Positions 1 to 64,000 of a stretch of 64,000 nt of DNA are shown here, piece after piece. Position numbers and translations under genes: made by a program. The notes beneath the pieces were generated by a model. The model saw only the letters and a program-made list of their open reading frames with translations. It did not search any database and was not told the origin of the DNA. This stretch comes from Rathayibacter sp. Leaf185 (GTDB lineage Bacteria > Actinomycetota > Actinomycetes > Actinomycetales > Microbacteriaceae): NCBI RefSeq assembly GCF_001423885.1, contig NZ_LMPP01000002.1, positions 318,575 to 382,574 on the forward strand. Reading direction: 5' to 3'. Numbering within the stretch: the first letter of the stretch is position 1; the number at the start of each line of letters is the position of its first letter.

Positions 1-57
1 CGTCGCGCTCAGCGGGTCGTCGATCGCGGTGGCGGGGAGGGGGTTCTGGAGGGACAT
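1..57 (-). CDS. ABC transporter permease, DppC-like (5' fragment)
   Basis: Only the first 19 codons of this minus-strand gene lie in the window (MSLQNPLPATAIDDPL...), so function is inferred from position. It starts two bases after the stop of a DppB-type permease, which is where the second permease (DppC type) of an Opp/Dpp importer normally sits. The Pro/Ala-rich N-terminus without a membrane segment agrees with the cytoplasmic leader of DppC proteins. The rest, and presumably the ATPase genes, lie beyond the left edge. Confidence 0.55.
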   Translation of the reverse strand, partial: MSLQNPLPATAIDDPLSAT

Positions 58-59
58 GG

Positions 60-1037
60 CTACCTCACTCGCACGCGCGGGTCGAGCCGCACGTAGACGA
101 TGTCGATCAGGAAGTTGGCGATCAGGACGGCTGCGGTCAGGGTCAGGAAGATCCCCTGCATCAGCGGATAGTCGAGCGCCTGCACAGCGCGCAGCAGCTG
201 GTACCCGATCCCCGGGTAGGCGAAGACGACCTCGGTCAGCAGAGCGCCGCCGACGACGAAGCCGATCGACATGCCGAACGAGGTGATCGAGGGGAGCATG
301 GCGTTGCGGGCGGCGTAGCGGAACATGATGCGCCCCTCCCGCAGGCCCTTGGCGCGGGCCATCGTGATGTAGTCCTCGGCCGAGGTCGCGATCATCGTGT
401 TGCGCATCCCGAGCATCCAGCCGCCGATCGAGACGGCGACGATCGTCACCGCGGGCAGGAACAGGTGGGTGAGCACGTCGCCGAGGAACTGGGGTGAGAA
501 GGACGGCTGCGAGCCGAGCGTGAAGGCCTGCCCGATCGGGAACCACCTCAGCGTCACGGCGAAGAGGAACAGCGCGCCCATCGCGATGAAGAAGTAGGGG
601 AACGAGCCGACGAAGACGAGCAGGGGCGGGAGGATGCGGTCGAGGACGCCGTTGCGGCGCCAGGCGACCACGATGCCGAGCAGGTTGCCGAGGATCACAG
701 CGACGATCAGCGCGGAGCCGCCCAGCAGCAGGGTCCAGCCGAGCTGTGTGCCGATCACCTGGGTGACCGGCGTCGGGAACTGCGAGATCGACATGCCCAG
801 CTGCCCGGTGAACACGTCGCCGAGGTACTGCACGTACTGCAGCGGCAGCGGTCGGTCGTCGAGCCCGAACAGGTGGCGGAACTGGTCGATCTGCTCATCG
901 GTGAGCGAGCCCTGCATCGTGCCGATCATCCGGCCGACGGGATCGCCGGGGATGAGGCGGGGGAGCAGGAAGTTGATCGTCAGCGACGCCCAGAACGCGA
1001 TGAGGTAGAAGCCGAGCCGACGGAGCACGAAGGTCAT
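60..1037 (-). CDS. Opp/Dpp-type ABC transporter permease (DppB-like)
   Basis: Inner-membrane permease of a peptide/nickel/opine-type ABC importer, 325 aa, the usual length of the family. It starts with an N-terminal TM helix (MTFVLRRLGFYLIAFWA) followed by the extracellular loop with IPGDPVGRM typical of DppB. The EAA loop that docks on the ATPase is visible around residues 220-245 (EDYITMARAKGLREGRIMF). It lies downstream of the binding protein and two glycosidase genes in one minus-strand operon, so the cargo is probably a sugar conjugate or oligosaccharide rather than a peptide; some Opp-family importers do carry oligosaccharides. Family assignment is firm, cargo is inferred. Confidence 0.9.
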   Translation of the reverse strand: MTFVLRRLGFYLIAFWASLTINFLLPRLIPGDPVGRMIGTMQGSLTDEQIDQFRHLFGLDDRPLPLQYVQYLGDVFTGQLGMSISQFPTPVTQVIGTQLGWTLLLGGSALIVAVILGNLLGIVVAWRRNGVLDRILPPLLVFVGSFPYFFIAMGALFLFAVTLRWFPIGQAFTLGSQPSFSPQFLGDVLTHLFLPAVTIVAVSIGGWMLGMRNTMIATSAEDYITMARAKGLREGRIMFRYAARNAMLPSITSFGMSIGFVVGGALLTEVVFAYPGIGYQLLRAVQALDYPLMQGIFLTLTAAVLIANFLIDIVYVRLDPRVRVR

Positions 1038-1082
1038 GAGAGTGGTCCTCCTGAGGTGTTGGGGAAGAAGGAAGGGCGTCCC

Positions 1083-1100
1083 GCCCGGCGCGCGCCGGGC
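1083..1100. other. Perfect 18-bp palindrome between GH172 gene and dppB-like gene
   Basis: GCCCGGCGCGCGCCGGGC is a perfect dyad in the 72-bp gap between the GH172 stop and the permease start. It would form a very stable RNA hairpin without a U-tract. Likely an intercistronic stability or attenuation element, as with the hairpin after the binding-protein gene of the same operon. Confidence 0.5.
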
Positions 1101-1109
1101 AGGACGGAG

Positions 1110-2216
1110 TCAGCGGGGGACACGGTCCGCTCGCGACGGGAAGGGCCGAGCCGGGCGGCTCGGGGAGTCCTGGTACCAGTAGGCGACCGAGGACACGTCG
1201 TCGGAGCGCTCGACGAGGTCCGGGCCGACCTGCCCGATCTGCTGCAGGGTCACCCGCAGGCTCTCGTGGAAGTAGACCGGGTCGGGCTCGTGCCACCGGT
1301 ACATACCGTGGACGGGCGCCATCGCTGTCGCGTACACCGCCTGCTGGGACTCGTCCCGGGTCGAGTACTGGGGGTAGCCGACGTACGGGGCGCTGTAGGT
1401 GAGCACCTGCGGCTCGAACTCCTTCGACAGGCGGTCCTGGAACGCCCAGGCGCCGCCGTAGTAGTCCTCGGTCCCGGTGCCGCAGATCGTCGGGTGGTCG
1501 GTGTCGCCGTCGAGGAAGAACTTCATCTCGCCCTCGCCCCACCAGTACCGCTCGAGCTGGACGATCGTCAGCGAGGTGCCGACGAGCACTCCCGAGCCCT
1601 CGACGCCGTCGAGGACCGTGTAGTCCACGCCTCGGGTCGTGGGGTTCTCGCGCCGGTACTCCGCGTGGAAGCGGAGCGGTCCGATCTCCGACGTGTCCTT
1701 CTTCTCGAGGTAGTCGATCTGGTAGAACAGCCCGCCCACGTCGACGGGGTGCTGGTTCTCGAGGGTGATCCGCGCCCCGTCGGCGAAGGGCATCGTGAAG
1801 TACGCGTTCATCCCCCCGGTCGGCGCGACGAGCACCAGGCTCGAGGTGACCAGGCTGCGCTGCCCGTTCCCGTTGCAGAAGAAGTCGCCCAGCGGCGCCT
1901 CGACGGCGGGCGTCTCGGAGCCGTCCCAGTACATCCGCAGCACCAGGTCGCGCAGCACGAAGCCGACCGCCTCGGTGTGCGTGGACACCGTGAACCAGAG
2001 GTGCCGGATCTCGCCGGCGCCCGAGAGGTCGGCGAGCGTGGTCGTCTCGCCGGCGGGCAGGGTGATGCAGGGGGCGCCCTTCCGGCCGGGGCCGAGGATC
2101 GAGGAGGCGCGGCCGCCCTCTCCCGGCGCTCCGGTCGGGTTCTCGGCCGTGACGGCCCTCGACCGGTCGCCGGCAGTCAGCGCCGCGTTGGCGCGGGTGA
2201 GCCAGTCGCTGCTCAT
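1110..2216 (-). CDS. GH172 (DUF2961) family glycoside hydrolase
   Basis: 368-aa DUF2961 protein, now glycoside hydrolase family 172. Characterised members act on alpha-D-fructofuranosides/difructose dianhydride I or on D-arabinofuranosides. Visible family features are the RHLWFTVS segment near residue 85 and the GTGTEDYYGGAW motif in the second half. The open frame runs further upstream, but ATG at 2216 is the sensible start: it overlaps the stop of the GH32-type gene (ATGA), which gives translational coupling. No signal peptide, so a cytoplasmic enzyme working on imported substrate. Pairing with a GH32-type enzyme points to fructan-derived or other furanoside substrates; exact substrate unknown. 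Confidence 0.85.
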   Translation of the reverse strand: MSSDWLTRANAALTAGDRSRAVTAENPTGAPGEGGRASSILGPGRKGAPCITLPAGETTTLADLSGAGEIRHLWFTVSTHTEAVGFVLRDLVLRMYWDGSETPAVEAPLGDFFCNGNGQRSLVTSSLVLVAPTGGMNAYFTMPFADGARITLENQHPVDVGGLFYQIDYLEKKDTSEIGPLRFHAEYRRENPTTRGVDYTVLDGVEGSGVLVGTSLTIVQLERYWWGEGEMKFFLDGDTDHPTICGTGTEDYYGGAWAFQDRLSKEFEPQVLTYSAPYVGYPQYSTRDESQQAVYATAMAPVHGMYRWHEPDPVYFHESLRVTLQQIGQVGPDLVERSDDVSSVAYWYQDSPSRPARPFPSRADRVPR

Positions 2217-3628
2217 CGGTCCTCCTCCTTCTCGTCCTGGATGCTCCGGAGCTCGCCGGAGACCTCGACACGACCCTCCTGAGCGAAGACCGCGAGCGAG
2301 TCGCCCCGCTGGTCGTAGCCGCGGAAGGTGAAGGCGGCGGTGCCGCCGAGGTAGACGACCGAGATCTCGCCGTCGAACACGATCGTCATCGTCACGTCGC
2401 CCTGAGGCGTCTCGAACGGGCGCACATCGAACGGCGCGTCCGACCCGAAACGGTCGAGGCGGTCGATCCGCACCCGGTGCTTCCCGGGTTCGAGGGTGAC
2501 GGAGTAGCCGGGGCGGCCGGTCTCGTCGGTCCGCAGCTCGACGCCGAACGCCTTGGTGCCCGGCCCGGGAGTGAGCACGAGGTCGACGAGGCCGGTGTGC
2601 GGCATCCGCGTCAGCACCCGGCGCTCGAAGCCGTGCTCCGACCCGATGGTGCTCGCCTCGAGAGCGACCGGAGCCGCCGCGCGCGTCTGCTCGAGCGTCC
2701 GGCGGGTGAGAGCGGCCTCGACGACGCGCAGCGTGCCGTCGTCGTTCTGCAGCAGCTCGTGGACGACGAGGTTGCCGCCCCACAGCCAGGGCGCGCCGTC
2801 CTGGCCGACGGCGTAGTTCGGGCACCAGCCGACGAGGTAGCGGCGCTCGCCGTCCGAGACCGTCTTGGCGGCGTAGAGCCCGAGACCATCGAGCTCGTCG
2901 TCGTCGGGCGCGGTCCACGGGCCGTCGAGCGAGGTGGCGGTGCGGTAGCGGGTGACCGTGCGGTCGGTGAGCGTGGAGTACACGAGGTACCAGCGGTCGC
3001 CCACCCGGAACAGATCGGGGCACTCGTGCATCGAGAAGAGGCCGGGAGCCCAGAGCGGCTCGCCGACGGTCCAGGTCAGACCGTCGGGCGAGGTGGCGGT
3101 CGCGGTGACGCCTCGGCGCAGCTCCGGCCCCTCGAGGCTCTGGCCGGCGATCAGCATCCGGTAGCCGCCGTTCTCGTCCTCGAAGACGAACGGGTCGCGC
3201 CACTCGTGAGCGTCGTAGAGTCCGGCGTCCGAGACGAGCGCGAACTCCGTGTCCTTCTCCCAGGTCACGAGGTCGGTGCTGGTGGCCCGCAGGACCGTCT
3301 GGTGGCGGCCGCCGTGCTCCTTCTGCCACTCGCCGAAGCCGGTGTAGTAGGCGTAGTAGCGGTCGCCGATGCGGACGACGCTGCCGGTCGCAGCGGAGGC
3401 GTCGGCGTCGCGGAGGCCCCCGCGGCGCACGGCCGGGCCGTGCTCCTCGAACTCGACGAAGTCGGTGGTCGAGATGTGCCACCAGTCGGTCTCGACGCGA
3501 TCGTGGGTGTCATCCGCGTAGCGCTTGAGGTAGAAGACGTGGAACACGCCGTCGGCGAAGTAGGGGATGGTGTCGCCCAGGCGAGCGCGCTCGGGCTTGT
3601 AGAACAGGGTCACAGGAGTCGCCTTCAC
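2213..3628 (-). CDS. GH32-like beta-fructosidase family glycosidase
   Basis: 471-aa five-bladed propeller enzyme of the GH32/GH43-like type. The three acidic motifs are recognisable: Asp19 in LGDTIPYF (replacing the usual WMNDPNG nucleophile motif), RDP at 144-146 (transition-state stabiliser) and Glu202 in HECPDLF (acid/base). A beta-sandwich tail follows from about residue 330. No signal peptide, so intracellular. The atypical first motif makes it a divergent GH32, and invertase or levanase specificity should not be assumed. Start ATG at 3628 follows an AGGAG-like site. It is co-transcribed with the binding protein upstream and GH172 downstream, with which it overlaps by 4 bp. Confidence 0.8.
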   Translation of the reverse strand: MKATPVTLFYKPERARLGDTIPYFADGVFHVFYLKRYADDTHDRVETDWWHISTTDFVEFEEHGPAVRRGGLRDADASAATGSVVRIGDRYYAYYTGFGEWQKEHGGRHQTVLRATSTDLVTWEKDTEFALVSDAGLYDAHEWRDPFVFEDENGGYRMLIAGQSLEGPELRRGVTATATSPDGLTWTVGEPLWAPGLFSMHECPDLFRVGDRWYLVYSTLTDRTVTRYRTATSLDGPWTAPDDDELDGLGLYAAKTVSDGERRYLVGWCPNYAVGQDGAPWLWGGNLVVHELLQNDDGTLRVVEAALTRRTLEQTRAAAPVALEASTIGSEHGFERRVLTRMPHTGLVDLVLTPGPGTKAFGVELRTDETGRPGYSVTLEPGKHRVRIDRLDRFGSDAPFDVRPFETPQGDVTMTIVFDGEISVVYLGGTAAFTFRGYDQRGDSLAVFAQEGRVEVSGELRSIQDEKEEDR

Positions 3629-3639
3629 AGGAGAGAGGG

Positions 3640-3667
3640 GGCGGTGGGGCCCGAGGGCCCCACCGCC
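3640..3667. other. Strong intercistronic hairpin after the binding-protein gene
   Basis: A perfect 13-bp inverted repeat (arms 3640-3652 and 3655-3667, GGCGGTGGGGCCC and complement) fills the gap between the binding-protein stop (3675) and the GH32-type start (3628). No U-tract follows in the transcript direction. Such a structure would protect the upstream mRNA and lower read-through, allowing more binding protein than downstream products. Confidence 0.65.
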
Positions 3668-3674
3668 GGAGGGA

Positions 3675-5339
3675 CTAGCGCGGGTGGATCGTCGTCAGGA
3701 CCTTGACCGTGCTCGACGCCTCGGGGGAGAGGGTCGCGTACGGGTCGTCCTCGCTGGGCCAGCCCACGAAGGTGGTGCTGTTGTAGGCGCCCCACTCCGG
3801 GCCGGGGAACAGCGGGATCGTCGGGGCCTTCTCGGAGTAGAGGGCCTGCAGCTGGTTCATCACGGAGCGCTGCTCGTCCTCGCTGGTGGCCGCAGCGAAC
3901 TGGTCGAGCAGGACGTCGGCCTGCGGGTCGCAGAAGCGCTGGAAGTTCTGCGTGGCCTGCTCGCCCGCGGGCTGGACGGTGCGGCAGGAGAGCATGCCCC
4001 GGTAGAACTCGTAGGGCGTGACGCCGGTCTGGCTCCAGGCGATGTTGCCCTGGTAGGTGCCGCCGAAGAGCGCCTGGTTGATCTGCGACCAGTCCTGCAC
4101 CTTCAGCGGAGCGTCGATCCCGATCGCCTTCATGTCGTCCGAGATCACCTGCGCGACCGCGATCCAGTCGGTCGACGCCGAGCCGACGCCGATCGTGAAC
4201 GAGACCGGAGTGCCGTCGGGGGAGACCCGCATGCCGTCCGAGCCCTTGGTGTAGCCCGCGGCGTCGAGCTTCGCGTTCGCCGCGTCGACGTCGTAGGTGG
4301 TCCAGTCGCACTGCGAGACGATGCTCGCGTCGCGCCAGGAGTCGTAGGCGTCGCTCAGACCGGTGCAGTCGGCGGCGTGGGTGTACCCGCTCATCCCGGT
4401 CGAGGCGACCTTGTCGCGATCGATGCCCATGCTGATCGCCTTGCGCAGCTCCACATCGTCGAACGGCGCCTGGGTGGTGTTCAGCGTGAGCGAGATGGTG
4501 TTGCCGACCGAGGGGAACCAGTAGCCGCGGTGCTCGGGATCGGGATCGACGTAGGTCTTCTGGATGTCCTGGATGAAGCCGAGGCCGAAGTCGATGTCAC
4601 CGTTGATCGCCGCGATGTTCGCCGCGTCGTTGCCGCCGTAGGCGATGACGCGGATCCCGGAGTAGTCGGCCTTGTCCTTCTGCCAGTAGTCGGGGTTGCG
4701 GAGCAGATCGAAGGACTGCGCCGAGAAGCTCTGCACCTGGGTGAAGGGCCCTGACCCCACCGGGTCGGGGTTCTGGAAGGTGGCCGGGTCGTCGACGTCC
4801 TTCCAGATGTGCTCGGGGACGACCACCTGGACGCCGAGCTCGTAGAGCCCGGGGGTGTACGGGCGGTTGAAGGTGTAAGTGACCGTCTTGTCGTCCGTCG
4901 CCGCGACCGAGTCGACGTAGTCGTAGGTCGCGTCGCCGAGGACCTCGCGCACGAGACCGAAGGTGTAGGCGACGTCCTGCGCGGTGAGGGCCTCTCCGTC
5001 CGACCAGGTCAGGCCGTCGTTCAGAGTGAAGGTGAGCTGCAGGCCGTCGTCGCTCCACTGGTAGCCGCTGGCGAGCCAGGGGTCGATCTCGCCCTTCGCG
5101 AGGTTCGTGACCATCAGCGACTCGTAGATCGACCGGTTGGTGATCTTGAGCGCTGTCGGTGAGAACGGGTTGAAGTTGCGGGTGAAGGAGGCGTTGCCGA
5201 TGGAGGCGATGCGCAGGGTGTCGCCGGTGCTCGCGCTGGGGGCGGCGGTGCACCCGGCAGCGCCGAGCGCCACCGTTGCGGCGAGAGCCGCGGGAACTAC
5301 TAACGCGCGCCAGAAGCGTCGCGCAGAAGATCGGGACAT
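3675..5339 (-). CDS. ABC transporter substrate-binding lipoprotein, family 5 (SBP_bac_5)
   Basis: 554-aa binding protein of an Opp/Dpp-type importer. The start at 5339 is preceded by GAAAGGAAAAAC; a longer frame to 5399 lacks such a site. The signal peptide ends in a lipobox (LGAAGC, Cys about residue 29), so it is lipid-anchored on the outer face of the membrane. Family features include the 'FNPF' region after the first strand, 'YESLMV' and the 'GSGPF' segment. It heads the transport/glycosidase operon just downstream of lacI. A LacI-type operator sits inside its signal-peptide codons. Probable role is capture of the sugar substrate handled by the GH32/GH172 pair. Confidence 0.9.
   Translation of the reverse strand: MSRSSARRFWRALVVPAALAATVALGAAGCTAAPSASTGDTLRIASIGNASFTRNFNPFSPTALKITNRSIYESLMVTNLAKGEIDPWLASGYQWSDDGLQLTFTLNDGLTWSDGEALTAQDVAYTFGLVREVLGDATYDYVDSVAATDDKTVTYTFNRPYTPGLYELGVQVVVPEHIWKDVDDPATFQNPDPVGSGPFTQVQSFSAQSFDLLRNPDYWQKDKADYSGIRVIAYGGNDAANIAAINGDIDFGLGFIQDIQKTYVDPDPEHRGYWFPSVGNTISLTLNTTQAPFDDVELRKAISMGIDRDKVASTGMSGYTHAADCTGLSDAYDSWRDASIVSQCDWTTYDVDAANAKLDAAGYTKGSDGMRVSPDGTPVSFTIGVGSASTDWIAVAQVISDDMKAIGIDAPLKVQDWSQINQALFGGTYQGNIAWSQTGVTPYEFYRGMLSCRTVQPAGEQATQNFQRFCDPQADVLLDQFAAATSEDEQRSVMNQLQALYSEKAPTIPLFPGPEWGAYNSTTFVGWPSEDDPYATLSPEASSTVKVLTTIHPR
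5300..5313. promoter_or_regulatory. Intragenic LacI-type operator (O3)
   Basis: CTAACGCGCGCCAG differs at two positions from the perfect palindrome CTAACGCGCGTTAG upstream of lacI, and the following bases (AAGCG) also match. It lies 26-39 bases inside the binding-protein gene. There it forces the rare codons TTA GTA GTT in a G+C-rich gene, consistent with selection for the DNA site. Probably a roadblock or looping operator. Confidence 0.7.
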
Positions 5340-5407
5340 TGTTTTTCCTTTCGACTGTGAATGGAACGGGCGAGGTCCAGGGGCTGGGGGTCTCGCCACG
5401 TGGTGCG

Positions 5408-5427
5408 CCTCCGCGAGACGGCGGAGG
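5408..5427. terminator. Hairpin downstream of lacI
   Basis: CCTCCGC ... GCGGAGG (7-bp arms, 6-base loop) lies 16 bp past the lacI stop in the 103-bp gap before the binding-protein gene. No U-tract, so it may be a weak terminator or RNA-stabilising stem that separates repressor from transporter expression. Confidence 0.4.
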
Positions 5428-5442
5428 AGGTCGGTGGGTCGG

Positions 5443-6435
5443 TCAGACGGAGTCGCGGAGGATCGGGGGGCAGCGGACCGTGAATCGTCCGGTGCCGCGA
5501 TCGGCGGGGTCGCGGACGAGGAGCTCGGCTCCGAGCCGCCCCATCTCGTGGAAGGGCAGGGCGATGCTCGTGAGGGAGGGGCGCAGGTACTCGGCGATGA
5601 CCTCGTGGTTGTCGAAGCCGACGATCGAGAGGTCGGAGGGGATGCTGAGGCCGTGCTCGCGGGCCGCGTCGTAGGCGCCCATCGCGATGCGGTCGTTGCC
5701 GCAGAAGAGGCCGTCGGGCCGTGCCCGCGAGAGGAGCGCGCTCGTGGCCTCGTAGCCGGTCTTCGCGTCCGCGCCGCCGATCACGATCAGCTCGGGATCG
5801 ACCGGGATCCCGGCCTCGTCGAGGGCCTGCCGGTAGCCGGCGAGCCGGCCGCGCGCCGCGTCGAGGTGCTCGTCGATGCTGACGAGCGCGATCCTGCGGC
5901 GTCCGCGCTCGATCAGCAGCCGGGTGGCCGTGTAGCCGCCGTGCTGCTCGTCGGGCACGATCGACGGATGCGTGCCGGCCTCGTCGTAGCAGTGCACGAG
6001 GACGACGTCGATGTCGTCGAGGGCGCGGGGGATCTCGATCGCGCGGTTGAAGGTCGTCGCGATCATGACGCCACCGACCCGGTGCTCGAGCATCATCTCG
6101 ACCGACCGGCGATCGGGGTGGTCGGGAGTCGGAGTGCCGACGATGATGAGCGACTTGCCGTGCTCCCAGAACCACTCCTGAGCACCGGCGATGAGCTCGC
6201 CCGCGAAGGGGGTCGAGACGATGTCCGTGACGAGGCCGAAGAGATCGCTCGTCCGGCCCGCGAGGGCACGGGCTCCCGCATTGGGGCGGTAGCCGAGCTC
6301 CGCTGCGGCGGCGAGGACCCGGGCCCTGGTCTCGCTCGAGACCTGCTTCTCGTCGTTGAAGGCGAACGAGACGGCCGAGCGCGAGACGCCGATGTGGCGC
6401 GCCACGTCGCTCATGGTGATTGCTCTCCGAGCCAT
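5443..6435 (-). CDS. LacI-family transcriptional repressor of the GH32/GH172 locus
   Basis: 330-aa repressor. The N-terminal helix-turn-helix and hinge are clear (TMSDVARHIGVSRSAVSFAFN at about 7-27), followed by a periplasmic-binding-like effector domain with LFGLVTDIV, DVVLVHCYDE and DLSIVGFDNHE. Start at 6435 is preceded by AGGGAGGT at 6-7 bp; the alternative ATG at 6414 would shorten the DNA-binding domain. The operators at 6448-6483 in its own promoter and at 5300-5313 in the next gene indicate autoregulation and control of the importer/glycosidase operon. The effector is presumably the imported sugar or a breakdown product. Confidence 0.93.
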   Translation of the reverse strand: MARRAITMSDVARHIGVSRSAVSFAFNDEKQVSSETRARVLAAAAELGYRPNAGARALAGRTSDLFGLVTDIVSTPFAGELIAGAQEWFWEHGKSLIIVGTPTPDHPDRRSVEMMLEHRVGGVMIATTFNRAIEIPRALDDIDVVLVHCYDEAGTHPSIVPDEQHGGYTATRLLIERGRRRIALVSIDEHLDAARGRLAGYRQALDEAGIPVDPELIVIGGADAKTGYEATSALLSRARPDGLFCGNDRIAMGAYDAAREHGLSIPSDLSIVGFDNHEVIAEYLRPSLTSIALPFHEMGRLGAELLVRDPADRGTGRFTVRCPPILRDSV

Positions 6436-6447
6436 TGGGCAACCTCC

Positions 6448-6495
6448 CTGTCGCGCGCCAGAAGTAAAGCTAACGCGCGTTAGAAGCGACGTCAA
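6448..6495 (-). promoter_or_regulatory. lacI promoter with paired operators O1 and O2
   Basis: Read on the minus strand, TTGACG (6490-6495) and TAGCTT (6467-6472) are separated by 17 bp and form a plausible sigma-70-type promoter. The perfect 14-bp palindrome CTAACGCGCGTTAG (6470-6483) covers the spacer and the edge of the -10. A second copy, CTGTCGCGCGCCAG (6448-6461), lies exactly 22 bp downstream, about two helical turns, just before the ribosome-binding site. This is classic geometry for a dimeric or tetrameric LacI repressor. Confidence 0.8.
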
Positions 6496-6548
6496 CACCC
6501 GGACGGGAACTCCGATCCGCGACCGACGGACCGCTTCCGACGACGCGG

Positions 6549-7481
6549 CTAGTCGAGAGCGCCGAGGACGACGGCCGCCGAACGGGCGACGAGCGCGTCG
6601 TCGTAGGCCGCGTCGGGGTCGTTGCGCGCTGTGAGGATCGACAGGACGATCGGATCGCGGCCCGGAGGCGTGACCACCGCGACGTCGTTGCGGATCCCGC
6701 CCGCCCCGCCCGACTTGTCGGCGACGACCCATCCGCTCGGCGCGCCGGCGCGGACGAGCGCATCGCCCGTCGCGTTGCCGCTCATCCAGTCCAGGAGGAG
6801 CGCCCGGTCCTCGCCGGGCAGGGCGGTGCCGAGGGTGACGGCGCGCAGCGCAGCGGTGAAGGCGGCCGGAGTGGTGGTGTTCGCGGTGCTGCCCGGCTCG
6901 ATCGTGTTCAGCGCGGGCTCGTCGTCGACGACCTCGGTCGTCGTGTCGCCGAGGTCCTCCAGACCCCTGTCGAGGGCGGACGGCCCGCCCAGGCGGGCGA
7001 GCACCAGGTTCAGGGCGGTGTTGTCGCTCCTGCGCACCGCCGCCTCCGCGAGCTCGGAGAGCGGGAGTCCCTCGCCGATGCTCTCGCTCGTGACGGGCGA
7101 GTAGCCGGCCGCCTCGACGTCGGCGGCGGTCCAGGTGACGATCTCGTCGCGCTCCGCGGCGGGAACGGCGCGGAGGAACTGGGCCGCGGCGAGCACTTTG
7201 ATGCTCGACGCGTAGCCGAAGCGCTCGTCCTGGCGGTGCGAGACGAGTCGATCGGAGGCGGTGTCGACGGCACTGACGCCGATCCGCGCGTCGAACTCGC
7301 TCTCGAGCGCCGCGAGCTCGGCGGAGACGTCGATCGGCGCCGAGGACGCGGGCGGTGCGGCGGCGGTCGACGGGGGCGACGATGCGGCCGGCGCGCCGGG
7401 CGAGGTGCAGCCGGCGAGCACGAGGACGGCCGCGACGAGGAGGAGGGGCCGAGCGGCGGCACCCGGCGGGCGGCCCCTCAC
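6549..7481 (-). CDS. Class A beta-lactamase, lipoprotein
   Basis: 310-aa serine beta-lactamase, hydrolysing beta-lactams outside the membrane. GTG at 7481 overlaps the stop of the upstream membrane-protein gene (GTGA) and places a signal peptide with lipobox LAGC at residues 22-25. The catalytic set is complete: SSIK (91-94), SDN (151-153), EPALN of the omega loop (187-191) and KSG (255-257). A Pro/Ser/Ala-rich linker (about 26-48) separates anchor and enzyme. The longer frame to 7664 has no leader logic and overlaps the neighbour. Spectrum cannot be told from sequence. No MecR/BlaI-type regulator is nearby. Confidence 0.93.
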   Translation of the reverse strand: MRGRPPGAAARPLLLVAAVLVLAGCTSPGAPAASSPPSTAAAPPASSAPIDVSAELAALESEFDARIGVSAVDTASDRLVSHRQDERFGYASSIKVLAAAQFLRAVPAAERDEIVTWTAADVEAAGYSPVTSESIGEGLPLSELAEAAVRRSDNTALNLVLARLGGPSALDRGLEDLGDTTTEVVDDEPALNTIEPGSTANTTTPAAFTAALRAVTLGTALPGEDRALLLDWMSGNATGDALVRAGAPSGWVVADKSGGAGGIRNDVAVVTPPGRDPIVLSILTARNDPDAAYDDALVARSAAVVLGALD

Positions 7482-8092
7482 AGCGCCGAGTAGACGAGGA
7501 GGAAGACGCCGGCCGCCGCGGCGGTGACCGCGAGTGCCGCGACCGCGACGATCACGCGCGGACGCCTCCGCACGATCGCGAGGACGAGGAACCCGGCTCC
7601 CAGGATGATCTGGAGCCACCAGTAGACGGGGCTGGTCGAGTCGATGATCGCGCCGAGCGCCCACAGGCCCTCGCCGATCAGCACGCCCGAGAGCGGCGCG
7701 ACCGCCAGCACGCGCCAGGGCGTCGTCCCGTGCAGGGTCAGCGCGGCGGCGGCTCCGAGGATCGGACCGGCGGGGACGGCGAGCAGCCAGAACACGTCGG
7801 TGAACGGAGGCGAGTAGCCGAAGCCGCGCGCCGCGGTGACGAGGTCGTAGCCCTCGAGCAGCGCCCAGAACGTCAGCAGCCCGAGCAGCGCCGCCGGCAC
7901 CGGGCGGGCGCCGCCCATCCGCACCAGCGCGAACACGAGCATCGACCAGCCGCCGGAGGAGTTGGCGAACGAGCTGAGCGATGCCGGGAGCGAGCCCTGC
8001 AGCAGGCTGGTCAGCCCGCCGAGGATCAGGCCGCCGATCAGGGCGACGACGAGGGCGCGCAGCAGACGCGGGCGGGGCACGGCAGGAGGCAT
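7478..8092 (-). CDS. DUF6518-like integral membrane protein
   Basis: 204-aa protein with about seven hydrophobic segments (for example LLRALVVALIGGLILGGL at the N-terminus and VIVAVAALAVTAAAAGVFLL near the C-terminus). It resembles the DUF6518 family of actinobacterial membrane proteins of unknown function. ATG at 8092 is the first start followed directly by a membrane protein; the longer frame to 9100 is Arg-rich noise. It is translationally coupled to the beta-lactamase, so the two are co-expressed. Confidence 0.7.
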   Translation of the reverse strand: MPPAVPRPRLLRALVVALIGGLILGGLTSLLQGSLPASLSSFANSSGGWSMLVFALVRMGGARPVPAALLGLLTFWALLEGYDLVTAARGFGYSPPFTDVFWLLAVPAGPILGAAAALTLHGTTPWRVLAVAPLSGVLIGEGLWALGAIIDSTSPVYWWLQIILGAGFLVLAIVRRRPRVIVAVAALAVTAAAAGVFLLVYSAL

Positions 8093-8144
8093 GAGTCGAT
8101 TCTCGCCAGGTGGGAGGCGGGGGGCATCGGGGAAGACCCTGATC

Positions 8145-8172
8145 CGCTGACGCGAGTACCGCCGCGTCAGCG
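8145..8172. terminator. Hairpin at the end of the DUF998-like gene
   Basis: CGCTGACGCG (8145-8154) and CGCGTCAGCG (8163-8172) form a perfect 10-bp stem with an 8-base loop. It overlaps the stop codon of the upstream minus-strand gene (8167-8169), so transcription termination there is plausible. Confidence 0.55.
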
Positions 8173-8841
8173 CGGCGACGGGCTCGGCCCGCCGGCCAGT
8201 AGCAGGGTCCCGGTCACGAGCTGCCAGGCTGTCACCGTGTAGACGGCGACGCGCTCCCAGACGCCGTCGGGCAGCAGATCGAGGGCGGTGCTCCCGGAGT
8301 CGACCCGCAGCAGCACCAGCCCGAGCAGCCCGACAGTGCCGAGGACGATGCCGACCGTCCCGGGCGCCCAGCGCGTGCGCGACCGCAGCACGGTGACTCC
8401 CGCGGTGATCGCGGCCAGGTTCCCGCCGATGATCGCCAGGGCGGCGCCCAGGACGTGGATCCCCGCGGTGCCGTTCTCGAGGCTCTGCCGGCTGCCGTGC
8501 ACGAGGCCGACCAGGGCGATGCCGACGGAGTGGGCCGCGGCGAGAGCGAGGAAGGCCCACCGCGGGCCTCCGGAGCTCGCGCGCACCGTCGTCAGCGCGG
8601 CAGCGAGGAACAGCACTCCCTCGATGACGAAGCCGGCGTTCATCACCGCGTGCAGGGGCGAGTCGATCGCGCGGCCCTCGTAGGCGCCGACCTCGGGCAC
8701 GCCGAGGTCGCTGATGTAGTTCTCGGCGTAGCTGTAGCCGGGGAAGGCCGAGGCCGCGACCGCCTCCGCGCCGAGGTAGACGAGAGGCCCGACGATCCAG
8801 AGCAGGCCCGCGATCGTGCGGAGGCGGCGAGGAGTGGTCAC
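8167..8841 (-). CDS. DUF998 family membrane protein
   Basis: 224-aa membrane protein with six to seven TM helices, related to the DUF998 family (unknown function). Typical features: first helix RTIAGLLWIVGPLVYLGAE, then SYAENYISDLG (conserved loop of the family) and the LHAVMNAGFVIEG helix. GTG at 8841 is chosen because GGAGGA lies 8 bp upstream and the membrane protein begins immediately. The upstream part of the longer frame is low-complexity. It stands alone between a terminator hairpin and a 363-bp gap. Confidence 0.75.
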   Translation of the reverse strand: MTTPRRLRTIAGLLWIVGPLVYLGAEAVAASAFPGYSYAENYISDLGVPEVGAYEGRAIDSPLHAVMNAGFVIEGVLFLAAALTTVRASSGGPRWAFLALAAAHSVGIALVGLVHGSRQSLENGTAGIHVLGAALAIIGGNLAAITAGVTVLRSRTRWAPGTVGIVLGTVGLLGLVLLRVDSGSTALDLLPDGVWERVAVYTVTAWQLVTGTLLLAGGPSPSPR

Positions 8842-9204
8842 CGCCCCATCCTCCGCGATCGGCTCCGGTCGCTCTGACGGATCCGGGGCCGCGCACAGCG
8901 GAGCCCGCCGGACACGCAGCCCGGACCCGTTGTGCTCCGAACGGGTGACATCCCTCCGGATGCGCGACCGCGCAGGACCGATGATCCACCGCCCGTCGCG
9001 AATCGACGGATGTGCGAGCCGCCCCACCGGCGCTCCAGTGCCCTGATCGGGTATAGCGTCGGGACCAGCGTGAGTCTTCGCGCTGCACTCTCCTCGGCAC
9101 ATGACCGGTGGTCCCGCTCGCGAGCGGATCCGGCCCTGCGGAGCCTCTGAGCCCGCCGCTCCCGCTCGTTCGCGAGCTCTTCGACGACGATGAGGGAGAC
9201 CCCG
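8842..9204. other. 363-bp intergenic region between divergent genes
   Basis: No convincing coding frame. It contains a 7-bp stem (ACCCGTT 8925-8931 / AACGGGT 8940-8946) close to the start of the minus-strand DUF998-like gene, and a GGTATAGCG segment near 9050 that could be a -10 region for the plus-strand DUF7882-like gene. No other repeat or RNA element recognised. Confidence 0.5.
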
Positions 9205-9501
9205 ATGGGTGAATTGATCTTCGGTGCGTGGCGGCGGCGGATCGTGTTCGACGACCGCACCCTGACGCACCTGCGCGTCGCGCTCCGGACGCGGATGGAG
9301 CGCGGTGCGTCCTTCCGGCTGACCTGGAGCACTGCCGGCGACGGCGGCTACCGGTCGCAGGCGATCCTGGTGCACCCCGGTTCGGTGCTCGAGTACCGCT
9401 TCGACGGGCACCACGCCGACCTGCTGAACCGCGCGTGGCTGCGCGAGCTGCTCGGGCCGACGCTGAGCCGCGACATGGTCCTCACCGCCGAGCCGGTCTA
9501 G
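9205..9501 (+). CDS. DUF7882-like small protein
   Basis: 98-aa soluble protein of a type common in Microbacteriaceae, with the pattern MGELIFG ... FDDRTLTHLRVAL ... SFRLTW ... LVHPGSVLEYRFDG ... LNRAWLREL. Sometimes mis-annotated as DNA ligase in databases; no ligase motif is present. Start at 9205 follows AGGGAGA at 6-8 bp, better than the ATG 15 bases upstream. Function unknown. Confidence 0.75.
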   Translation: MGELIFGAWRRRIVFDDRTLTHLRVALRTRMERGASFRLTWSTAGDGGYRSQAILVHPGSVLEYRFDGHHADLLNRAWLRELLGPTLSRDMVLTAEPV

Positions 9502-9533
9502 GACCGGTCGGCGAGCGCTCGAGGCGACGGCAC

Positions 9534-9902
9534 TCAGGCGCGGTCGTGGAGGGTGACGTGGTAGCCGTCGGGGTCGGCGAAGGTGAAGGTGCGGCCGAAG
9601 GGGCCGTCGATCGGAGCCGAGACGATCGGGTGGCCGTCGGCGACGAGGGCGTCGTGGATGTCCTGTACATCGGTGGCGTGCAGCCAGATCGCCGCGCCGA
9701 TCCCGGGCCGGTCGACTCCGGTGAGATCGGTGCCGGGGGCGATGTCGCGCAGCGCGAAGGCGATCGGGCTCGTGTCGAAGACGACGGCGTGCGGCGGGCC
9801 GGTGGGCGATCGGACGAGGCCGAGGTACTGCTCGTAGAACGCCTGGGATGCCGCGAGGTCGCGGGTCTGCAGCGAGACGAAGTCGGGTCCGGTGACGGCC
9901 AT
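9534..9902 (-). CDS. VOC-family (glyoxalase/bleomycin resistance-like) protein
   Basis: 122-aa vicinal-oxygen-chelate fold protein with two beta-alpha-beta-beta-beta modules: FVSLQTRDLAASQAFYEQYLGL at the N-terminus and FGRTFTFADPDGYHVTLHD at the C-terminus. The final D/H residues sit at usual metal-ligand positions but the specific reaction cannot be told. AGGAG precedes the ATG. It is divergent from a marR gene with two shared palindromic operators, so it is probably the regulated target of that MarR, plausibly in electrophile or antibiotic tolerance. Confidence 0.88.
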   Translation of the reverse strand: MAVTGPDFVSLQTRDLAASQAFYEQYLGLVRSPTGPPHAVVFDTSPIAFALRDIAPGTDLTGVDRPGIGAAIWLHATDVQDIHDALVADGHPIVSAPIDGPFGRTFTFADPDGYHVTLHDRA

Positions 9903-9922
9903 GGGGTGCTCCTGTCGGTTCG

Positions 9923-9966
9923 TGTCAGTTGACTGACATCGACGACTCTATGTCAGACTACTGACA
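9923..9966. promoter_or_regulatory. Two MarR operators in the divergent VOC/marR promoter region
   Basis: TGTCAGTTGACTGACA (9923-9938, 7-bp arms) and TGTCAGACTACTGACA (9951-9966, 6-bp arms) share the outer TGTCAG/CTGACA half-sites and are centred 28 bp apart. The second touches the marR ATG. Placement between the two divergent genes is the standard arrangement for MarR autoregulation plus target control. Confidence 0.8.
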
Positions 9967-10409
9967 TGAGTCAAGACGGGATCGACCTCCCCACCTCCCT
10001 CGGCTACCTGCTGAAAGAGGCGTCGAGCGCCCTCCGCACCGCCATGGAGGCGGAGCTGCGCCCGCTCGGGATGACCGTGACCCACTACTCCTGCCTCGAG
10101 CTCCTGGCCCAGCGGCCCGGGCTCTCGAACTCCGAGCTGGCTCGCGGCGCCTTCGTGACCAGGCAGTCGATGAACGTGCTGCTGCAGGCCCTCGAGCGCG
10201 AGGGAGACGTGATCCGCCCCGCGGAGGCGCGCGTGGGCAAGGTTCTCCCGACGCAACTGACTCCGCACGGTCGGCGCCGCCTCGAGGCCGCGACCGTCGC
10301 GATCCGGGGCGTCGAGCTCCGGATGCTGGCCGGCAGCACGGCGGAGCAGCAGGCCGACGCCGCGCGGATCCTCCGCGGGATGATCCGCGCGCTGCGCGAG
10401 AGCGCGTAG
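9966..10409 (+). CDS. MarR-family transcriptional regulator
   Basis: 147-aa winged-helix repressor. Dimerisation helix (SLGYLLKEASSALRTAMEA), wHTH at about 45-105 (LSNSELARGAFVTRQSMNVLLQALE, then wing LPTQLTPHGRRRLE). The ATG at 9966 has no Shine-Dalgarno site and abuts an operator, suggesting a leaderless mRNA, common in actinobacteria. Likely ligand-responsive repressor of itself and the divergent VOC gene. Confidence 0.9.
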   Translation: MSQDGIDLPTSLGYLLKEASSALRTAMEAELRPLGMTVTHYSCLELLAQRPGLSNSELARGAFVTRQSMNVLLQALEREGDVIRPAEARVGKVLPTQLTPHGRRRLEAATVAIRGVELRMLAGSTAEQQADAARILRGMIRALRESA

Positions 10410-10536
10410 TCGCCGCGGGCCCGATGTGCGCCGCCTGGGTCCCCGTGGAGGAGCGCGACGTAGGGTCGGAGGATCGCATCCCGGTCCCCGGTGCCCTGAA
10501 CGTCGTTCGGGGGGCTCGCAACCGAAGGACGACATC

Positions 10537-10899
10537 ATGATGACTCTCTCCCACACCGGCGGCTCTCTCCTGCTCGAGGACGACACCGCATCGGCCGTGG
10601 TCCGGTACTCGATGGCCCTCGCCGGTCACCGCGAGATGAGCACCGTCACGCTCGAGGACGCCGGCACTCCGGCACCGCACGCGCAGGTGCTCCTCGTCGT
10701 CGGCATGGGGGTCGCACTCTCGGTCCGCGCCGCGTGCGGTGACGTCGGGGCGTCCGACGGAGTCGAGTCCGGGGACGACCTCGACGTCAGGACCGCCGCC
10801 CTGAACGCCCCGCAGAACGCCGTCATGGCGACCGAGGAGGAGGCGCGCCGGGACGCCGCCGCCACCGCGGACGTCGACTCCTACTTCGACCTGCTCTGA
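10537..10899 (+). CDS. Hypothetical protein, 120 aa
   Basis: Not recognised. Acidic, soluble, no signal or TM segment. Hydrophobic strand-like stretch AQVLLVVGMGVALSVRAACG in the middle, acidic C-terminus ending DVDSYFDLL. Start at 10537 (or the adjacent ATG at 10540) follows GAAGGA at a good distance; the frame upstream to 10426 is Arg/Gly-rich noise. Codon use fits the neighbours. Lies between marR and lsr2 on the same strand but with more than 90 bp on each side. Confidence 0.6.
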   Translation: MMTLSHTGGSLLLEDDTASAVVRYSMALAGHREMSTVTLEDAGTPAPHAQVLLVVGMGVALSVRAACGDVGASDGVESGDDLDVRTAALNAPQNAVMATEEEARRDAAATADVDSYFDLL

Positions 10900-10995
10900 G
10901 ATCCCCGGTCGCCTGAGGCCCGGCGCGGTGTCGTTACCCTGGAGGCAGGAGCGACGTGATCGCGGCGCTCCGCCCGACCCCGAGGGGTCCGCTGC

Positions 10996-11343
10996 ATGGC
11001 CCTGCGCACCAGCCTGGTCGACGACCTGACCGGCGCCCCCATCGCCGATGGCCGGGGCGGCACCGTCAGCTTCTCGATCGACGACGACGCGTACGAGATC
11101 GACCTGACGGCCGCGAACATCGGCAGGCTGCACCTCGCGCTCGCCCGCTACGTCGACTCCGCCCGGCTGCTCTCGCCCGGAGGCTCGGCACCGCGGATCA
11201 CGACCGTCGCCGCGAGCGCCGGACGCAAGAGCCCCGAGATGCTGGCCGCGATCCGGCACTGGGCGAAGCGCCACGGCCACGAGGTGCCGCCGTCGGGCCG
11301 CATCCCTGCCGAGGTGCAGGCCGCGTACGACGCGGCGCACTGA
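10996..11343 (+). CDS. lsr2: Lsr2-family nucleoid-associated protein
   Basis: 115-aa H-NS-like xenogeneic silencer of actinobacteria. The N-terminal dimerisation domain (SLVDDLTGAPIADGRGGTVSF, DAYEIDLTAANIGRLHLAL) and the C-terminal DNA-binding domain (MLAAIRHWAKRHGHEVP..GRIPAEVQAAYDAAH) are both present. The AT-hook-like RGR of the family reads SGR here, keeping the Gly-Arg core. It would bind AT-rich, often transferred DNA, such as the lower-GC defence island at 48-49.5 kb of this window. GAGGGG precedes the ATG. Often more than one lsr2 copy exists per genome, so this may be a paralogue. Confidence 0.9.
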   Translation: MALRTSLVDDLTGAPIADGRGGTVSFSIDDDAYEIDLTAANIGRLHLALARYVDSARLLSPGGSAPRITTVAASAGRKSPEMLAAIRHWAKRHGHEVPPSGRIPAEVQAAYDAAH

Positions 11344-11344
11344 G

Positions 11345-12154
11345 TCAGAGCCGGGCGAGCGTCGTCCGCGCCATCAGGAACACGCCGTACTGCACGACTC
11401 CGAGGCCGACGACGACCAGGACCGCCGTTCCGTAGGGCGGCAGCGCGAGGAAGCGGAACGCGCCGTCGAGCCCCGTCGCCCGATCGGCGTCACCGGTCGC
11501 CGCCGCGACGAGGAAGATCGCGCCGGCCAGGCCGACGGCGACTCCCTTCGCGATGTAGCCGGACGTGCCGAGAGCCGACACGACTCGACCACGCCGGCCG
11601 GACGGGACGCGGATCAGCTTGCGGAAGCCGCGGCGCACGCCGATCGCGATGAAGCCGATCCCGCTGCCGAGCACGATCGCGCCGGTGAGGGCCAGGATCA
11701 CGAGCCCCGTCGTCGTGGCGACGAGCTCCTGGTTGATGGTCCTGATGGTCGTCGACGAGCTCGTCGAGCCGCCGAGGGCGAAGACGAGGGCCGTGCCGGC
11801 GAGGGCCAGAGAGGCGAGCCCCTTCCCCGCCTCGACCACACGGCGCCCCCAGCGGGTCGCGCGCCGGGGGCTGTCGGAGGAGCCGCCGAGCGACAGCTGC
11901 CAGAGGCCGAGCGCGAGCACGGCGGCGAACGCGGCCCAGATCGCGAACCGGCCGAGCGGTGCGCTCGTGAGGCGGGCGATCGCTCCGGATGCATCGGCCT
12001 CCACCACCGAGGTGTCACCGAAGGCGAGTCGGATCGCGATCGCGCCGATGACGAGGTGCAGCAGGCCGTTGACTGCGAAGCCGAGCCTGGCGAGCCGTCG
12101 GAACCGCCGGATCCGGGAGCCCGGGAGGCGGCGCGGCGTGAGGTCCGTCGGCAC
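11345..12154 (-). CDS. DUF1206 membrane protein
   Basis: 269-aa protein with six TM helices arranged as three tandem helix pairs, each with the motif of DUF1206 (for example RLARLGFAVNGLLHLVIGAIAIRLA, then GKGLASLALAGTALVFAL, then TSGYIAKGVAVGLAGAIFL). Function unknown. Converges on lsr2, with stops one base apart. Confidence 0.88.
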   Translation of the reverse strand: MPTDLTPRRLPGSRIRRFRRLARLGFAVNGLLHLVIGAIAIRLAFGDTSVVEADASGAIARLTSAPLGRFAIWAAFAAVLALGLWQLSLGGSSDSPRRATRWGRRVVEAGKGLASLALAGTALVFALGGSTSSSTTIRTINQELVATTTGLVILALTGAIVLGSGIGFIAIGVRRGFRKLIRVPSGRRGRVVSALGTSGYIAKGVAVGLAGAIFLVAAATGDADRATGLDGAFRFLALPPYGTAVLVVVGLGVVQYGVFLMARTTLARL

Positions 12155-12185
12155 CCTCCCACTGTCTCACGGGGTGCGGGCGCCC

Positions 12186-12626
12186 TCAGTCCAGCCGCTC
12201 CGCGAGCGCGACGATGATCCCCTCCGGTCCGCGGACGTAGGCCATCAGCCAGACGTCCTCGAAGCGGCCGATGCCGCCGACCAGTCCGAAGCCCTCGGCG
12301 GCGAGCCGGTCGACCTCTGCGTGCAGGTCGTCGACCTCGAAGGCGAGGCTGCGGAGGCCGAGAGCGGTGGCGGGCGCCGGCTCGGGGACGGCCTCGGGAT
12401 CGGGGTGGACGAAGCGCGAGAGCTCGACCGAGGTGCCTCCGCCCGGGGTCGTCAGCATGACGATCCCGGTGTGCGAGCCGGGGATGCCGATGACCGTGTC
12501 GATGAACTCGCCCTGCACCTCCGCCCGGCCGTCGATCTCGAGACCGAGGGCGACGAAGAAGGCGGTCGCCGCCTCCAGATCGCGCACCGTCACGCCGATG
12601 TGGTCGAACCGCTTGAGAGGAGCCAT
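12186..12626 (-). CDS. VOC-family protein
   Basis: 146-aa vicinal-oxygen-chelate protein of the methylmalonyl-CoA epimerase/glyoxalase type: FDHIGVTVRDLEAATAFFVALGLE at the start (His9 a likely metal ligand), ..LRSLAFEVDDLHAEVDRL in the second module and RGPEGIIVALAERL at the end (Glu metal ligand). Substrate unknown. Single gene; a 30-bp gap separates it from the DUF1206 gene. Confidence 0.88.
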   Translation of the reverse strand: MAPLKRFDHIGVTVRDLEAATAFFVALGLEIDGRAEVQGEFIDTVIGIPGSHTGIVMLTTPGGGTSVELSRFVHPDPEAVPEPAPATALGLRSLAFEVDDLHAEVDRLAAEGFGLVGGIGRFEDVWLMAYVRGPEGIIVALAERLD

Positions 12627-12698
12627 GCCGACAGGGTCGCGCGCTTGCGGTGCCCGGGCAAGGGCGACCGCGCGCCGGATCGATCCTCCCCGTGCGGG

Positions 12699-14405
12699 TC
12701 AGCCCCGCCGGCCCGCGAACAGCGCGTGCAGCAGCGGCAGCACCGACGCCACGAGGAGGACCGTCCCGAACGCTCCGTCGTCGGGGCGCACGATCGCGCC
12801 CGCGATCAGCAGGCCCGCGAACAGCACCGCCGAGACGACGCGGCGCACCATGCCCTCGAGCACGGTCAGCCGTCGCTCGACCGACGGGACGGTCACGGCC
12901 AGCGTGCCGTCCTCGAGAGTGGTGGCCAGCTCGTCGAGCCGGCGGGGGAGGCGCCAGACCAGGCCGAGGGTGTCGAGCGCCTGCCTGCCGACGTCCTGCG
13001 CGACGTTGCCGCGCTCCTCGCGGATCAGCTGCTGCGCGTACGGCTCGACCGAGTCCCACAGGTTGAAGGCCGGGTCGAGCGCACTGGCGACGCCGGAGGT
13101 GAGCGACATCGCCCGGACGATGAGCAGGAAGTTCTCGGGCAGCTGGAACGGCAGCGAGCGCACGACGTCGCCGAACTGCACCGCGAAGTCGCGGAACTCC
13201 CGCGGGTCGACCTCCCGCAGCTCCGCGAATCCCATGCCGCCGAAGCGGGCGAACAGCTGGGTCATCGCGCGCTCGAGCTCGCGAGAGTCGGCGGAGGGGA
13301 GCAGCACCCCGACCTTGCGCGCCGCATCGACGAGACCCTTGCCGTCGCGCGAGGCGGCGGCGATCAGCATCGCGCGCAGGCCCGCCCGCGTGGTCGGCGG
13401 CACCTCGCCCATCATCCCGAAGTCGATGAACGTCAGCTTCCACGGCAGCTCGGAGCCCGGGGTCGGGGTGACGAAGACGTTGCCGGGGTGCGGATCGGCG
13501 TGGAAGTAGCCGTTCGTGAAGAGCTGGTCGAACATGACCGCCGCGAAGACCGGAGCGACCTCGGCCGGGTCGATGCCGGCGGCGCGGAGAGCGTCGGCGT
13601 CCGTGATCTTGATGGCGGTGACGTCCTGGAGGGTCAGCACTTTGCGGGTCGAGCGCTCCCAGACGACGTCCGGGACGCCGACGCGCGCATCGCCCGCGAA
13701 GTCGGCGGCGAAGCGGACCGAGTTGGCCGCCTCCTGCAGGTAGTCGATCTCCTCCAGGGAGGTGACCGCGAACTCCTCCACGAGCGCGGGCGCGTCGACG
13801 CGATCGGAGACGAGACGCACGTGCGTCAGCCAGCCGCCCACGCGGCGCAGTGCCGCGAGGTCGACGTCGACGATCGCGTCGATCCCCGGCCGCTGGACCT
13901 TGATGATCGCGGTCGAGTGGCCGGTGTCGGCGGCGTCGGAGGGGGAGAGCCTGGCGCGATGGGCCTGTCCGAGCGAGGCGGCGGCGACCGGGGTCTCGTC
14001 GATGCCCGCATAGGCGCGCTCGAGCGGCAGACCCAGCTCGGACTCCGCGAGCGCGCGGATCCGGGGGAAGGGGACGGCCGGCACCTCGTCCTGCAGCCCC
14101 TCGAGCTCACGGGTGATCTCGGGGGGCAGCACGTCGAGGCGCGACGACATGAACTGCCCGACCTTGATCATCAGGCCGCCGAGCTCGACGGCGAGCACGT
14201 GGAAGCTGCGCGCGAAGCGGCGCATCCGGGCGGGCCGGGTGCGCAGGGCGATCGACGACAGCCCGACGCGGGGCAGCAGCAGATCGAAGAACCAGGTCAC
14301 CGCGAGGTGCCAGGAGGCGAAGCGCAGGATGCGGCGGTAGCGCCGCTGGTCGCTGCGCGCGCGGCGACGGCCCGGGCCCTCAGGGCCCGGGCGTACCGGC
14401 GCCAC
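12699..14405 (-). CDS. ABC1/UbiB (AarF)-family atypical kinase
   Basis: 568-aa protein-kinase-like ATPase of the UbiB/AarF family. The invariant KxGQ motif is KVGQFMSSR at 81-89; the A-rich loop (AAASLGQAH) at about 143-151 replaces the P-loop; the catalytic segment is NGYFHADPHPGNVF and the metal motif FIDFGMMG. Two TM helices at the C-terminus anchor it to the membrane. Characterised relatives act in ubiquinone or isoprenoid-lipid metabolism; actinobacteria use menaquinone, so its client is unknown. GTG start at 14405 lies 5 bp after the padR stop. Codons 5-12 overlap a strong palindrome, so an internal start is possible. Confidence 0.9.
   Translation of the reverse strand: MAPVRPGPEGPGRRRARSDQRRYRRILRFASWHLAVTWFFDLLLPRVGLSSIALRTRPARMRRFARSFHVLAVELGGLMIKVGQFMSSRLDVLPPEITRELEGLQDEVPAVPFPRIRALAESELGLPLERAYAGIDETPVAAASLGQAHRARLSPSDAADTGHSTAIIKVQRPGIDAIVDVDLAALRRVGGWLTHVRLVSDRVDAPALVEEFAVTSLEEIDYLQEAANSVRFAADFAGDARVGVPDVVWERSTRKVLTLQDVTAIKITDADALRAAGIDPAEVAPVFAAVMFDQLFTNGYFHADPHPGNVFVTPTPGSELPWKLTFIDFGMMGEVPPTTRAGLRAMLIAAASRDGKGLVDAARKVGVLLPSADSRELERAMTQLFARFGGMGFAELREVDPREFRDFAVQFGDVVRSLPFQLPENFLLIVRAMSLTSGVASALDPAFNLWDSVEPYAQQLIREERGNVAQDVGRQALDTLGLVWRLPRRLDELATTLEDGTLAVTVPSVERRLTVLEGMVRRVVSAVLFAGLLIAGAIVRPDDGAFGTVLLVASVLPLLHALFAGRRG
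14371..14391. other. Perfect GC hairpin at the padR/ubiB-like junction
   Basis: CCCGGGCCCT C AGGGCCCGGG is a 10-bp perfect inverted repeat with one central base. It lies inside the first codons of the proposed UbiB-like reading frame and 20 bp past the padR stop. It may be an attenuator between the two genes, or mean that the true start is further in. Confidence 0.5.
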
Positions 14406-14410
14406 CCGGG

Positions 14411-14950
14411 TCAGTCCTGCGCGAGGATCGCGTACAGCCTGCGGCGCGAGTCCTCGAGTTCCGTGATGGCCTTGCGGATCTGGTCCGGAGTGCCGGAGCG
14501 ACCGACCTGAGCGGCGGCCTGCGCGAGCTCGACGCCCGCCTTCGGCAGGGCGCCGAAGTCGACGGGCTCGGGCTCGCCGGCGAAGGGGGCCGAGGTTCCG
14601 GAGGCGGCGACCTGAGCGCGACCCGCCTCGGTCAGCGAGTAGGTCTTGCGGCCGTTCGACTCGTCGGCGGCGATGAGTCCCTCGTCGGCCAGCAGCTGGA
14701 GGGTCGGGTAGACGGAGCCGGGGCTCGGCTTCCAGCTGCCACCGCTGCGCTCCTCGATCTCGTGGATGATCTGGTAGCCGTGCATGGGCTGCTCGGCGAG
14801 GAGCGCGAGCACCGCCGCGCGGACGTCGCCGCGGCCGACCCGCGTGCCGACGCGCTTCTCGAAGTTGGAGCGGACCTGCTCCATGGCCTGCCAGATGCCC
14901 TCGATGGGGTTGCCGGAGCCGAAAGCACCGGTCGATGACGAACTGTTCAT
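14411..14950 (-). CDS. PadR-family transcriptional regulator
   Basis: 179-aa PadR regulator: winged helix at about 45-115 (VRAAVLALLAEQPMHGYQIIHEIEER, SPGSVYPTLQLLADEGLI, wing KTYSLTEAGRAQV) and a C-terminal helix for dimerisation. Start at 14950 follows GGGAGG; the frame to 15175 has no such site. Upstream of and tightly linked to the ubiB-like gene, which it may control in one transcript. Confidence 0.9.
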   Translation of the reverse strand: MNSSSSTGAFGSGNPIEGIWQAMEQVRSNFEKRVGTRVGRGDVRAAVLALLAEQPMHGYQIIHEIEERSGGSWKPSPGSVYPTLQLLADEGLIAADESNGRKTYSLTEAGRAQVAASGTSAPFAGEPEPVDFGALPKAGVELAQAAAQVGRSGTPDQIRKAITELEDSRRRLYAILAQD

Positions 14951-15073
14951 GATGACCTCCCGTTTCTGCGAACGATACTCAGCGATATGTGCGGCGACTG
15001 TGAACGACTGCCTCCGCTTTCCTGGGAAGTCAATGCCCCCAGTCCGAATCCGCCGAGCCGTGAGACTGGATCC

Positions 15074-15271
15074 ATGAGTGAATCCGGCAGCAGCCAGACC
15101 CTGAACGCCGGTCGTCCGGCCCGCTTCATCCGCTGGGTCCGCACGAGGGACCGCTGGTTCCCCGAGATCCTGCACGGCCGCTACCTCGGCACCACCGCCC
15201 AGGGCTGGGAGGTCAGCGCCGACGGCGAGACGCGCTACCTCGACCAGTCGGTGTGGGCGGTGTACAAGTAG
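15074..15271 (+). CDS. Small hypothetical protein, 65 aa
   Basis: Compact aromatic-rich protein with RFIRWVRTRDRWFPEILHG, YLGTTAQGWEVSADGETRYLD and the end SVWAVYK, which reads as a folded small beta protein rather than noise. No recognised family. ATG at 15074 has only a weak GA-rich leader. It is the only gene on this strand between padR (divergent) and the convergent gene at 15368. Confidence 0.6.
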   Translation: MSESGSSQTLNAGRPARFIRWVRTRDRWFPEILHGRYLGTTAQGWEVSADGETRYLDQSVWAVYK

Positions 15272-15295
15272 GGACTCCTCCGGGAGCCCTGCGTC

Positions 15296-15360
15296 GAGGG
15301 AACCGGTTCCGGCCGGGGCGCCGCGTTCTGCGCGGTGTCCGGGCGGGAACCGGTTCCCTC
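15296..15360. repeat. Paired GGAACCGGTTCC palindromes forming a large inverted repeat
   Basis: The arms GAGGGAACCGGTTCC (15296-15310) and GGAACCGGTTCCCTC (15346-15360) are perfect complements over 15 bp, and each contains the self-complementary GGAACCGGTTCC core. They sit between two convergent stop codons. Either a bidirectional terminator with a 35-base loop or a pair of LacI-like operators in an odd place. Confidence 0.75.
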
Positions 15361-15367
15361 GCTCGCG

Positions 15368-15955
15368 TCAGGCCTTCCACTCCCCGGCGGCACGGAGGCG
15401 CTGGATCTCGTCCTTCAGCTCGCTCGTGCGGCCCGGCAGCTCGTTCTCGAGCGTCGAGCCGCCGCCCTCGCCCCAGAAGTCGTCGACGGAGCTGCCCGCG
15501 AGCTGTCCGCGCCGCGTGTGCACGTCGAGCGCGTACTCCGGGATCTCGAACGGCTTCTCGGAGGCGTTGATGAGGTGCAGGGTGAGGTTCGCGAGCTCGT
15601 CGGAGGTGCGGTCCTTCGTCCGCTCCGAGAGGAAGCGGATCGCGTGGGTCGCGAACAGCCAGCGGTCGCCGAACGTCCGATCGAGGCGCTCGTGCATCTG
15701 GTAGAGGCTGTTCACGACGACCGGCTCGGAGTAGCTGCCGTCTCCGACGTCCTCGCACGAGATGACGTTCAGGCGCGCCCACATCATCTCCTCGAGGTCG
15801 GCGCTCGACTCGTACATCTCGCGGCCGACGAGCAGCGCGAGTTGCGTGTCTCCGCGTCGGATCGACTTCTGCAGGGTCGAGATGAGCTCGTCGGCGGCGT
15901 AGCCGCGGGCCGAGGTGACGCGGGTCCAGGGGTCTTCGGAGTAGTGCACGGGCAT
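15368..15955 (-). CDS. Stand-alone MgsA/RarA C-terminal-like domain protein
   Basis: 195-aa protein. The segment ELISTLQKSIRRGDTQLALL ... ARLNVISCEDVGDGSY matches the pattern of the C-terminal domain of MgsA/RarA AAA+ ATPases (the SIRGSDP.DALYWLARM..EDIG region), but no Walker motifs or AAA module are present. Residues 95-195 form an unrelated alpha-helical tail. RarA acts at stalled replication forks; a lone C-terminal domain could be a partner or a domain taken for another use. No nearby gene completes it. Assignment rests on motif resemblance by eye. Confidence 0.55.
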   Translation of the reverse strand: MPVHYSEDPWTRVTSARGYAADELISTLQKSIRRGDTQLALLVGREMYESSADLEEMMWARLNVISCEDVGDGSYSEPVVVNSLYQMHERLDRTFGDRWLFATHAIRFLSERTKDRTSDELANLTLHLINASEKPFEIPEYALDVHTRRGQLAGSSVDDFWGEGGGSTLENELPGRTSELKDEIQRLRAAGEWKA

Positions 15956-16412
15956 GGTGGTCTCGCTTTCGAGAGGTGCGGGCGTCGAGGGTCGACGCGA
16001 TGAGGAGGCGCGCGAGGGCGTCGCGCGCGGGAGAAGAGGGAACGGCCGGGCTCAGCGAGCGGCGGGGGCTCGCGAGTTCGACAGCCGCCAGGTGCCCAGA
16101 CGCCAGGCGCCGCTGAGGCGGCGGAGGGGCGCGGATGCGGGCACGGTGGTCGACTCCTCAGGGGGCTCCTCGGTCGTGAGCTCTGTCGGACCCTATCCGG
16201 ACTCCTCCGGCGGCCGCGCCTGAGCGCGCGAGTGTTCACACGGTCGAAACGTGCCCTCGCGGGCTCCTCCTCAGGACGGTCTCCCCTCGGTTGTCCACAG
16301 ATCGGCCGAGCGGCCCCGCGGTCACATGAAAGTGAGCATTACTCTCCTGGCACGGGGCTGACGTGAACCGTCGCCGGTGCCGAGCACCGAGCGGCTGAGG
16401 AGAGGACATCGG
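15956..16412. other. 457-bp region upstream of two divergent genes
   Basis: Holds the promoters for the gene at 15955 (minus) and the surface-protein gene at 16413 (plus), plus one candidate small minus-strand ORF at 16052-16144. Plus-strand ORFs here (15954-16223) are Arg/Gly-rich without a usable start. Around 16320 the composition is less GC-rich (CATGAAAGTGAGCATTACTC), probably part of the promoter of the surface protein. Confidence 0.5.
16052..16144 (-). CDS. Candidate small protein, 30 aa
   Basis: GTG start with GAGGAG nine bases upstream opens a 30-codon frame that begins MPASAPLRRLSGAWRLGTWR and ends SNSRAPAAR before TGA. It lies upstream of the MgsA-C-like gene on the same strand. 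The ribosome-binding site is better than at many genes here, but length is too short for statistical support. Could be a leader peptide or a small basic protein. Confidence 0.3.
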   Translation of the reverse strand: MPASAPLRRLSGAWRLGTWRLSNSRAPAAR

Positions 16413-19283
16413 ATGAGTCGAACGGAACGGTCGGGGCCGGCTGGCCGTCGGAGGCGGGAGGCGGGAGCCGTCCGCGCGTTCGCGGGGACGACGGCGGGCT
16501 GCGCGCTCGTCGGCGGGCTGCTGGGCGGTGGGGTGGCGGTGACACCCGCCGCGGCCGCCGACGCACCGCACACGACGATCGAGAACACGCTCCTGCACGG
16601 CGGGGCGACGAACGCCGGAGTGACGACGGTGTCGGCGTGGGTGCAGAAGGGCGAGACACTGCACGTCGACCTCCATCCGCTCAAGGGCGGGTCGGGATCG
16701 GGAGAGGGCGAGAGCGGCGGCGGCACCGCCGCGATCACCGCGCCCGACGGCTCCGTGCTCGACGCGCAGGCCTTCCCGCGCGGCGCTCCGCCGACCGACG
16801 CGGCCGGAGGGTCCTTCGTCGCCGGCGAGACGGGCGTGTTCCGCATCAGCGTGAGCGACGACGACGTGACGGCGCCCGTCAACCTGGTGTGGAGCATCGG
16901 CGTCGCCGACGGCTCGGGCGCGGCGATCGCGGGCCGGGTGTGGTCCGACTCGTACGCCGTCCAGTCGGGCGCGAAGGCGAGCTACGCGACGCCGGGGGAG
17001 CGCAGCTCCTCGTTCACGCTCTACGCCGTCACCGAGACCGGCGCGCGCTACGACATGTCGCTGCGCGGCTACGACGGAGTCGCGTCGACGCTCCAGGCGA
17101 CCAACAAGGGCAACGTCCGGGTCGGGTCCTCCGATCCGTCCTACCTCTCGGTGCCGATGCCGCAGTCGAGCGAGGCGGGCGGAGTCGGCGCGCAGTACGT
17201 GCAGGCCTCCGGGCGCTCCGGCATCGCCGGGCTGCAGAGCTACAAGCTGTTCCTGGATCCACCCTCCGATGATCTCCCTCCGTCGATCTCGCCCGACTAC
17301 CTCGCGCCGACGATCGAGGGCCTGGCCTACCGACGGGCGGGATCCGCGTCGAACGCGGGTTCGCTCACGGGCACGCTCGGCACGCAGCCGGGGACGGTCA
17401 CGGTCGACATCGATGCCGACGGAGACGGTGACTACGAGGGGGCGCGCGACGTCCGGCTCACCGAGATCGTCGCCGATCCGGGGCCGTTCTCGGTCGACTG
17501 GGACGGACTCGACGCACAGGGCGCGGGGGTCGATACGGCCGACCCCGATGTCGGGTTCCGTGCATCGATCGGCCGCACCAACGAGTTCCACTTCACCCGC
17601 GTCGACGCCGAGTCGTCATCGGGGGGCATCTCGATCGTGCGGTCCACCGGAGGCGGGACCGGCCCGTCCGAGATCCACTGGGACGACTCCCTCCTCTCCG
17701 GCTCCAACGGGCAGCGCTACTCGGTCACTGCGCACGAGACCTCGGGAGACGGCGGGGCCGACTCCGCTGCCGGGGTGCACCGCTGGGAGGCGGACGACTC
17801 CGGGCAGGGGCGCGCTCCGAACGCGAACGACTCCGTCCACGGGTCGTACGGCGACCTGCGCGCGATCGACGACTACGCCTTCGGCTCCGACGGGGCGGTC
17901 GCGACCGCCGGCCTGGACGCGCTGGCCCCGCACGTCACGATCGCGAAGAGCTCGACCTCGCCCTCGGACGTGCCGCTGCTCCCCGGAGCGCGAGTGCCCT
18001 ACCGGGTGACCCTGACCTCTGACGGATCCGGCGACTACGCCGACGCCGCGGTCGTCGACTTCCTCGACGAGGGCGTGCTCGACGACGCCGACCTCGACGC
18101 GGAGTCGATCCGCACCTCGCACGGCGCGGCCACGATCGATCCCGTCACGGGGCGGATCGACTGGGCCGCCGGGACTCTCCCGGTCGGGACGGTCGCGGAG
18201 CTGACGTTCGAGGTCGTCGTCCGCGCCGGCGGAGACGGGGCGCTGGTGAACACGGCATGCGTCGCGGGCGCTCCGTTCGTCCCGTCCGACACGGGGACCG
18301 GAACAGATGCGAACCCGTGCGCGACCGTGCCGCACACCATCGGCGAGGGCCGGCTGTGGCTGCAGAAGACGGCGTCCCAGCCGTCCGCCGGGCACGGCGG
18401 GCAGGCCGGGTTCGACGTCGTGGTCGGCAATGCGGGCACGGTCGAGGCGACCGACGTCACGGTGACCGACGTCCCGACCCTCGAGCACCTCTCCGACGCG
18501 ACCATCGAGAACGGGCACGGCGGCGTCCAGCCGGCGACGGAGCCGGTCACCGGGCTGCGGATCCCGGCGGGCGGGCAGATCGCCCTGCACGTGACCGGAC
18601 GGGTCGCCGACGGCGTCGACGCCCTGACGATCCCGAACCGCGCGACGATCTCCGATCAGCCCGACGGGTTCACTCCGCCGACGGTGCAGAACCCCTGCGC
18701 CGACGACGCTGCCTTCTCGTGCGCCGAGATCCCCGTGCCGCCCGCGGGCGGCCGGCTCGAGATCGAGAAGACGGCGCTCCGCGCCTCGGTCACGCACGGC
18801 GACCGGGCGGGCTTCGAGATCGAGGTCTCGAACATCGGCGACCGGCCGGCCGAGGGAGTCACCCTCACCGACCTGCCGACGCTCGCGCACCTCTCCGCGG
18901 TGACGATCTCCCGCGACGGCGGGCCGGCCTCCTCCGATCTGTCGATCGAGGGGCTCGATCTCGCTCCCGGGGCGACGACGACCTTCACGGTGAGCGGCCT
19001 CGTCGGCGACGGGGTCGATGCGTGGACGATCCCGAACCGGGCGCGGATCGATGACCTGCCCGCCGGGTTCGAGCCCACGCTCGTCCGCAGTCCCTGCTCG
19101 GACGACGCGTCCGCGTCCTGCGCGCAGGTGGTGGTTCCGGCGATCGGGCTCGTCCCGACCGCCCTCGCCTCGACCGGCGCGGCCGCCGGACCGCTGACGG
19201 CGGGCGGGGCGCTGCTCCTGCTCGCCGGCGGCGGGCTGCTCGCCGGTCGCCGGAGGCGCGCACTCCGCCCGATCGCGCACTGA
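16413..19283 (+). CDS. Large cell-wall-anchored surface protein with DUF11-like repeats and LAXTG sorting signal
   Basis: 956-aa exported protein. Basic N-terminus plus hydrophobic stretch ending PAAAADAP forms the signal peptide. The middle region has Asp-rich loops (DIDADGDGDYEGARD at about 335) of a calcium-binding type. Three Ig-like/DUF11-type modules follow from about 500 to 905, the last two being clear repeats (LWLQKTASQPS.. and LEIEKTALRAS.., each ending NPC/SPC..DD..SCA). The C-terminus has LASTG (918-922), a hydrophobic helix and RRRR, the layout of a sortase substrate. LAXTG is the class E sortase signal of high-GC actinobacteria. AGAGGA precedes ATG 16413. Likely adhesin or spacer; no catalytic domain seen. 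Confidence 0.85.
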   Translation: MSRTERSGPAGRRRREAGAVRAFAGTTAGCALVGGLLGGGVAVTPAAAADAPHTTIENTLLHGGATNAGVTTVSAWVQKGETLHVDLHPLKGGSGSGEGESGGGTAAITAPDGSVLDAQAFPRGAPPTDAAGGSFVAGETGVFRISVSDDDVTAPVNLVWSIGVADGSGAAIAGRVWSDSYAVQSGAKASYATPGERSSSFTLYAVTETGARYDMSLRGYDGVASTLQATNKGNVRVGSSDPSYLSVPMPQSSEAGGVGAQYVQASGRSGIAGLQSYKLFLDPPSDDLPPSISPDYLAPTIEGLAYRRAGSASNAGSLTGTLGTQPGTVTVDIDADGDGDYEGARDVRLTEIVADPGPFSVDWDGLDAQGAGVDTADPDVGFRASIGRTNEFHFTRVDAESSSGGISIVRSTGGGTGPSEIHWDDSLLSGSNGQRYSVTAHETSGDGGADSAAGVHRWEADDSGQGRAPNANDSVHGSYGDLRAIDDYAFGSDGAVATAGLDALAPHVTIAKSSTSPSDVPLLPGARVPYRVTLTSDGSGDYADAAVVDFLDEGVLDDADLDAESIRTSHGAATIDPVTGRIDWAAGTLPVGTVAELTFEVVVRAGGDGALVNTACVAGAPFVPSDTGTGTDANPCATVPHTIGEGRLWLQKTASQPSAGHGGQAGFDVVVGNAGTVEATDVTVTDVPTLEHLSDATIENGHGGVQPATEPVTGLRIPAGGQIALHVTGRVADGVDALTIPNRATISDQPDGFTPPTVQNPCADDAAFSCAEIPVPPAGGRLEIEKTALRASVTHGDRAGFEIEVSNIGDRPAEGVTLTDLPTLAHLSAVTISRDGGPASSDLSIEGLDLAPGATTTFTVSGLVGDGVDAWTIPNRARIDDLPAGFEPTLVRSPCSDDASASCAQVVVPAIGLVPTALASTGAAAGPLTAGGALLLLAGGGLLAGRRRRALRPIAH

Positions 19284-19327
19284 CTCCGCCCGAACGGGTG
19301 CTGACACCGCCCGATCGAGCACCGACA
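19265..19327. repeat. Three imperfect 21-bp tandem repeats
   Basis: Copies at 19265-19285, 19286-19306 and 19307-19327 share the pattern CCGCCCGATCGnGCACnGACA. The array covers the last codons and stop of the surface-protein gene and continues into the spacer, ahead of a terminator hairpin. Confidence 0.65.
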
Positions 19328-19335
19328 CCGAACGA

Positions 19336-19361
19336 GGGGGGCTCCGGACCCGGAGCCCCCC
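19336..19361 (+). terminator. Terminator hairpin after the surface-protein gene
   Basis: GGGGGGCTCCG / CGGAGCCCCCC, a perfect 11-bp stem with a GACC loop, 52 bp past the stop codon. GC-rich stem without a long T run, as usual for actinobacterial terminators. Confidence 0.7.
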
Positions 19362-19414
19362 TCCCACCACGACCCGAGGCGCCCTGCGGCGCCGACACCG
19401 GAAGGCACCGCACG

Positions 19415-19813
19415 ATGTCCCCCTCCCACGACGAACTGCCGCTGCGGGTCACCGAGCGCTTCCCCCTGCCCGACGGGAGCGTCGGCGTCAGCACCTGGTC
19501 GGCGGCCGACCCGGAGCAGCTCGAGCAGCAGCTGCGGACCCGCGCCGGTCACGCCCACCCCGAGCGCGAACCCGCGCGCCGCCTGCACCTCGCCTCGCCG
19601 CCGCTGGTGCGGATCGAGGTCTGGGAGGCCGGCGTGCGGCACCTCCTCGATCCGGCGCACGAGGCGCTGGCCGACCCGCGATGGCATCGGGCCCTCGCCC
19701 GGTCGCGGCGACCGGCGTGGCTCCGACGCCTCGTCGGCCCGGCCGATCTCCCGCAGACGGATCCTCCGGTCGGGGCGGCGCGGTGGACCGAGCGCCCCGG
19801 AGGGATCGGCTGA
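19415..19813 (+). CDS. Hypothetical protein, 132 aa
   Basis: Soluble protein of unknown function. N-terminal half looks like a small beta structure (LPLRVTERFPLPDGSVGVSTWSA), then a helix (DPEQLEQQLRTRAG), then a second beta segment (PLVRIEVWEAGVRHLLDP). C-terminal 40 residues are Arg/Pro-rich (RRPAWLRRLVGP). GGAAGG lies 10 bp before ATG 19415; the longer frame to 19298 crosses the terminator. Convergent with the permease gene at 19820. Confidence 0.6.
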   Translation: MSPSHDELPLRVTERFPLPDGSVGVSTWSAADPEQLEQQLRTRAGHAHPEREPARRLHLASPPLVRIEVWEAGVRHLLDPAHEALADPRWHRALARSRRPAWLRRLVGPADLPQTDPPVGAARWTERPGGIG

Positions 19814-19819
19814 GCCGCG

Positions 19820-20743
19820 TCAGCCCTTGACGGCCCCGGACGTCATGCCGGCGACGATCTGGCGGTTGAAGAAGATGTACATCACCAGCGGCGGGATCGT
19901 GATGAGCAGCACGTCCATGAAGAGGAGGTTCCACGACGACTGCGACTGCGACGAGAAGTTGTAGAGCGTCAGCTGCACGGTGGCGTTGTCGTCGCCCGGG
20001 AGGAAGTACAGCGCGTAGGTGAAGTCGTTGAACACCGCGACGGCCTGCACCACGATCACGGTCACGATCACCGGCTTCAGCAGCGGCAGCACCACGGTGA
20101 AGAACAGCCGGAACGGGCCGGCTCCGTCGATGACGGCGGCCTCGTCGAGCTCGCGCGGAATCGTCGAGACGAAGGCGCGGAACAGGAGGATGCAGAACGA
20201 CAGACCGAACGCCACGTGCACTGCGATCAGACCGGGGAGGGTCTTGAAGAGCTCGAGGCCCTGCAGCACCCAGATCGTCGGCACCACGGCCGGCGGGATG
20301 ATCAGGCCGGCGAGGACGAAGCCGTTGACGAGCGGGTTCCACTTCGACCGGCGGCGCTGCAGCACGTAGCCGACCATCGCGGCGAGGACCACCATCACCG
20401 TCACCGAGACGATCGTCAGGACCGCGCTGTTCACGAAGGCGCGCAGCAGCAGGAAGTTCCGCGCCTCGATCACGGCCTGCAGGTTCTCGAAGAACTGCCA
20501 CTGGGTGGGGAACGAGAAGCCGAGCAGGGACGACTCCTGCTGCGTCTTCGACGCGGTGAGGACGATGAAGGCGAAGGGGACGATGAAGACGATCAGCGAG
20601 AGCACGATCGCGGCGATGCCGCCTCCGTAGCGCCAGGCGCGCGAGCCGCGGCCGACGCCGCGCTGCTTGACCTTGGACCGGAGGGGATCGGCGTCGAGGG
20701 GGGCCTTCGAGAGCGGGGACGGGGTGAGCGGGGTAGTGGTCAC
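19820..20743 (-). CDS. Carbohydrate ABC transporter permease, MalG-like
   Basis: 307-aa CUT1-family permease. Six TM helices; the EAA loop is ELDEAAVIDGAGPFRLFFTVVLPLLKP, characteristic of the MalG branch. The terminal AGMTSGAVKG is the usual C-terminus of this group. GTG at 20743 overlaps the stop of the MalF-like gene (GTGA). Part of an importer encoded next to a LacI repressor and an alpha-L-rhamnosidase, so a rhamnose-containing oligosaccharide or glycoside is the likely cargo. The ATPase (MsiK type) is usually encoded elsewhere in actinobacteria. Confidence 0.93.
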   Translation of the reverse strand: MTTTPLTPSPLSKAPLDADPLRSKVKQRGVGRGSRAWRYGGGIAAIVLSLIVFIVPFAFIVLTASKTQQESSLLGFSFPTQWQFFENLQAVIEARNFLLLRAFVNSAVLTIVSVTVMVVLAAMVGYVLQRRRSKWNPLVNGFVLAGLIIPPAVVPTIWVLQGLELFKTLPGLIAVHVAFGLSFCILLFRAFVSTIPRELDEAAVIDGAGPFRLFFTVVLPLLKPVIVTVIVVQAVAVFNDFTYALYFLPGDDNATVQLTLYNFSSQSQSSWNLLFMDVLLITIPPLVMYIFFNRQIVAGMTSGAVKG

Positions 20744-21663
20744 TGCTCGTTGTCCTTCCGGTTGAGCCAGGCCGACAGCGGGAAGATGATCGCCGCCACG
20801 ACGAGGAAGAGGATGACGTTGCCCGCGGTCGAGAGACCGTAGAAGCCCGCCTGGTACTGCTTGTAGATGACGGAGGCGACCACGTCGCTCGTGAAGCCCG
20901 GCCCGCCCTTCGTCATCGCCCAGATCAGGTCGAACGAGCGCAGACCGCCGATGAGAGAGAGGAGCACCACCGTCACGGTCGCGGGGCGCAGGAGCGGCAG
21001 GGTGATGTGCCGGAAGTTGTGCCAGGCGCCGGCGCCGTCGACGCGGGCGGCCTCGAAGTAGTCCTGGGGGATCGCGACGATGCCCGCGATGTAGATCAGG
21101 GTCGCGAGCCCGACGCCCTTCCAGACGTCGACGAGGGCGACCGAGAACAGCGCCCACTGCGGATCCGTCAGCCAGCCGGGACCCGCGACGCCGATCGCGG
21201 CGAGACCCTGGTTGACGATGCCGTCGAAGGGATCGAGCAGCACCTTGAAGGTGATGCCGATGCCGATCGTCGACACCAGCACCGGGAAGAAGACGACGCT
21301 GCGGAGGAATCCGCGCCCGATGATCTGCGAGCTGAGCAGCAGTCCCAGGGCCATCCCGAGCACGATCTTCATGCCAGAGGTGATCGCGGCGTAGATGAAG
21401 GTGTTCACGAAGCCGGTCGAGAGCGCCGGGTCCTGGAAGAAGGCGACGAAGTTGTCGAACCCGATGAAGGTCGAGTCGAACAGCGTCCAGCGCGTCAGAG
21501 AGAAGTAGAGCGAGGCGGCGGTCGGTACGAGGAAGAGCACCACGTAGAAGACGCCTGCGGGGAGGTAGAACCAGGTCGGGTACGGGCTCTTCATGGCCCG
21601 GCGGCGCTTGGGCGGCTCCGCGGTGCGGGTGGGCGCGGGGCGCTCCTCCGTGAGTGTCGTCAT
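20740..21663 (-). CDS. Carbohydrate ABC transporter permease, MalF-like
   Basis: 307-aa CUT1-family permease with a cytoplasmic Pro/Arg-rich leader and six TM helices (first: WFYLPAGVFYVVLFLVPTAASLYFS). EAA loop YFEAARVDGAGAWHNFRHITLPLLRP near residue 205. Lies between the binding protein and the MalG-like gene in the same minus-strand operon; separated from the binding-protein gene by a strong hairpin. Confidence 0.93.
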   Translation of the reverse strand: MTTLTEERPAPTRTAEPPKRRRAMKSPYPTWFYLPAGVFYVVLFLVPTAASLYFSLTRWTLFDSTFIGFDNFVAFFQDPALSTGFVNTFIYAAITSGMKIVLGMALGLLLSSQIIGRGFLRSVVFFPVLVSTIGIGITFKVLLDPFDGIVNQGLAAIGVAGPGWLTDPQWALFSVALVDVWKGVGLATLIYIAGIVAIPQDYFEAARVDGAGAWHNFRHITLPLLRPATVTVVLLSLIGGLRSFDLIWAMTKGGPGFTSDVVASVIYKQYQAGFYGLSTAGNVILFLVVAAIIFPLSAWLNRKDNEQ

Positions 21664-21712
21664 GGGATCTCCGTCGATCGGGATGCGCGGGAGGGGTGGG
21701 GCTGCGCCCCGT

Positions 21713-21755
21713 CGGTGCGGTGAGCGGGGAGGATCCTCCGCCGCTCACCGCACCG
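21713..21755. other. Strong intercistronic hairpin after the sugar-binding-protein gene
   Basis: Arms CGGTGCGGTGAGCGG (21713-21727) and CCGCTCACCGCACCG (21741-21755) are perfect 15-bp complements; the 13-base loop contains GGAGGATCCTCC, itself a palindrome. It begins 7 bp after the binding-protein stop in transcript direction and precedes the permease genes. Likely 3' stabiliser/attenuator giving excess binding protein. Confidence 0.7.
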
Positions 21756-21761
21756 CGGTGC

Positions 21762-23087
21762 TCACCAGCCTTCGAGGCCGAGCTGCTGGGCCTGCTTGGT
21801 GACGTCGTCGTCGTACTGCTTGGCACCCTCCGCCGCGGGAGTGATGCCCGAGCCCACCGCGACCGTGATCTGCTCGAGCGCCGGCCCCTTGATCGGCGAG
21901 AGGAACTCGAGAGCGAGACCGGTGTCACCGCTGTCGAAGTACGGCTGCATGTCCGACACGAGCGCCGGCACGTCGTCCGGCAGCGTGCAGCCGTCGATCA
22001 CGAACGGACCCTGGGGCGCCGCGACCTCGCTCTGGATGTCGCAGCTCTCGGGGGTCACGAGGAACGCCATCAGCTTCTTCGCGCTCTCGAGCTTGGCGCC
22101 CTCGGTCGACTTGGGGATGTAGACCGCGTTGGGCTGCCATACCGTCAGCGGGTTCGAGTCGGCGGAGTCGCCGGGGAGCGGGAAGAGGCCGACCTTGTCG
22201 AGCGAGTCGGGGTAGTTCTGGATCAGCGGGCCGGCCGCGAAGGTCAGCATCGGGTACTGAGCACCCTCGCCGGTCGCGACCATGCGGACGCCGTCGTCGT
22301 AGGTCGCCGAGGCGTAGTCCTCGTTGGTGAGACCCGACTCGGCCACCTGCTGGAGGTGGTCGAAGCCCGCGAGCGCCGGCTCGTCGACGTACTTGGCCTT
22401 GTTGGCCGTGTAGTCGGTCGCCCACTCCGGGTCCTTCTCGAGCACGTTCGCGAAGTCGCCGAGCACGAAGAGCTGCGAGGTCCAGGTGTCGCCGTAGGTC
22501 TGGATGATCGGCGCGACGTCGCCGGCGGCCTTGATCTTCTCGCTGTTCGCGATGAAGTCGTCCCAGGTCTTCGGCACGGAGAGGCCGAGCGAGCTGTAGA
22601 CGTCCTTGTTGTAGAGCACCGCACCGCCCATCGCCTGGCCGAGCGGGATGCCGTAGAGATCAGAGTCGGTCGAGACGACCGTGCGGAAGCCCTCGTCGAG
22701 CGAGTCGACCCAGGCCTCGTCCGAGAGGGGAGCGAGGTTCTGGTCGGGGTTGAGTGCCTGGAAGAGCGAGCCCGAGTTGTAGGCGAAGACGTCGTTCATC
22801 TCGCCGGTCGCGAGGCGCGTCTTGATCAGGTTGTCACCCTCGCTGCCCTGGGGGCGGGTCTCGATGTCGAGGGCGATGTCCGGGTTCTCCTCCTCGAACT
22901 TCGCCTTGAGCGCGTCCCAGAGCTCGACGGTCGCCGTCTGGTTGTCGATGAGCACGCTGAGCGTGGATCCGTCGGCGGAATCGCCACCGCCACCGCCTCC
23001 GGTGCTGCAGCCGGTGAGCGCGAGAGCGAGAGCCGCTCCTCCTGCGCCGAGGGCGAGCAGGGCTCGCCGGTTCTGTCGGAACGACAT
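21762..23087 (-). CDS. Sugar ABC transporter substrate-binding lipoprotein (family 1)
   Basis: 441-aa extracellular solute-binding protein of the CUT1 type. Signal peptide with lipobox LTGC at about 24-27 followed by a Gly-rich spacer. Typical features: LWDALKAKFEEENPDI (first helix), YGIPLGQAMGGAVLYNKDVY and VPKTWDDFIANSEKIK. GGAGGT lies 5 bp before the ATG. First gene of the minus-strand importer operon, divergent from the LacI/rhamnosidase pair; a good promoter with an overlapping palindrome lies upstream. Confidence 0.94.
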   Translation of the reverse strand: MSFRQNRRALLALGAGGAALALALTGCSTGGGGGGDSADGSTLSVLIDNQTATVELWDALKAKFEEENPDIALDIETRPQGSEGDNLIKTRLATGEMNDVFAYNSGSLFQALNPDQNLAPLSDEAWVDSLDEGFRTVVSTDSDLYGIPLGQAMGGAVLYNKDVYSSLGLSVPKTWDDFIANSEKIKAAGDVAPIIQTYGDTWTSQLFVLGDFANVLEKDPEWATDYTANKAKYVDEPALAGFDHLQQVAESGLTNEDYASATYDDGVRMVATGEGAQYPMLTFAAGPLIQNYPDSLDKVGLFPLPGDSADSNPLTVWQPNAVYIPKSTEGAKLESAKKLMAFLVTPESCDIQSEVAAPQGPFVIDGCTLPDDVPALVSDMQPYFDSGDTGLALEFLSPIKGPALEQITVAVGSGITPAAEGAKQYDDDVTKQAQQLGLEGW

Positions 23088-23185
23088 CCAATACCTCCAT
23101 GTATCGACAACTTCGCTGTTGCGGGGGGTGCCCGAGGCGCCGATCCGATCCGCCCGATGAGGGCCTCGAGAAGCGGCGCAGGGAG

Positions 23186-23215
23186 AACATACGTCTGCTC
23201 CGTGAAACGTGTCAA
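23186..23215 (-). promoter_or_regulatory. Promoter of the sugar importer operon with overlapping LacI-like operator
   Basis: Minus-strand TTGACA (23210-23215) and TATGTT (23186-23191) are separated by 18 bp. TGAAACGTGTCA (23203-23214) overlaps the -35 and the spacer and matches a 12-bp palindrome at ten positions around a central CG, the usual LacI-family layout. The adjacent LacI is the obvious repressor. Confidence 0.7.
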
Positions 23216-23216
23216 T

Positions 23217-23246
23217 CGATCTACGAAAATTTGTGGACCGATCTAC
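23217..23246. repeat. Direct repeats CGATCTAC in the divergent promoter region
   Basis: CGATCTAC occurs at 23217-23224 and 23239-23246, exactly 22 bp apart, flanking the unusually AT-rich GAAAATTTGTGG. The copies lie just upstream of the -35 of the importer operon and upstream of lacI, a typical place for an activator or a second repressor. Confidence 0.5.
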
Positions 23247-23337
23247 AGGATCGTGAATGAACCGTTACAGTGGCGTTCGCGGCTTCCATCGGCGAGCCGC
23301 ATCCGGGCATGTTCGACGAGGCGCAGGGGAGGCCGTG

Positions 23338-24372
23338 ATGAGCTCGATCGACAGCGTTCGCGGCCACGCGACCATCCAGGACGTCGCCCTGCACGCCGGC
23401 GTCTCGCGCGCCGCCGTCTCGAAGGTGATCCGCAACGCCTACGGAGTCAGCGCCTCGATGCGCGAGCGCGTGACGGCGGCGATCGTCGAGCTCGACTACC
23501 GCCCGAGCGTCGCGGCGCGGGCGATGCGCGGCTCGAGCTTCACCATCGGCGTCGAGGTCCCGCACCTGGGCAACGCCTTCTTCAACCGCATCGTCACCGG
23601 AGCCAGCGCCGCGCTCGAGGGCAGCCGCTACCAGCTCATCGTCGCGCCCGCCCAGAGCGATCTCGGCGAGGGATTCCGTGCCATCGAGGCGCTCGTCGAC
23701 CGCCAGGTGGACGGTCTGATCGCCGTCTCGCCCATGGTCGAGCCCGCCTGGCTCGAGCGCCTCGCCCTCCGCACGCCGGTCGTGATGCTCGGCCGCCACG
23801 ACGACTCGACCGGCTACGACACCGTGACCAACGACGACGTCGCGGGCACCGACTCCGTGATGGACCACCTCCTCGCCCTCGGCCACCGGCGCATCGCGCA
23901 CCTCACCGTGAGCGAGCAGATCACCGACCGGGTGGCGGGCGCCCCGCACTCCGTCCGGCTCGTGCGCTACGAGCAGCGGATGCGCGAGGCCGGCCTCACC
24001 GAGGAACTGCAGGTGATCCACCTCGACCCCGTCGTGGACAACGCCCGCGCTCGCTCGCTCGAGGTCTTCCTCTCGCCCGACCGGCCGACCGCGCTCTTCG
24101 CCGGGAACGACTCGCTCGCCCTCGACGCCCTGTGGGCCCGCGACGACGCCGGACTCACCGCCGCCGACGTCGCGATCGTCGGCTACGACGACATCGAGGT
24201 CGCGGGGCACCCCGGCATCTCGCTGACCACCGTCGACCAGCACGGAGAAGAGCTCGGCGACCGCGCCGTGCGCCTGCTGCTCGAGCGCCTCGACGGGCGC
24301 ACGGAGGCGGTCCACTTCCAGCGCGACCCGATCCTGCGGGTCCGCGCCTCCTCGGGCCCTGCTCTCCACTGA
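23338..24372 (+). CDS. LacI-family regulator of the rhamnoside locus
   Basis: 344-aa LacI repressor. HTH and hinge: TIQDVALHAGVSRAAVSKVI (about 11-30) and RPSVAARAMRGSSF. Effector domain with GVEVPHLGNAFFNRIVTGA, VDGLIAVSP and DVAIVGYDDIEVA. ATG 23338 is preceded by GGGGAGG; the frame to 23257 lacks a site. It is divergent from the importer operon and 44 bp upstream of the alpha-L-rhamnosidase gene, so it probably controls both and senses rhamnose or the intact glycoside. Confidence 0.92.
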   Translation: MSSIDSVRGHATIQDVALHAGVSRAAVSKVIRNAYGVSASMRERVTAAIVELDYRPSVAARAMRGSSFTIGVEVPHLGNAFFNRIVTGASAALEGSRYQLIVAPAQSDLGEGFRAIEALVDRQVDGLIAVSPMVEPAWLERLALRTPVVMLGRHDDSTGYDTVTNDDVAGTDSVMDHLLALGHRRIAHLTVSEQITDRVAGAPHSVRLVRYEQRMREAGLTEELQVIHLDPVVDNARARSLEVFLSPDRPTALFAGNDSLALDALWARDDAGLTAADVAIVGYDDIEVAGHPGISLTTVDQHGEELGDRAVRLLLERLDGRTEAVHFQRDPILRVRASSGPALH

Positions 24373-24416
24373 CCGATACGACTGACCGCACACCACCACC
24401 ACGCAGAAGGACGACG

Positions 24417-26666
24417 ATGACCGACTGGACCGCCCGCTTCCTGGCCCCCGATGACGACCTCGGCGGTGCCGCCCCCCTCCTCCGCCGCGAGACCCCCCTC
24501 GAGACCGGCCACGGGGAGGTCGCCTCGGCGACCCTCCGCCTCTCGGCGCTGGGCATCGTCGAGGCGTTCCTCGACGGCGAGCCCGCCTCGGACGAGCTGT
24601 TCACCCCCGGGTGGACGAGCTACGAGTGGCGCCTGCGCTACTCCGAGCACGACGTGACCGCCCTGATCGGCGGCGAGAGCGTGACCCTCGGCCTGGCTCT
24701 CGGCGACGGCTGGTACCGCGGACGCCTGACCTGGGGCGAGGGCGCCGCGCCCTACGGGAGCGAGATCGCCGGTGCCGCCGAGCTGCGGATCCGCTTCGCC
24801 GACGGCCACGAGCAGCTGATCGTCACCGACGACAGCTGGCGCGCCGGCGCGAGCGCGACCACCGCCGACAGCATCTACGACGGCCAGGACATCGACGCCC
24901 GCCGCGAGCCGCACGGCTGGAAGGGCGCCGGATTCGACGACTCCGCCTGGGCCGGCGTGCACGAGGTCGAGGTCGACCCGGCGATGCTCGAGCCCTACAT
25001 CGCACCTCCCGTGCGCCGCCTCGCCGAGATCGCGCCGCAGAAGATCTGGACCAGCCCCTCGGGCCGCACCCTCGTCGACTTCGGCGAGAACCTCGTCGGC
25101 TGGATCCGCGTCGCGGTCACCGGGCCGGAGGGGAGCGTCATCACCCTGCGCCACGCCGAGGTCCTCGAGGACGACGAGCTGGGTGTGCGTCCGCTGCGCG
25201 AGGCGAAGGCGACCGACCGTTTCACCCTGTCCGGAGGCGCGGACGTCTTCGAGCCGACCCTCACCTTCCACGGATTCCGCTACGCCGAGGTCGAGGGGTG
25301 GCCGGGCGACATCGAGTCCGGAGCTCTCACCGCGGTCGTCGTCAGCAGCGACCTGCGGCGCATCGGCACCTTCCGCAGCTCCGAGCCGCTGCTCGACACG
25401 CTGCACGACAACGTCTTCCGCGGTATGCGCGGCAACTTCCTCGACGTGCCCACCGACTGCCCGCAGCGCGACGAGCGCCTCGGCTGGACGGGCGACATCG
25501 CCGCGTTCGCGCCCACCGCCGTGTACCTCGCCGACGCCGAGGACTTCCTCCGCGACTGGCTGCGCGACCTCGCGCTCGAACAGGCGCACCACGACGGCGC
25601 CGTGCCGTTCGTCGTGCCCGACGTGCTCAAGCGCCGCGCGGCCGAGACCAGCTTCCCTCCGATGGACTCGACCGCCCTGTGGAGCGACGCGGCAGCCTGG
25701 GTGCCGTGGGCCGTCTGGCAGGCGTACGGTGACCCGACGGTGCTCGAGGAGTCGTTCGACTCGATGGCCTCGCACGCCCGCCGCGTCCGCTCGAAGCTGT
25801 CCGACTCGGGGGTCTGGGACACCGGCTTCCAGTTCGGCGACTGGCTCGACCCCGACGCGGCCCCCGACAAGCCGGCCGACGCGAAGGCCGACACCGGAGT
25901 CGTCGCCACGGCCTGCGCGTACCGCACCGCCCGCATCGTCGCCGACACCGCCGCAGTGCTCGGCCGCGACGAGGAGGCGCAGGAGTTCTCGCAGATGGCG
26001 TCGGAGCTGCGCGAGGCGTTCCGCGCGAAGTACGTCGCCGACCAGCGCGTCTTCAGCGACTGCACGACCGTATACTCGCTCGCGATCGTCTTCGGCCTGC
26101 TCGACGACTCCGAGCTGGGCTGGGCCGGCGACCGCCTCGCCGAGCTCGTCGCCGAGAGCGGATACACGATCTCGACCGGCTTCGCGGGCACCCCGTTCAT
26201 CACCGACGCGCTCTCGTCGACCGGGCACATCGACGAGGCCTACCGCCTGCTCCTGCAGCGCGAGTGCCCGTCGTGGCTGTACCCGGTGACGATGGGCGCG
26301 ACCACGATCTGGGAGCGCTGGGACTCGATGCTGCCCGACGGCACCATCAACCCGGGCGAGATGACGAGCTTCAACCACTACGCGCTCGGAGCCGTCGCCG
26401 ACTGGCTGCACCGCGTGGTCGGCGGCCTCGCGCCGCTCGATCCCGGCTACTCGCGCCTCCTGATCGCCCCGCAGCCCGGCGGCGACCTGACCTGGGCGGA
26501 GTCGACCCTCGAGACCCCGCACGGCCTCGCGAGCGTGCGCTGGGACCGCGACGGCTCCGACGTCTCGCTCGCCGTCACGGTGCCCGCGGGTGCGACCGCC
26601 GTCGTCCGCGCGGCCGGCGCCCCCGACCGCGAGCTCGCGGCGGGGCAGCACACGCTGACGCTCTGA
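24417..26666 (+). CDS. GH78 alpha-L-rhamnosidase
   Basis: 749-aa glycoside hydrolase family 78 enzyme that removes terminal alpha-L-rhamnose. Domains in order: N-terminal beta domain (ATLRLSALGIVEAFLDGE..TPGWTSYEWRLRY..), concanavalin-like domain (LVDFGENLVGWIRV..G..ITLRHAEVL), the (alpha/alpha)6 barrel with the signature DVPTDCPQRDERLGWTGD (general acid Glu) at about residues 344-361, TGFAGTPF and ATTIWERWDS, and a C-terminal beta domain. No signal peptide, so cytoplasmic, working on imported rhamnosides. AAGGA precedes ATG 24417; the very long frame running back to 21654 is an antisense artefact. Probably co-transcribed with lacI. Confidence 0.94.
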   Translation: MTDWTARFLAPDDDLGGAAPLLRRETPLETGHGEVASATLRLSALGIVEAFLDGEPASDELFTPGWTSYEWRLRYSEHDVTALIGGESVTLGLALGDGWYRGRLTWGEGAAPYGSEIAGAAELRIRFADGHEQLIVTDDSWRAGASATTADSIYDGQDIDARREPHGWKGAGFDDSAWAGVHEVEVDPAMLEPYIAPPVRRLAEIAPQKIWTSPSGRTLVDFGENLVGWIRVAVTGPEGSVITLRHAEVLEDDELGVRPLREAKATDRFTLSGGADVFEPTLTFHGFRYAEVEGWPGDIESGALTAVVVSSDLRRIGTFRSSEPLLDTLHDNVFRGMRGNFLDVPTDCPQRDERLGWTGDIAAFAPTAVYLADAEDFLRDWLRDLALEQAHHDGAVPFVVPDVLKRRAAETSFPPMDSTALWSDAAAWVPWAVWQAYGDPTVLEESFDSMASHARRVRSKLSDSGVWDTGFQFGDWLDPDAAPDKPADAKADTGVVATACAYRTARIVADTAAVLGRDEEAQEFSQMASELREAFRAKYVADQRVFSDCTTVYSLAIVFGLLDDSELGWAGDRLAELVAESGYTISTGFAGTPFITDALSSTGHIDEAYRLLLQRECPSWLYPVTMGATTIWERWDSMLPDGTINPGEMTSFNHYALGAVADWLHRVVGGLAPLDPGYSRLLIAPQPGGDLTWAESTLETPHGLASVRWDRDGSDVSLAVTVPAGATAVVRAAGAPDRELAAGQHTLTL

Positions 26667-26671
26667 GTGGA

Positions 26672-26704
26672 GCGGGCCCGGCGCTGTCGAGGCGTCGGGC
26701 CCGC
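26672..26704 (+). terminator. Terminator hairpin after the rhamnosidase gene
   Basis: GCGGGCCCG (26672-26680) pairs with CGGGCCCGC (26696-26704), and the stem extends inward through GCGC/GCGT with a short loop. Located 6 bp after the GH78 stop. Confidence 0.65.
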
Positions 26705-26723
26705 CTCTCGTCGAGGGAGCCGG

Positions 26724-27245
26724 TCAGTACGCGCTGATGTAGCTGCGCAGGAGCGAGCCGAACGGGCCGGGCGGAGCGCCGGTCTCGCGGAGCATCAGTC
26801 GGAGTCCTGGTGCTCCAGCGATACGGCGGAGCACCGAGGCGGCGTCGCCCCGTGCCCCGGTGCCGACGTCACCGCCGATCCGCCATCCGCCGATCTCGTC
26901 AGCGCTGTGCGCGTTCCTGATCAGCATCAGGTTGACGATGTCGAGCAGATCCTTCGCTGCTCGCCGCGACTCGTAGGCGAGCGCCTGACGATCAGCGCTC
27001 GCTCGACCCCGGGGACGCGCGTGGAGAACGCGAGCGGTGTCCCGTCGAGCATGACCACCGTCACGTCGAGCTCGAGCGTTCCGCGCAGAGCGAGGTCCAG
27101 GCCCGGTGCGCTGTCGAACCCGCGCCCGCCGTGCTCCGTGCGCTCGAATCTGCAGTGAGAGACGGCACGAGGACATCGATCTCGCGTTCACCCGAGCCAT
27201 CGTGGTCGCCCGGACTCGGCGTGTAGCCGCTGGCACCTCCGCAGG
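26724..27245 (-). pseudogene. Decayed gene, nucleotidyltransferase (AbiEii-like) type, frameshifted
   Basis: Three minus-strand frames together read as one protein: frame A has GDHDGSGEREIDVLVPS (about 27245-27165), frame B has RFERTEHGGRGFDSAPGLDLAL and LELDVTVVMLDGTPLAFSTR (about 27160-26990), frame C has ALAYESRRAAKDLLDIVNLML up to the stop at 26724. The pattern (IDVLVP, then a V..VE.AL..K.A.AY..RR..KDL.D..NL tail) resembles AbiEii/nucleotidyltransferase-like hypothetical proteins of actinobacteria. At least two frameshifts and no intact 5' end. Remnant of a former gene; family call is tentative, decay is well supported. Confidence 0.6.
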
Positions 27246-27346
27246 CTGAAACCGGACGAACCTCTCTGTTCTCAAGGTTTCATCCGATCGATTCGTCCTG
27301 ATCCGGCGAACGAGCGCCGCCATGGCGGCACAGGGGCGCGAATAAG

Positions 27347-29630
<2,284 letters not shown>

Positions 29631-29651
29631 CGCCGACTCCCGTGATCGACT

Positions 29652-29714
29652 CCGCGAGATGCCACTTCAGTACTTCCGCGTCGGCGTGTCGCGTACCGAA
29701 GAGGCATCTCGCGG
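29652..29714. repeat. 63-bp intergenic palindrome (REP-like)
   Basis: The outer arms CCGCGAGATGCC (29652-29663) and GGCATCTCGCGG (29703-29714) pair perfectly and the pairing continues inward (ACTTCAGTAC with GTACCGAAGA) to a 22-bp stem with two mismatches around a 19-base loop. It follows the MFS gene and precedes the stop of a minus-strand gene. May act as bidirectional terminator; its less GC-rich core suggests a dispersed palindromic repeat. Confidence 0.7.
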
Positions 29715-29752
29715 GGAGGTGTCCGGGGCGAGACTCGCGGAGGGGCGAGGCG

Positions 29753-30049
29753 TCAGGCGGCGATCTCGTCCTCGAGCGGGTCGTCCTCGAGGGGGTCGGT
29801 CGGCTCGTCCAGCGGCACGAGCTCGGCGGCGAGGCGTGCCCGCTCGACGCCCGCGATCAGCACCGCGAACGCCTCCTCCAGCGAGTCGGAGTCGCGCAGC
29901 AGCACGCGCTCGCCGCTCTCGACGTCGAGTCGCACGGTCTTGTAGACCGGCCGCGCCAGATCGGCGGCGAAGGTGATCAGGCCGAGCGCCACGCCGGCGC
30001 GGCGGGCGCGCGCGATCCAGCGGTTGGAGTGGGTGCGGAGCAGGATCAT
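29753..30049 (-). CDS. Small hypothetical protein, 98 aa
   Basis: Basic N-terminal half (RTHSNRWIARARRAGVALGLITFAADLARPVYKTVRLDVE) and acidic C-terminal tail (PLDEPTDPLEDDPLEDEIAA). No TM segment of certain strength; GVALGLITFAADLA may associate with the membrane. No family recognised. ATG at 30049 is taken because the frame upstream is arginine-rich noise; ribosome site is weak. Confidence 0.5.
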   Translation of the reverse strand: MILLRTHSNRWIARARRAGVALGLITFAADLARPVYKTVRLDVESGERVLLRDSDSLEEAFAVLIAGVERARLAAELVPLDEPTDPLEDDPLEDEIAA

Positions 30050-30176
30050 GGCCGTGCCGTTCTCGAGGCGTGGGGGTGCGGCGGGGGAGTGTGTGCGTGG
30101 ATCCTCTCGAAGCTTCCTGTACGGACGGCCTCCGTGTCCCGCACTTGACATCAGAGGCGCGATCCGTCGTTTCGCG

Positions 30177-31091
30177 TCAGTCGACGACGCGGCCCCGAGC
30201 GCCGGCCGCCGCCCGCAGCGCTCGCACGAACTCCGGCACCACCGGATTCGGACTCGAGCGCACCAGCACGCCGATCTCACGGCTCGCGCGCGGGTCGTCG
30301 ATCGGGATCTCGCGCACGCCGTCGTCGATGGAGGAGGGGCTCGGCGGGAGGATCGTGATCCCCAGCCCCGCGGCGGCGAGGCCCCGCGCGGCGCGGTAGT
30401 CGCCGACCTCGAAGGCGGGCACGGGGTCACGGCCGTCGATCGCCAGCAGGCGGCGGGCCGACTCGTGCAGCCCGTAGCCCGGCGAGAGCATGATCAGGTC
30501 GAGCCCGCGCAGGTCCTCCACCGTCACCGAGCGGCGGGTGGCGAGCGGATGCCGACGGTGCACGACCGCCAGCAGGGGCTCCGTGTAGAGGGTGGTCGTG
30601 GTGGTGCCCGGGAGGGTCGGCGGGTCGGCGATGATCGCGAGCTCCGCCTCCCCGTCAGCGACCGCCCGGAGGCAGAGCGCGCGCGAGCCGTGGCGCAGCC
30701 CGAAGCCGACACGGGGCCAGCGCCGGCGGAACCGGCGGATCACATCGGGCACGTAGCTCTCGCCGAGCAGCGTCTGGAAGGCGATCGAGATCCGTCCGTT
30801 CTCGAGGTCGCCCGCCTGGCGCACCTCCGCGAGACCGGCCCGGATCAGCGCCATGCCGTCCTGTGCGGCATCCGCGAGACGCGTGCCCGCCTCGGTGAGG
30901 ACGACTCCGCGGCCCTCCCGCCGCGTGAGCGGGGTGCCGACGAGCTCGGTGAGGCGGGCGACCGAGCGGCTGGCGGTCGGCTGAGGTACGCCGAGCTCGG
31001 CGGCCGCGGCGGTCACGCTCCCCGTCTGCCCCACGGCGACGAGGACGGGCAGGAGGCGCAGGATCGCGGGCCATTCGGCGTCGTCACTCAT
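30177..31091 (-). CDS. LysR-family transcriptional regulator
   Basis: 304-aa LysR regulator: wHTH at about 12-70 (LPVLVAVGQTGSVTAAAAELGVPQPTASRSVARLTEL), helical linker, and effector-binding domain (ISIAFQTLLGESYVPDVIRRF ... AELAIIADP). Divergent from an MFS gene 70 bp away, the usual arrangement for a LysR and its target. A dyad symmetric element fills the spacer. Confidence 0.92.
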   Translation of the reverse strand: MSDDAEWPAILRLLPVLVAVGQTGSVTAAAAELGVPQPTASRSVARLTELVGTPLTRREGRGVVLTEAGTRLADAAQDGMALIRAGLAEVRQAGDLENGRISIAFQTLLGESYVPDVIRRFRRRWPRVGFGLRHGSRALCLRAVADGEAELAIIADPPTLPGTTTTTLYTEPLLAVVHRRHPLATRRSVTVEDLRGLDLIMLSPGYGLHESARRLLAIDGRDPVPAFEVGDYRAARGLAAAGLGITILPPSPSSIDDGVREIPIDDPRASREIGVLVRSSPNPVVPEFVRALRAAAGARGRVVD

Positions 31092-31094
31092 GCT

Positions 31095-31140
31095 CTCAGC
31101 GTATGGGTCGAGTGGAAACCGGCATTGGTCATGCGCTGAG
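31095..31140. promoter_or_regulatory. Dyad between lysR and MFS genes
   Basis: CTCAGCGTATG (31095-31105) and CATGCGCTGAG (31130-31140) are complementary at ten of eleven positions, separated by 24 bp, and span most of the shared promoter region. A second small dyad GCATTGGTCATGC lies at its right end. Likely the LysR recognition and activation sites. Confidence 0.6.
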
Positions 31141-31161
31141 GTGCAGGCCTAGCCTCGTGTC

Positions 31162-32364
31162 ATGACCCTCCGCGAGCGCTCGACGGAGGCTCCGCCCGCC
31201 TCCCAGCGCCGCCTGATCATCGCTCTGCTCGCCGCGGGCCTCGCCACGTTCGCCGAGCTCTACGCCGTGCAGAGCGTGCTGCCGCAGCTGGCGCGCGAGT
31301 GGCGGCTGACCCCCTCCGACGCCGCCCTCACGGTCTCGGCCGCCACGCTCGGCCTCGCGCTGATGGTGCTGCCGTGGGCGTCGATCGCCGAGCGGATCGG
31401 GCGGCTCGAGTCGATGCGGATCGCCGTGCTCTCCTCGGTCGTCCTCGCGCTGCTCGCCTGCGTCGCGCCGTCGTTCGAGGCGCTGCTGGTGCTGCGGTTC
31501 CTCGGCGGGGCGGCGCTCGGAGCGGTGCCGGCGCTCGCCGTGGCGGCCATCCACGACCGGGTGGGAGGCGCGGCGGCCACCGCGGCCTCGGCCGCCTATG
31601 TCTCGGGGACGACGCTGGGCGGCGCCGCGGGGCGCCTGATCGCCGGGCCGCTCGCCTCCGTCGTCGGCTGGCGTGCGGCGCTGCTGGTCGTGACGCTGGT
31701 GTGCGCGGCGGCGGCCCTCGCGTTCGTGCTGCTCGCACCGCGCGGGGGCGCGCGGCAGGTTCCGGAGGCGTCGGGCTGGCGGATGAAGACCGGCCGGGTC
31801 CTCCGCGATCCGGTTCTCGTCGCGATCGCGCTGCAGACGTTCTTCGTCGTCGGCGTGTTCGTCGCGGTGTACAACTACCTCGCGTTCCGGCTCGAGGCGG
31901 CGCCGTTCGCGCTGCCGCCGGCGCTCGTCTCGCTCCTCTTCGTCACCTACCTCGCGGGCACCGTCTCGTCCCGCGTCGCCGGCGTGTGGGCGCCACGACT
32001 CGGGCCGCGCACCATGATGCGGATCGGGATCGCCGCGATGATCATCGGCCTCGTCGTGATGCTGGCCGACGTCGTCGCCGTCGTGATCGCCGGGCTGGTC
32101 GTGTTCTCGGCCGGCTTCTTCGCGGTGCATGCGACCGGAGCGGCGTGGACCGGCGCGCGAGCCCCCTCCGAGCTGCGCGGCCACGCGGGCGCCGTCTACA
32201 CGATCGCCTTCTACGCGGGTTCAGGAGTGGGCGGCTGGCTGCTCGGGCTCGTCATCGGCGTCGGCGGCTGGGGCGCCCTGACCGCCGTGATGATCGCCGC
32301 GCTGCTCGTGGGTGCGGGCATCGCGAGCCTGCCCTCGCGGGCTCGGGTCGCCTCCGCCGGCTGA
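31162..32364 (+). CDS. MFS transporter (YnfM-like drug/metabolite exporter)
   Basis: 400-aa, 12-TM major facilitator. N-terminal half FAELYAVQSVLPQLAREWRL is typical of the YnfM/AraJ-like exporters; motif-A-like WASIAERIGRLESMRIAVL in loop 2-3. Paired with a divergent LysR, its probable regulator. Substrate unknown. Confidence 0.9.
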   Translation: MTLRERSTEAPPASQRRLIIALLAAGLATFAELYAVQSVLPQLAREWRLTPSDAALTVSAATLGLALMVLPWASIAERIGRLESMRIAVLSSVVLALLACVAPSFEALLVLRFLGGAALGAVPALAVAAIHDRVGGAAATAASAAYVSGTTLGGAAGRLIAGPLASVVGWRAALLVVTLVCAAAALAFVLLAPRGGARQVPEASGWRMKTGRVLRDPVLVAIALQTFFVVGVFVAVYNYLAFRLEAAPFALPPALVSLLFVTYLAGTVSSRVAGVWAPRLGPRTMMRIGIAAMIIGLVVMLADVVAVVIAGLVVFSAGFFAVHATGAAWTGARAPSELRGHAGAVYTIAFYAGSGVGGWLLGLVIGVGGWGALTAVMIAALLVGAGIASLPSRARVASAG

Positions 32365-32372
32365 CTGGTCGA

Positions 32373-32407
32373 GAACGGCTGTGTCGGGTCAGCGGAGGCA
32401 GCCGTTC
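32373..32407 (+). terminator. Stem-loop after the MFS gene
   Basis: GAACGGCTG (32373-32381) and CAGCCGTTC (32399-32407), perfect 9-bp arms with a 17-base loop, 9 bp past the MFS stop. Confidence 0.5.
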
Positions 32408-32481
32408 GTGACGGATCGAACGCGCCACCGCACGAAGACGTGCGCCAGGATGGGGACTCGAGCGCACGAAGCGGGGGCGGC

Positions 32482-33057
32482 ATGGCCGAGAGCACCGAGA
32501 CGGATCCGCGGTACCACGCGGCCTATCAGCGCGGCTACGACGGCCCCGAGCCCGAGCGGCTCACGCGGGCCGAGGAGCGGTTCCGGCGGCCACGACGTGA
32601 CGGCGGCGGGGCGGCCCGATCGGTCGCGGAGCCCGTCGTCCCGCAGCCTCCGGAGGCACGTCCCGAGCGGGAGTCGCCCTTCGCGGCGCTGTCGTTCGTC
32701 GCCGATCAGACGCCGTCGCCCCTCGCCGACCAGGCGCGACCACTGCTCGCCGGAACGCCGGTCGACCCCGACGTCCCGCCGGTGCCCGGACCTGCACCGA
32801 CGGCCGCGCTGTTCGCCACCCGCCGCGTCTCGTTGACGCTGGCCGCGGTCGGCACCGTCCTGATCGCAGTCGGCCTCCTCACCCTGTGGCGGAGCGCGCA
32901 GAGCTGGTACTCCTCCTCTCCGATCCAGAACACGTTCGGCGTCGAGCAGTACCTCCGCGAGCTCACGAACACCCTGACGGGGCCGTGCCTCACGGTCGGG
33001 CTCGTCGCCCTGTGCTTCTCGGTCCTCGTCCCGCTCGTGCGGGCGGTGCGGCGGTGA
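32482..33057 (+). CDS. Two-TM membrane protein with disordered cytoplasmic N-terminus
   Basis: 191-aa protein. Residues 1-110 are charged and Pro-rich (YHAAYQRGYDGPEPERLTRA, then Pro-rich); two TM helices follow (VSLTLAAVGTVLIAVGLLTLW and LTVGLVALCFSVLVPLV) with a short external loop GVEQYLRELTNTLTGP. Not a recognised family. GGGGG upstream of ATG 32482. Its stop overlaps the next gene's GTG, so the two membrane proteins are made together. Confidence 0.65.
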   Translation: MAESTETDPRYHAAYQRGYDGPEPERLTRAEERFRRPRRDGGGAARSVAEPVVPQPPEARPERESPFAALSFVADQTPSPLADQARPLLAGTPVDPDVPPVPGPAPTAALFATRRVSLTLAAVGTVLIAVGLLTLWRSAQSWYSSSPIQNTFGVEQYLRELTNTLTGPCLTVGLVALCFSVLVPLVRAVRR

Positions 33058-33368
33058 CGCACCCGCGCCTCTGGTGGGCGGCGGCGATCCTGCTCGCCGT
33101 CGTGCTCTGGGCGGCCGTCCTGGCCGTCCCCGCGATCATCCTGCTCCTGCCCGATCAGTGGCAGGGCAGCGACCCCCAGCCGCCGCCCGAGCTGATCGTG
33201 CGGCAGGCGCTCTACTCCGTCTCGCCGCCTCTGCTCACGGCGGCACTCGTCCTCACGTCGGCGCTGATCGTCGTCGCCGTCGCGCTGCGGACGCCCTCGG
33301 CACCCGCGGCCGACGAGGCGCAGGAGGGCGACGACGAGTGGGCCGAGGCGGTGCTCGTCGAGCGGTGA
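33054..33368 (+). CDS. Two-TM small membrane protein
   Basis: 104-aa protein: TM1 LWWAAAILLAVVLWAAVLAVPAIILLL, a Pro-rich loop (SDPQPPPELIVRQALYSV), TM2 PPLLTAALVLTSALIVVAVAL and an acidic tail. Start GTG 33054 overlaps the stop of the preceding gene. The similar layout of both proteins (two TMs around a loop carrying a LR-x-L/VRQAL helix) suggests a membrane partner pair of unknown role. Confidence 0.65.
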   Translation: MTHPRLWWAAAILLAVVLWAAVLAVPAIILLLPDQWQGSDPQPPPELIVRQALYSVSPPLLTAALVLTSALIVVAVALRTPSAPAADEAQEGDDEWAEAVLVER

Positions 33369-33424
33369 GCCCCACCTCGGCCGGGTTCGCGTGCGCCGCA
33401 GCGGCGAGCGAATCGGGACCAGGG

Positions 33425-33435
33425 GAAACAGTTTC
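33425..33435. promoter_or_regulatory. LacI-type operator upstream of the orphan lacI
   Basis: GAAACAGTTTC is an 11-bp perfect palindrome 39 bp before the GTG start of the following LacI gene. Low GC for the region. GGATAG at 33436-33441 directly after it could be the -10. Suggests autoregulation. Confidence 0.6.
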
Positions 33436-33473
33436 GGATAGTGTCGAGGAACACCCCCGACCGAAAGGCCCCC

Positions 33474-34502
33474 GTGGCCCGCACTCCCGATACGCGCGTC
33501 ACCCTCGACGCGGTCGCCGCGCGGGCGGGAGTCTCGAAGGCCACGGCCTCGAAGGTCCTCAACGGCCGCCCCGGCGCCTCGCCGACCACCCGCGCGCGGG
33601 TCGAGCAGGCTCTGCGCGACCTGGGCTACACGCCCACGCCCCGGGCGTCGCGTCTCGGCGGCGGCATCACCGTCGTCTTCGACACGCTGCTCAGCCTCTA
33701 CTCGCTGCGCGTGCTCGAGGGCATCGTCGGAGGCGCCCAGCACGAACACGTCGACGTCACGACCGGCGTCCTCGCGCCGAGCGACTCCGCGGAGGAGGGG
33801 CTGCGGTTCGACCGGGCCTTCGTCCGCTCGGTCGCCGCGAAGGGGCACCTCGGCATCCTCGCCGTCACGACCGCCATCGACGCCCGCCTCGTCGCGGCGT
33901 GCGCGGAGGCGTCGCTCCCGCTCGTCGCGGTCGACGCGCCGAATCCGCTCGACCCCTCCGTCGTCAGCATCGGTTCGAACCACTGGGTCGGCGGGCAGCA
34001 GTCGACCGAGCACCTCGTCTCGCTCGGGCACCGCCGGATCGCCTTCGTCGGCGGCGACGCCCGCAACCCGGGTCTGCGCGCCCGCTACGGCGGCTATCGA
34101 GAGGCGCTCGCCGCGGCCGGCATCACCGAGGATCCGGCCCTGGTGTCGGAGCACGGCATGGCGAGCGCGGAGCGCATCGTCCCCGGGATGCTCGCCCTCG
34201 CCGACCCGCCCACCGCGATCGTCGCCACGAACGACGGAGACGGTCTGCACTCGATCCGCGCGGTGATCGGTGCCGGGCTCACCGTCCCCGGGGACGTCAG
34301 CGTGATGGGGTACGACGACACCTTCTCCGCGCTGCCCACCGCGCCCCTGCTCTCGACCGTGCGGACCCCGATGCACGACATCGGGCGCCTCGCCGTGGAC
34401 ACCCTGCTGCGGATGCACGACGGCATCGCCCCGATCTCGCACCGCATCGAGCTCGCGACGACGCTGGTCCTGCGCGAGTCGACCGCGCCGCCCCGCGGCT
34501 GA
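33474..34502 (+). CDS. LacI-family regulator (orphan)
   Basis: 342-aa LacI regulator with HTH VTLDAVAARAGVSKATASKVLNG (about 8-30), hinge TPRASRLGG and effector domain (GGAQHEHVDVTTG, VSIGSNHWVGGQQSTEHLVSLGHRRIAFVGG, DVSVMGYDD). GTG at 33474 is preceded by GAAAGG and gives the usual short leader; GTG 33441 would overlap the promoter. No sugar transporter or glycosidase is adjacent, so its targets are elsewhere in the genome. Converges on the next gene with stops two bases apart. Confidence 0.9.
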   Translation: MARTPDTRVTLDAVAARAGVSKATASKVLNGRPGASPTTRARVEQALRDLGYTPTPRASRLGGGITVVFDTLLSLYSLRVLEGIVGGAQHEHVDVTTGVLAPSDSAEEGLRFDRAFVRSVAAKGHLGILAVTTAIDARLVAACAEASLPLVAVDAPNPLDPSVVSIGSNHWVGGQQSTEHLVSLGHRRIAFVGGDARNPGLRARYGGYREALAAAGITEDPALVSEHGMASAERIVPGMLALADPPTAIVATNDGDGLHSIRAVIGAGLTVPGDVSVMGYDDTFSALPTAPLLSTVRTPMHDIGRLAVDTLLRMHDGIAPISHRIELATTLVLRESTAPPRG

Positions 34503-34504
34503 GC

Positions 34505-35503
34505 TCAGGCCCTCGACGCCCGGCGCACGCCGATCAGCACGACCAGGCGGAGGAAGCCGACCAGGCCCGTGCCGACCAGCGCCGCGAACAGCAGCACCAC
34601 GCCGAGACCGGCGACCCAGGTGGTCTCACCCGCGACGCCCTGGATCAGGAACTCGAGGCAGAACAGCGCGAGACCGGTGTACGTGAGGACGAGCACGATG
34701 ATCGTCCCCGGCCGCATCAGTCGCTGACGCGGTGTGCGCCAGAGGGCGGGAGGCTCGAACGCGCGCCGGAAGAGGCGGAGGGTCAGCGTCCCGACCAGCC
34801 CGACCAGAGCGGTGCCGATGAGGACGATGCCCGCCTCGCCGATCCCCGTGACCCCGGAGCCGGCCAGAGAGAGGACCAGGCCGACGGCCACGAGGACGGC
34901 TCCGAGCACTCCGGCGCCCATCGCCGCGAACATCCCGAAGCCGCCGCGCACGACACTCTCCTGCTCGGGCCGGGGCTCGAGCGGCGCATCGACCACGCGG
35001 TGCGGGGCGGGAGGGCGGGCGGAGGCCGCCGCACTCGGGCCGGGACCCGCTCCCTGCGTCTCGACGACGTTCTCGCGCACGGGGATGTAGCGCAGCGGCG
35101 CATCGATCCGCACCTCGGGTCGGCCGCGGACGACCACCGTCGCGCCGACCCCGACCGTCCGGGGGAGCGAGCAGGGGGCGAGCAGCAGCGTGTCCTCGGA
35201 GGCGAGGGACCACTCGGCGACCCGGTGATCGGTGCCGTACCACTCGGCCGCCTGCGCACCGCCGAGCGTGATCGAGATCGGACGCCCGTCGACGAAGGCC
35301 GAGGGGTCGAGGTCGAACCGGCCGAGGTTGCGCACGGTCGCCGACACCCGCCACCAGTCGTCGCCCGCGTGCGAGAGGCGCACCTCGACGTCGATCAGCG
35401 AGGCGGGCGTCGCGCGCCGCCGCCCGACCACTACGACGACGACCGCCGCGATCGCGACGAGCAGGCCGCCGAGCAGGCCGACGAGGGCGACGATGAACTC
35501 CAT
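34505..35503 (-). CDS. Membrane protein with extracytoplasmic-type beta domain
   Basis: 332-aa protein. TM1 at the N-terminus (VALVGLLGGLLVAIAAVVVVVVG), then a beta domain (LIDVEVRLSHAGDDWWRVSATVRNLGRFDL, ISITLGGAQAAEWYG), a Pro/Ala-rich linker, and four further TM helices in the C-terminal half. ATG 35503 chosen over TTG 35515. No known family; function unknown. Confidence 0.65.
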   Translation of the reverse strand: MEFIVALVGLLGGLLVAIAAVVVVVVGRRRATPASLIDVEVRLSHAGDDWWRVSATVRNLGRFDLDPSAFVDGRPISITLGGAQAAEWYGTDHRVAEWSLASEDTLLLAPCSLPRTVGVGATVVVRGRPEVRIDAPLRYIPVRENVVETQGAGPGPSAAASARPPAPHRVVDAPLEPRPEQESVVRGGFGMFAAMGAGVLGAVLVAVGLVLSLAGSGVTGIGEAGIVLIGTALVGLVGTLTLRLFRRAFEPPALWRTPRQRLMRPGTIIVLVLTYTGLALFCLEFLIQGVAGETTWVAGLGVVLLFAALVGTGLVGFLRLVVLIGVRRASRA

Positions 35504-35530
35504 CCGCCCAGTCAACCAGGCGGTGCGCCG

Positions 35531-36577
35531 CTAGATCGCTGCGCCCAGGGTCGCTGTGTCGAGGACGAAGCGGTAGCGGACGTCGTTCCGGCGCAGTCGC
35601 GCCAGGGCGTCCTCGATGTCGTCGGCCCCGACGACCTCGACGTCGGCGACGATCCCGTGCTCGCCGCAGAAGTCGAGGAGCTCCTGCGTCGAGCGTCGTC
35701 CCGCGCTGCCCCCCGACGAGAGGCGCTTGCGCCCGACGAGGAGGTCCATCGTCTCGATCGCGATCGGACCGAGGTGGCCGAGCGAGTAGAGCGTTCCGTC
35801 GAGGTCGAGGAGGCCGAGGAGCGGAGCGAGGGCGTGCTCGACCGCGACGGTGTCGAGGATCACGTCGAGCGTCCCGCGCGCCGCGCGCATCTGCTCCTCC
35901 GTGCTCGACACGACGACACGGGAGGCGCCCAGCTCACGCGCATCGTCGGACTTGGCCGGCGAGGTCGTGATCACGGTGACCTCGGCGCCGAGGGCGCGCC
36001 CGAGCCGGACGGCGAGGTGGCCGAGGCCACCGAGGCCGACCACTCCGAGTCGGGTGCCGGCCCCCACTCCGGCGGCACGGAGGGGTTCCCAGACCGTGAC
36101 CCCGGCGCACATCAGCGGGGCGACGGCCGCGGGGTCGAGCGACTCGGGGCGCCGGTAGACGAATCGCTCGCGGGCCACGTACGTCGTGGCGAAGGCGCCG
36201 AGGGTGGGCGACCCGTCGAGGCGGTCGCGGCCGCCGTAGGTGAGGGTGGGGAACTCCTCGCAGAAGTTCTCCTGCCCCGCCCTGCAGAGGCGGCACGTGC
36301 CGCAGGAGTCGACGATGTTGCCCACGGCGACCGCGTCGCCCGCGCGCAGATCCGTCACGGCGTCGCCGATCGCGACGACCTCGCCGACGAACTCGTGGCC
36401 GGGCACGAGGGGGAATCCTGCGTCGTCGGTCGAGTCGAGCGCGTGCAGATCCGTGTGGCAGACGCCGCAGTGCGTCACCCGGATCTCGACATCGTCGGGT
36501 CGGAGGGGGCGACGACGGACGGCGGTGGGGGCGAGGGGGGAGCCGGGGCGCGGGGAGAGGAGGGCGATCGTGTCCAT
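35531..36577 (-). CDS. Zinc-dependent alcohol dehydrogenase (cinnamyl-alcohol/YahK-like)
   Basis: 348-aa medium-chain NAD(P)-dependent alcohol/aldehyde oxidoreductase. Catalytic zinc ligands Cys37, His61 (PGHE) and Cys157; structural zinc cysteines 92, 95, 98 and 106 are all present. Rossmann motif GVVGLGGLGHLAV near 178-190, followed by ITTSPAKSDDARELGA typical of the YahK/CAD group, which reduces aldehydes with NADPH. Divergent from a tetR gene with a shared palindromic operator, so it is probably induced by the aldehyde or other toxic ligand sensed by that regulator. Confidence 0.92.
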   Translation of the reverse strand: MDTIALLSPRPGSPLAPTAVRRRPLRPDDVEIRVTHCGVCHTDLHALDSTDDAGFPLVPGHEFVGEVVAIGDAVTDLRAGDAVAVGNIVDSCGTCRLCRAGQENFCEEFPTLTYGGRDRLDGSPTLGAFATTYVARERFVYRRPESLDPAAVAPLMCAGVTVWEPLRAAGVGAGTRLGVVGLGGLGHLAVRLGRALGAEVTVITTSPAKSDDARELGASRVVVSSTEEQMRAARGTLDVILDTVAVEHALAPLLGLLDLDGTLYSLGHLGPIAIETMDLLVGRKRLSSGGSAGRRSTQELLDFCGEHGIVADVEVVGADDIEDALARLRRNDVRYRFVLDTATLGAAI

Positions 36578-36588
36578 GGCCCGAGTCT

Positions 36589-36606
36589 ACCTACTAGTCG
36601 GTAGGT
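36589..36606. promoter_or_regulatory. TetR operator between ADH and tetR
   Basis: ACCTAC-TAGTCG-GTAGGT: 6-bp inverted arms around a 6-base centre containing ACTAGT symmetry. It lies in the 45-bp gap between the divergent starts and would cover both promoters. Confidence 0.7.
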
Positions 36607-36622
36607 GGCTAGGCTCGACCTC

Positions 36623-37195
36623 ATGACCGACGCCCGTGACACCCGCCTGCGGATCCTCGCCGCCGCCACCGAGGAGTTCGCGCGCCACGGCATCGCCGGA
36701 GCACGGGTCGACCGGGTGGCGCAGCGCTCGGGCATGAGCAAGCCGATGATCTACACGTACTTCTCCTCGAAAGAGGGGCTCTTCGATGCGGTCTTCGAGA
36801 CGCACGTCGTGGCGAACAGCGACCGGGTGCCCTTCGACGTCGAGGACCTGCCGGGCTACGCGGTCCGGCTCTACAACGACTACCTCGCCGATCCGGCCCT
36901 GCTGCGCCTCGTGATGTGGAAGCGGCTCGAGCGCATCGAGACCGGCTATCTCTTCGCCGGCCACGAGGCGCACGATGCGGCGCACGTCGCCCGCATCTCC
37001 GACGCGCAGAAGGCGGGCAGGGTGCGTCGTGATCTCGAGCCGCAGGACGTCTGGTCGATCCTGATCGCCACGGCCGCGACCTGGGCGCAGAGCTCGATCA
37101 CCGCGGTCGCGTCGTCCGAGGAGCCCGAGGAGCAGCACGTCCGCCGGCGCCTCGCACTCGCCGCCGTCGTCCGAGACGGACTGCTGGCCGGCTGA
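36623..37195 (+). CDS. TetR-family transcriptional regulator
   Basis: 190-aa TetR regulator, HTH at about 8-53 (DTRLRILAAATEEFARHGIAGARVDRVAQRSGMSKPMIYTYFSSKEGLF), C-terminal ligand-binding helices. ATG 36623 is preferred over GTG 36605, which falls within the operator. Probably represses itself and the divergent alcohol dehydrogenase. Confidence 0.92.
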   Translation: MTDARDTRLRILAAATEEFARHGIAGARVDRVAQRSGMSKPMIYTYFSSKEGLFDAVFETHVVANSDRVPFDVEDLPGYAVRLYNDYLADPALLRLVMWKRLERIETGYLFAGHEAHDAAHVARISDAQKAGRVRRDLEPQDVWSILIATAATWAQSSITAVASSEEPEEQHVRRRLALAAVVRDGLLAG

Positions 37196-37340
37196 GCGCC
37201 GTGCGTCGATCACCGCGGGCGCGCTGCTCCAGAGGCGGGGACTCCCACTCCGGGGGTTTGGCCCGTCGCGGAGGGTTCTGCATACTGGGGCAGCCGCCCC
37301 CAACAGGGAGCGTTCAGCTGCGACAGCGGAGGGTGGAGCG

Positions 37341-37745
37341 GTGTCGACCGTGCGCAACCGGGCCCTCGCCGCCCGCCGGACCGCCAGCCCCCTGCCTCTC
37401 TGGCTGGGCGTGGCGGGTCTTGTGGTGAGCCTGGCGCTGGCGATCCTGGCCGCCTCGACGGCCGCCGCACCGGTGCGGGTCCTCGGCGTCCCGCTGCCGC
37501 TCGTGCGCGGCGGCGCGGTGTGGATGAGCGTCGTCGGCTACCTGCTGACTCCGCTGCTCGTGTTCCTCGCGGCCGGGTGGGACCTCTCCTCCCAGCGAGC
37601 GAACAGCCTCCGCGACGCCCGGCACTTCGCCCCCGACCCGCGGCTGACGCGCTGGCTGCTGTGGCTCTCGGGAGCCGCGCTGCTCCTCGGTGCCTGGCAC
37701 ATCCTCAACATCAGCGTCCCGGTGTCCGAGTGGCTCGGCCTGTGA
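37341..37745 (+). CDS. Small triple-TM membrane protein, first gene of the vWA/tubulin-like operon
   Basis: 134-aa protein with three TM helices (WLGVAGLVVSLALAILAAS, VWMSVVGYLLTPLLVFLAAGW, WLLWLSGAALLLGAWHIL) and a basic cytoplasmic N-terminus. GTG at 37341 follows GGTGGAG. Not a recognised family. Its stop overlaps the GTG of the vWA gene (GTGA), so the two are translationally coupled; it may be a membrane chaperone or scaffold subunit of the complex. Confidence 0.7.
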   Translation: MSTVRNRALAARRTASPLPLWLGVAGLVVSLALAILAASTAAAPVRVLGVPLPLVRGGAVWMSVVGYLLTPLLVFLAAGWDLSSQRANSLRDARHFAPDPRLTRWLLWLSGAALLLGAWHILNISVPVSEWLGL

Positions 37746-40474
37746 TCCGGCGGGCGCTCGCGGTGGTCGTCACCGCGCTCCTGCTCGTGCTGGGCTTCGG
37801 AGCCGCGGCGCAGGCGCAGACCACCGCACCCTCCTCCGCCTCGCTCACCGACATCGGCCGCGGCGCCATCGAGGACCTCCGCACCTGCCTCTCCTCCTCC
37901 GACGTCCTCAACGTCTACTACCTCGTCGACAACTCCGGATCGCTGAACACCGGGGGCGACGACGATCGCGGCTCCGACCCCGATGTCGCCCGCGCCGACA
38001 TCCTCGCGGGCAGCCTGGCCGAGCTCGGTGGCCTGCGCGACGACCTCACCGTCAACTGGGGCGCCGCCTTCTTCAGCCGCGCCTTCGAGCCCGCCGTCGA
38101 CTGGCAGCAGTGGACGGGCGACAGCCCGGCCGCGCTCGCCGACACCATCCGCGCCAAGACCCCGGGCGGCGGCACCAACTGGCTGGCCGGCCTGCAGGGT
38201 GTGCAGTCGGCGCTGCAGAGCCAGCCGAGCGCCGGCTCGGCCTGCCAGCTCGTCGTCTGGCTGACCGACGGCGAGATCGACCTCGGCTCCTCTCAGGCGA
38301 CCGCCGACGCGACCAACGCCCTCTGCGGCGCCCGCATCGACCCCGACGGCGCCGAGCCCAGTGGCTTCGGCGTCCTCGCCGCTCTCCGCCAGGCCGGAGT
38401 CGTCGTGATCGGCACCCTCCTCGCCGACGGCGATCAGCGCGAGGAGGCCCGCGTGATGTGGCCGCTGGTCGAGGGCAGCGGGGCTTACGGAGGCGGCACC
38501 GCCACGTGCGGACCCGCGACGGCCCCCGAGGGCTCCGTCCGCGGCGCCGTGGTCGACGCCTCCGATCCCACCGCCCTCGCCTCGGTGTTCCTCGAGCTCG
38601 GCGCCCGCATCGCCGGCGGGGCGCAGCAGGCCCTCGCGGCCGACGGCACCTTCTGGATCGACGCAGGGATCTCGCGCATCCAGGCTGTGGTCACCGATCC
38701 CGCCTGGACTCTCACGCCGCCCGCGAGCTCCGGCCTCGGAATCCTGTCGGCGACGTCGCCCGAGCTGCAGGTGAGCGGCTCGTCCGGCGCCCAGCTCGTG
38801 CAGCTCACCGTCGACCGCCCCGAGCTGCAGGGCCAGTGGACCCTGACCGGCGCCGACAGCGTCTTCTCCTTCTCCGACCTCCGGATCGTCTTCGACGACG
38901 CCAACCAGGTCGAGCGCGCCGACGACGGCTCGCTCGCGGCCAGCCTCACCGCCCGCGTCGAGCACGCCGACGGCTCCCCGGTCGACCTCTCCGTCTACGG
39001 TCAGGCCGCCTTCACCGCGACCGCCACCGCCGACGGCATCACGACGGCGCTGCCCGACGCCCGCATCGACGCGGCGACCGGAGTCATCACCCTGCCGCTG
39101 CCCGCCGACGTGACGGCCTCCGAGATCCTCGTGACCGCCTCCGTCGACCCGCTGATCACCGCGGCGCACCAGGTCGCGCTCGCGCCGGTCACCACTCAGC
39201 AGACCGTCACCACGGTGCTGCCCGCCGCGTTCCCGAGCGTCTCGTCGCCCGTCGTGCTCTCCGAGCTCGCCGGCGCCGAGGGCCGCGCGGAGGGGACCCT
39301 CGCGATCCAGGGGCCGACCGCCGGCGGCGACGGCCAGGTCTGCCTGACGGACCCGCCCACCGTCACGAGCGACAACGCCGACCGCGCCGACAGCTGGGCG
39401 TGGACCTTCACCGACGCCTCGGGTGCGGCCCTCGCGCCCAGTGCCTGCATCACCGTCGCGCAGGGTGCCTCCGCCACCCTCGCGGTCACCGCCGAGAACC
39501 CCGTGGCCGCCGACTCCTCCGTCACCGCGACCCTCCCGCTCGACATCCGCACCGCCGCCGGCAGCAGCGCGCCGCAGACGATCGCGCTGTCGTTCCCCTC
39601 GACCTTCCCGGTGAACGCGGCCGCGATCGGTCTCGTCTCGCTGGTGCTGCTCCTGCTCGGGGTGCTCCTCCCGCTTCTGCTGCTGTGGCTCTTCAACCGC
39701 CGCAACACGCGGATCGCGATGGTGGGCTCGTTCCAGCGCGGCACGATCCCGGTCGAGATCACGCCCGAGGGCGTCCGCGCCGCGCCGACCGCGACGCGCC
39801 TCGACGAGCGCTTCCGCTACCTCCGCAGCGAGACCGGCGTGCGCGAGCTCGCCGATCCCGAGCTGGGGCGCCTGCGCGCGCACGTGCCGTGGTGGCCGCT
39901 CAAGGCGCCGAGCTACCGGGTGGGCCCGCCCGCGAACGGAGTCGTCATCGCCTCCCGCACGGGCACCCGCAGCACCTCGGCGGGCCGGCCGCTCGCCGAC
40001 GGCGGAGTCGCCTTCACCTCCCTCCCGCTCGACGCCTTCTGGGCGATCGTCGTCCCGGAGCAGGAGCTCGACCGGCCGCGCAGCGAGGAGCCGGTCCGCG
40101 CGACCGCCGTGCTCTACCACCGCGTCGACCGCGACGACGAGGGGCAGTACGACCGCCGCCTCGACGACCTGCTCCGCGACTCCGGCGCCCCCGCCTGGGT
40201 CACCGTCGACGCCCTCCGCCGCGAGCGGGCGGCGAAGCGCCCCGAGGCCCAGGACCCGCCGAGACCCGCCGCACCGCGCGACGGCGCCCCCGCGCGCAGC
40301 AGCGTCCCCTCCCGGCCGGTCTCGCCCCCGCGCCCCGGCACCCCGCCGCCACGCTCAGGAGGCGCTCCCGGCCGGCCGAGCTCCCCGCCCCCACCCCGCC
40401 CCGGCGGCGGCAGCACACCGCCCCCGCCGCCCGGCCGCTCCAGCCCCCGAACCCCTCCGCCCCGCGGTCGCTGA
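37742..40474 (+). CDS. Membrane-anchored von Willebrand A (vWA) domain protein
   Basis: 910-aa type I membrane protein. Signal peptide to about residue 26 (ending AAAQAQ). vWA domain at about 56-260 with a complete MIDAS: DNSGS at 63-67, the GGGTNW threonine near 142 and the WLTDGE aspartate near 178. Beta-rich region to about 620, a TM helix around 624-650, then a cytoplasmic part with a roughly 150-residue folded segment and a Pro/Arg/Ser-rich tail (about 840-910) containing repeated PPPR-type stretches. Signal-anchored outside, so the vWA senses or binds an external or periplasm-equivalent partner, while the tail could contact the tubulin-like protein encoded next. Confidence 0.85.
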   Translation: MIRRALAVVVTALLLVLGFGAAAQAQTTAPSSASLTDIGRGAIEDLRTCLSSSDVLNVYYLVDNSGSLNTGGDDDRGSDPDVARADILAGSLAELGGLRDDLTVNWGAAFFSRAFEPAVDWQQWTGDSPAALADTIRAKTPGGGTNWLAGLQGVQSALQSQPSAGSACQLVVWLTDGEIDLGSSQATADATNALCGARIDPDGAEPSGFGVLAALRQAGVVVIGTLLADGDQREEARVMWPLVEGSGAYGGGTATCGPATAPEGSVRGAVVDASDPTALASVFLELGARIAGGAQQALAADGTFWIDAGISRIQAVVTDPAWTLTPPASSGLGILSATSPELQVSGSSGAQLVQLTVDRPELQGQWTLTGADSVFSFSDLRIVFDDANQVERADDGSLAASLTARVEHADGSPVDLSVYGQAAFTATATADGITTALPDARIDAATGVITLPLPADVTASEILVTASVDPLITAAHQVALAPVTTQQTVTTVLPAAFPSVSSPVVLSELAGAEGRAEGTLAIQGPTAGGDGQVCLTDPPTVTSDNADRADSWAWTFTDASGAALAPSACITVAQGASATLAVTAENPVAADSSVTATLPLDIRTAAGSSAPQTIALSFPSTFPVNAAAIGLVSLVLLLLGVLLPLLLLWLFNRRNTRIAMVGSFQRGTIPVEITPEGVRAAPTATRLDERFRYLRSETGVRELADPELGRLRAHVPWWPLKAPSYRVGPPANGVVIASRTGTRSTSAGRPLADGGVAFTSLPLDAFWAIVVPEQELDRPRSEEPVRATAVLYHRVDRDDEGQYDRRLDDLLRDSGAPAWVTVDALRRERAAKRPEAQDPPRPAAPRDGAPARSSVPSRPVSPPRPGTPPPRSGGAPGRPSSPPPPRPGGGSTPPPPPGRSSPRTPPPRGR

Positions 40475-40510
40475 CAGCGACCCTCCGCCCTCGGTCGCGT
40501 GACAGCGACC
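40466..40510 (+). promoter_or_regulatory. Twin hairpins between vWA and tubulin-like genes
   Basis: GGTCGC-TGACA-GCGACC (40466-40482) and GGTCGC-GTGACA-GCGACC (40493-40510) are near-identical 6-bp stem-loops 27 bp apart. They cover the vWA stop and most of the only sizeable gap in the operon. Could tune expression of the tubulin-like gene or bind a regulator. Confidence 0.6.
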
Positions 40511-40538
40511 TCCTGCGATACGACGAAAGCAGACAGCC

Positions 40539-43500
40539 ATGCTCAAACCCTTCCTCCTCATCGGAGTCGGCGGCTCCGGCGGCAAGACCCTCCGCGGCAT
40601 CAAGTACCAGCTCGAGCTCAAGCTCCAGCAGCTCGGCTGGGAGGGCGGCATCCCCGCCGCCTGGCGCTTCCTGCACTTCGACACCCCGACCGTCCAGGAC
40701 GGCATGGAGTACCAGGCGCCGTTCCTGCCCCGGCAGGACTACCGCGGACTCGTCAGCACCGCGGCGACGTTCGACATCGTGCACGGCTCGATCACGAGCG
40801 CGCACGCCACCAACAACGCGATGCGCCACGACATCGAGCGCCAGCTGCCCGACCCGCGCCTGGTGAAGGTCGACGTCACGAAGGGCGCCGGCCAGTACCG
40901 CGCCGTCGGCCGCGCCGTCGCGCTCGCGGCCACGAAGGAGATCGCGCAGGCCGCGCGCATCGCGATCGCGAAGATGAACGACGCCGAGGCGCTCGCCGAG
41001 CTGCAGACCCTCGGTCAGCGTCTGCGCGCCCGCGACGACGGCGGAGACGGCAGCCCGATCGTCATCGTCATCTCGTCGGTCGCCGGCGGCTCGGGAGCGG
41101 GCCAGTTCCTCGACGTGATCGAGATCGTGAAGTCGACCGCCAAGCAGTACCCGTGGTCGAACCAGTTCTTCAGCATGCTCTACGCGCCCGACGTGTTCGA
41201 TCAGCTGAACGTGACCGCCGGCATGCCCGGCAACGCGCTCGCCTCGATCTCCGAGACCATGAACGGCTTCTGGACCGACACTCCGTCGCCCGCGACCCTC
41301 GAACTCCTGCGCACCAAGGGCGTCGCCCCCTCGTACGGAGCCGCGATGGACCGCGTCGGCGCCGCGTACCCGTTCATCGTCGGCCGCAGCAACAGCAAGG
41401 TCACCTTCGAGGATCAGAACGCCGTCTACGACGCCGTCGCCACCAGCCTCACCGCGTGGATGATCGACGAGCGCGTGCAGGACGACATGATCGCCTACTC
41501 CTCGGGCAACTGGCAGGCCCGCTCGGCCGCCAACGTGCTGCCCGACAACTCCGGGCTGATGAGCCCGGCGCACCACTCGCCGCCCTTCTCCTCGATCGGC
41601 TTCGGCCGCGTCACGCTCGGCCGCGAGCGCTTCCTCGAGTACTCGGCCGAGCGCTTCGCCCGCTCGGCGATCGACCGGATGCTCTTCGCGCATGCCGAGG
41701 AGGACCCGCAGTTCGAGCGGATGACCGAGCGCGAGTACATCGAGAAGTCGGCCGACAGCGAGTACCAGCGCTTCCTCCGCGAGCTGCGGCTGAACGAGGA
41801 GACCGCCGAGCACAACGACGTCACCGACGCGCTGCGCGACACCTCCGTGCTCGACCTGATCAAGGCCGAGCTGCAGCGCACCGCCGACGACGAGCTGAGC
41901 CGCCCGGAGTCGCTCGACCGCCAGGGCGGCACCGACATCACCACCTGGACCGACCGCCTGGTCAACGAGTACACGCGGGCCAACCCCCGCCTCCTGCAGC
42001 GCGATCGCGAGGCGCGCCAGCAGCGCCTCGACGAGTGGACGCGCACCATGCCCGGCCACATCCTCGAGACCGTCTCGCGCTACGTCGCGCAGGACGGCCT
42101 GCCGGTCGTCGTGGCGATGCTCCGCCGCCTCGAGCGCGGCCTCAAGGGCACCGTCGACGCGCTGCGCGTCGAGGCCCGCCAGCACGAGGAGTGGGTGGGC
42201 ACCCTGAGCTCGCTCGTCTCCGACGAGCTGCGCACCTCGGCGAACCAGCAGTCGATCCGCCCCGATCAGGAGGCGGTGCAGTTCGCGATCCAGCGGCTCG
42301 GGCAGGCGCTCGAGTGGTCCTCGGAGGCGTCGCTGCGCGACTCCGCATGGGCCCTGCTCGCCGAGCTGCGCGAGACCTTCCTCGGCCCGCTCGCCGACTA
42401 CCTCGACGGCTCCCGCACCGCGCTGCTGCAGCGCGTGCACTCGCGCAAGACCAGCGACGACCGCGAGAACGCCTACGAGTTCTGGCCGCGCCGTGTCGAC
42501 GAGACCGTGCCGCGCAAGTACACCCCGGCGCCCAACGAGCGGATGCTCATCGAGCCCGAGAAGTACCCGGGCGAGTTCCAGAAGCTGGTCCGCGCCTCGG
42601 TCGAGGGTGACGCGAAGTACCAGGACGCCGTGCTGCGGGTCCTGACCGACCAGCTCGTCGGGATCAGCCCCGACACCGAGGGGGAGGCGGGCGCCTGGTC
42701 GCTCGTCGGCAACCCGCGCACCTGGCGCCCCACCGTGACCGCCGACCCGGCCGTCGCGAACGCCGCCCAGCGCGCCTCCTTCGAGCTCGCGAGCGACCCC
42801 GAGACCTACGTCGCCCGGGCCCGCGCCTGGATGAAGCGCGACGGCACCCCGTTCGCCGCCTACATCGGCGAGGATCTGCTCGGCTTCTTCGACCGCGAGG
42901 TGCTGCCGCCCGACGTGTTCGCCGCCCGCCGCGACCGCTACCGCGAGCAGCTGCAGGCCGCGCTCGGCGCCAGCGAGCCGCTGGTCAAGCTCAACCCGGC
43001 GCTGCTGCGCGCCGTGCACGGCAAGGCGATCAACCAGGACACCTCGCTCGTGTTCAGCTCGATCCCGTTCCGTGCGGGCACCGAGATGTACGAGGTCACC
43101 AAGGGCGTGCTCGCGCAGATGGGCGTCTGGGACGACGCGACGAGCGAGTCGTGGTTCCAGGATCAGAAGGTCGACGGCATCGAGGTCTTCGCGATGTCGG
43201 GCTTCCCCTATCAGCCGATCGTCATGGACTCGGTGATGGAGCCGATCGCCCGCGGCTGGCTCGCGCAGTCGAACACGCAGGACAGCCGCGAGGCGTTCTG
43301 GAAGTTCAAGCGCGCGCGCCTGCTCGGCGAGAGCATCCCCGCCGACCCCCGCGCCATCGAGTCGATGATCCGCGGCTGGTACGTCGCCAAGGCACTCGGC
43401 CGCCTGGCCGTCGACTCGTCGCAGGGCGAGAAGGGGCCCAAGCTCTCGGTCTGGGACCCGTCGACGCGCTCCTACGCCGACTTCCCGCACCCGCTGCTCA

Positions 43501-43937
43501 GCGAGCGCAACGCCCGCCCCGCCGACTTCCCCGGCGTCGTGCTGCAGTCGCTCGCGATCGCGATGGCGCTCTGCAACGTCGAGGGCACCCTCGCTCCGCT
43601 GGCCGCCTACCGCGTGCTGATCTCGCTGGGCCGGCGCGATGAGGACACCGACCTGTCCGAGTGGCTGCAGAGCGCCGCTCTGCCCACGGGCGCGCCGGTT
43701 CCGGAGGCGTCCCGCGCCGGTTCCGCCGACGGCGACCTCGCGTCGCGTCGCGCCGCCGTTCAGGCCTACCTCTCGAACGAGCTCGCCCGCTTCGACAGCG
43801 AGATCGTGCAGCAGGACGAGATGGTGTCGGTCTACGACTACCCGGTGACGTGGGAGATGCGGGAGCAGTTCGTGGACGCGATCCGCGCGCTCGTCTCGTC
43901 GGTGGTCTCGACCGGACCCCGGGACACCGGAGTTTGA
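40539..43937 (+). CDS. Tubulin/FtsZ-superfamily protein (Tubulin_2-like)
   Basis: 1132-aa protein with an N-terminal tubulin-like GTPase domain. The first nucleotide-binding loop is GVGGSGGKT (9-17) and the tubulin/FtsZ signature (GGGTGSG in FtsZ) is represented by AGGSGAGQ (182-189) after a hydrophobic strand IVIVISSV. HFDTPT near 47-52 marks another phosphate/ribose contact region. The rest, about 700 residues, is a long alpha-helical extension without TM helices. Much larger than FtsZ, TubZ or PhuZ, matching the Tubulin_2-type proteins found with vWA partners. Predicted cytoplasmic, GTP-binding, possibly filament-forming at the membrane. ATG 40539 follows AAAGCAGACAGCC, a weak ribosome site. 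Confidence 0.85.
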   Translation: MLKPFLLIGVGGSGGKTLRGIKYQLELKLQQLGWEGGIPAAWRFLHFDTPTVQDGMEYQAPFLPRQDYRGLVSTAATFDIVHGSITSAHATNNAMRHDIERQLPDPRLVKVDVTKGAGQYRAVGRAVALAATKEIAQAARIAIAKMNDAEALAELQTLGQRLRARDDGGDGSPIVIVISSVAGGSGAGQFLDVIEIVKSTAKQYPWSNQFFSMLYAPDVFDQLNVTAGMPGNALASISETMNGFWTDTPSPATLELLRTKGVAPSYGAAMDRVGAAYPFIVGRSNSKVTFEDQNAVYDAVATSLTAWMIDERVQDDMIAYSSGNWQARSAANVLPDNSGLMSPAHHSPPFSSIGFGRVTLGRERFLEYSAERFARSAIDRMLFAHAEEDPQFERMTEREYIEKSADSEYQRFLRELRLNEETAEHNDVTDALRDTSVLDLIKAELQRTADDELSRPESLDRQGGTDITTWTDRLVNEYTRANPRLLQRDREARQQRLDEWTRTMPGHILETVSRYVAQDGLPVVVAMLRRLERGLKGTVDALRVEARQHEEWVGTLSSLVSDELRTSANQQSIRPDQEAVQFAIQRLGQALEWSSEASLRDSAWALLAELRETFLGPLADYLDGSRTALLQRVHSRKTSDDRENAYEFWPRRVDETVPRKYTPAPNERMLIEPEKYPGEFQKLVRASVEGDAKYQDAVLRVLTDQLVGISPDTEGEAGAWSLVGNPRTWRPTVTADPAVANAAQRASFELASDPETYVARARAWMKRDGTPFAAYIGEDLLGFFDREVLPPDVFAARRDRYREQLQAALGASEPLVKLNPALLRAVHGKAINQDTSLVFSSIPFRAGTEMYEVTKGVLAQMGVWDDATSESWFQDQKVDGIEVFAMSGFPYQPIVMDSVMEPIARGWLAQSNTQDSREAFWKFKRARLLGESIPADPRAIESMIRGWYVAKALGRLAVDSSQGEKGPKLSVWDPSTRSYADFPHPLLSERNARPADFPGVVLQSLAIAMALCNVEGTLAPLAAYRVLISLGRRDEDTDLSEWLQSAALPTGAPVPEASRAGSADGDLASRRAAVQAYLSNELARFDSEIVQQDEMVSVYDYPVTWEMREQFVDAIRALVSSVVSTGPRDTGV

Positions 43938-43939
43938 GC

Positions 43940-46900
43940 ATGTCCGACGGTTCGCGGCCCGATGGTTTCTGGCCCGACGGCAAGGCGGCGATCGTCCTGC
44001 TGCCCAGCGGTGCGCAGGGCGAGACCCTGCTCGAGCTCGCCGCGCAGTGGACCAAGACCGGACTCCTCGGCCAGGCGCTCTGGGTGCTGCCCGAGCACGT
44101 GAAGACGTCCGAGTACGCGCCTCCGCAGATCGAGGCCGTGGTACTCGGGGTGGGCGCCGACCTCGAATCGGTCGCGATCTCGGTCGACCTCTTCGAGGCG
44201 CTGGCGGAGGAGCCGCTCGGCCTGGTCCGGCTGGTCACCCTCCGCTCGGCCCTGCCCGAGCGCCAGACCGACGCCGCGCAGGACGCGGTCGCCGACCTGG
44301 TCAGCCGGTGGGTGCGCACCTCGATGCCGCTGCCGAACCCCTCCGCCACGCTCGTCGACCAGACCACCGAGCTGCGCCGGGTGACGCTGATCTGCGCGCC
44401 CACCGCGTTCCAGCTGCGCGAGCGGGTCGAGGCGCACGAGCACGGCTTCATCGTCATCGCGTCGCCCGAGGACCGCTCGAGCCCCTGGTCGGGCGACGCC
44501 TTCGTGCGCGACGACGAGCGCTTCACCGGCTTCACCCTGACCCATCTGGCGAGCGTCGCCGGGCTCTGGAACGGCATCACCGACGGCAGCGTCGAGCTGA
44601 TGAGCCGCGAGACCGACGGCGGCGACTCCGTCTGGATCTCGCGCGTGTTCATGAACGCGGTGCTGACGGAGTCGCTCGGCCGTCGCGTCGCCGCCGGCGT
44701 GCTCGAGAACGCGGCCCGCCCCGACTCCCTGCTGATCGACCCCAGCGTCAGCCCGCCACCGCCCGGCACCGCCTTCATCGAGGACGGCCAGATCGCCGGC
44801 TACGTCGACGGCATGGTCGAGGGCGCTCTGCGGCTCGACGGCGGCGCGCTCACCTACGACTCCGCGGGCGCGCTGGACGTTCCGGAGCCCTCTCGGATCG
44901 GCTTCTTCGCGCAGATCGGGCGCTTCTTCGCCTTCTCGGCGGGCAAGCTCGTGCAGATGCCGCGCTGGAGCGCCCGCTGGCTGTCGTCGAGCGCCAACCG
45001 CTCGATGACCCGCGCGCTGCACACCGCCGAGGGCTCGGCGGTCGTCGGCTCCTCGTTCGACGAGGTGCTGGATGTGCGCGACCGCCTGCTGCTCGCCGAC
45101 CTCGAGCGCCTGCGCGACGACGAGGGCCGCGCCCGCGTCGAGGCCGGAGCCCCTGCTGCGATGGCGCACGTGCGCACGACGCCTCAGCTGTGGGCCGGGC
45201 TCCGCGAGCTGGTGTTCGGCGCGCTCGACGGCAGCGCCGACCTGCGCGACGCGGGCTTCGTGCCCGTCGAGGGCGCGGTGCCCGTGTTCGGGCGGGTGGG
45301 CGACGTGCTCGCGCTGCCCGACGGGCCGTGGGAGTCGGGCACGCACGACGTGCCGCCGGGGTTCCCGGCGCGGGTGGACTGGTACGCGCTCGCGCTGTCG
45401 GATCCGCGGAGGCAGCTGGAGAACTGGGTGACGGCGGCGGAGGCGTCGGCGGCTGCGGAGGTGCCGGACGTCGCGGAAGCGTCGTTCGCCCCGCCCGCGC
45501 AGGAGACCCTCGTCGAGGAGGAGGCCGCGAGCACCGACTCCGCCGAGCCCGCGCGACCCGTGGTGCAGATCGAGGTCCCTGCGGAGGAGCCCGTCGCGCC
45601 GGTCGTCTCCGTCGCGCCTTCTGTTGACCCCGAGACGCGCCGCTCCGGCCGCATGCAGGCGCTCGCCGAGTACGACCTCTGGGCCGGCGCGCAGAGCTCG
45701 TCGTTCGTCTGGCGCTTCCTCGACCGGATCGGCTCCGAGCGACGCCGCGCCGAGGACGAGGTGGCCTACCTCGTGGGCGAGATCGACGCGATCCGGCCCC
45801 AGCGCCCGGGTGAGCTGCTGGCGCTGCGCCGCGACTTCCACCGCTCGATGCTCGTCGGCTGGATCACCGTGCTCGCCCTGGCGCTCGCCGTGGGCGTCGG
45901 CATCTGGTTCGTCAACGACTACGCCGCGCGCACCGATTCGTTCGATCCGCGCATCCTGACCTCGCTGCTCTCGTGGACGCTCGTCGGCCTCGGCGGCGCC
46001 GCGCTGCTCATCACCCTCGTCTCGCTCGTGCGCTACCACGCCGGCTGGTCGCGCTTCGAGCGCCGCATCGAGGTCGAGCGCACCCGCCTCGCCCACTACG
46101 GAGCGAGTGCCAGGCGGGCCCGGGAGGAGGCCGCCCGCCTCCGCTCGGTGCACCGGCAGGCCGTGGACTGGCTGGTGCTGCTGTCGAAGGCCATCCACCG
46201 GCCGTGGCACGTGCCTCCGGTGTGGACCCAGCACGAGACCTTCGACGTCGAGCGCGGCGCCATGCCCTTCGCCGTGCGCCTCGCCACCGTCAGCGGCGAG
46301 GAGACCGCCGCCGTCGCCCGCATGCGCGCCGCGATGACGTCCAAGCTGGTCCGCCGCGGCTGGCGCCACGAGGCCTTCGAGGCCCTCGTGCAGGAGATGG
46401 CCGCCGACTACGGAGCCGGCCAGGGCTTCGGCCTCTCGGCGCTCGACGAGGACCTCCCGCACTCGTCGAACCACACCCGGCGGATGCTGCTCCGCGCCCT
46501 CGACGACGAGTCCCTGCTCACGCGGATCGCCGCCCCGCGCCTCGCCGACATCGTCGCCTCCGTCCAGCGCGACGAGGAGTCGATCGCCCGCCCACGCGTG
46601 CGCCCCATGGGCTCGAACCCCCTGAACGCCCTGCGCCGCCCCGAGGACTACGAGGGCATCGAGCTCGACGTGCCGTGGGACGACTTCCTGCTGGAGTCGC
46701 TGACGCGCGCCGACCCGATGACCCCGGTGAGCGCCACGGTGCTGACCGAGCTGCAGGTGGGGGAGCGGTACCACGAGCGGGTGACGAGCTTCCTCGTCGC
46801 GCCGTCGCGACTGCAGGAGCGGCTGCGGTTCGATCCCGCCGCGCCGATCCACGTGGTGCCGTACGAGGGGGCGACGGGTGCGCCGGTGGATCTGGTGTGG

Positions 46901-47014
46901 CGCGTGGATGTCGTCGGGCCGGTGCCGCGCGCGGCGATCCGGCTGTGGGACGGGGCGGTGCGCGCCGACTCCGAGCCCACCGTGGCGCCGAGAGACGTGG
47001 ACACGGGCATCTAG
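43940..47014 (+). CDS. Large two-TM protein of the vWA/tubulin-like operon
   Basis: 1024-aa protein of unknown family. Residues 1-500 are a soluble alpha/beta region (KAAIVLLPSGAQGETLLELA at the N-terminus), 500-620 an acidic Ala/Glu/Pro linker, then two TM helices at about 637-658 (GWITVLALALAVGVGIWFV) and 673-695, a basic coiled-coil-like helix (FERRIEVERTRLAHYGASARRAREEAARL) and a C-terminal soluble domain. N- and C-termini are probably cytoplasmic. Starts 2 bp after the tubulin-like stop, with GGAG at a good distance. Likely membrane tether of the tubulin-like protein. Confidence 0.75.
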   Translation: MSDGSRPDGFWPDGKAAIVLLPSGAQGETLLELAAQWTKTGLLGQALWVLPEHVKTSEYAPPQIEAVVLGVGADLESVAISVDLFEALAEEPLGLVRLVTLRSALPERQTDAAQDAVADLVSRWVRTSMPLPNPSATLVDQTTELRRVTLICAPTAFQLRERVEAHEHGFIVIASPEDRSSPWSGDAFVRDDERFTGFTLTHLASVAGLWNGITDGSVELMSRETDGGDSVWISRVFMNAVLTESLGRRVAAGVLENAARPDSLLIDPSVSPPPPGTAFIEDGQIAGYVDGMVEGALRLDGGALTYDSAGALDVPEPSRIGFFAQIGRFFAFSAGKLVQMPRWSARWLSSSANRSMTRALHTAEGSAVVGSSFDEVLDVRDRLLLADLERLRDDEGRARVEAGAPAAMAHVRTTPQLWAGLRELVFGALDGSADLRDAGFVPVEGAVPVFGRVGDVLALPDGPWESGTHDVPPGFPARVDWYALALSDPRRQLENWVTAAEASAAAEVPDVAEASFAPPAQETLVEEEAASTDSAEPARPVVQIEVPAEEPVAPVVSVAPSVDPETRRSGRMQALAEYDLWAGAQSSSFVWRFLDRIGSERRRAEDEVAYLVGEIDAIRPQRPGELLALRRDFHRSMLVGWITVLALALAVGVGIWFVNDYAARTDSFDPRILTSLLSWTLVGLGGAALLITLVSLVRYHAGWSRFERRIEVERTRLAHYGASARRAREEAARLRSVHRQAVDWLVLLSKAIHRPWHVPPVWTQHETFDVERGAMPFAVRLATVSGEETAAVARMRAAMTSKLVRRGWRHEAFEALVQEMAADYGAGQGFGLSALDEDLPHSSNHTRRMLLRALDDESLLTRIAAPRLADIVASVQRDEESIARPRVRPMGSNPLNALRRPEDYEGIELDVPWDDFLLESLTRADPMTPVSATVLTELQVGERYHERVTSFLVAPSRLQERLRFDPAAPIHVVPYEGATGAPVDLVWRVDVVGPVPRAAIRLWDGAVRADSEPTVAPRDVDTGI

Positions 47015-47889
47015 TGGTGGGAGCGCCTCCGCCGCCTCGCCCGGAAGCGTCGCGGCGGGTGGCGCCTCCGGTGCTTCGCGGTGCCGTCCCTGCGCGCGTC
47101 GTGCGCCGGCGGACGCCGTGGTGGGCGTTCGTAGTCGCCGCTGTGGCTGCTGCGGCTGTCGCCTTCGCTGTGGTCGGAGTGGGGGAGACGGTCGGCGCGC
47201 CGGGTGCCATTGGGACGACATCGGCATCTCCCTCCGCGGCTGTTGCTTCTGCGCCCGCTTCGCCTGTCGCTTCGCCTGCTGTTTCGCCGACCGCCACGAC
47301 TGCCGCTTCGCCGTCCACTGCTGCTGTCGGCCCCGCCGCCGAAGCCCTCGCCGCCCTCGCGGCAATCCCGACCGTCGATGGCTTCGCCGACCTCCCCTAC
47401 GACCGCGACCTCTTCGGCCAGGCCTGGTCCGACGTCGACCGCAACGGCTGCGACACCCGCAACGACATCCTCGGTCGCGATCTGATGGATCCCGTGTTCA
47501 AGCCCGGTACTCGCGACTGCAAAGTCCTCGCGGGCCTGCTGATCGATCCCTACGACGGCACCGCCGTCTCCTTCGTCTCCGGATCGAACACCTCTCGCCT
47601 GGTGCAGATCGACCACGTCGTCGCCCTCGGCTGGGCCTGGCACCACGGCGCCTGGGCATGGAGCGACGAGCAGCGCCTCGCCTTCGCTAACGACCCGGCG
47701 AACCTCGTCGCGGCCTCGGAGGAGACGAACCAGGCGAAGAGCGATGCGGGGCCGGGGGAGTGGCTGCCGCCCGCGCGGGAGCTGCAGTGCGGCTACATCG
47801 AGCAATTTGTAGCGGTAGTGAGCGCGTACGGGCTCGAGGTGACCGAGCTGGATCGGAAAGCGGCGAAGGCAGTGCTAGCCAATTGCTAA
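47014..47889 (+). CDS. Membrane-anchored/secreted HNH-type nuclease (DUF1524, GmrSD C-terminal-like)
   Basis: 291-aa protein. Basic leader, one TM or signal helix (about 37-58, WWAFVVAAVAAAAVAFAVVG), an Ala/Ser/Pro/Thr linker (65-110) and a nuclease domain with the DUF1524 pattern: DRNGCDTRNDIL (142-153), IDHVVAL (199-205, Asp200-His201), ANDPANLVAA (225-234, Asn230) and TNQAKSDAGPGEWLPP (238-253). This HNH variant is common in exported actinobacterial nucleases. GTG 47014 overlaps the preceding TAG by one base (GTG 47017 is an alternative), so it is coupled to the large TM protein. Base composition falls toward the 3' end. Confidence 0.85.
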   Translation: MVGAPPPPRPEASRRVAPPVLRGAVPARVVRRRTPWWAFVVAAVAAAAVAFAVVGVGETVGAPGAIGTTSASPSAAVASAPASPVASPAVSPTATTAASPSTAAVGPAAEALAALAAIPTVDGFADLPYDRDLFGQAWSDVDRNGCDTRNDILGRDLMDPVFKPGTRDCKVLAGLLIDPYDGTAVSFVSGSNTSRLVQIDHVVALGWAWHHGAWAWSDEQRLAFANDPANLVAASEETNQAKSDAGPGEWLPPARELQCGYIEQFVAVVSAYGLEVTELDRKAAKAVLANC

Positions 47890-47988
47890 TCATCGCTCTA
47901 TAGGGCGAGAGGATCGAGTTTTCGACAGCTGCCGATAACACGAGCGAACCTCACCCATTGTATCGAGCGGGTTATTTAGCCTGCTTCT

Positions 47989-49077
47989 ATGCCGGTTCAG
48001 ATCTACGCGTCAGATTTCGCCTATGAACTCGATAGAACCTCGGAGGAGGCGAGCCGGATACTTGAGGATCGGTTCGGTGTGGGGAACGGCCGACCGGAAG
48101 GCTGGCTTCTCACGGAAGGCCAGGCGGCCAAATTGCAAGAGGATTTCCCGCCACCGCCGCAAGCGGGCCGCCGATTTGATCTCCCTATCGGCAAAGAGAT
48201 CCGTCGGCGCTCGCTACTTCGAGCTCTCGGTGGCTCTTGGCAGAACGGGATCGCGCCGTCAGCTTCGCTGCCTGAGATATTCGCTTTTACAAACCCGAAA
48301 ACCGGCGCTCGCTTCGGCTACGACCAGTTCGAAGGCGTCCGAGCGGATGGCTCATACGCTTATACGGGAGACGGCCAACGCGGTGATCAGAGCTTCGGAT
48401 CATCGAATGCTGCGCTAAGAGACGCAGCGCAGAATGGGAAAGCCATTCGCCTGTTCAAAGCTAATGGTCCAAGAGTGACATATATCGGCGTTTTCACAAA
48501 CGGCACTCCAAACTATGTGTATCGAACCATTCGAAGCGCCTACGAGAGCGAGCGTCGTGGAATCATTTTCAATCTTCTACCGCTAGACGCCGACCTTCGA
48601 ATGCTGTCCGTTCCAGTCGATTCGTCGGGTGCAAAACCTGGGCCGCGGGACTGGGTCGCTCCAAACGTCTCAGACATTGTGATCTCCGGCGGAGATGAGG
48701 CTCTCGCGGGTGATCGGGTTGTGACCAGGGTTGAGTTTGAGCTTCAGAGAGACTTTGGGCATTGGCTCATTCAGCAGGGAACTCCGCCGAGTCTCTTGTC
48801 GCTCTCCCCCGGCTCTTCTCCGATTCAGCCAGATCTCTATGTTGAGTCCCGCGGTTGGATTGTCGAGGCGAAGAAGTCGACCGCGCGATCCCTTGTCAGA
48901 ATGGCAATTGGTCAGGTGCTGGACTACGCGCACGTTGCAAGACGTCAAGGGTACCCGGCAGCCCCACTCATTCTTCTTCCAGGTAGGCCGGATGAGGATA
49001 TGGTCGATTTGATCCGGAGTCTCTCGATCATCACTGCTATCCGGACGGACGACGGCTTCCAGCTCATCGACCCCTAG
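47989..49077 (+). CDS. Modification-dependent type restriction endonuclease: ScoMcrA-SRA-like plus PD-(D/E)XK domain
   Basis: 362-aa protein. The central part follows the ScoMcrA SRA pattern: GGSWQNGIAPSASLPEIFAF, FGYDQF, DGSYAYTGDGQRGDQ (121-133), SNAALRDAA, then KAIRLF. The C-terminal part has a PD-(D/E)XK nuclease core, Asp282 in PDLYV and EAK at 293-295. ScoMcrA recognises phosphorothioated or methylated DNA, so this is likely a type IV-like enzyme that cuts modified foreign DNA. Composition is clearly foreign: 28 of 60 bases from 48481 are G or C, against a G+C-rich neighbourhood. Shares the CTAG at its stop with the convergent NUDIX gene. Confidence 0.75.
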   Translation: MPVQIYASDFAYELDRTSEEASRILEDRFGVGNGRPEGWLLTEGQAAKLQEDFPPPPQAGRRFDLPIGKEIRRRSLLRALGGSWQNGIAPSASLPEIFAFTNPKTGARFGYDQFEGVRADGSYAYTGDGQRGDQSFGSSNAALRDAAQNGKAIRLFKANGPRVTYIGVFTNGTPNYVYRTIRSAYESERRGIIFNLLPLDADLRMLSVPVDSSGAKPGPRDWVAPNVSDIVISGGDEALAGDRVVTRVEFELQRDFGHWLIQQGTPPSLLSLSPGSSPIQPDLYVESRGWIVEAKKSTARSLVRMAIGQVLDYAHVARRQGYPAAPLILLPGRPDEDMVDLIRSLSIITAIRTDDGFQLIDP

Positions 49078-49466
49078 GTCGCGCTGCCCAGCAGGCGAAC
49101 GGCAGGAAGATCTGGGGTCGCCCAGATCAGTGATGAAAGGTCGGACGGTAGCAGCCACCGGAGCTCGTCATGGTCGGTGCTCGAGGTCGGTCGTTCGCCC
49201 CACAGCGTCGCGAAATAGCAGTGCAGGCGAATGACTGCTGATGGGGTCGTCGTGGTGTCGACTGTGGCCACCTCACCGACCAGAATGCTGACGCCCAACT
49301 CCTCCACGATCTCGCGCTGCAGCGCCTGCTCGGGCGTTTCCGCGGTCTCGATCTTGCCGCCGGGGAACTCCCAGAAGCCAGCCGACGCTTTTCCCTCGCG
49401 TCGGCGGCAGGCGAGCACGTGGTCGCCATCCCGGATGATGGCGGCGACGACGTCGAGAGAATTCAC
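49074..49466 (-). CDS. NUDIX hydrolase, MutT-like (8-oxo-dGTP/nucleotide pyrophosphohydrolase)
   Basis: 130-aa NUDIX enzyme with a complete box at 37-59 (GKIETAE, then REIVEELGV). VVAAIIRDGDHVLACRRREG and FWEFPGG are typical of MutT-type (d)NTP pyrophosphohydrolases. GTG start at 49466 with GGAAGA upstream. Antisense and overlapping at the stop with the restriction gene. NUDIX genes of this type recur beside restriction or helicase genes in actinobacteria, so a role in the defence module or in cleaning modified nucleotides is plausible; ordinary housekeeping is equally possible. Confidence 0.88.
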   Translation of the reverse strand: MNSLDVVAAIIRDGDHVLACRRREGKASAGFWEFPGGKIETAETPEQALQREIVEELGVSILVGEVATVDTTTTPSAVIRLHCYFATLWGERPTSSTDHDELRWLLPSDLSSLIWATPDLPAVRLLGSAT

Positions 49467-49534
49467 CTGACGATCTTCCCTGGTGCACGGCGGATTCGTC
49501 GCGAGTGCGGCCGCGCTTCACTCGACACGGAGCC

Positions 49535-49876
49535 TCACTTCTTCAGCGGGTCGTTCCCCCAGTTCATCAGCGAGTACCGCCACTTCGTCTCGGTCACATC
49601 CCCCGACGGCCGCTGCTTCGAGTGCCGCGCGACGTACGCCGTGACCTTCTTCATGTGCGCGTAGTCGTCATCCGTGAGGTCGGCCTGCTTGGTGCCGAGG
49701 ATCTCGACGATGCGGCGGCCGCTCTCGTGGCCGGTGGACTCGCCTCCGCTCGCGGGTTTCTGGCCCACCTCTTTCGACTCGTCCTTCTTGAGCCAGTCCT
49801 CGATCTGCTTCGCGGTCATGTTCACAGCGTCGTGGAACTCGTCGCGGATCGTGTGCTTCTCGTCGTCTGTCGTCAT
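49535..49876 (-). CDS. DUF3140 family protein
   Basis: 113-aa charged soluble protein matching DUF3140: EFHDAVNMTAKQIEDWLKKDES, GHESGRRIVEILGTK, DLTDDDYAHMKKVTAYVARHS, ETKWRYSLMNWGNDP. Often thought to be a DNA-associated small protein, function unknown. ATG at 49876 chosen (AGGG upstream); the 41 residues before it in frame are Arg-rich noise. Confidence 0.85.
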   Translation of the reverse strand: MTTDDEKHTIRDEFHDAVNMTAKQIEDWLKKDESKEVGQKPASGGESTGHESGRRIVEILGTKQADLTDDDYAHMKKVTAYVARHSKQRPSGDVTETKWRYSLMNWGNDPLKK

Positions 49877-50031
49877 CGTCGGCCCTGCTCTGCTCACGCC
49901 CCCGGCATGGGGTACGCCTCCACTCGAGCGTCCCGTCGCCGAGAGGTCAAGCCCCATGCCCTCGCGCAGCCGCCGACGTAGCGTCGAAGACGTCCGCATC
50001 CCGCGTGACCCCCAGCAGAGAAGAGGCAGTC

Positions 50032-50586
50032 ATGCCCTCACGCAACACGCTCGTCCGCAGCCTCCACGACCTCGGTGCCGCCGCCTGGTTCGGAGGCTCC
50101 CTCATGGGCGCCGTCGGCCTCAACGGCGCCGCATCCACGTCCTCCGACCCGTCGGAGCGCCTCCGTCTCGCCGCGAACGGCTGGGCGCGCTGGACTCCGG
50201 TGCAGCTCGCCGCGATCGCCGCACACGGCGTCGGAGGCATCGGCCTCATCCTGGGCAACAAGACGCGCCTCGCCAACCAGCAGGAGAGCCGCACCAACAC
50301 GATCATCAAGACTGTCGTAACCGGCCTCGCCGGCGCCGCGTCCGTCACCGCCGCCATCGCCGGCGCGACTCAGGCGAAGCACGCCGACGAGGGCGCGAAG
50401 GGCGTCACGGAGGAGTCGTCGAACAACTCGCCCGAGCTGACCACCGCGCTGCGCGTGCAGAAGGTGACGCAGTGGGCGATCCCCGTGCTCACCGCCGTCA
50501 TCATCATCCTCGGCGCCCAGCAGGGCGAGCAGCAGCGCCCGGTGAAGGGCCTGTTCGAGACCACGGCGCGGATGTTCCGCAAGTAG
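50032..50586 (+). CDS. Hypothetical membrane protein, 184 aa
   Basis: Recognisable as a widespread actinobacterial membrane protein of unknown function: LVRSLHDLGAAAWFGGSLMGAVGLNGAA, WTPVQLAAIAAHGVGGIGLIL, TVVTGLAGAASVTAAIAGATQ and WAIPVLTAVIIILGAQQGEQQ mark four hydrophobic helices. AGAGG precedes ATG 50032. Single gene, divergent from the DUF3140 gene. Confidence 0.7.
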   Translation: MPSRNTLVRSLHDLGAAAWFGGSLMGAVGLNGAASTSSDPSERLRLAANGWARWTPVQLAAIAAHGVGGIGLILGNKTRLANQQESRTNTIIKTVVTGLAGAASVTAAIAGATQAKHADEGAKGVTEESSNNSPELTTALRVQKVTQWAIPVLTAVIIILGAQQGEQQRPVKGLFETTARMFRK

Positions 50587-50603
50587 AAGATCATCGTCGC
50601 GAG

Positions 50604-50690
50604 GTTCACAACGTAGGAAGACTTTCGCGAGGTCCGCGTCGTTGCGGGGCCTCGATGACGATCAGACGCAATCCATCCTTCGTTGTGAAC
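50604..50690. repeat. 87-bp imperfect palindrome in intergenic DNA
   Basis: GTTCACAACGTAGGAAG (50604-50620) pairs with CATCCTTCGTTGTGAAC (50674-50690) with two mismatches; composition is less GC-rich than the flanks and the interior holds further short complementary runs. Located 18 bp after a stop codon; can serve as terminator but is larger than needed, so a REP-like or decayed mobile palindrome is possible. Confidence 0.65.
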
Positions 50691-50786
50691 AGGGGGAGGC
50701 TGCCTCGGCGTCATTCGCGGACATGATCGGCAACCGGCAGTCATAGAGTTGCGGGCCGAGCCTCGACCCCGAAGGCCGGGGTCAGC

Positions 50787-50855
50787 GCGGCGTGCCCGAG
50801 CGGCCAGTGAGCGGTCTGCAACACCGCTGACGCGGGTTCCAATTCTGCCGTCGCA
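50787..50855 (+). tRNA. tRNA-Cys-like element, anticodon GCA, degenerate
   Basis: A cloverleaf can be drawn. Acceptor GCGGCG (50787-50792) pairs with CGTCGC (50849-50854), only 6 bp. The linker TG corresponds to U8-G9. The D arm has the conserved AGCGG but a stem CCC/GTG with one mismatch. The anticodon arm GCGGT-CTGCAAC-ACCGC is perfect, with anticodon GCA at 50818-50820. The T arm is GCGGG-TTCCAAT-TCTGC with two G-U pairs and a T-loop that departs from TTCRANY. No encoded CCA. The 69-nt length, missing acceptor pair and T-loop change suggest a tRNA pseudogene or a non-translating tRNA-like RNA. Confidence 0.45.
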
Positions 50856-50863
50856 TGCGAACT

Positions 50864-50888
50864 GAGGACGGAGCCGTCAACCGTCCTC
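50864..50888 (+). terminator. Hairpin just after the tRNA-like element
   Basis: GAGGACGG (50864-50871) and CCGTCCTC (50881-50888), perfect 8-bp stem with a 9-base loop, starting 9 bases after the tRNA-like element. In the opposite direction it would terminate the minus-strand gene at 50907. Confidence 0.55.
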
Positions 50889-50906
50889 CGCTTGACGATG
50901 CAACCC

Positions 50907-51560
50907 CTACGGCGTCGCCGTGCAGAGGGCCGTCGCGAACGCGCCGGTGCTCGTCTCCTCCGCGATCACCGTGCCGTCGAGGGTGATGCGGCAGGTGATG
51001 TCGCCCTCGTCGTCGGCGCCGTTGGTCGCGGTGAGGGTGAAGGCCTGGAAGGCGGCACCGGTCTGCGCCTGAAGTTCCTCGGTGAAGGGGAGCGCGACGT
51101 CGGTGGCCTGCTCGACGCCGGGGTCCGCGTCGTCGAAGGTCGCGTAGACGACGGTGGCAGAGGTGCCCGTGCCGGTGACCTCGTAGACGAGCGGCACGGT
51201 GGGGCCGTCGGTGGCGTTCGCCTGGGCGGTCTGGATGGCGTTCGAGACGCCGGTCGCGAAGCCGGCGGTGTAGACGATGGCCAGGACGATCGACAGGACC
51301 AGCGCGACCGCGTTCAGGATCACTCCGGCGATCGCGGTGCCGCGGGTGCGGTTCTTGAGGAACAGCGCGACGATGCCCAGCACGAGGCCGATGAAGGCGA
51401 GGAAGCCCGAGACGTAGTTGACGATCGGGATCACGGCGCCGACGAGGGCGAGGATGCCGATGATGAGGGACGCGAGGCCGAGGCCGTTGCCCGTCTTGGC
51501 GGGAGCGGGCGCCGGACCGCTGCCGGAATCGGAGAACACGGCGGGGTTGAACTGGGTCAT
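50907..51560 (-). CDS. DUF4190-type membrane protein with MmpS-like C-terminal domain
   Basis: 217-aa protein. A Pro/Ala-rich cytoplasmic leader, then three TM helices in DUF4190 style (GLGLASLIIGILALVGAVIPIV, GFLAFIGLVLGIVALFL, TAIAGVILNAVALVLSIVLAIVY), then an external domain like MmpS accessory proteins (LVYEVTGTG.SATVVYATF, ITCRITLDGTVIAEETSTGAFATALC). Two conserved cysteines of that domain are present. GGGAGG precedes ATG 51560. Unknown function; MmpS domains assist membrane transport in mycobacteria. Confidence 0.8.
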   Translation of the reverse strand: MTQFNPAVFSDSGSGPAPAPAKTGNGLGLASLIIGILALVGAVIPIVNYVSGFLAFIGLVLGIVALFLKNRTRGTAIAGVILNAVALVLSIVLAIVYTAGFATGVSNAIQTAQANATDGPTVPLVYEVTGTGTSATVVYATFDDADPGVEQATDVALPFTEELQAQTGAAFQAFTLTATNGADDEGDITCRITLDGTVIAEETSTGAFATALCTATP

Positions 51561-51612
51561 GGGGCGATCCTCCCAGGCGGGCGGCCCCCGAGCGCGATTG
51601 ACGCCGCTATCT

Positions 51613-51624
51613 CTACATAGGTAG
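51613..51624. promoter_or_regulatory. Candidate PadR operator
   Basis: CTACATAGGTAG (4-bp arms CTAC/GTAG) within the AT-richer TATCTCTACATAGGTAG, 10 bp before the padR-like start and between divergent genes. PadR operators are commonly AT-rich dyads near their own start. Confidence 0.45.
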
Positions 51625-51633
51625 CCTCGCGGC

Positions 51634-51945
51634 ATGACTCCGCTCTCCCGCGTCACCGCCGCCACCGCGGACGTGCTGCGCACCCTTCTCGACTCCGACG
51701 GACCCACCTGGGGGATGCTCGTCATCAAGGCGACCGGCCGCCCCGCGGGCAGCGTCTACCCGATCCTCGAGCGGCTCGAGGGCGCCGGCTGGGTGACCTC
51801 GGCGTGGGAGTCGGACACCGAGCGCAGCGGCCCGCGCCGGCGGCTCTACGAGCTCACGGGCGAGGGGGCGGAGGCGGCACCCGCCGCGATCGCGCGTGTC
51901 GCCGCCCCGACACGGGCCGTCCGCATCGCGGGGGCGACCGCATGA
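51634..51945 (+). CDS. PadR-family transcriptional regulator (short)
   Basis: 103-aa winged-helix PadR: VLRTLLDSDGPTWGMLVIKATGRPAGSVYPILERLEGAGWV is the HTH, SGPRRRLYELTGEGAEAAPAAIA the wing. Lacks the C-terminal dimerisation helices of long PadRs. Its stop overlaps the start of the membrane-protein gene (ATGA), a frequent PadR plus membrane-protein two-gene unit. Confidence 0.9.
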   Translation: MTPLSRVTAATADVLRTLLDSDGPTWGMLVIKATGRPAGSVYPILERLEGAGWVTSAWESDTERSGPRRRLYELTGEGAEAAPAAIARVAAPTRAVRIAGATA

Positions 51946-53054
51946 TCGACCTGCTGCTGCGCCTCCTGGCCTGCCTCCTTCCTCCGCTCGCGCGCGACCG
52001 CTACCTCGAGGAGTGGCGCGCCGATATCGCCGGCGCGCCCGAGCACCGCCGCGACGTCCTCCTGGGCGCGCTCGTGCTCAGTGCCACCCTCGACCGGGGA
52101 CTGCCCGCGCATTCGGGCGAGCCGCGGTTCCTCCGGCCGCGCCGCCTCGCCCGGCGGGGCCTGGGGCTGCTGACCGCGGCGGCCGTGGTGCTGATCGGCA
52201 TCTACCTCACCGGCGGGGGCATCGTTCCCGAGGGCGCCTCGGAGGGCGTGCTCGCCGCGCTGCAGGCGACCGGCAGGACCCTCACCGTGCTGGCGATCGT
52301 GACCGCGCTCGTCGGAGCCGCCTACCTCGCCGGCGCGGCCCGCGCGGCCGCGACGCGCACGGCCCGGATCTCGCTGCTCGCGGCCATCGCCGGACCCGCC
52401 ATGGTCGTCGTCGGGGTCCTGGTGCCCGGAGCTCCGTGGTGGCTGCCGCTGCTGGGCTTCACCGTCGTGTTCGCCGGGCTCGCCACCGGGATCGCGGTCA
52501 CGGGCGGGACGCGTCCGATCGCCGTCGAGCATCGGACGGCGCCTCGGCGGCAGCGTGTGCCCGTCGCCGTCGGTAGTGCCGTGCTCGTGGTCGCCGTGAT
52601 CGTGGTCGGTGGGATCGACCTGATCGTCTGGAACCCGCTGTCGAAGGTACCGGGCACCGATCTCGCGACCATCTACGCGCTGATGGCCGAGCGCGACGGG
52701 TTCTCCCTCACGGGGACCCTCGTCGCGACGGCGATCTGGGCGGTCTTCTGGAGCGTGCCCGCGCTGCTCGTGGCGGGGCTCGCCGTGCACCGCGCGGGAG
52801 CGAACCTCACTCCGCGACGCCTCGTGATCGTGATGCTCTCGCTGGTCGGCGCCGCGATCTTCTGCCGCTTCTTCACCGGCTTCGGGATCGGCATGTCGAT
52901 CGCCGACTCCTTCTCCACGAACGGCGGCGACGGGTCGATCGTCTCGGCGGTGCTCCCTTCGGTGGGTCAGCTCGCGCTCGCGGGGGCAGCGATCGCACTC
53001 GGCTGGGCTCCGCGCGTGCAGTCCAGGCCGGTCGAGAGCGCGGCGGTCGCCTGA
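51942..53054 (+). CDS. Multi-TM membrane protein coupled to PadR
   Basis: 370-aa protein. A short cytoplasmic N-terminal segment (LLACLLPPLARDRYLEEWRADIAGAPEHRRDVLLGAL), of the kind that begins many membrane proteins paired with PadR regulators, then about eight TM helices. No enzyme motif. Probably the regulated partner of the overlapping PadR gene; function unknown. Confidence 0.75.
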   Translation: MIDLLLRLLACLLPPLARDRYLEEWRADIAGAPEHRRDVLLGALVLSATLDRGLPAHSGEPRFLRPRRLARRGLGLLTAAAVVLIGIYLTGGGIVPEGASEGVLAALQATGRTLTVLAIVTALVGAAYLAGAARAAATRTARISLLAAIAGPAMVVVGVLVPGAPWWLPLLGFTVVFAGLATGIAVTGGTRPIAVEHRTAPRRQRVPVAVGSAVLVVAVIVVGGIDLIVWNPLSKVPGTDLATIYALMAERDGFSLTGTLVATAIWAVFWSVPALLVAGLAVHRAGANLTPRRLVIVMLSLVGAAIFCRFFTGFGIGMSIADSFSTNGGDGSIVSAVLPSVGQLALAGAAIALGWAPRVQSRPVESAAVA

Positions 53055-53057
53055 CGT

Positions 53058-53131
53058 GCGCACAACGTCAGCCAGGATCGCCTCTCGCGCGCGATGGTGC
53101 ACGAGCGCCACTCTCAGCTGACGTTGCGCGC
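53058..53131. repeat. 74-bp intergenic palindrome
   Basis: GCGCACAACGTCAGC (53058-53072) pairs with GCTGACGTTGCGCGC (53117-53131) with one mismatch, around a 44-base interior. It lies between convergent stops and next to a separate strong terminator, so it is not needed for termination; resembles a dispersed palindromic element. Confidence 0.6.
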
Positions 53132-53136
53132 GCAGA

Positions 53137-53169
53137 AGCGGGGCCGGCGGACGAACCGCCGACCCCGCT
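53137..53169. terminator. Bidirectional terminator between convergent genes
   Basis: AGCGGGGCCGGCGG (53137-53150) and CCGCCGACCCCGCT (53156-53169), 14-bp stem with one mismatch and a 5-base loop, immediately after the amidase stop on the minus strand. Confidence 0.7.
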
Positions 53170-53182
53170 TCCGCTGCACTGA

Positions 53183-55099
53183 CTACTTCTGGGCGGTCCG
53201 CCTGCGCGTCGCGGTCAGCGCCAGCGCACCCGCGCCTCCGGCCACGAGCGCGAACGCCAGGGCGGCGAGCCCGGTCGTCCCCTCGGTGCCGGTGTGCGCG
53301 AGGGCAGCGGCGGGCTTACCAGTAGCGGTCGCGGTCGGAGTCGCGGACGGCACCGGGACGACCGGCGCGGCCGTCGCAGTCGGCGCCGCAGTCGGCTCAG
53401 GCGACACGGTCGGCTCAGGCGACACGGTCGGCTCCGGCGTCACCGTCGGCTCCGGCGTCGGCACGGTCGCCGCCAGCTCCGGAGTCGAGGCCGGCGCCAC
53501 GCGGTGCAGCGTCGCCTGCTCGTAGTCGTACGACATCGCGAGCAGCGCCGCGTCCTGGCTGCGCGGGGCGGCCAGCTCGAGGCCCGCTGCGGCTCCGGTC
53601 GAGGTGAATCCGGCCGGCAGCGAGACCGTCGGGACTCCGGTGTTCGCGCCGACGTCGCAGAACGTCGTGCCCGCCCAGTCGGGAGTCGCCGAGGTCGCGC
53701 TGGTCGGCATCGCCAGGGCGTCGAGGTCGTTGTCGACGAAGAACTGGTCCATCGCCGCCTTGCCCGCGTCCTGAGCGGCGATCGCCGCGTCGTAGGCGGG
53801 GTTCGGGATGTCGGCGTTGCTCTCGAAGAAGGCGACGTCGTCCGGCAGCAGCGAGGTCTTGCCGTCGGCGATGACGTCCGAGAAGGTCAGCGCGTCGGCC
53901 GGCTCGGTGAGGGCGGCGAGGCCCTCGGGCCAGGTCGCCTCGGTGGTGGCGAAGAACGAGTCGATGCCCGGGCGCATGTCGAGGTAGCCGCCGCTGACGA
54001 GCGTGCCCGAGACGAACTCGCGGGTGAAGGTCGGCACCTCGACGATCTCGGCTCCCTGCGCGGCCAGGTCGGCGACGGCCTGGTCGATGAGCGCCGTGGT
54101 CTCGGCGAGGCCGGGGCGGGCCGGGTCCTCCTCGTAGTCCCAGCGGACGTAGCCGATGCGCTTGCCCTCGAGGGCGGTGTCGCTGAGCCCCTCGACGTAG
54201 GTCGAGCTGTCCTGGTCGTCGGCGATGACGGTCAGCGGGTCGGTCGGGTCGAAGCCGGCCAGCACCTCCATCAGCAGGGCCGCGTCGGTCACGGTCGTGG
54301 TCATCGGGCCCGAGACGTCCTGGCGGGGCGAGAGCGGGACGATGCCGGTGACGCTGGTCAGGCCCATGGTCGGGCGGTAGCCGACGAGGCTCTGGTGCGC
54401 GCTCGGGCCGACGATCGAGCCGCAGGTGTCGGTGCCGAGGCCCGCGGGGGCGTAGCCGGCGGCGACGGCCGCGCCGGTGCCTCCGCTCGAGCCGCTGGCG
54501 CTGTTGGCCTGGTTGTAGGGGTTGTGGGTGCGGCCGCGCTCGGAGCTGAGCGTGTACGTGCCGTGCCAGGCGAACTCGGCCATGTTGGTCTTCGCGAGGA
54601 TGATCGCGCCGGCCGCGCGCAGGCGCTCCACCGCTGTCGAGTCGAGCTTGGTCTGGTAGGTGTGCAGGGAGGCGCTGCCGGCGGTCGTCGGCATGTCGAA
54701 CGTGGCGTAGTTGTCCTTCACCACGATCGGGATGCCGTGCAGCGGGCCGCGGATCGTGCCGGCCGCGCGCTCGGCGTCGAGCTCGGCCGCGGTGGCGAGC
54801 GCCTCCGGGTTGGCGAGGATCACCGCCGCGAGGCCGGGCTGGTCGCCGTAGGGGTCGTCGTACGCGGCGATGCGGTCGAGGTACCGCTGGGTGAGCGCGA
54901 CGGAGGTGGTCGCTCCCGACTCGAGCAGCGCGAGCGCGTCCGTGATGCTGAGGTCGACGACCGCGGGGGCGGTGACGGCGGGGGCGGTGGTCGCGCCGAA
55001 CGCCGAGGGGGCGGCGAGGGCGGCGCTGAGGGCGAGGCCGGAGCAGAGGGCGGTGGCGGCGGAGAGTCGGGCGACCCTCCGGGCGGGGGAGAGAGACAA
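53183..55099 (-). CDS. Exported amidase-signature enzyme with LAXTG cell-wall anchor
   Basis: 638-aa amidase-signature hydrolase. The TTG start at 55099 (GAAGG upstream) gives a clean signal peptide (SAATALCSGLALSAALAAPSAFGA). Catalytic triad Lys128 (VVKDNY), cis-Ser204 (GSSGG) and nucleophile Ser228 (DTCGSI), with the 24-residue Ser-Ser spacing of the family. C-terminal Pro-Glu-Pro-Thr repeat spacer (about 541-590), then LAHTG (600-604), hydrophobic helix and RRRTAQK, a sortase signal. It should work at the cell surface on an amide substrate (peptide amide, amino-acid amide or acyl homologue); exact substrate unknown. Confidence 0.88.
   Translation of the reverse strand: MSLSPARRVARLSAATALCSGLALSAALAAPSAFGATTAPAVTAPAVVDLSITDALALLESGATTSVALTQRYLDRIAAYDDPYGDQPGLAAVILANPEALATAAELDAERAAGTIRGPLHGIPIVVKDNYATFDMPTTAGSASLHTYQTKLDSTAVERLRAAGAIILAKTNMAEFAWHGTYTLSSERGRTHNPYNQANSASGSSGGTGAAVAAGYAPAGLGTDTCGSIVGPSAHQSLVGYRPTMGLTSVTGIVPLSPRQDVSGPMTTTVTDAALLMEVLAGFDPTDPLTVIADDQDSSTYVEGLSDTALEGKRIGYVRWDYEEDPARPGLAETTALIDQAVADLAAQGAEIVEVPTFTREFVSGTLVSGGYLDMRPGIDSFFATTEATWPEGLAALTEPADALTFSDVIADGKTSLLPDDVAFFESNADIPNPAYDAAIAAQDAGKAAMDQFFVDNDLDALAMPTSATSATPDWAGTTFCDVGANTGVPTVSLPAGFTSTGAAAGLELAAPRSQDAALLAMSYDYEQATLHRVAPASTPELAATVPTPEPTVTPEPTVSPEPTVSPEPTAAPTATAAPVVPVPSATPTATATGKPAAALAHTGTEGTTGLAALAFALVAGGAGALALTATRRRTAQK
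53391..53462 (-). repeat. Four 18-bp tandem repeats coding a PEPT spacer
   Basis: Copies at 53391, 53409, 53427 and 53445 encode the Thr-Val-Ser/Thr-Pro-Glu-Pro repeat in the amidase wall spacer. The first two are identical, so recent slippage or copy-number variation between strains is likely. Confidence 0.85.
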
Positions 55100-55212
55100 G
55101 CGGGAACCTTCGGATCGAGTGAGAGGGGGCTTGGAACCTCCCCAGTTTCGAGGGGCCGTGTTGCCGCTCTGTTTCCGTCCCGGGTCGATCGAGCGCACCC
55201 GCGTGTCACCCT

Positions 55213-55440
55213 TCAACGGGTAGGCGCCACCGCCCCCTCCGGCACGTGGGTGAGGATGTCGCCCGGCTGGCAGCCGAGGACCTCGCAGATGGCGTCGAGG
55301 GTCGAGAAGCGGACGGCCTTGGCGCGGCCGTTCTTGAGGATCGAGATGTTGGCGGTGGTGATGCCGACGGCCGCGGCGAGGTCGGTGACCGACATCTTGC
55401 GCTTGGCCAGCTCGACGTCGAGGTTGATGACGATGGCCAT
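55213..55440 (-). CDS. XRE-family (Cro/CI-type) small regulator
   Basis: 75-aa helix-turn-helix protein (LDVELAKRKMSVTDLAAAVGITTANISILKNGRAKAVRFSTLDAICEVLGCQPGDIL), single-domain. This subgroup is regularly paired with DUF2975 membrane proteins, as here, where its ATG overlaps the stop of the DUF2975 gene (TGATG). Confidence 0.92.
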   Translation of the reverse strand: MAIVINLDVELAKRKMSVTDLAAAVGITTANISILKNGRAKAVRFSTLDAICEVLGCQPGDILTHVPEGAVAPTR

Positions 55441-55907
55441 CAGACGACCTCGGCGAGCTCGCTGCGCTGCTCGACGGCGAGGTGCAGGAGGCGGCGCATC
55501 ACGACCACGAGCAGGGCCAGGGCGGCGCTCGCGACGGCCACCAGCGCGAAGGCGAATGCGGGGAGCGGGGCTGGGACCGCGGCGAAGACGGCGATCGCGC
55601 CGACCGTCGCGAGGACCGAGCCCGCGACGAAGGCGCCGATCGCGAGGTCGACCCAGAGGTCGGAGCGGCGGTCGCCGGCGAACAGCGCGTCGTCGCGGAC
55701 GAGGCTGAGCAGGCGCCAGATCGACACCAGCACCACCTCGATGCACAGCACTCCGGCGACGACCACGGCGACCAGGACGCCGTCGACCGGCCCGCCGTCG
55801 AGGGCGGTGAGCGCGACCGAGCCGACGCTGAGCTGGGCCAGCACGGAGCCGAGCAGCAGCAGGACGAGCAGCGCGCGGAGCGCGACGAGGACGGTTCGGG
55901 GCATCAT
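55440..55907 (-). CDS. DUF2975 family membrane protein
   Basis: 155-aa four-TM protein (RTVLVALRALLVLLLLGSVLAQLSV, VAVVVAGVLCIEVVLVSIWRLLSLV, LWVDLAIGAFVAGSVLATVGAI, FALVAVASAALALLVVVMRRLLHLAVEQRSELAEVV). DUF2975 with an adjacent XRE regulator is a recurrent unit of unknown role. Promoter lies in the AT-rich gap upstream shared with the lipoprotein gene. Confidence 0.88.
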   Translation of the reverse strand: MMPRTVLVALRALLVLLLLGSVLAQLSVGSVALTALDGGPVDGVLVAVVVAGVLCIEVVLVSIWRLLSLVRDDALFAGDRRSDLWVDLAIGAFVAGSVLATVGAIAVFAAVPAPLPAFAFALVAVASAALALLVVVMRRLLHLAVEQRSELAEVV

Positions 55908-55916
55908 CAGCTCCTG

Positions 55917-55952
55917 TATCGAATAACGTGCGGTTCGTATTGTTTATCGATA
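55917..55952. promoter_or_regulatory. AT-rich dyad in divergent promoter region
   Basis: TATCGA (55917-55922) and TCGATA (55947-55952) flank a locally AT-rich stretch (GAATAACG, TCGTATTGTTTATCG). The only such stretch nearby; it probably contains the promoter of the DUF2975/XRE pair and possibly the XRE operator. Confidence 0.45.
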
Positions 55953-56003
55953 CTGTCACCTCTCGAGACCGGCGGCAAGGCGCCTCCGGGGACGGGTGGC
56001 ACG

Positions 56004-57038
56004 ATGGCGCGGTATCGACGACTCCTCGGCGCGGCTCTGCTCGCCGGTGCCCTGCTCACCGGAGCACTGACCGGCTGCTCGGCGGACCACGGGCGGGCGC
56101 TCGACGCGGCGCTGTCGGTGGACCAGTGCGTGCTCGAGAGCACCACGGACTCGCGCCCGCGCCCGTTCCTCTCGCGGGACACCCCCGCGGTGTTCGACGT
56201 CGGCGTGACCGCGTCGGAGGAGTGCACGCTCGAGCAGCTGACCGCGACCGCGATGACGGTGGCCGAGGCCGCGGTGGAGGCGCTCGACGGCGTCCCCGCC
56301 TGGCTCACCTCGAGCGAGTACACCCAGCGCGTCGGCGACGACGTGTTCGCGATCGCCGACGTCCACGTCGATCCGCGCGCGGTCGTCGCCGCGCTCGAGG
56401 GCTGGGATGCGCTGCGCCGCGACGTCGACGGCGGCGTCGCGGTGCGGACGTTCGCGGGCGACTCCGCGATCGAGGTCGGGCTCGCCGCGGGGAGCCCCGA
56501 CACGGCGATGGGGGTGCTCGAGAGGTTCCTCGCGGGCGGCACGGCGATCTCGCGGGGGATCCCGGAGTGGACCATCACCCGGCCGGCGGGCGGCGGGCTC
56601 CCCGCCTCCGCGGTCGTCGTTCACGAGCGGCCCGCGGAGGAGCTGCTCCGCCTCGCGCGGGAGATCGAGGGGGCCTTCACCGGCGCGACGTCGATGCAGC
56701 TCGGTGCCACGGTGCTGAGCTTCACCGTGAAAGGCGGCGATGGCGCGGGGCGCCCTCTGACCGACTCCGCCCTCTGGTCGTCGGTGCTCGGCACGATGAC
56801 GGCGATGACGGACCGGGGGAGCGGCTACGGCATCGGCGGAGTCGTCGACGCGGAGGCGGCGGACGGCTCGGGGCGGGTCGTCGACGACTTCGCAGCGGCG
56901 AGCACCGACTGCGCGGCGCCTCCGGGCGGGGGTGCGACCACGCGGGCCGCCTTCGATCACCTGGCCACCGTGATCAGGCCCGCGCATCCGGGGATGCTGT
57001 TCCCGCAGGCCGGGCTGAGCGCCCCCGCGTGCCGGTGA
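56004..57038 (+). CDS. Hypothetical lipoprotein, 344 aa
   Basis: Signal peptide with lipobox LTGC at about 22-25. The mature part is a soluble alpha/beta protein with several repeats of a helix-strand unit, and an N-terminal Cys pair (VDQCVLES ... SEECTLEQL). No known family recognised. GGGTGG lies before ATG 56004. Divergent from the DUF2975/XRE pair. Confidence 0.7.
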   Translation: MARYRRLLGAALLAGALLTGALTGCSADHGRALDAALSVDQCVLESTTDSRPRPFLSRDTPAVFDVGVTASEECTLEQLTATAMTVAEAAVEALDGVPAWLTSSEYTQRVGDDVFAIADVHVDPRAVVAALEGWDALRRDVDGGVAVRTFAGDSAIEVGLAAGSPDTAMGVLERFLAGGTAISRGIPEWTITRPAGGGLPASAVVVHERPAEELLRLAREIEGAFTGATSMQLGATVLSFTVKGGDGAGRPLTDSALWSSVLGTMTAMTDRGSGYGIGGVVDAEAADGSGRVVDDFAAASTDCAAPPGGGATTRAAFDHLATVIRPAHPGMLFPQAGLSAPACR

Positions 57039-57061
57039 CCGGCGGAACAGCCTCACAACCA

Positions 57062-57115
57062 AGGCTGAACGACCTCGATGCCCGAATATGCGACGTTTCG
57101 CCTGATCCAGCCTTA
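57062..57115. terminator. Candidate stem-loop between convergent genes
   Basis: AAGGCTG (57062-57068) and CAGCCTT (57109-57115) with a 40-base, less GC-rich interior, between the lipoprotein stop and the MurE-like stop. Confidence 0.4.
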
Positions 57116-57134
57116 CTCGTGTGGCCCCGCGCCG

Positions 57135-58652
57135 TCACACCGCCCAGCCCGCCTCCGCCAGCGCGAGCGCCGCGTCGGCGCGGGGCGAGTACGGCAGGTC
57201 GGTGTCGAGCACCACGCGGTAGTCGGTGTCGCCCGGGCCGACCCAGAGGATGGAGTCGTCGGCGCGCGCGTCGCCCAGCGCGGCCCGCACGGCGAGGGCC
57301 GGCTCGGGGACCTCGCGCACCTCGCAGCCGCGACCGAGGGCGCCGTCGAGCAGGGCGCGGCGGATCCGCGCCGGGTCCTCGAAGCGCGGGTGGTGGTCGG
57401 TGACGATCACGAGGTCGGCCCGGTCGGCGGCGGCGCGGCCCATCGGCGCGCGCTTGCTCGGGTCGCGGTCGCCGTCGGCGCCGAGGATGACGAGCACGCG
57501 GCCCGGGGTCACCTCGCACAGGGCGTCGACGGTGCGCGCGACCGAGTCGGGGGTGTGCGAGAAGTCGACGTAGAGGCGCGGGCCCTCGGCGCCCGAGACG
57601 AGCAGGGTCCGGCCGGGCACCGAGACGACGATCCCGGAGGCGAGTGCCGCGGCGATCGCGGACCGCGCGTGGCCCGCCTCCACCAGCATCACGACGGCCA
57701 GCGCGGCGTTCGACGCCATGTGGCGGCCGATCAGGGGGACGGAGGTGGTCATCGACCAGCCGTCGGGGGCCACGAGCCTGAAGCGCGTCCCGGTCGCGGA
57801 CGACGCGAGGACGTCCACGGTCCAGTCCGCGTCGACGGTGCCGACCGTGACCACGGGCACCTCCGCCTCCGCGGCGACGGTGCGACCCGACTCCGAGTCG
57901 ACGACGACGACTCCGCGGCGACTCCGATCGGGACGGAAGAGCCGCTGCTTCGCCCGGAGGTAGGTGCCCAGGTCGCCGAAGTCGTCGAGGTGGTCGTGGC
58001 TGAGGTTGGTGAAGCCGGCGACGTCGAAGACGAGCCCCTCGACGCGCGAGCGGACGAGAGCCTGCGCGCTGACCTCGATCGCGGCGGACTCGACTCCGTC
58101 CTCGTTCATCCGCGCGAGGAGCGCGTGCAGCTCCGACGCCTCCGGAGAGGTCAGCCGGCTCGCGACCACGTGGTCGCCGCTGCGCCGCTCGGCCGTCGAG
58201 CTGATCCCCGAGGTCGCTCCGAGCTGCCGCAGCACCGCGTCGAGGAGGTGCACCGTGCTGGTCTTGCCGTTGGTGCCCGTCACGCCGAGGAGCGTCGGTC
58301 GCAGCCGGTCGGTGCCGTAGACGCGGGCGGCGACGGCGCCCAGTGCGGTGCGCGGGTCGGGGCTCACGAGCACGGGCAGTTCGGAGGCGCGCGCCGCGGT
58401 CATCCCGGCCTCATCGGTCAGCACGGCGACGGCTCCCGCCGCGGCCGCCTGTGCGGCGAACTCCGCACCGTGCGATCGGCGGCCCGGGAGCGCGGCGAAG
58501 AGCGCCCCCGCCCGCACCTCGCGGTGCGACACGGTGACGCTCGTCACCACGACGTCGCCGCGGCCGTCGAGCCCGAGCCCGACGGCCGCGGCGAGCTCTT
58601 CGAGCCGAGCCCCTCTGCAGTGGCTCGGCTCGAGGAGCCGGAAGACCGGCAT
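57135..58652 (-). CDS. Mur ligase family protein, divergent MurE paralogue
   Basis: 505-aa Mur ligase with the three domains of MurE: N-terminal UDP-binding domain, central ATPase with GVTGTNGKTS (123-132) and SPEASELHALL, and C-terminal domain. Compared with MurE, the amino-acid specificity loop DDNPR reads DHHPR (VIVTDHHPRFEDP) and the terminal GKGHE reads GPGDT (ILWVGPGDTDYR). It is not in a division/cell-wall cluster but 3 bp after a manganese catalase gene. Probable ATP-dependent amide-bond ligase; whether it acts on UDP-MurNAc-peptides or another acceptor is open. Microbacteriaceae have unusual position-3 amino acids in peptidoglycan, which may bear on this. Confidence 0.8.
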   Translation of the reverse strand: MPVFRLLEPSHCRGARLEELAAAVGLGLDGRGDVVVTSVTVSHREVRAGALFAALPGRRSHGAEFAAQAAAAGAVAVLTDEAGMTAARASELPVLVSPDPRTALGAVAARVYGTDRLRPTLLGVTGTNGKTSTVHLLDAVLRQLGATSGISSTAERRSGDHVVASRLTSPEASELHALLARMNEDGVESAAIEVSAQALVRSRVEGLVFDVAGFTNLSHDHLDDFGDLGTYLRAKQRLFRPDRSRRGVVVVDSESGRTVAAEAEVPVVTVGTVDADWTVDVLASSATGTRFRLVAPDGWSMTTSVPLIGRHMASNAALAVVMLVEAGHARSAIAAALASGIVVSVPGRTLLVSGAEGPRLYVDFSHTPDSVARTVDALCEVTPGRVLVILGADGDRDPSKRAPMGRAAADRADLVIVTDHHPRFEDPARIRRALLDGALGRGCEVREVPEPALAVRAALGDARADDSILWVGPGDTDYRVVLDTDLPYSPRADAALALAEAGWAV

Positions 58653-58655
58653 CCG

Positions 58656-59612
58656 CTACTTCGCGGTCGGCCCGTAGAACGAGCTGATCTCGTCGAGCTC
58701 CATCTCGGCCGTCGTCTGGATGAGCTTCAGCAGATCGGGGTCGAGGCCCGGTGCGTACTCCTCGAAGCGCTCGGGAGCGATGACCGAGGGAACGCCCTCG
58801 GGCGCCTGCTCCTTCGACTCCAAATCGGTGCCGTCGTTCGACGGCGAGGCCCCGCGGAAGATCTTCCCCGCCTCCGACGCGCCCTCGAGGTCGAAGGTGT
58901 ACTGCTTGCTCTGCAGCCCCAGGTCGAGGAGCTTCTTGACCTCGGGGAACTTCTCGGCGTTGGTCTTCGGGATCGGCAGGGTCTTCTTCCAGTCGATCCC
59001 GAGGGTCTCGAGCGCCTTCGCGTAGGCGTTCTCGTGCGCCTGGTCGCGGACGATCAGATAGGCGATCGTCGAGCGGGCCGTCTTGTTGGCGGTCATCTCG
59101 TAGATGCGCGACTTCTGCAGACGCCCGGTCGACTCGAGCATGAGGTTGTAGAGCAGGTCGAGCACGAGGTTGCCGGAGTTGTAGACGTAGCTGCCGCTCC
59201 ACGGGTTGCCCACCGAGTCGACCGGCAGGGCGCCCTGCGCGCCGACGAGGTAGTGGTGGATGTTGCCCGTGTCGAGGGCGATGTTCAGCGGAGTCGCGCC
59301 GCCCGAACCCGGCTTGTCGAGCGGATCGGTCGGCTTGCCCTGGTACTGCGGCGAGCCGTCGAGCAGGCGCGAGATGGTGGTGCCGATCAGCTCGACGTGG
59401 CTGATCTCCTCCGTGCCGATGCCCTGGATGAGGTCGCGGTAGGGCTTCGCGTCGGCGCCGCGGAAGTTCATCGCCTGGAAGAGGTACTGCATCATCGTGC
59501 GCATCTCGCCGAACTGACCGCCGAGCCCCTCCTGGAGCGCGTTCGCGGCGGCCGGATCCGGCTCGTCCTGCTCGATGTCGCTGATGAGTCGCTGCACGTG
59601 GAAGAACACCAT
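58656..59612 (-). CDS. Manganese catalase
   Basis: 318-aa non-haem dimanganese catalase of the ferritin-like fold: LGGQFGEMRTMMQYLFQAMNFRG, GIGTEEISHVELIGTTISRLLDG (Glu/His ligands), LMLESTGRLQKSRIYEMT and YLIVRDQAHENAYAKALETLG. Converts H2O2 to water and oxygen in the cytoplasm. ATG 59612 with GGAGG 3-4 bp upstream; the longer frame lacks a site. First gene of a two-gene unit with the MurE-like ligase. Confidence 0.94.
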   Translation of the reverse strand: MVFFHVQRLISDIEQDEPDPAAANALQEGLGGQFGEMRTMMQYLFQAMNFRGADAKPYRDLIQGIGTEEISHVELIGTTISRLLDGSPQYQGKPTDPLDKPGSGGATPLNIALDTGNIHHYLVGAQGALPVDSVGNPWSGSYVYNSGNLVLDLLYNLMLESTGRLQKSRIYEMTANKTARSTIAYLIVRDQAHENAYAKALETLGIDWKKTLPIPKTNAEKFPEVKKLLDLGLQSKQYTFDLEGASEAGKIFRGASPSNDGTDLESKEQAPEGVPSVIAPERFEEYAPGLDPDLLKLIQTTAEMELDEISSFYGPTAK

Positions 59613-59734
59613 TGCCTCCAGAAAGGATCGGGAATCTCCAGCGTCCGTCGTGCTCCGGGCGCTTGCTAAGAGGCTTGCCACGGAGGGTCGGGTGTGCACC
59701 GCGGGTGCCGGGAACGGCGTGGCAGGCTGGAGCG

Positions 59735-59995
59735 ATGCGGCCCTACGACACCCGAGCCCTCGCCTCCGCTGTGATCGGAGTCGCGGCCGTGCTGTCGATG
59801 TCCGTGCCCGCGGTGGGTGCGGTGCTCGCCGTCGTCGCGATCGTGCTCGGGCTCGGCGCCCGGCGGAGGCTGCGCGCCGACGAGACCCTCCGCGGCAGCC
59901 GTGCGAGCTTCGCGGGCGTGGTGCTCGGGCTGGGCGCGCTCGCGGTGGGGGTCGTCCCGCAGCTGCTCGGGAGCCTGCTGACGCTCCTCGCTTAG
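59735..59995 (+). CDS. DUF4190-type two- or three-TM small protein
   Basis: 86-aa membrane protein (TRALASAVIGVAAVLSMSVPAVGAVLAVVAIVLGLGARRRL, then SFAGVVLGLGALAVGVVPQLL), matching the DUF4190 pattern of unknown function. GGAG 5 bp before the ATG. Confidence 0.75.
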   Translation: MRPYDTRALASAVIGVAAVLSMSVPAVGAVLAVVAIVLGLGARRRLRADETLRGSRASFAGVVLGLGALAVGVVPQLLGSLLTLLA

Positions 59996-60008
59996 CGCCG
60001 CTCGTCGC

Positions 60009-60599
60009 CTAGCGCAGGGCGAACGCCTCCCGGTAGACGCTCTCGAGCTCGGGGGAGTCGGGGCCGCTCAGGCCGCAGGTGAGAATGACGCCTCCGGACG
60101 CCGCGACGAGGTAGTCGACGCCCGGCTCGAAGGTGATCGGGGCGCCGTCGACCGCCGACTCGGGCGACTGCGTCACCTCGAGGGTGTCGGCGACCTGCCC
60201 GGCGTAGCGGTCGACGACGCGGAGGGTGACGACTCCCTGGTCGATGCCGGTCGCCTCGGCGCGGAACGCGACCTCGGCGGGTTCGAGCGCCGCCGCATCC
60301 ACAGGGGAGCACATGTCCATCGGGCCCCCGGTGGAGGGGAGCTGGAGGGTGGAGGCTGCTCCGCCGCCGACCCCGAAGGCGAGCGGCAGCAGGAGCGACG
60401 CGGCGGCTCCCGCGCTCAGGGCGCCGACGCCGGCGATCATCCAGCGCGAGCGGCGGGTGGGCGTGTGCCGGGGGGTGTCGTCTCCGGTCGCCGCCGCGAG
60501 GTGCGCGCCGAGCTCCTCGGCGGTCAGCGGAGCGAGGCCGCGCGCGGGGTCGGCGGAGCGCATCCGCCAGCGGACCTCGTCGTCGTCGATTCCGGTCAT
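60009..60599 (-). CDS. Membrane anti-sigma-like protein
   Basis: 196-aa protein: acidic cytoplasmic N-terminus, TM helix (WMIAGVGALSAGAAASLLLPLAFGV, about 52-75) and an external domain with two cysteines (MDMCSP, VILTCG). ATG overlaps the sigma-factor stop (ATGA), the typical order of a sigma/anti-sigma pair. No HxxxCxxC zinc motif, so not a zinc anti-sigma. Sigma inhibition is inferred from context. Confidence 0.7.
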   Translation of the reverse strand: MTGIDDDEVRWRMRSADPARGLAPLTAEELGAHLAAATGDDTPRHTPTRRSRWMIAGVGALSAGAAASLLLPLAFGVGGGAASTLQLPSTGGPMDMCSPVDAAALEPAEVAFRAEATGIDQGVVTLRVVDRYAGQVADTLEVTQSPESAVDGAPITFEPGVDYLVAASGGVILTCGLSGPDSPELESVYREAFALR

Positions 60600-61114
60600 C
60601 GGGATCCTCCTGCTCTGGTCTGCTCGAACAGCTCGGCGAAGCGCCGCCGGGCGCGGTGCAGCCGGATCGACGCGGCGTTCGCGGTGATGCCGAGCACCTC
60701 CGCGATCGCGCGGGAGTCGAGCTCCTCCCACGCCCAGAGGCGCAGCAGCTCGGCGTCGGACTCGCGGAGGCGGGCGAGGACGAGGCGGACGGTCTCGTCC
60801 GACTCCGACGGCCCCTGCTCGGCGTCGACTTGCACCTGCGGCGGGTCGACAACGGCGATGCGCTGCGCCAGGAGCACCTGGCGGCGCTGAGTGCGGCGCG
60901 CGTTCTGCAGCTGCAGACGCGCGACTCCGATCGCCCAGGGCACCGGGTCGTCGGGGATGTCGTCGGGGCGGCGCCAGAGCACCGAGAGCGTCGCGGCGAG
61001 CACGTCGTCGGCCGTCGCCTCGTCGGTGCGGCGCCAGAGGTAGCGGCGGACCGGATCGGCGACCGCGGCGGCGACCGCGGCGAACCGGTCGGGGCCCGCG
61101 AGGGGAGCTGGCAT
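60596..61114 (-). CDS. ECF-family RNA polymerase sigma factor
   Basis: 172-aa ECF sigma. Region 2: DPVRRYLWRRTDEATADDVLAATLSVLWRRPDDIP; region 4: LARLRESDAELLRLWAWEELDSRAIAEVLGITANAASIRLHRARRRF with a clean HTH. ATG 61114 has GGGGAG 10 bp upstream; ATG 61123 is an alternative. It directs transcription of an unknown regulon and is presumably held inactive by the overlapping membrane protein. Confidence 0.9.
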   Translation of the reverse strand: MPAPLAGPDRFAAVAAAVADPVRRYLWRRTDEATADDVLAATLSVLWRRPDDIPDDPVPWAIGVARLQLQNARRTQRRQVLLAQRIAVVDPPQVQVDAEQGPSESDETVRLVLARLRESDAELLRLWAWEELDSRAIAEVLGITANAASIRLHRARRRFAELFEQTRAGGSR

Positions 61115-61313
61115 GTTCCTCATGCTCCCCTGTGTCCGGGAGGCGCGCCCTGCTTTCACCCGGCGCGGCGAGCGGCTCGGAGGAGCGTCGCAGGCTGCGC
61201 TGATGCCCTGCTCGTCGAATCCGGTTCGGCTCGTGGGATCTGCGTGTTCCTGCGAGCCGGAGGTCGGCTGGTGCGCGTCCGCTGCTGCCGTGCACGCCGA
61301 TTCCGGTGAACGA

Positions 61314-61346
61314 GCGTGCACCGCGGCACAGGGCGTGCACCGCGGC
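61314..61346. repeat. Direct repeat with GTGCAC cores upstream of the nucleobase permease
   Basis: GCGTGCACCGCGGC occurs at 61314-61327 and again at 61333-61346, a 19-bp period. Located about 70-100 bp before the permease ATG, beyond a TACTCT-type -10 near 61372. Possible binding site of a regulator of purine/pyrimidine uptake. Confidence 0.55.
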
Positions 61347-61413
61347 CTGCGGAGGAGTGGGCCCGGCTCGCTACTCTGGACCGCCCCCACCCGCCCTTCC
61401 GCCGAGGAGCCCC

Positions 61414-62739
61414 ATGCCCATCTGGACCCTGCACGGCGACGGCCGCACCGTCGCACCCGGCGCCGTCGTCGCCCCCGGCGAGCGGCTGAGCTGGCCCGCC
61501 ACGATCGCGATCGGCATCCAGCACGTCGTCGCCATGTTCGGCGCGACCTTCCTCGTGCCCGTGCTCACCGGCTTCCCGGTCGCCACGACGCTGCTGTTCT
61601 CAGGGGTCGGCACGCTGCTGTTCCTGGTGATCACGCGCAACAAGCTGCCCAGCTACCTCGGGTCGAGCTTCGCGTTCATCGCTCCGGTCACCGCGGCGAC
61701 CGCGGTCGGCGGCACGGGGTCGGCGCTCGCCGGAGTCGTGGCCGTCGGCGTCCTGCTCGCGGCGGTCGGCTTCGTGGTGCAGTTCGCGGGCCTCGGCTGG
61801 ATCGACCGGCTGATGCCTCCGGTCGTGTCGGGCGCGATCGTCGCCCTGATCGGCTTCAACCTCGCGCCGACGGCGTGGCTCTCGTTCCAGCAGGCGCCCG
61901 TGACGGGCACCGTCACCCTCGCCGCGATCGTGCTCGGCAGCGTGTTCTTCCGCGGCTTCCTCGGCCGCATCTCGATCTTCGTCGGAGTCGTGATCGGCTA
62001 CTTCGTCGCTCTGCTGCGCAACGAGATCGACTACTCCGCCGTCTCCGACGCGGCCTGGGTGGGGCTGCCTCCGTTCACGTTCCCCGACTTCGCGAGCGGA
62101 TCGACGTGGTCGGGCATCGCGATGTTCCTCCCCGTCGTGCTCGTGCTGATCGCCGAGAACGTCGGTCACGTGCGCGGTGTCGCGACGATGACCGACTCCT
62201 CCGTCAACGCGCACACCGGCCGCGCGCTGATCGCCGACGGCCTCGCGACCACCGTCTCGGGCGCCTTCGGCGGCTCGGGCACCACCACCTACGGCGAGAA
62301 CATCGGCGTGATGGCCGCGACCCGCGTCTACTCGACCGCCGCCTACTGGGTCGCGGGCATCACGGCCGTGCTGCTCAGCCTCTCGCCCAAGGTCGGCGCC
62401 GTCTTCAACTCGATCCCGGCCGGGGTCCTCGGAGGCGCGACCACCGCGCTCTACGGACTCATCGGTGTGATCGGCATCAAGATCTGGATCGACAACCGCG
62501 TCGACTTCTCCCGCCCGGTCAATCAGTACACGGCCGCGGTCTCGCTCGTGATCGCGATCGCGGGCTTCGCGTTCTCGTCCGGCGGCTTCGAGCTCGGCGG
62601 CATCGTGCTGGGCGCCGCGGCGGCCCTGGTGATCTACCACCTGGGCAACGCGGTCGCCCGCTGGCGCCGCACCGGCGCGGACGACGGCGGGCCCCTGCCC
62701 GTGATCGGCCAGCTGGGCGGCGACGCGCAGGACCGCTAG
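61414..62739 (+). CDS. NCS2-family nucleobase (uracil/xanthine) permease
   Basis: 441-aa nucleobase:cation symporter with about 12-14 TM helices. Motifs of the UraA branch: IGIQHVVAMFGATFLVPVLTGF near the N-terminus, PSYLGSSFAFIAPVTAA, PPVVSGAIVALIGFNLAP, VLIAENVGHVRGVATMT (transport signature Glu) and GTTTYGENIGVMAATRVYS. Uracil is the most likely substrate, xanthine or uric acid possible. GAGGAG precedes ATG 61414. Confidence 0.93.
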   Translation: MPIWTLHGDGRTVAPGAVVAPGERLSWPATIAIGIQHVVAMFGATFLVPVLTGFPVATTLLFSGVGTLLFLVITRNKLPSYLGSSFAFIAPVTAATAVGGTGSALAGVVAVGVLLAAVGFVVQFAGLGWIDRLMPPVVSGAIVALIGFNLAPTAWLSFQQAPVTGTVTLAAIVLGSVFFRGFLGRISIFVGVVIGYFVALLRNEIDYSAVSDAAWVGLPPFTFPDFASGSTWSGIAMFLPVVLVLIAENVGHVRGVATMTDSSVNAHTGRALIADGLATTVSGAFGGSGTTTYGENIGVMAATRVYSTAAYWVAGITAVLLSLSPKVGAVFNSIPAGVLGGATTALYGLIGVIGIKIWIDNRVDFSRPVNQYTAAVSLVIAIAGFAFSSGGFELGGIVLGAAAALVIYHLGNAVARWRRTGADDGGPLPVIGQLGGDAQDR

Positions 62740-62753
62740 GGGCGGCGCCGTTG

Positions 62754-62873
62754 GACACTTCTCGCCGTTCTGAGCTCCTCAGAAGGGCGGATCTCGTCCA
62801 CCGGCGGCGCTGGCCGCGGCGCTGTTCGACACTTTCCGCCGTTCTGAAGTCGTCGCAGGGGCGATTCTCGTCC
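62754..62873. repeat. Two 46-bp direct repeats between permease and amidase
   Basis: Copy A (62754-62799) and copy B (62828-62873) align without gaps with ten mismatches and begin GACACTT, contain GCCGTTCTGA and end CTCGTCC. Copy A can form TTCTGA-GCTCC-TCAGAA. The spacing is 74 bp. No coding frame spans them. Confidence 0.7.
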
Positions 62874-62929
62874 CACGGCCACGGCCCCCTTCGAGCAGTG
62901 AGTACCGATCCGATGAGGAAGAGGCGCAC

Positions 62930-64000
62930 ATGACCGGCATCGATCCGTTCTCGAGCATCGCGGAGCTGCGGGCGGCGCTCGCCGCGAAGGAGGTGTCGGC
63001 GGTCGAGGTCGCGGAAGGCCGCCTCGCCGCCGTCGCCGGGCACCCGAGCACCCTGGTGGCGCACGACCCCGAGGCGGTGCTGCGCGCAGCGGCGTCCGTC
63101 GACGAGCGGAGGCGGCGCGGTGAGCCCCTCGGCCCGCTCGCCGGGGTGCCGATCACGGTCAAGGACGCGTTCGAGGTCGAGGGGCTCGTCGGCAGCGTCG
63201 GCACGGCCGAGAGCGTGCATCTGTCGCAGAACGACGCTCCCGCGGTCGCGGCGCTGCGGGCGGCCGACGCCGTCATCCTCGGAAAGACCAACGTCCCGGC
63301 GTTCCTCGCCTCGCTCGACACGGTCAACGACGTCTACGGTCGCACGGCCAATCCGTGGGGCACCGGCCTCTCGGCCGGCGGCTCCTCGGGCGGGTCCGCG
63401 GCGGCCGTCGCCTCCGGGCTGTCGTGGGGCGATCTGGGCAGCGACCTGGTCGGCTCGATCCGGGTGCCCGCCGCGTGGAACGGGGTCTGCGGGCACCGCC
63501 CCAGCAACGGGGTGATCTCGAAGCGCGGCCACCTTCCGTGGCGGACGAGCACGCGGCTCGAGCCCTCCTGCTCCGTCGCGGGCCCGATCGCCCGCAGCGC
63601 GGACGACGCCGCGGCGCTCTTCGAGGCGCTCGCGGGAACGGCCTCGCCCGGTCCCTGGCGGCTCGCCCTGCCGGCTCCGCGCTTCGCGGCGCTCGGCGAG
63701 CTGAGGGTCGGGCTGTGGCTGTCGGAGGCGTCGGCCCCGGTCGACGACGAGACGGCGGAGGCGCTCGACGCGCTCGCCGACCGCCTCGCCACCGCGGGCG
63801 TCACCGTCCGCCCGGTCCGCGACTCCGTCCTCGCGACCCCCGACGCCGAGCGCCTCTTCGACCGGCTGGTGCAGCACGAGATCGCCTACGGAGCGGCGCT
63901 CGACGGCACGGCGGCCGGATTCGACACCGTCGGCGACCCCACCGCGGGAGCCCCGGCGGCGCAGGTCTGGGCCGACTGGGACGCGCAGCTCGAACTCCGT
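62930..64000 (+). CDS. Amidase-signature enzyme (3' end beyond the window)
   Basis: First 357 codons of an amidase, open to the right edge. No signal peptide, so cytoplasmic. Triad: Lys78 (TVKDAF), cis-Ser152 (GSSGG) and Ser176 (DLVGSI), again with 24 residues between the serines. AGGAAGAGG precedes ATG 62930. Substrate class not determinable. Downstream of the nucleobase permease with a repeat-containing gap, so probably a separate transcript. Confidence 0.88.
   Translation, partial: MTGIDPFSSIAELRAALAAKEVSAVEVAEGRLAAVAGHPSTLVAHDPEAVLRAAASVDERRRRGEPLGPLAGVPITVKDAFEVEGLVGSVGTAESVHLSQNDAPAVAALRAADAVILGKTNVPAFLASLDTVNDVYGRTANPWGTGLSAGGSSGGSAAAVASGLSWGDLGSDLVGSIRVPAAWNGVCGHRPSNGVISKRGHLPWRTSTRLEPSCSVAGPIARSADDAAALFEALAGTASPGPWRLALPAPRFAALGELRVGLWLSEASAPVDDETAEALDALADRLATAGVTVRPVRDSVLATPDAERLFDRLVQHEIAYGAALDGTAAGFDTVGDPTAGAPAAQVWADWDAQLELR

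Follow-up and report, generated by a model that had tools for sequence, protein, structure and literature searches.

The function of Tubulin_2 proteins has been puzzling since 2010, with membrane remodelling favoured in one reading and immunity in another. Operons that join a vWA protein to the tubulin-like FtsZl1 were described with a predicted role in membrane remodelling, and kinase, GTPase or OmpA partners are frequent in them, not obligatory, according to the available text of that paper (Makarova and Koonin, 2010, PMC2875224). Tubulin operons of actinobacteria that encode a membrane vWA/FNIII protein also appear among the GAP1-N2/DO-GTPase conflict systems in the accessible part of a later paper (Kaur et al., 2020, PMC7159879). 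The window analysed here, the whole stretch of 64,000 nucleotides from Rathayibacter sp. Leaf185 (NZ_LMPP01000002.1, positions 318,575 to 382,574), contains an operon of five genes built around such a protein, and the question it raises is which reading fits it. We argue that the operon possibly represents an undescribed branch of a predicted defence system in bacteria.

An earlier note, made from the DNA letters, had described five plus-strand genes at 37341-47889, and these are borne out by open reading frames, coding-frame composition and a separate gene caller. The frames of genes 1-4 are coding by codon-position composition, and the gene caller returned all five genes, with gene 5 beginning later, at 47170; its start is taken here as GTG 47014, and later GTG starts are possible. 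The coordinates also confirm the tight packing that had been noticed: genes 1 and 2 overlap by 4 bases, provided that gene 2 begins at GTG 37742, genes 2 and 3 are 64 bases apart, genes 3 and 4 only 2, and the stop of gene 4 (47012-47014) touches the start of gene 5 at 47014. The features are as follows.

37341..37745, plus strand: gene 1, small membrane protein of 134 aa with three TM segments (hydropathy; comparable small TM proteins stand before the vWA gene elsewhere)
37742..40474, plus strand: gene 2, vWA protein of 910 aa counted from GTG 37742 (sub-threshold VWA_2 match; homologues beside the tubulin gene)
37928..37942, plus strand: MIDAS motif DNSGS of gene 2, residue 63 (motif in the vWA domain)
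39626..39682, plus strand: TM segment of gene 2, residues 629-647 (hydropathy)
40539..43937, plus strand: gene 3, Tubulin_2/FtsZl1 protein of 1132 aa (PF13809, E 3.9e-38, residues 6-378)
40563..40580, plus strand: T1-like GTP loop GVGGSG of gene 3, residue 9 (motif)
41085..41102, plus strand: T4-like GTP loop GGSGAG of gene 3, residue 183 (motif)
43923..43934, plus strand: C-terminal DTGV tail of gene 3 (counterpart in gene 4)
43940..47014, plus strand: gene 4, large protein (BIG) of 1024 aa (alignment with 12 relatives)
45848..46030, plus strand: TM hairpin of gene 4, about residues 637-697 (hydropathy)
47000..47011, plus strand: C-terminal DTGI tail of gene 4 (counterpart in gene 3)
47014..47889, plus strand: gene 5, GmrSD_C-type HNH nuclease of 291 aa, predicted to be exported (PF07510, E 9.8e-15)
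47125..47181, plus strand: TM anchor or signal of the nuclease, residues 38-56 (hydropathy)
47452..47847, plus strand: GmrSD_C domain of the nuclease, residues 147-278 (Pfam)

The protein types proposed in the earlier note all stood. Gene 3, recognised there by its tubulin-type loops, belongs to the Tubulin_2 family, with a PF13809 score of 132 bits against a cut-off of 27 and both the T1 and T4 loops present. It has no TM segments by hydropathy and is the sole PF13809 match in the 4.1 Mb genome. Its closest named relatives come from Rathayibacter strains, at 93-96% identity, and the family is patchy at every level surveyed (8/14 other genomes of the genus, 14/60 relatives, 28/394 genomes of the class, 22/396 of the order and 17/396 of the phylum). 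Gene 3 found no match among phage records, and a plasmid search with it returned two Rhodococcus megaplasmids, NZ_CP113952.1 and NZ_CP110470.1, at 25% identity. In the deep-branching Actinomycetota loci L092, L094 and L097, the gene that follows the tubulin-like one itself encodes a tubulin-like protein with a degenerate GTP loop.

Gene 2 is the expected membrane vWA protein with a MIDAS motif, DNSGS at residue 63, joined by TDG at residue 175; its VWA_2 match falls just below the Pfam cut-off (E 7.5e-5, 23.7 against 27 bits), and a PF17410 match, likewise below cut-off, was discarded. Hydropathy places a signal/TM segment at residue 5, a TM segment at 629 and a third hydrophobic stretch at 209, the last lying within the vWA domain. 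The predicted layout runs from signal/TM through an external vWA and beta-rich part to the second TM, a cytoplasmic part and a Pro-rich end, and all six Cys lie between the signal/TM and the TM at 629. The pairing of a tubulin-superfamily protein with an external vWA partner, for which the earlier note had pointed to Makarova and Koonin, is thus supported, as far as the available text of that paper describes it (PMC2875224). Gene 1 has the claimed three hydrophobic segments and no Pfam match over the cut-off.

Gene 4 is made up of an N-terminal alpha/beta part, a variable linker, a coiled coil, the TM hairpin and a C-terminal part; the hairpin accounts for the two central TM helices reported earlier, and its flanking charges are predicted to put both ends inside. 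No Pfam match exceeded the cut-off, and one to PF01578 below it was discarded. Comparison of profiles between gene 4 and the gene 3 families found nothing. Gene 4 may be a degenerate tubulin paralogue, a hypothesis for which the structure model is too weak to decide. In L060 and L061 gene 4 is split in two, into an N-terminal part and a TM/C-terminal part.

Gene 5, described earlier as a TM-anchored HNH nuclease, keeps that description, with one TM at residues 38-56 and its type refined to GmrSD_C (PF07510). Four Arg/Lys stand in the 15 residues before the TM and none in the 15 after it, and all 4 Cys of the protein lie after it. It is the sole PF07510 match in the genome. An NCBIfam scan of the five proteins added nothing to these assignments.

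Loci like that of the window are known from Rathayibacter, Microbacterium, Subtercola and other families of actinobacteria, with homologous operons in Microbacterium ulmi and Subtercola boreus, and they usually run from a small TM protein through the vWA protein and the tubulin-like protein to the large protein. The order of the last three recurs in all GAP1-less loci uncut by a contig end, except the divergent L031, and a small TM gene is called in front in most of them (it is absent from L076, and L100 has an unlabelled 109-aa gene). A second type of locus reads c14, vWA, tubulin-like, c13, c12 and c11, the last being GAP1-N2 (scanned in L055), and gene 4 is homologous to its c13 (hhalign probability 99.9, E 1e-35). 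A third type, which we label type C and which occurs mostly in large genomes, has a different large protein; the equivalent place is held by c7, to which gene 4 gave no profile match, and the one type C locus scanned, L046, contains a kinase-like protein and DO-GTPase2.

The separation of the first two types extends to whole genomes. GAP1-N2 was found in 0/22 genomes with only GAP1-less loci (G023, with the divergent type, included) vs 16/16 with the second type, 38 genomes in all, G006 having one locus of each kind. For DO-GTPase2 the figures are 1/22 (G007, on another contig) vs 9/16 (one of them under the cut-off), no more than 56 candidates having been scored in any genome. The window's own genome gave 0 matches to GAP1-N2 and 0 to the DO-GTPase2 model with all 90 candidates scored; the control Corynebacterium glutamicum is matched by both, and by PF13809. 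In a tree of 49 tubulin-like proteins, a quick one in which some branches are long, 19 GAP1-less rows fall on one side of a branch (support 99) and 14 second-type rows are likewise grouped (support 97); L017, L018, L021, L023, L027 and L028 are classed as GAP1-less from neighbourhood alone. The operon belongs to a separate, GAP1-less clade of actinobacterial tubulin/vWA systems, and this clade shows that a core of tubulin, vWA and large protein can occur with the proposed GAP1 component missing. The idea of a five-gene unit survives in part: genes 1-4 form a conserved core, and gene 5 is a frequent, not a constant, neighbour. The neighbourhood survey that the earlier note had proposed, in which homologues usually found without the flanking genes would speak against a unit, came out accordingly, with genes 1-4 co-occurring and the result for gene 5 mixed.

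The C-terminal tails of genes 3 and 4 are alike within an operon and unlike between operons, as in KSGI/NSGI of Subtercola, EREFL/DREFL of L030, TTGIL/PTGIL of L060, FGSGF/FGEGF of L056 and EIEY/PLEY of L088. Across 27 lineages, defined by grouping the tubulin-like protein at 70% identity, the last four residues reach a mean BLOSUM score of 7.33 vs -2.09 for permuted partners (z 9.4, 0/5000), and grouping at 50% identity leaves z 7.3 (20 lineages). Stretches 8 and 16 residues further in gave z 1.2 and 2.2 at 70%, and 1.8 and 2.6 at 50%. The matching also holds inside each clade (z 6.0 and 4.2) and when partners are exchanged only within small clades (1/10000). In 11/27 lineages the two tails share two or more of their last three residues, vs 1.2 expected, and the last residue is hydrophobic in 22/27 and 24/27. 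For 13 loci retrieved once the pattern had been seen, of which 12 also count among the 27, p was 0.0023, and 0.0011 without two frame-disturbed ones (n=11). The tested set stands apart from loci at a contig edge (L016, L023, L032, L059, L083 and L096), those without a large-protein match (L031, L092-L095, L097, L098 and L101) and the extension stretches L063-L075.

Matching is poor in L081, L082, L089, L090, L100 and L142. Gene conversion was rejected as the source of the matching, the codons of the matching residues being different, and the pattern looks like selection on the peptide. The vWA protein does not share in the pattern (z 1.8 or less); in type C operons the signal is weak at 70% (113/5000, four residues) and vanishes at 50%. 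Tails that served as a host degradation signal should not change as fast as these do, which we offer as an argument only. Because both proteins end in the same short tail, we infer that both may use one cognate pocket. Co-varying, matching tails of a tubulin-like and a large protein look new; they give a sequence-level handle on which parts touch, and, since the tails co-evolve, mutational or structural work can look for the binding pocket. Three further observations concern tails: in L060 the matching tail is carried by the second half of the split gene 4, several type C vWA, tubulin-like and c7 proteins (L042-L053) end in DPW or DLW-like motifs, and on NZ_CP113952.1 a GAP1-type operon near a DUF4268 gene has tails that match poorly.

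The place of the nuclease is less simple. The PF07510 nuclease is common, being present in 50/60 related genomes, usually in one or two copies, and in 8/13 lineages it lies within 25 kb of the tubulin-like gene, directly beside the operon, where 0.33 would be expected (P 1.5e-10 under a model that assumes uniform placement). The 13 rows leave aside contig ends (G013, G048 and G370), other genomes belonging to the same Rathayibacter lineage and the order- and phylum-survey genomes, in which the nuclease was uncounted genome-wide. G023 enters with its divergent tubulin locus, G057 and G234 count as 'not near', with the two genes on different contigs, and so does the GAP1-type Rathayibacter lineage, though in G004 a nuclease follows the extended operon after 77 bases. 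The arrangement may be downstream on the same strand, downstream convergent or upstream divergent. A TM precedes the domain in 15/15 associated nucleases, with four or more Cys after it, and those of L031 and L060 carry an Excalibur calcium-binding domain. No nuclease stands near L017, L018, L027, L061, L080, L099 or L100; among 26 later-fetched loci the stretch contains one in 4 (L076, and L078, L079 and L091 of one genus), and none was found on the same contig within 50 kb in 17 type C assemblies from large genomes, many of them drafts (12 classed by neighbourhood, the rest by family label). G342, outside those 17, has no nuclease at all. In a tree that sets 16 associated nucleases beside 12 others, the latter being those of 20 non-associated stretches that gave a usable domain, 7 changes are needed against a shuffled mean of 9.2, and at least 3 are forced by well-supported branches; on this count recruitment looks repeated. 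L039 has a second, shortened copy at 769-1134, downstream of the first. An exported HNH nuclease beside such an operon looks new.

The surroundings of the related loci add a further line of evidence. At E 1e-10, 57 PADLOC families, 25 of them listed, matched in 106 flank proteins (17 loci) vs 9 in 93 control proteins (20 regions). This raw contrast is overstated because several models match one protein (18 families on one DrmC) and the controls have up to 16 member matches, judged mostly generic; the control regions come from 15 genomes that only partly overlap the 17 loci. At E 1e-40 or better, among the matches listed, at least 8 systems remain in the flanks (Zac, DISARM, mREase_IV, PDC-S11, UzuA, SoFic, DRT and PDC-S07) vs 2 in the controls (mads and PDC-S48). 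Scans of single proteins, covering 20 chosen flank proteins, placed defence genes at at least 6/17 loci: DrmB and DrmC (L029), ZacA (L031), ZacB and ZacC (L058), type IV restriction (L060), type I restriction with PDC-S11 (L066) and a DRT reverse transcriptase (L076). Such flanking of these loci by known defence systems (DISARM, Zac, restriction, DRT) looks new.

Within the window, PADLOC gave no match to speak of for the five proteins and the neighbour at 47989-49077; no model recognised the five, the only weak match being that of gene 5 (E 0.026). The upstream TetR gene is ordinary by Pfam. The neighbour, a lower-GC gene after the nuclease, shows a weak SAD_SRA match (E 0.036), a D..EAK nuclease-like motif by eye and a 52% identical relative in L019, and is a possible modification-dependent restriction enzyme. 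About 2.9 kb downstream of the operon, across lower-GC DNA, lies a tRNA-Cys gene (50785-50858), a possible integration point.

On balance, we tentatively read the operon as a membrane-anchored conflict device, most likely anti-phage, in the GAP1-less branch of the actinobacterial tubulin/vWA systems, and hold this to be close to, though short of, an even bet. In such a device, the vWA protein, which by predicted topology crosses the membrane, would sense or bind something outside, and the tubulin-like protein, whose loops are present, would bind GTP and assemble inside. The large TM-hairpin protein would join it, the shared tail docking in a pocket perhaps on the tubulin-like protein itself, so that the polymer is tied to the membrane. 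The nuclease, held by its TM at the outer face if export is correctly predicted, might cleave DNA that reaches or leaves the envelope.

Other accounts explain parts of the same material. The nuclease may be no more than a common companion in genomic islands, with exported HNH genes and these operons sharing integration hotspots and no common mechanism; the commonness of the family, its varying orientation and the mixing of associated and other copies in the tree all fit this. Yet in 8 lineages it adjoins the operon directly and does not lie elsewhere in the island, on both sides and both strands, and in the window no gap separates it from gene 4, and we think this account somewhat unlikely. 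A membrane-remodelling or vesicle-forming cytoskeleton, in which a polymer tied by the large and vWA proteins bends or organises membrane and the nuclease is unrelated or serves for clean-up, agrees with the reading of vWA/FtsZl1 operons in the published text available (PMC2875224), with the TM segments in every window core protein bar the tubulin-like one, and with the weak match in the PDB between gene 4's coiled coil and VIPP1 (E 0.0019, possibly composition only). The patchiness within the genus, the defence genes at the flanks and the repeated recruitment of a nuclease would nevertheless be unusual for housekeeping, and we consider such a cytoskeleton unlikely.

An extracellular-DNA device is the least probable of these accounts, and we regard it as decidedly improbable. 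There the nuclease and the vWA sensor would handle environmental DNA, driven by the internal polymer, for nutrient use, biofilm DNA, or uptake or conjugation control; the predicted export, the even number of Cys in the window's nuclease and the calcium-binding domains of L031 and L060 speak for it, whereas core operons without a nearby nuclease are common. A secretion role, which the earlier note had also raised, found no support in this analysis. For the conflict device that we tentatively prefer, the defence genes next to a number of loci and the exported nuclease that keeps recurring offer a directly testable phenotype.

Comparison with known systems places the operon further. Like the FtsZl1/vWA operons, it has a tubulin of the PF13809 family and a vWA partner with MIDAS, and unlike them it has matching tails and a nuclease, neither of which enters the description in the available text (PMC2875224); no kinase, GTPase or OmpA is among the Pfam matches of the five proteins, and gene 4 may be among the associated A or B gene families of those operons. 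Gene 5 shares its C-terminal GmrSD_C domain with the GmrSD type IV restriction enzymes but has no NTPase match, the TM and linker taking the N-terminal place; in its 291 aa only GmrSD_C passes the cut-off, and the GmrS NTPase domain was not detected. Among the open-access literature matches listed, there was no report of an exported GmrSD_C nuclease joined with a tubulin, nor of tubulin and vWA in anti-phage defence beyond Kaur et al. SNIPE, described in the part of the source available as a membrane-bound nuclease that can cut phage DNA during injection (PMC13190303), is a possible model for the working of gene 5 by analogy only, no homology being claimed, and differs in that gene 5 is predicted to face outwards. 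In L064 a GAP1-type operon runs on into TerD, a TerC-like DUF475, a C-C bond lyase and StiP (Pfam), and similar Ter genes follow the one in L063 (by similarity), the two being same-genus genomes; such stress genes are not in the window's operon. The earlier note had held that the large TM protein and the nuclease fit no described version, which goes too far: the tubulin theme that actinobacteria show among the GAP1-N2/DO-GTPase systems (PMC7159879, in its accessible part) is closely related, and homologues of gene 4 were found in such operons. Unlike those systems, the window's genome lacks matches to GAP1-N2 and DO-GTPase2, its operon ends in an exported HNH nuclease, c12 has no counterpart in it, and an FNIII-HRDC fusion gave no Pfam match in the five proteins. 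Like them, so far as that text shows, it combines a tubulin with a long C-terminal part and a membrane vWA protein with a beta-rich part (PMC7159879), and the GAP1-type loci, with their gene 4 homologue, form the neighbouring clade on the tubulin tree.
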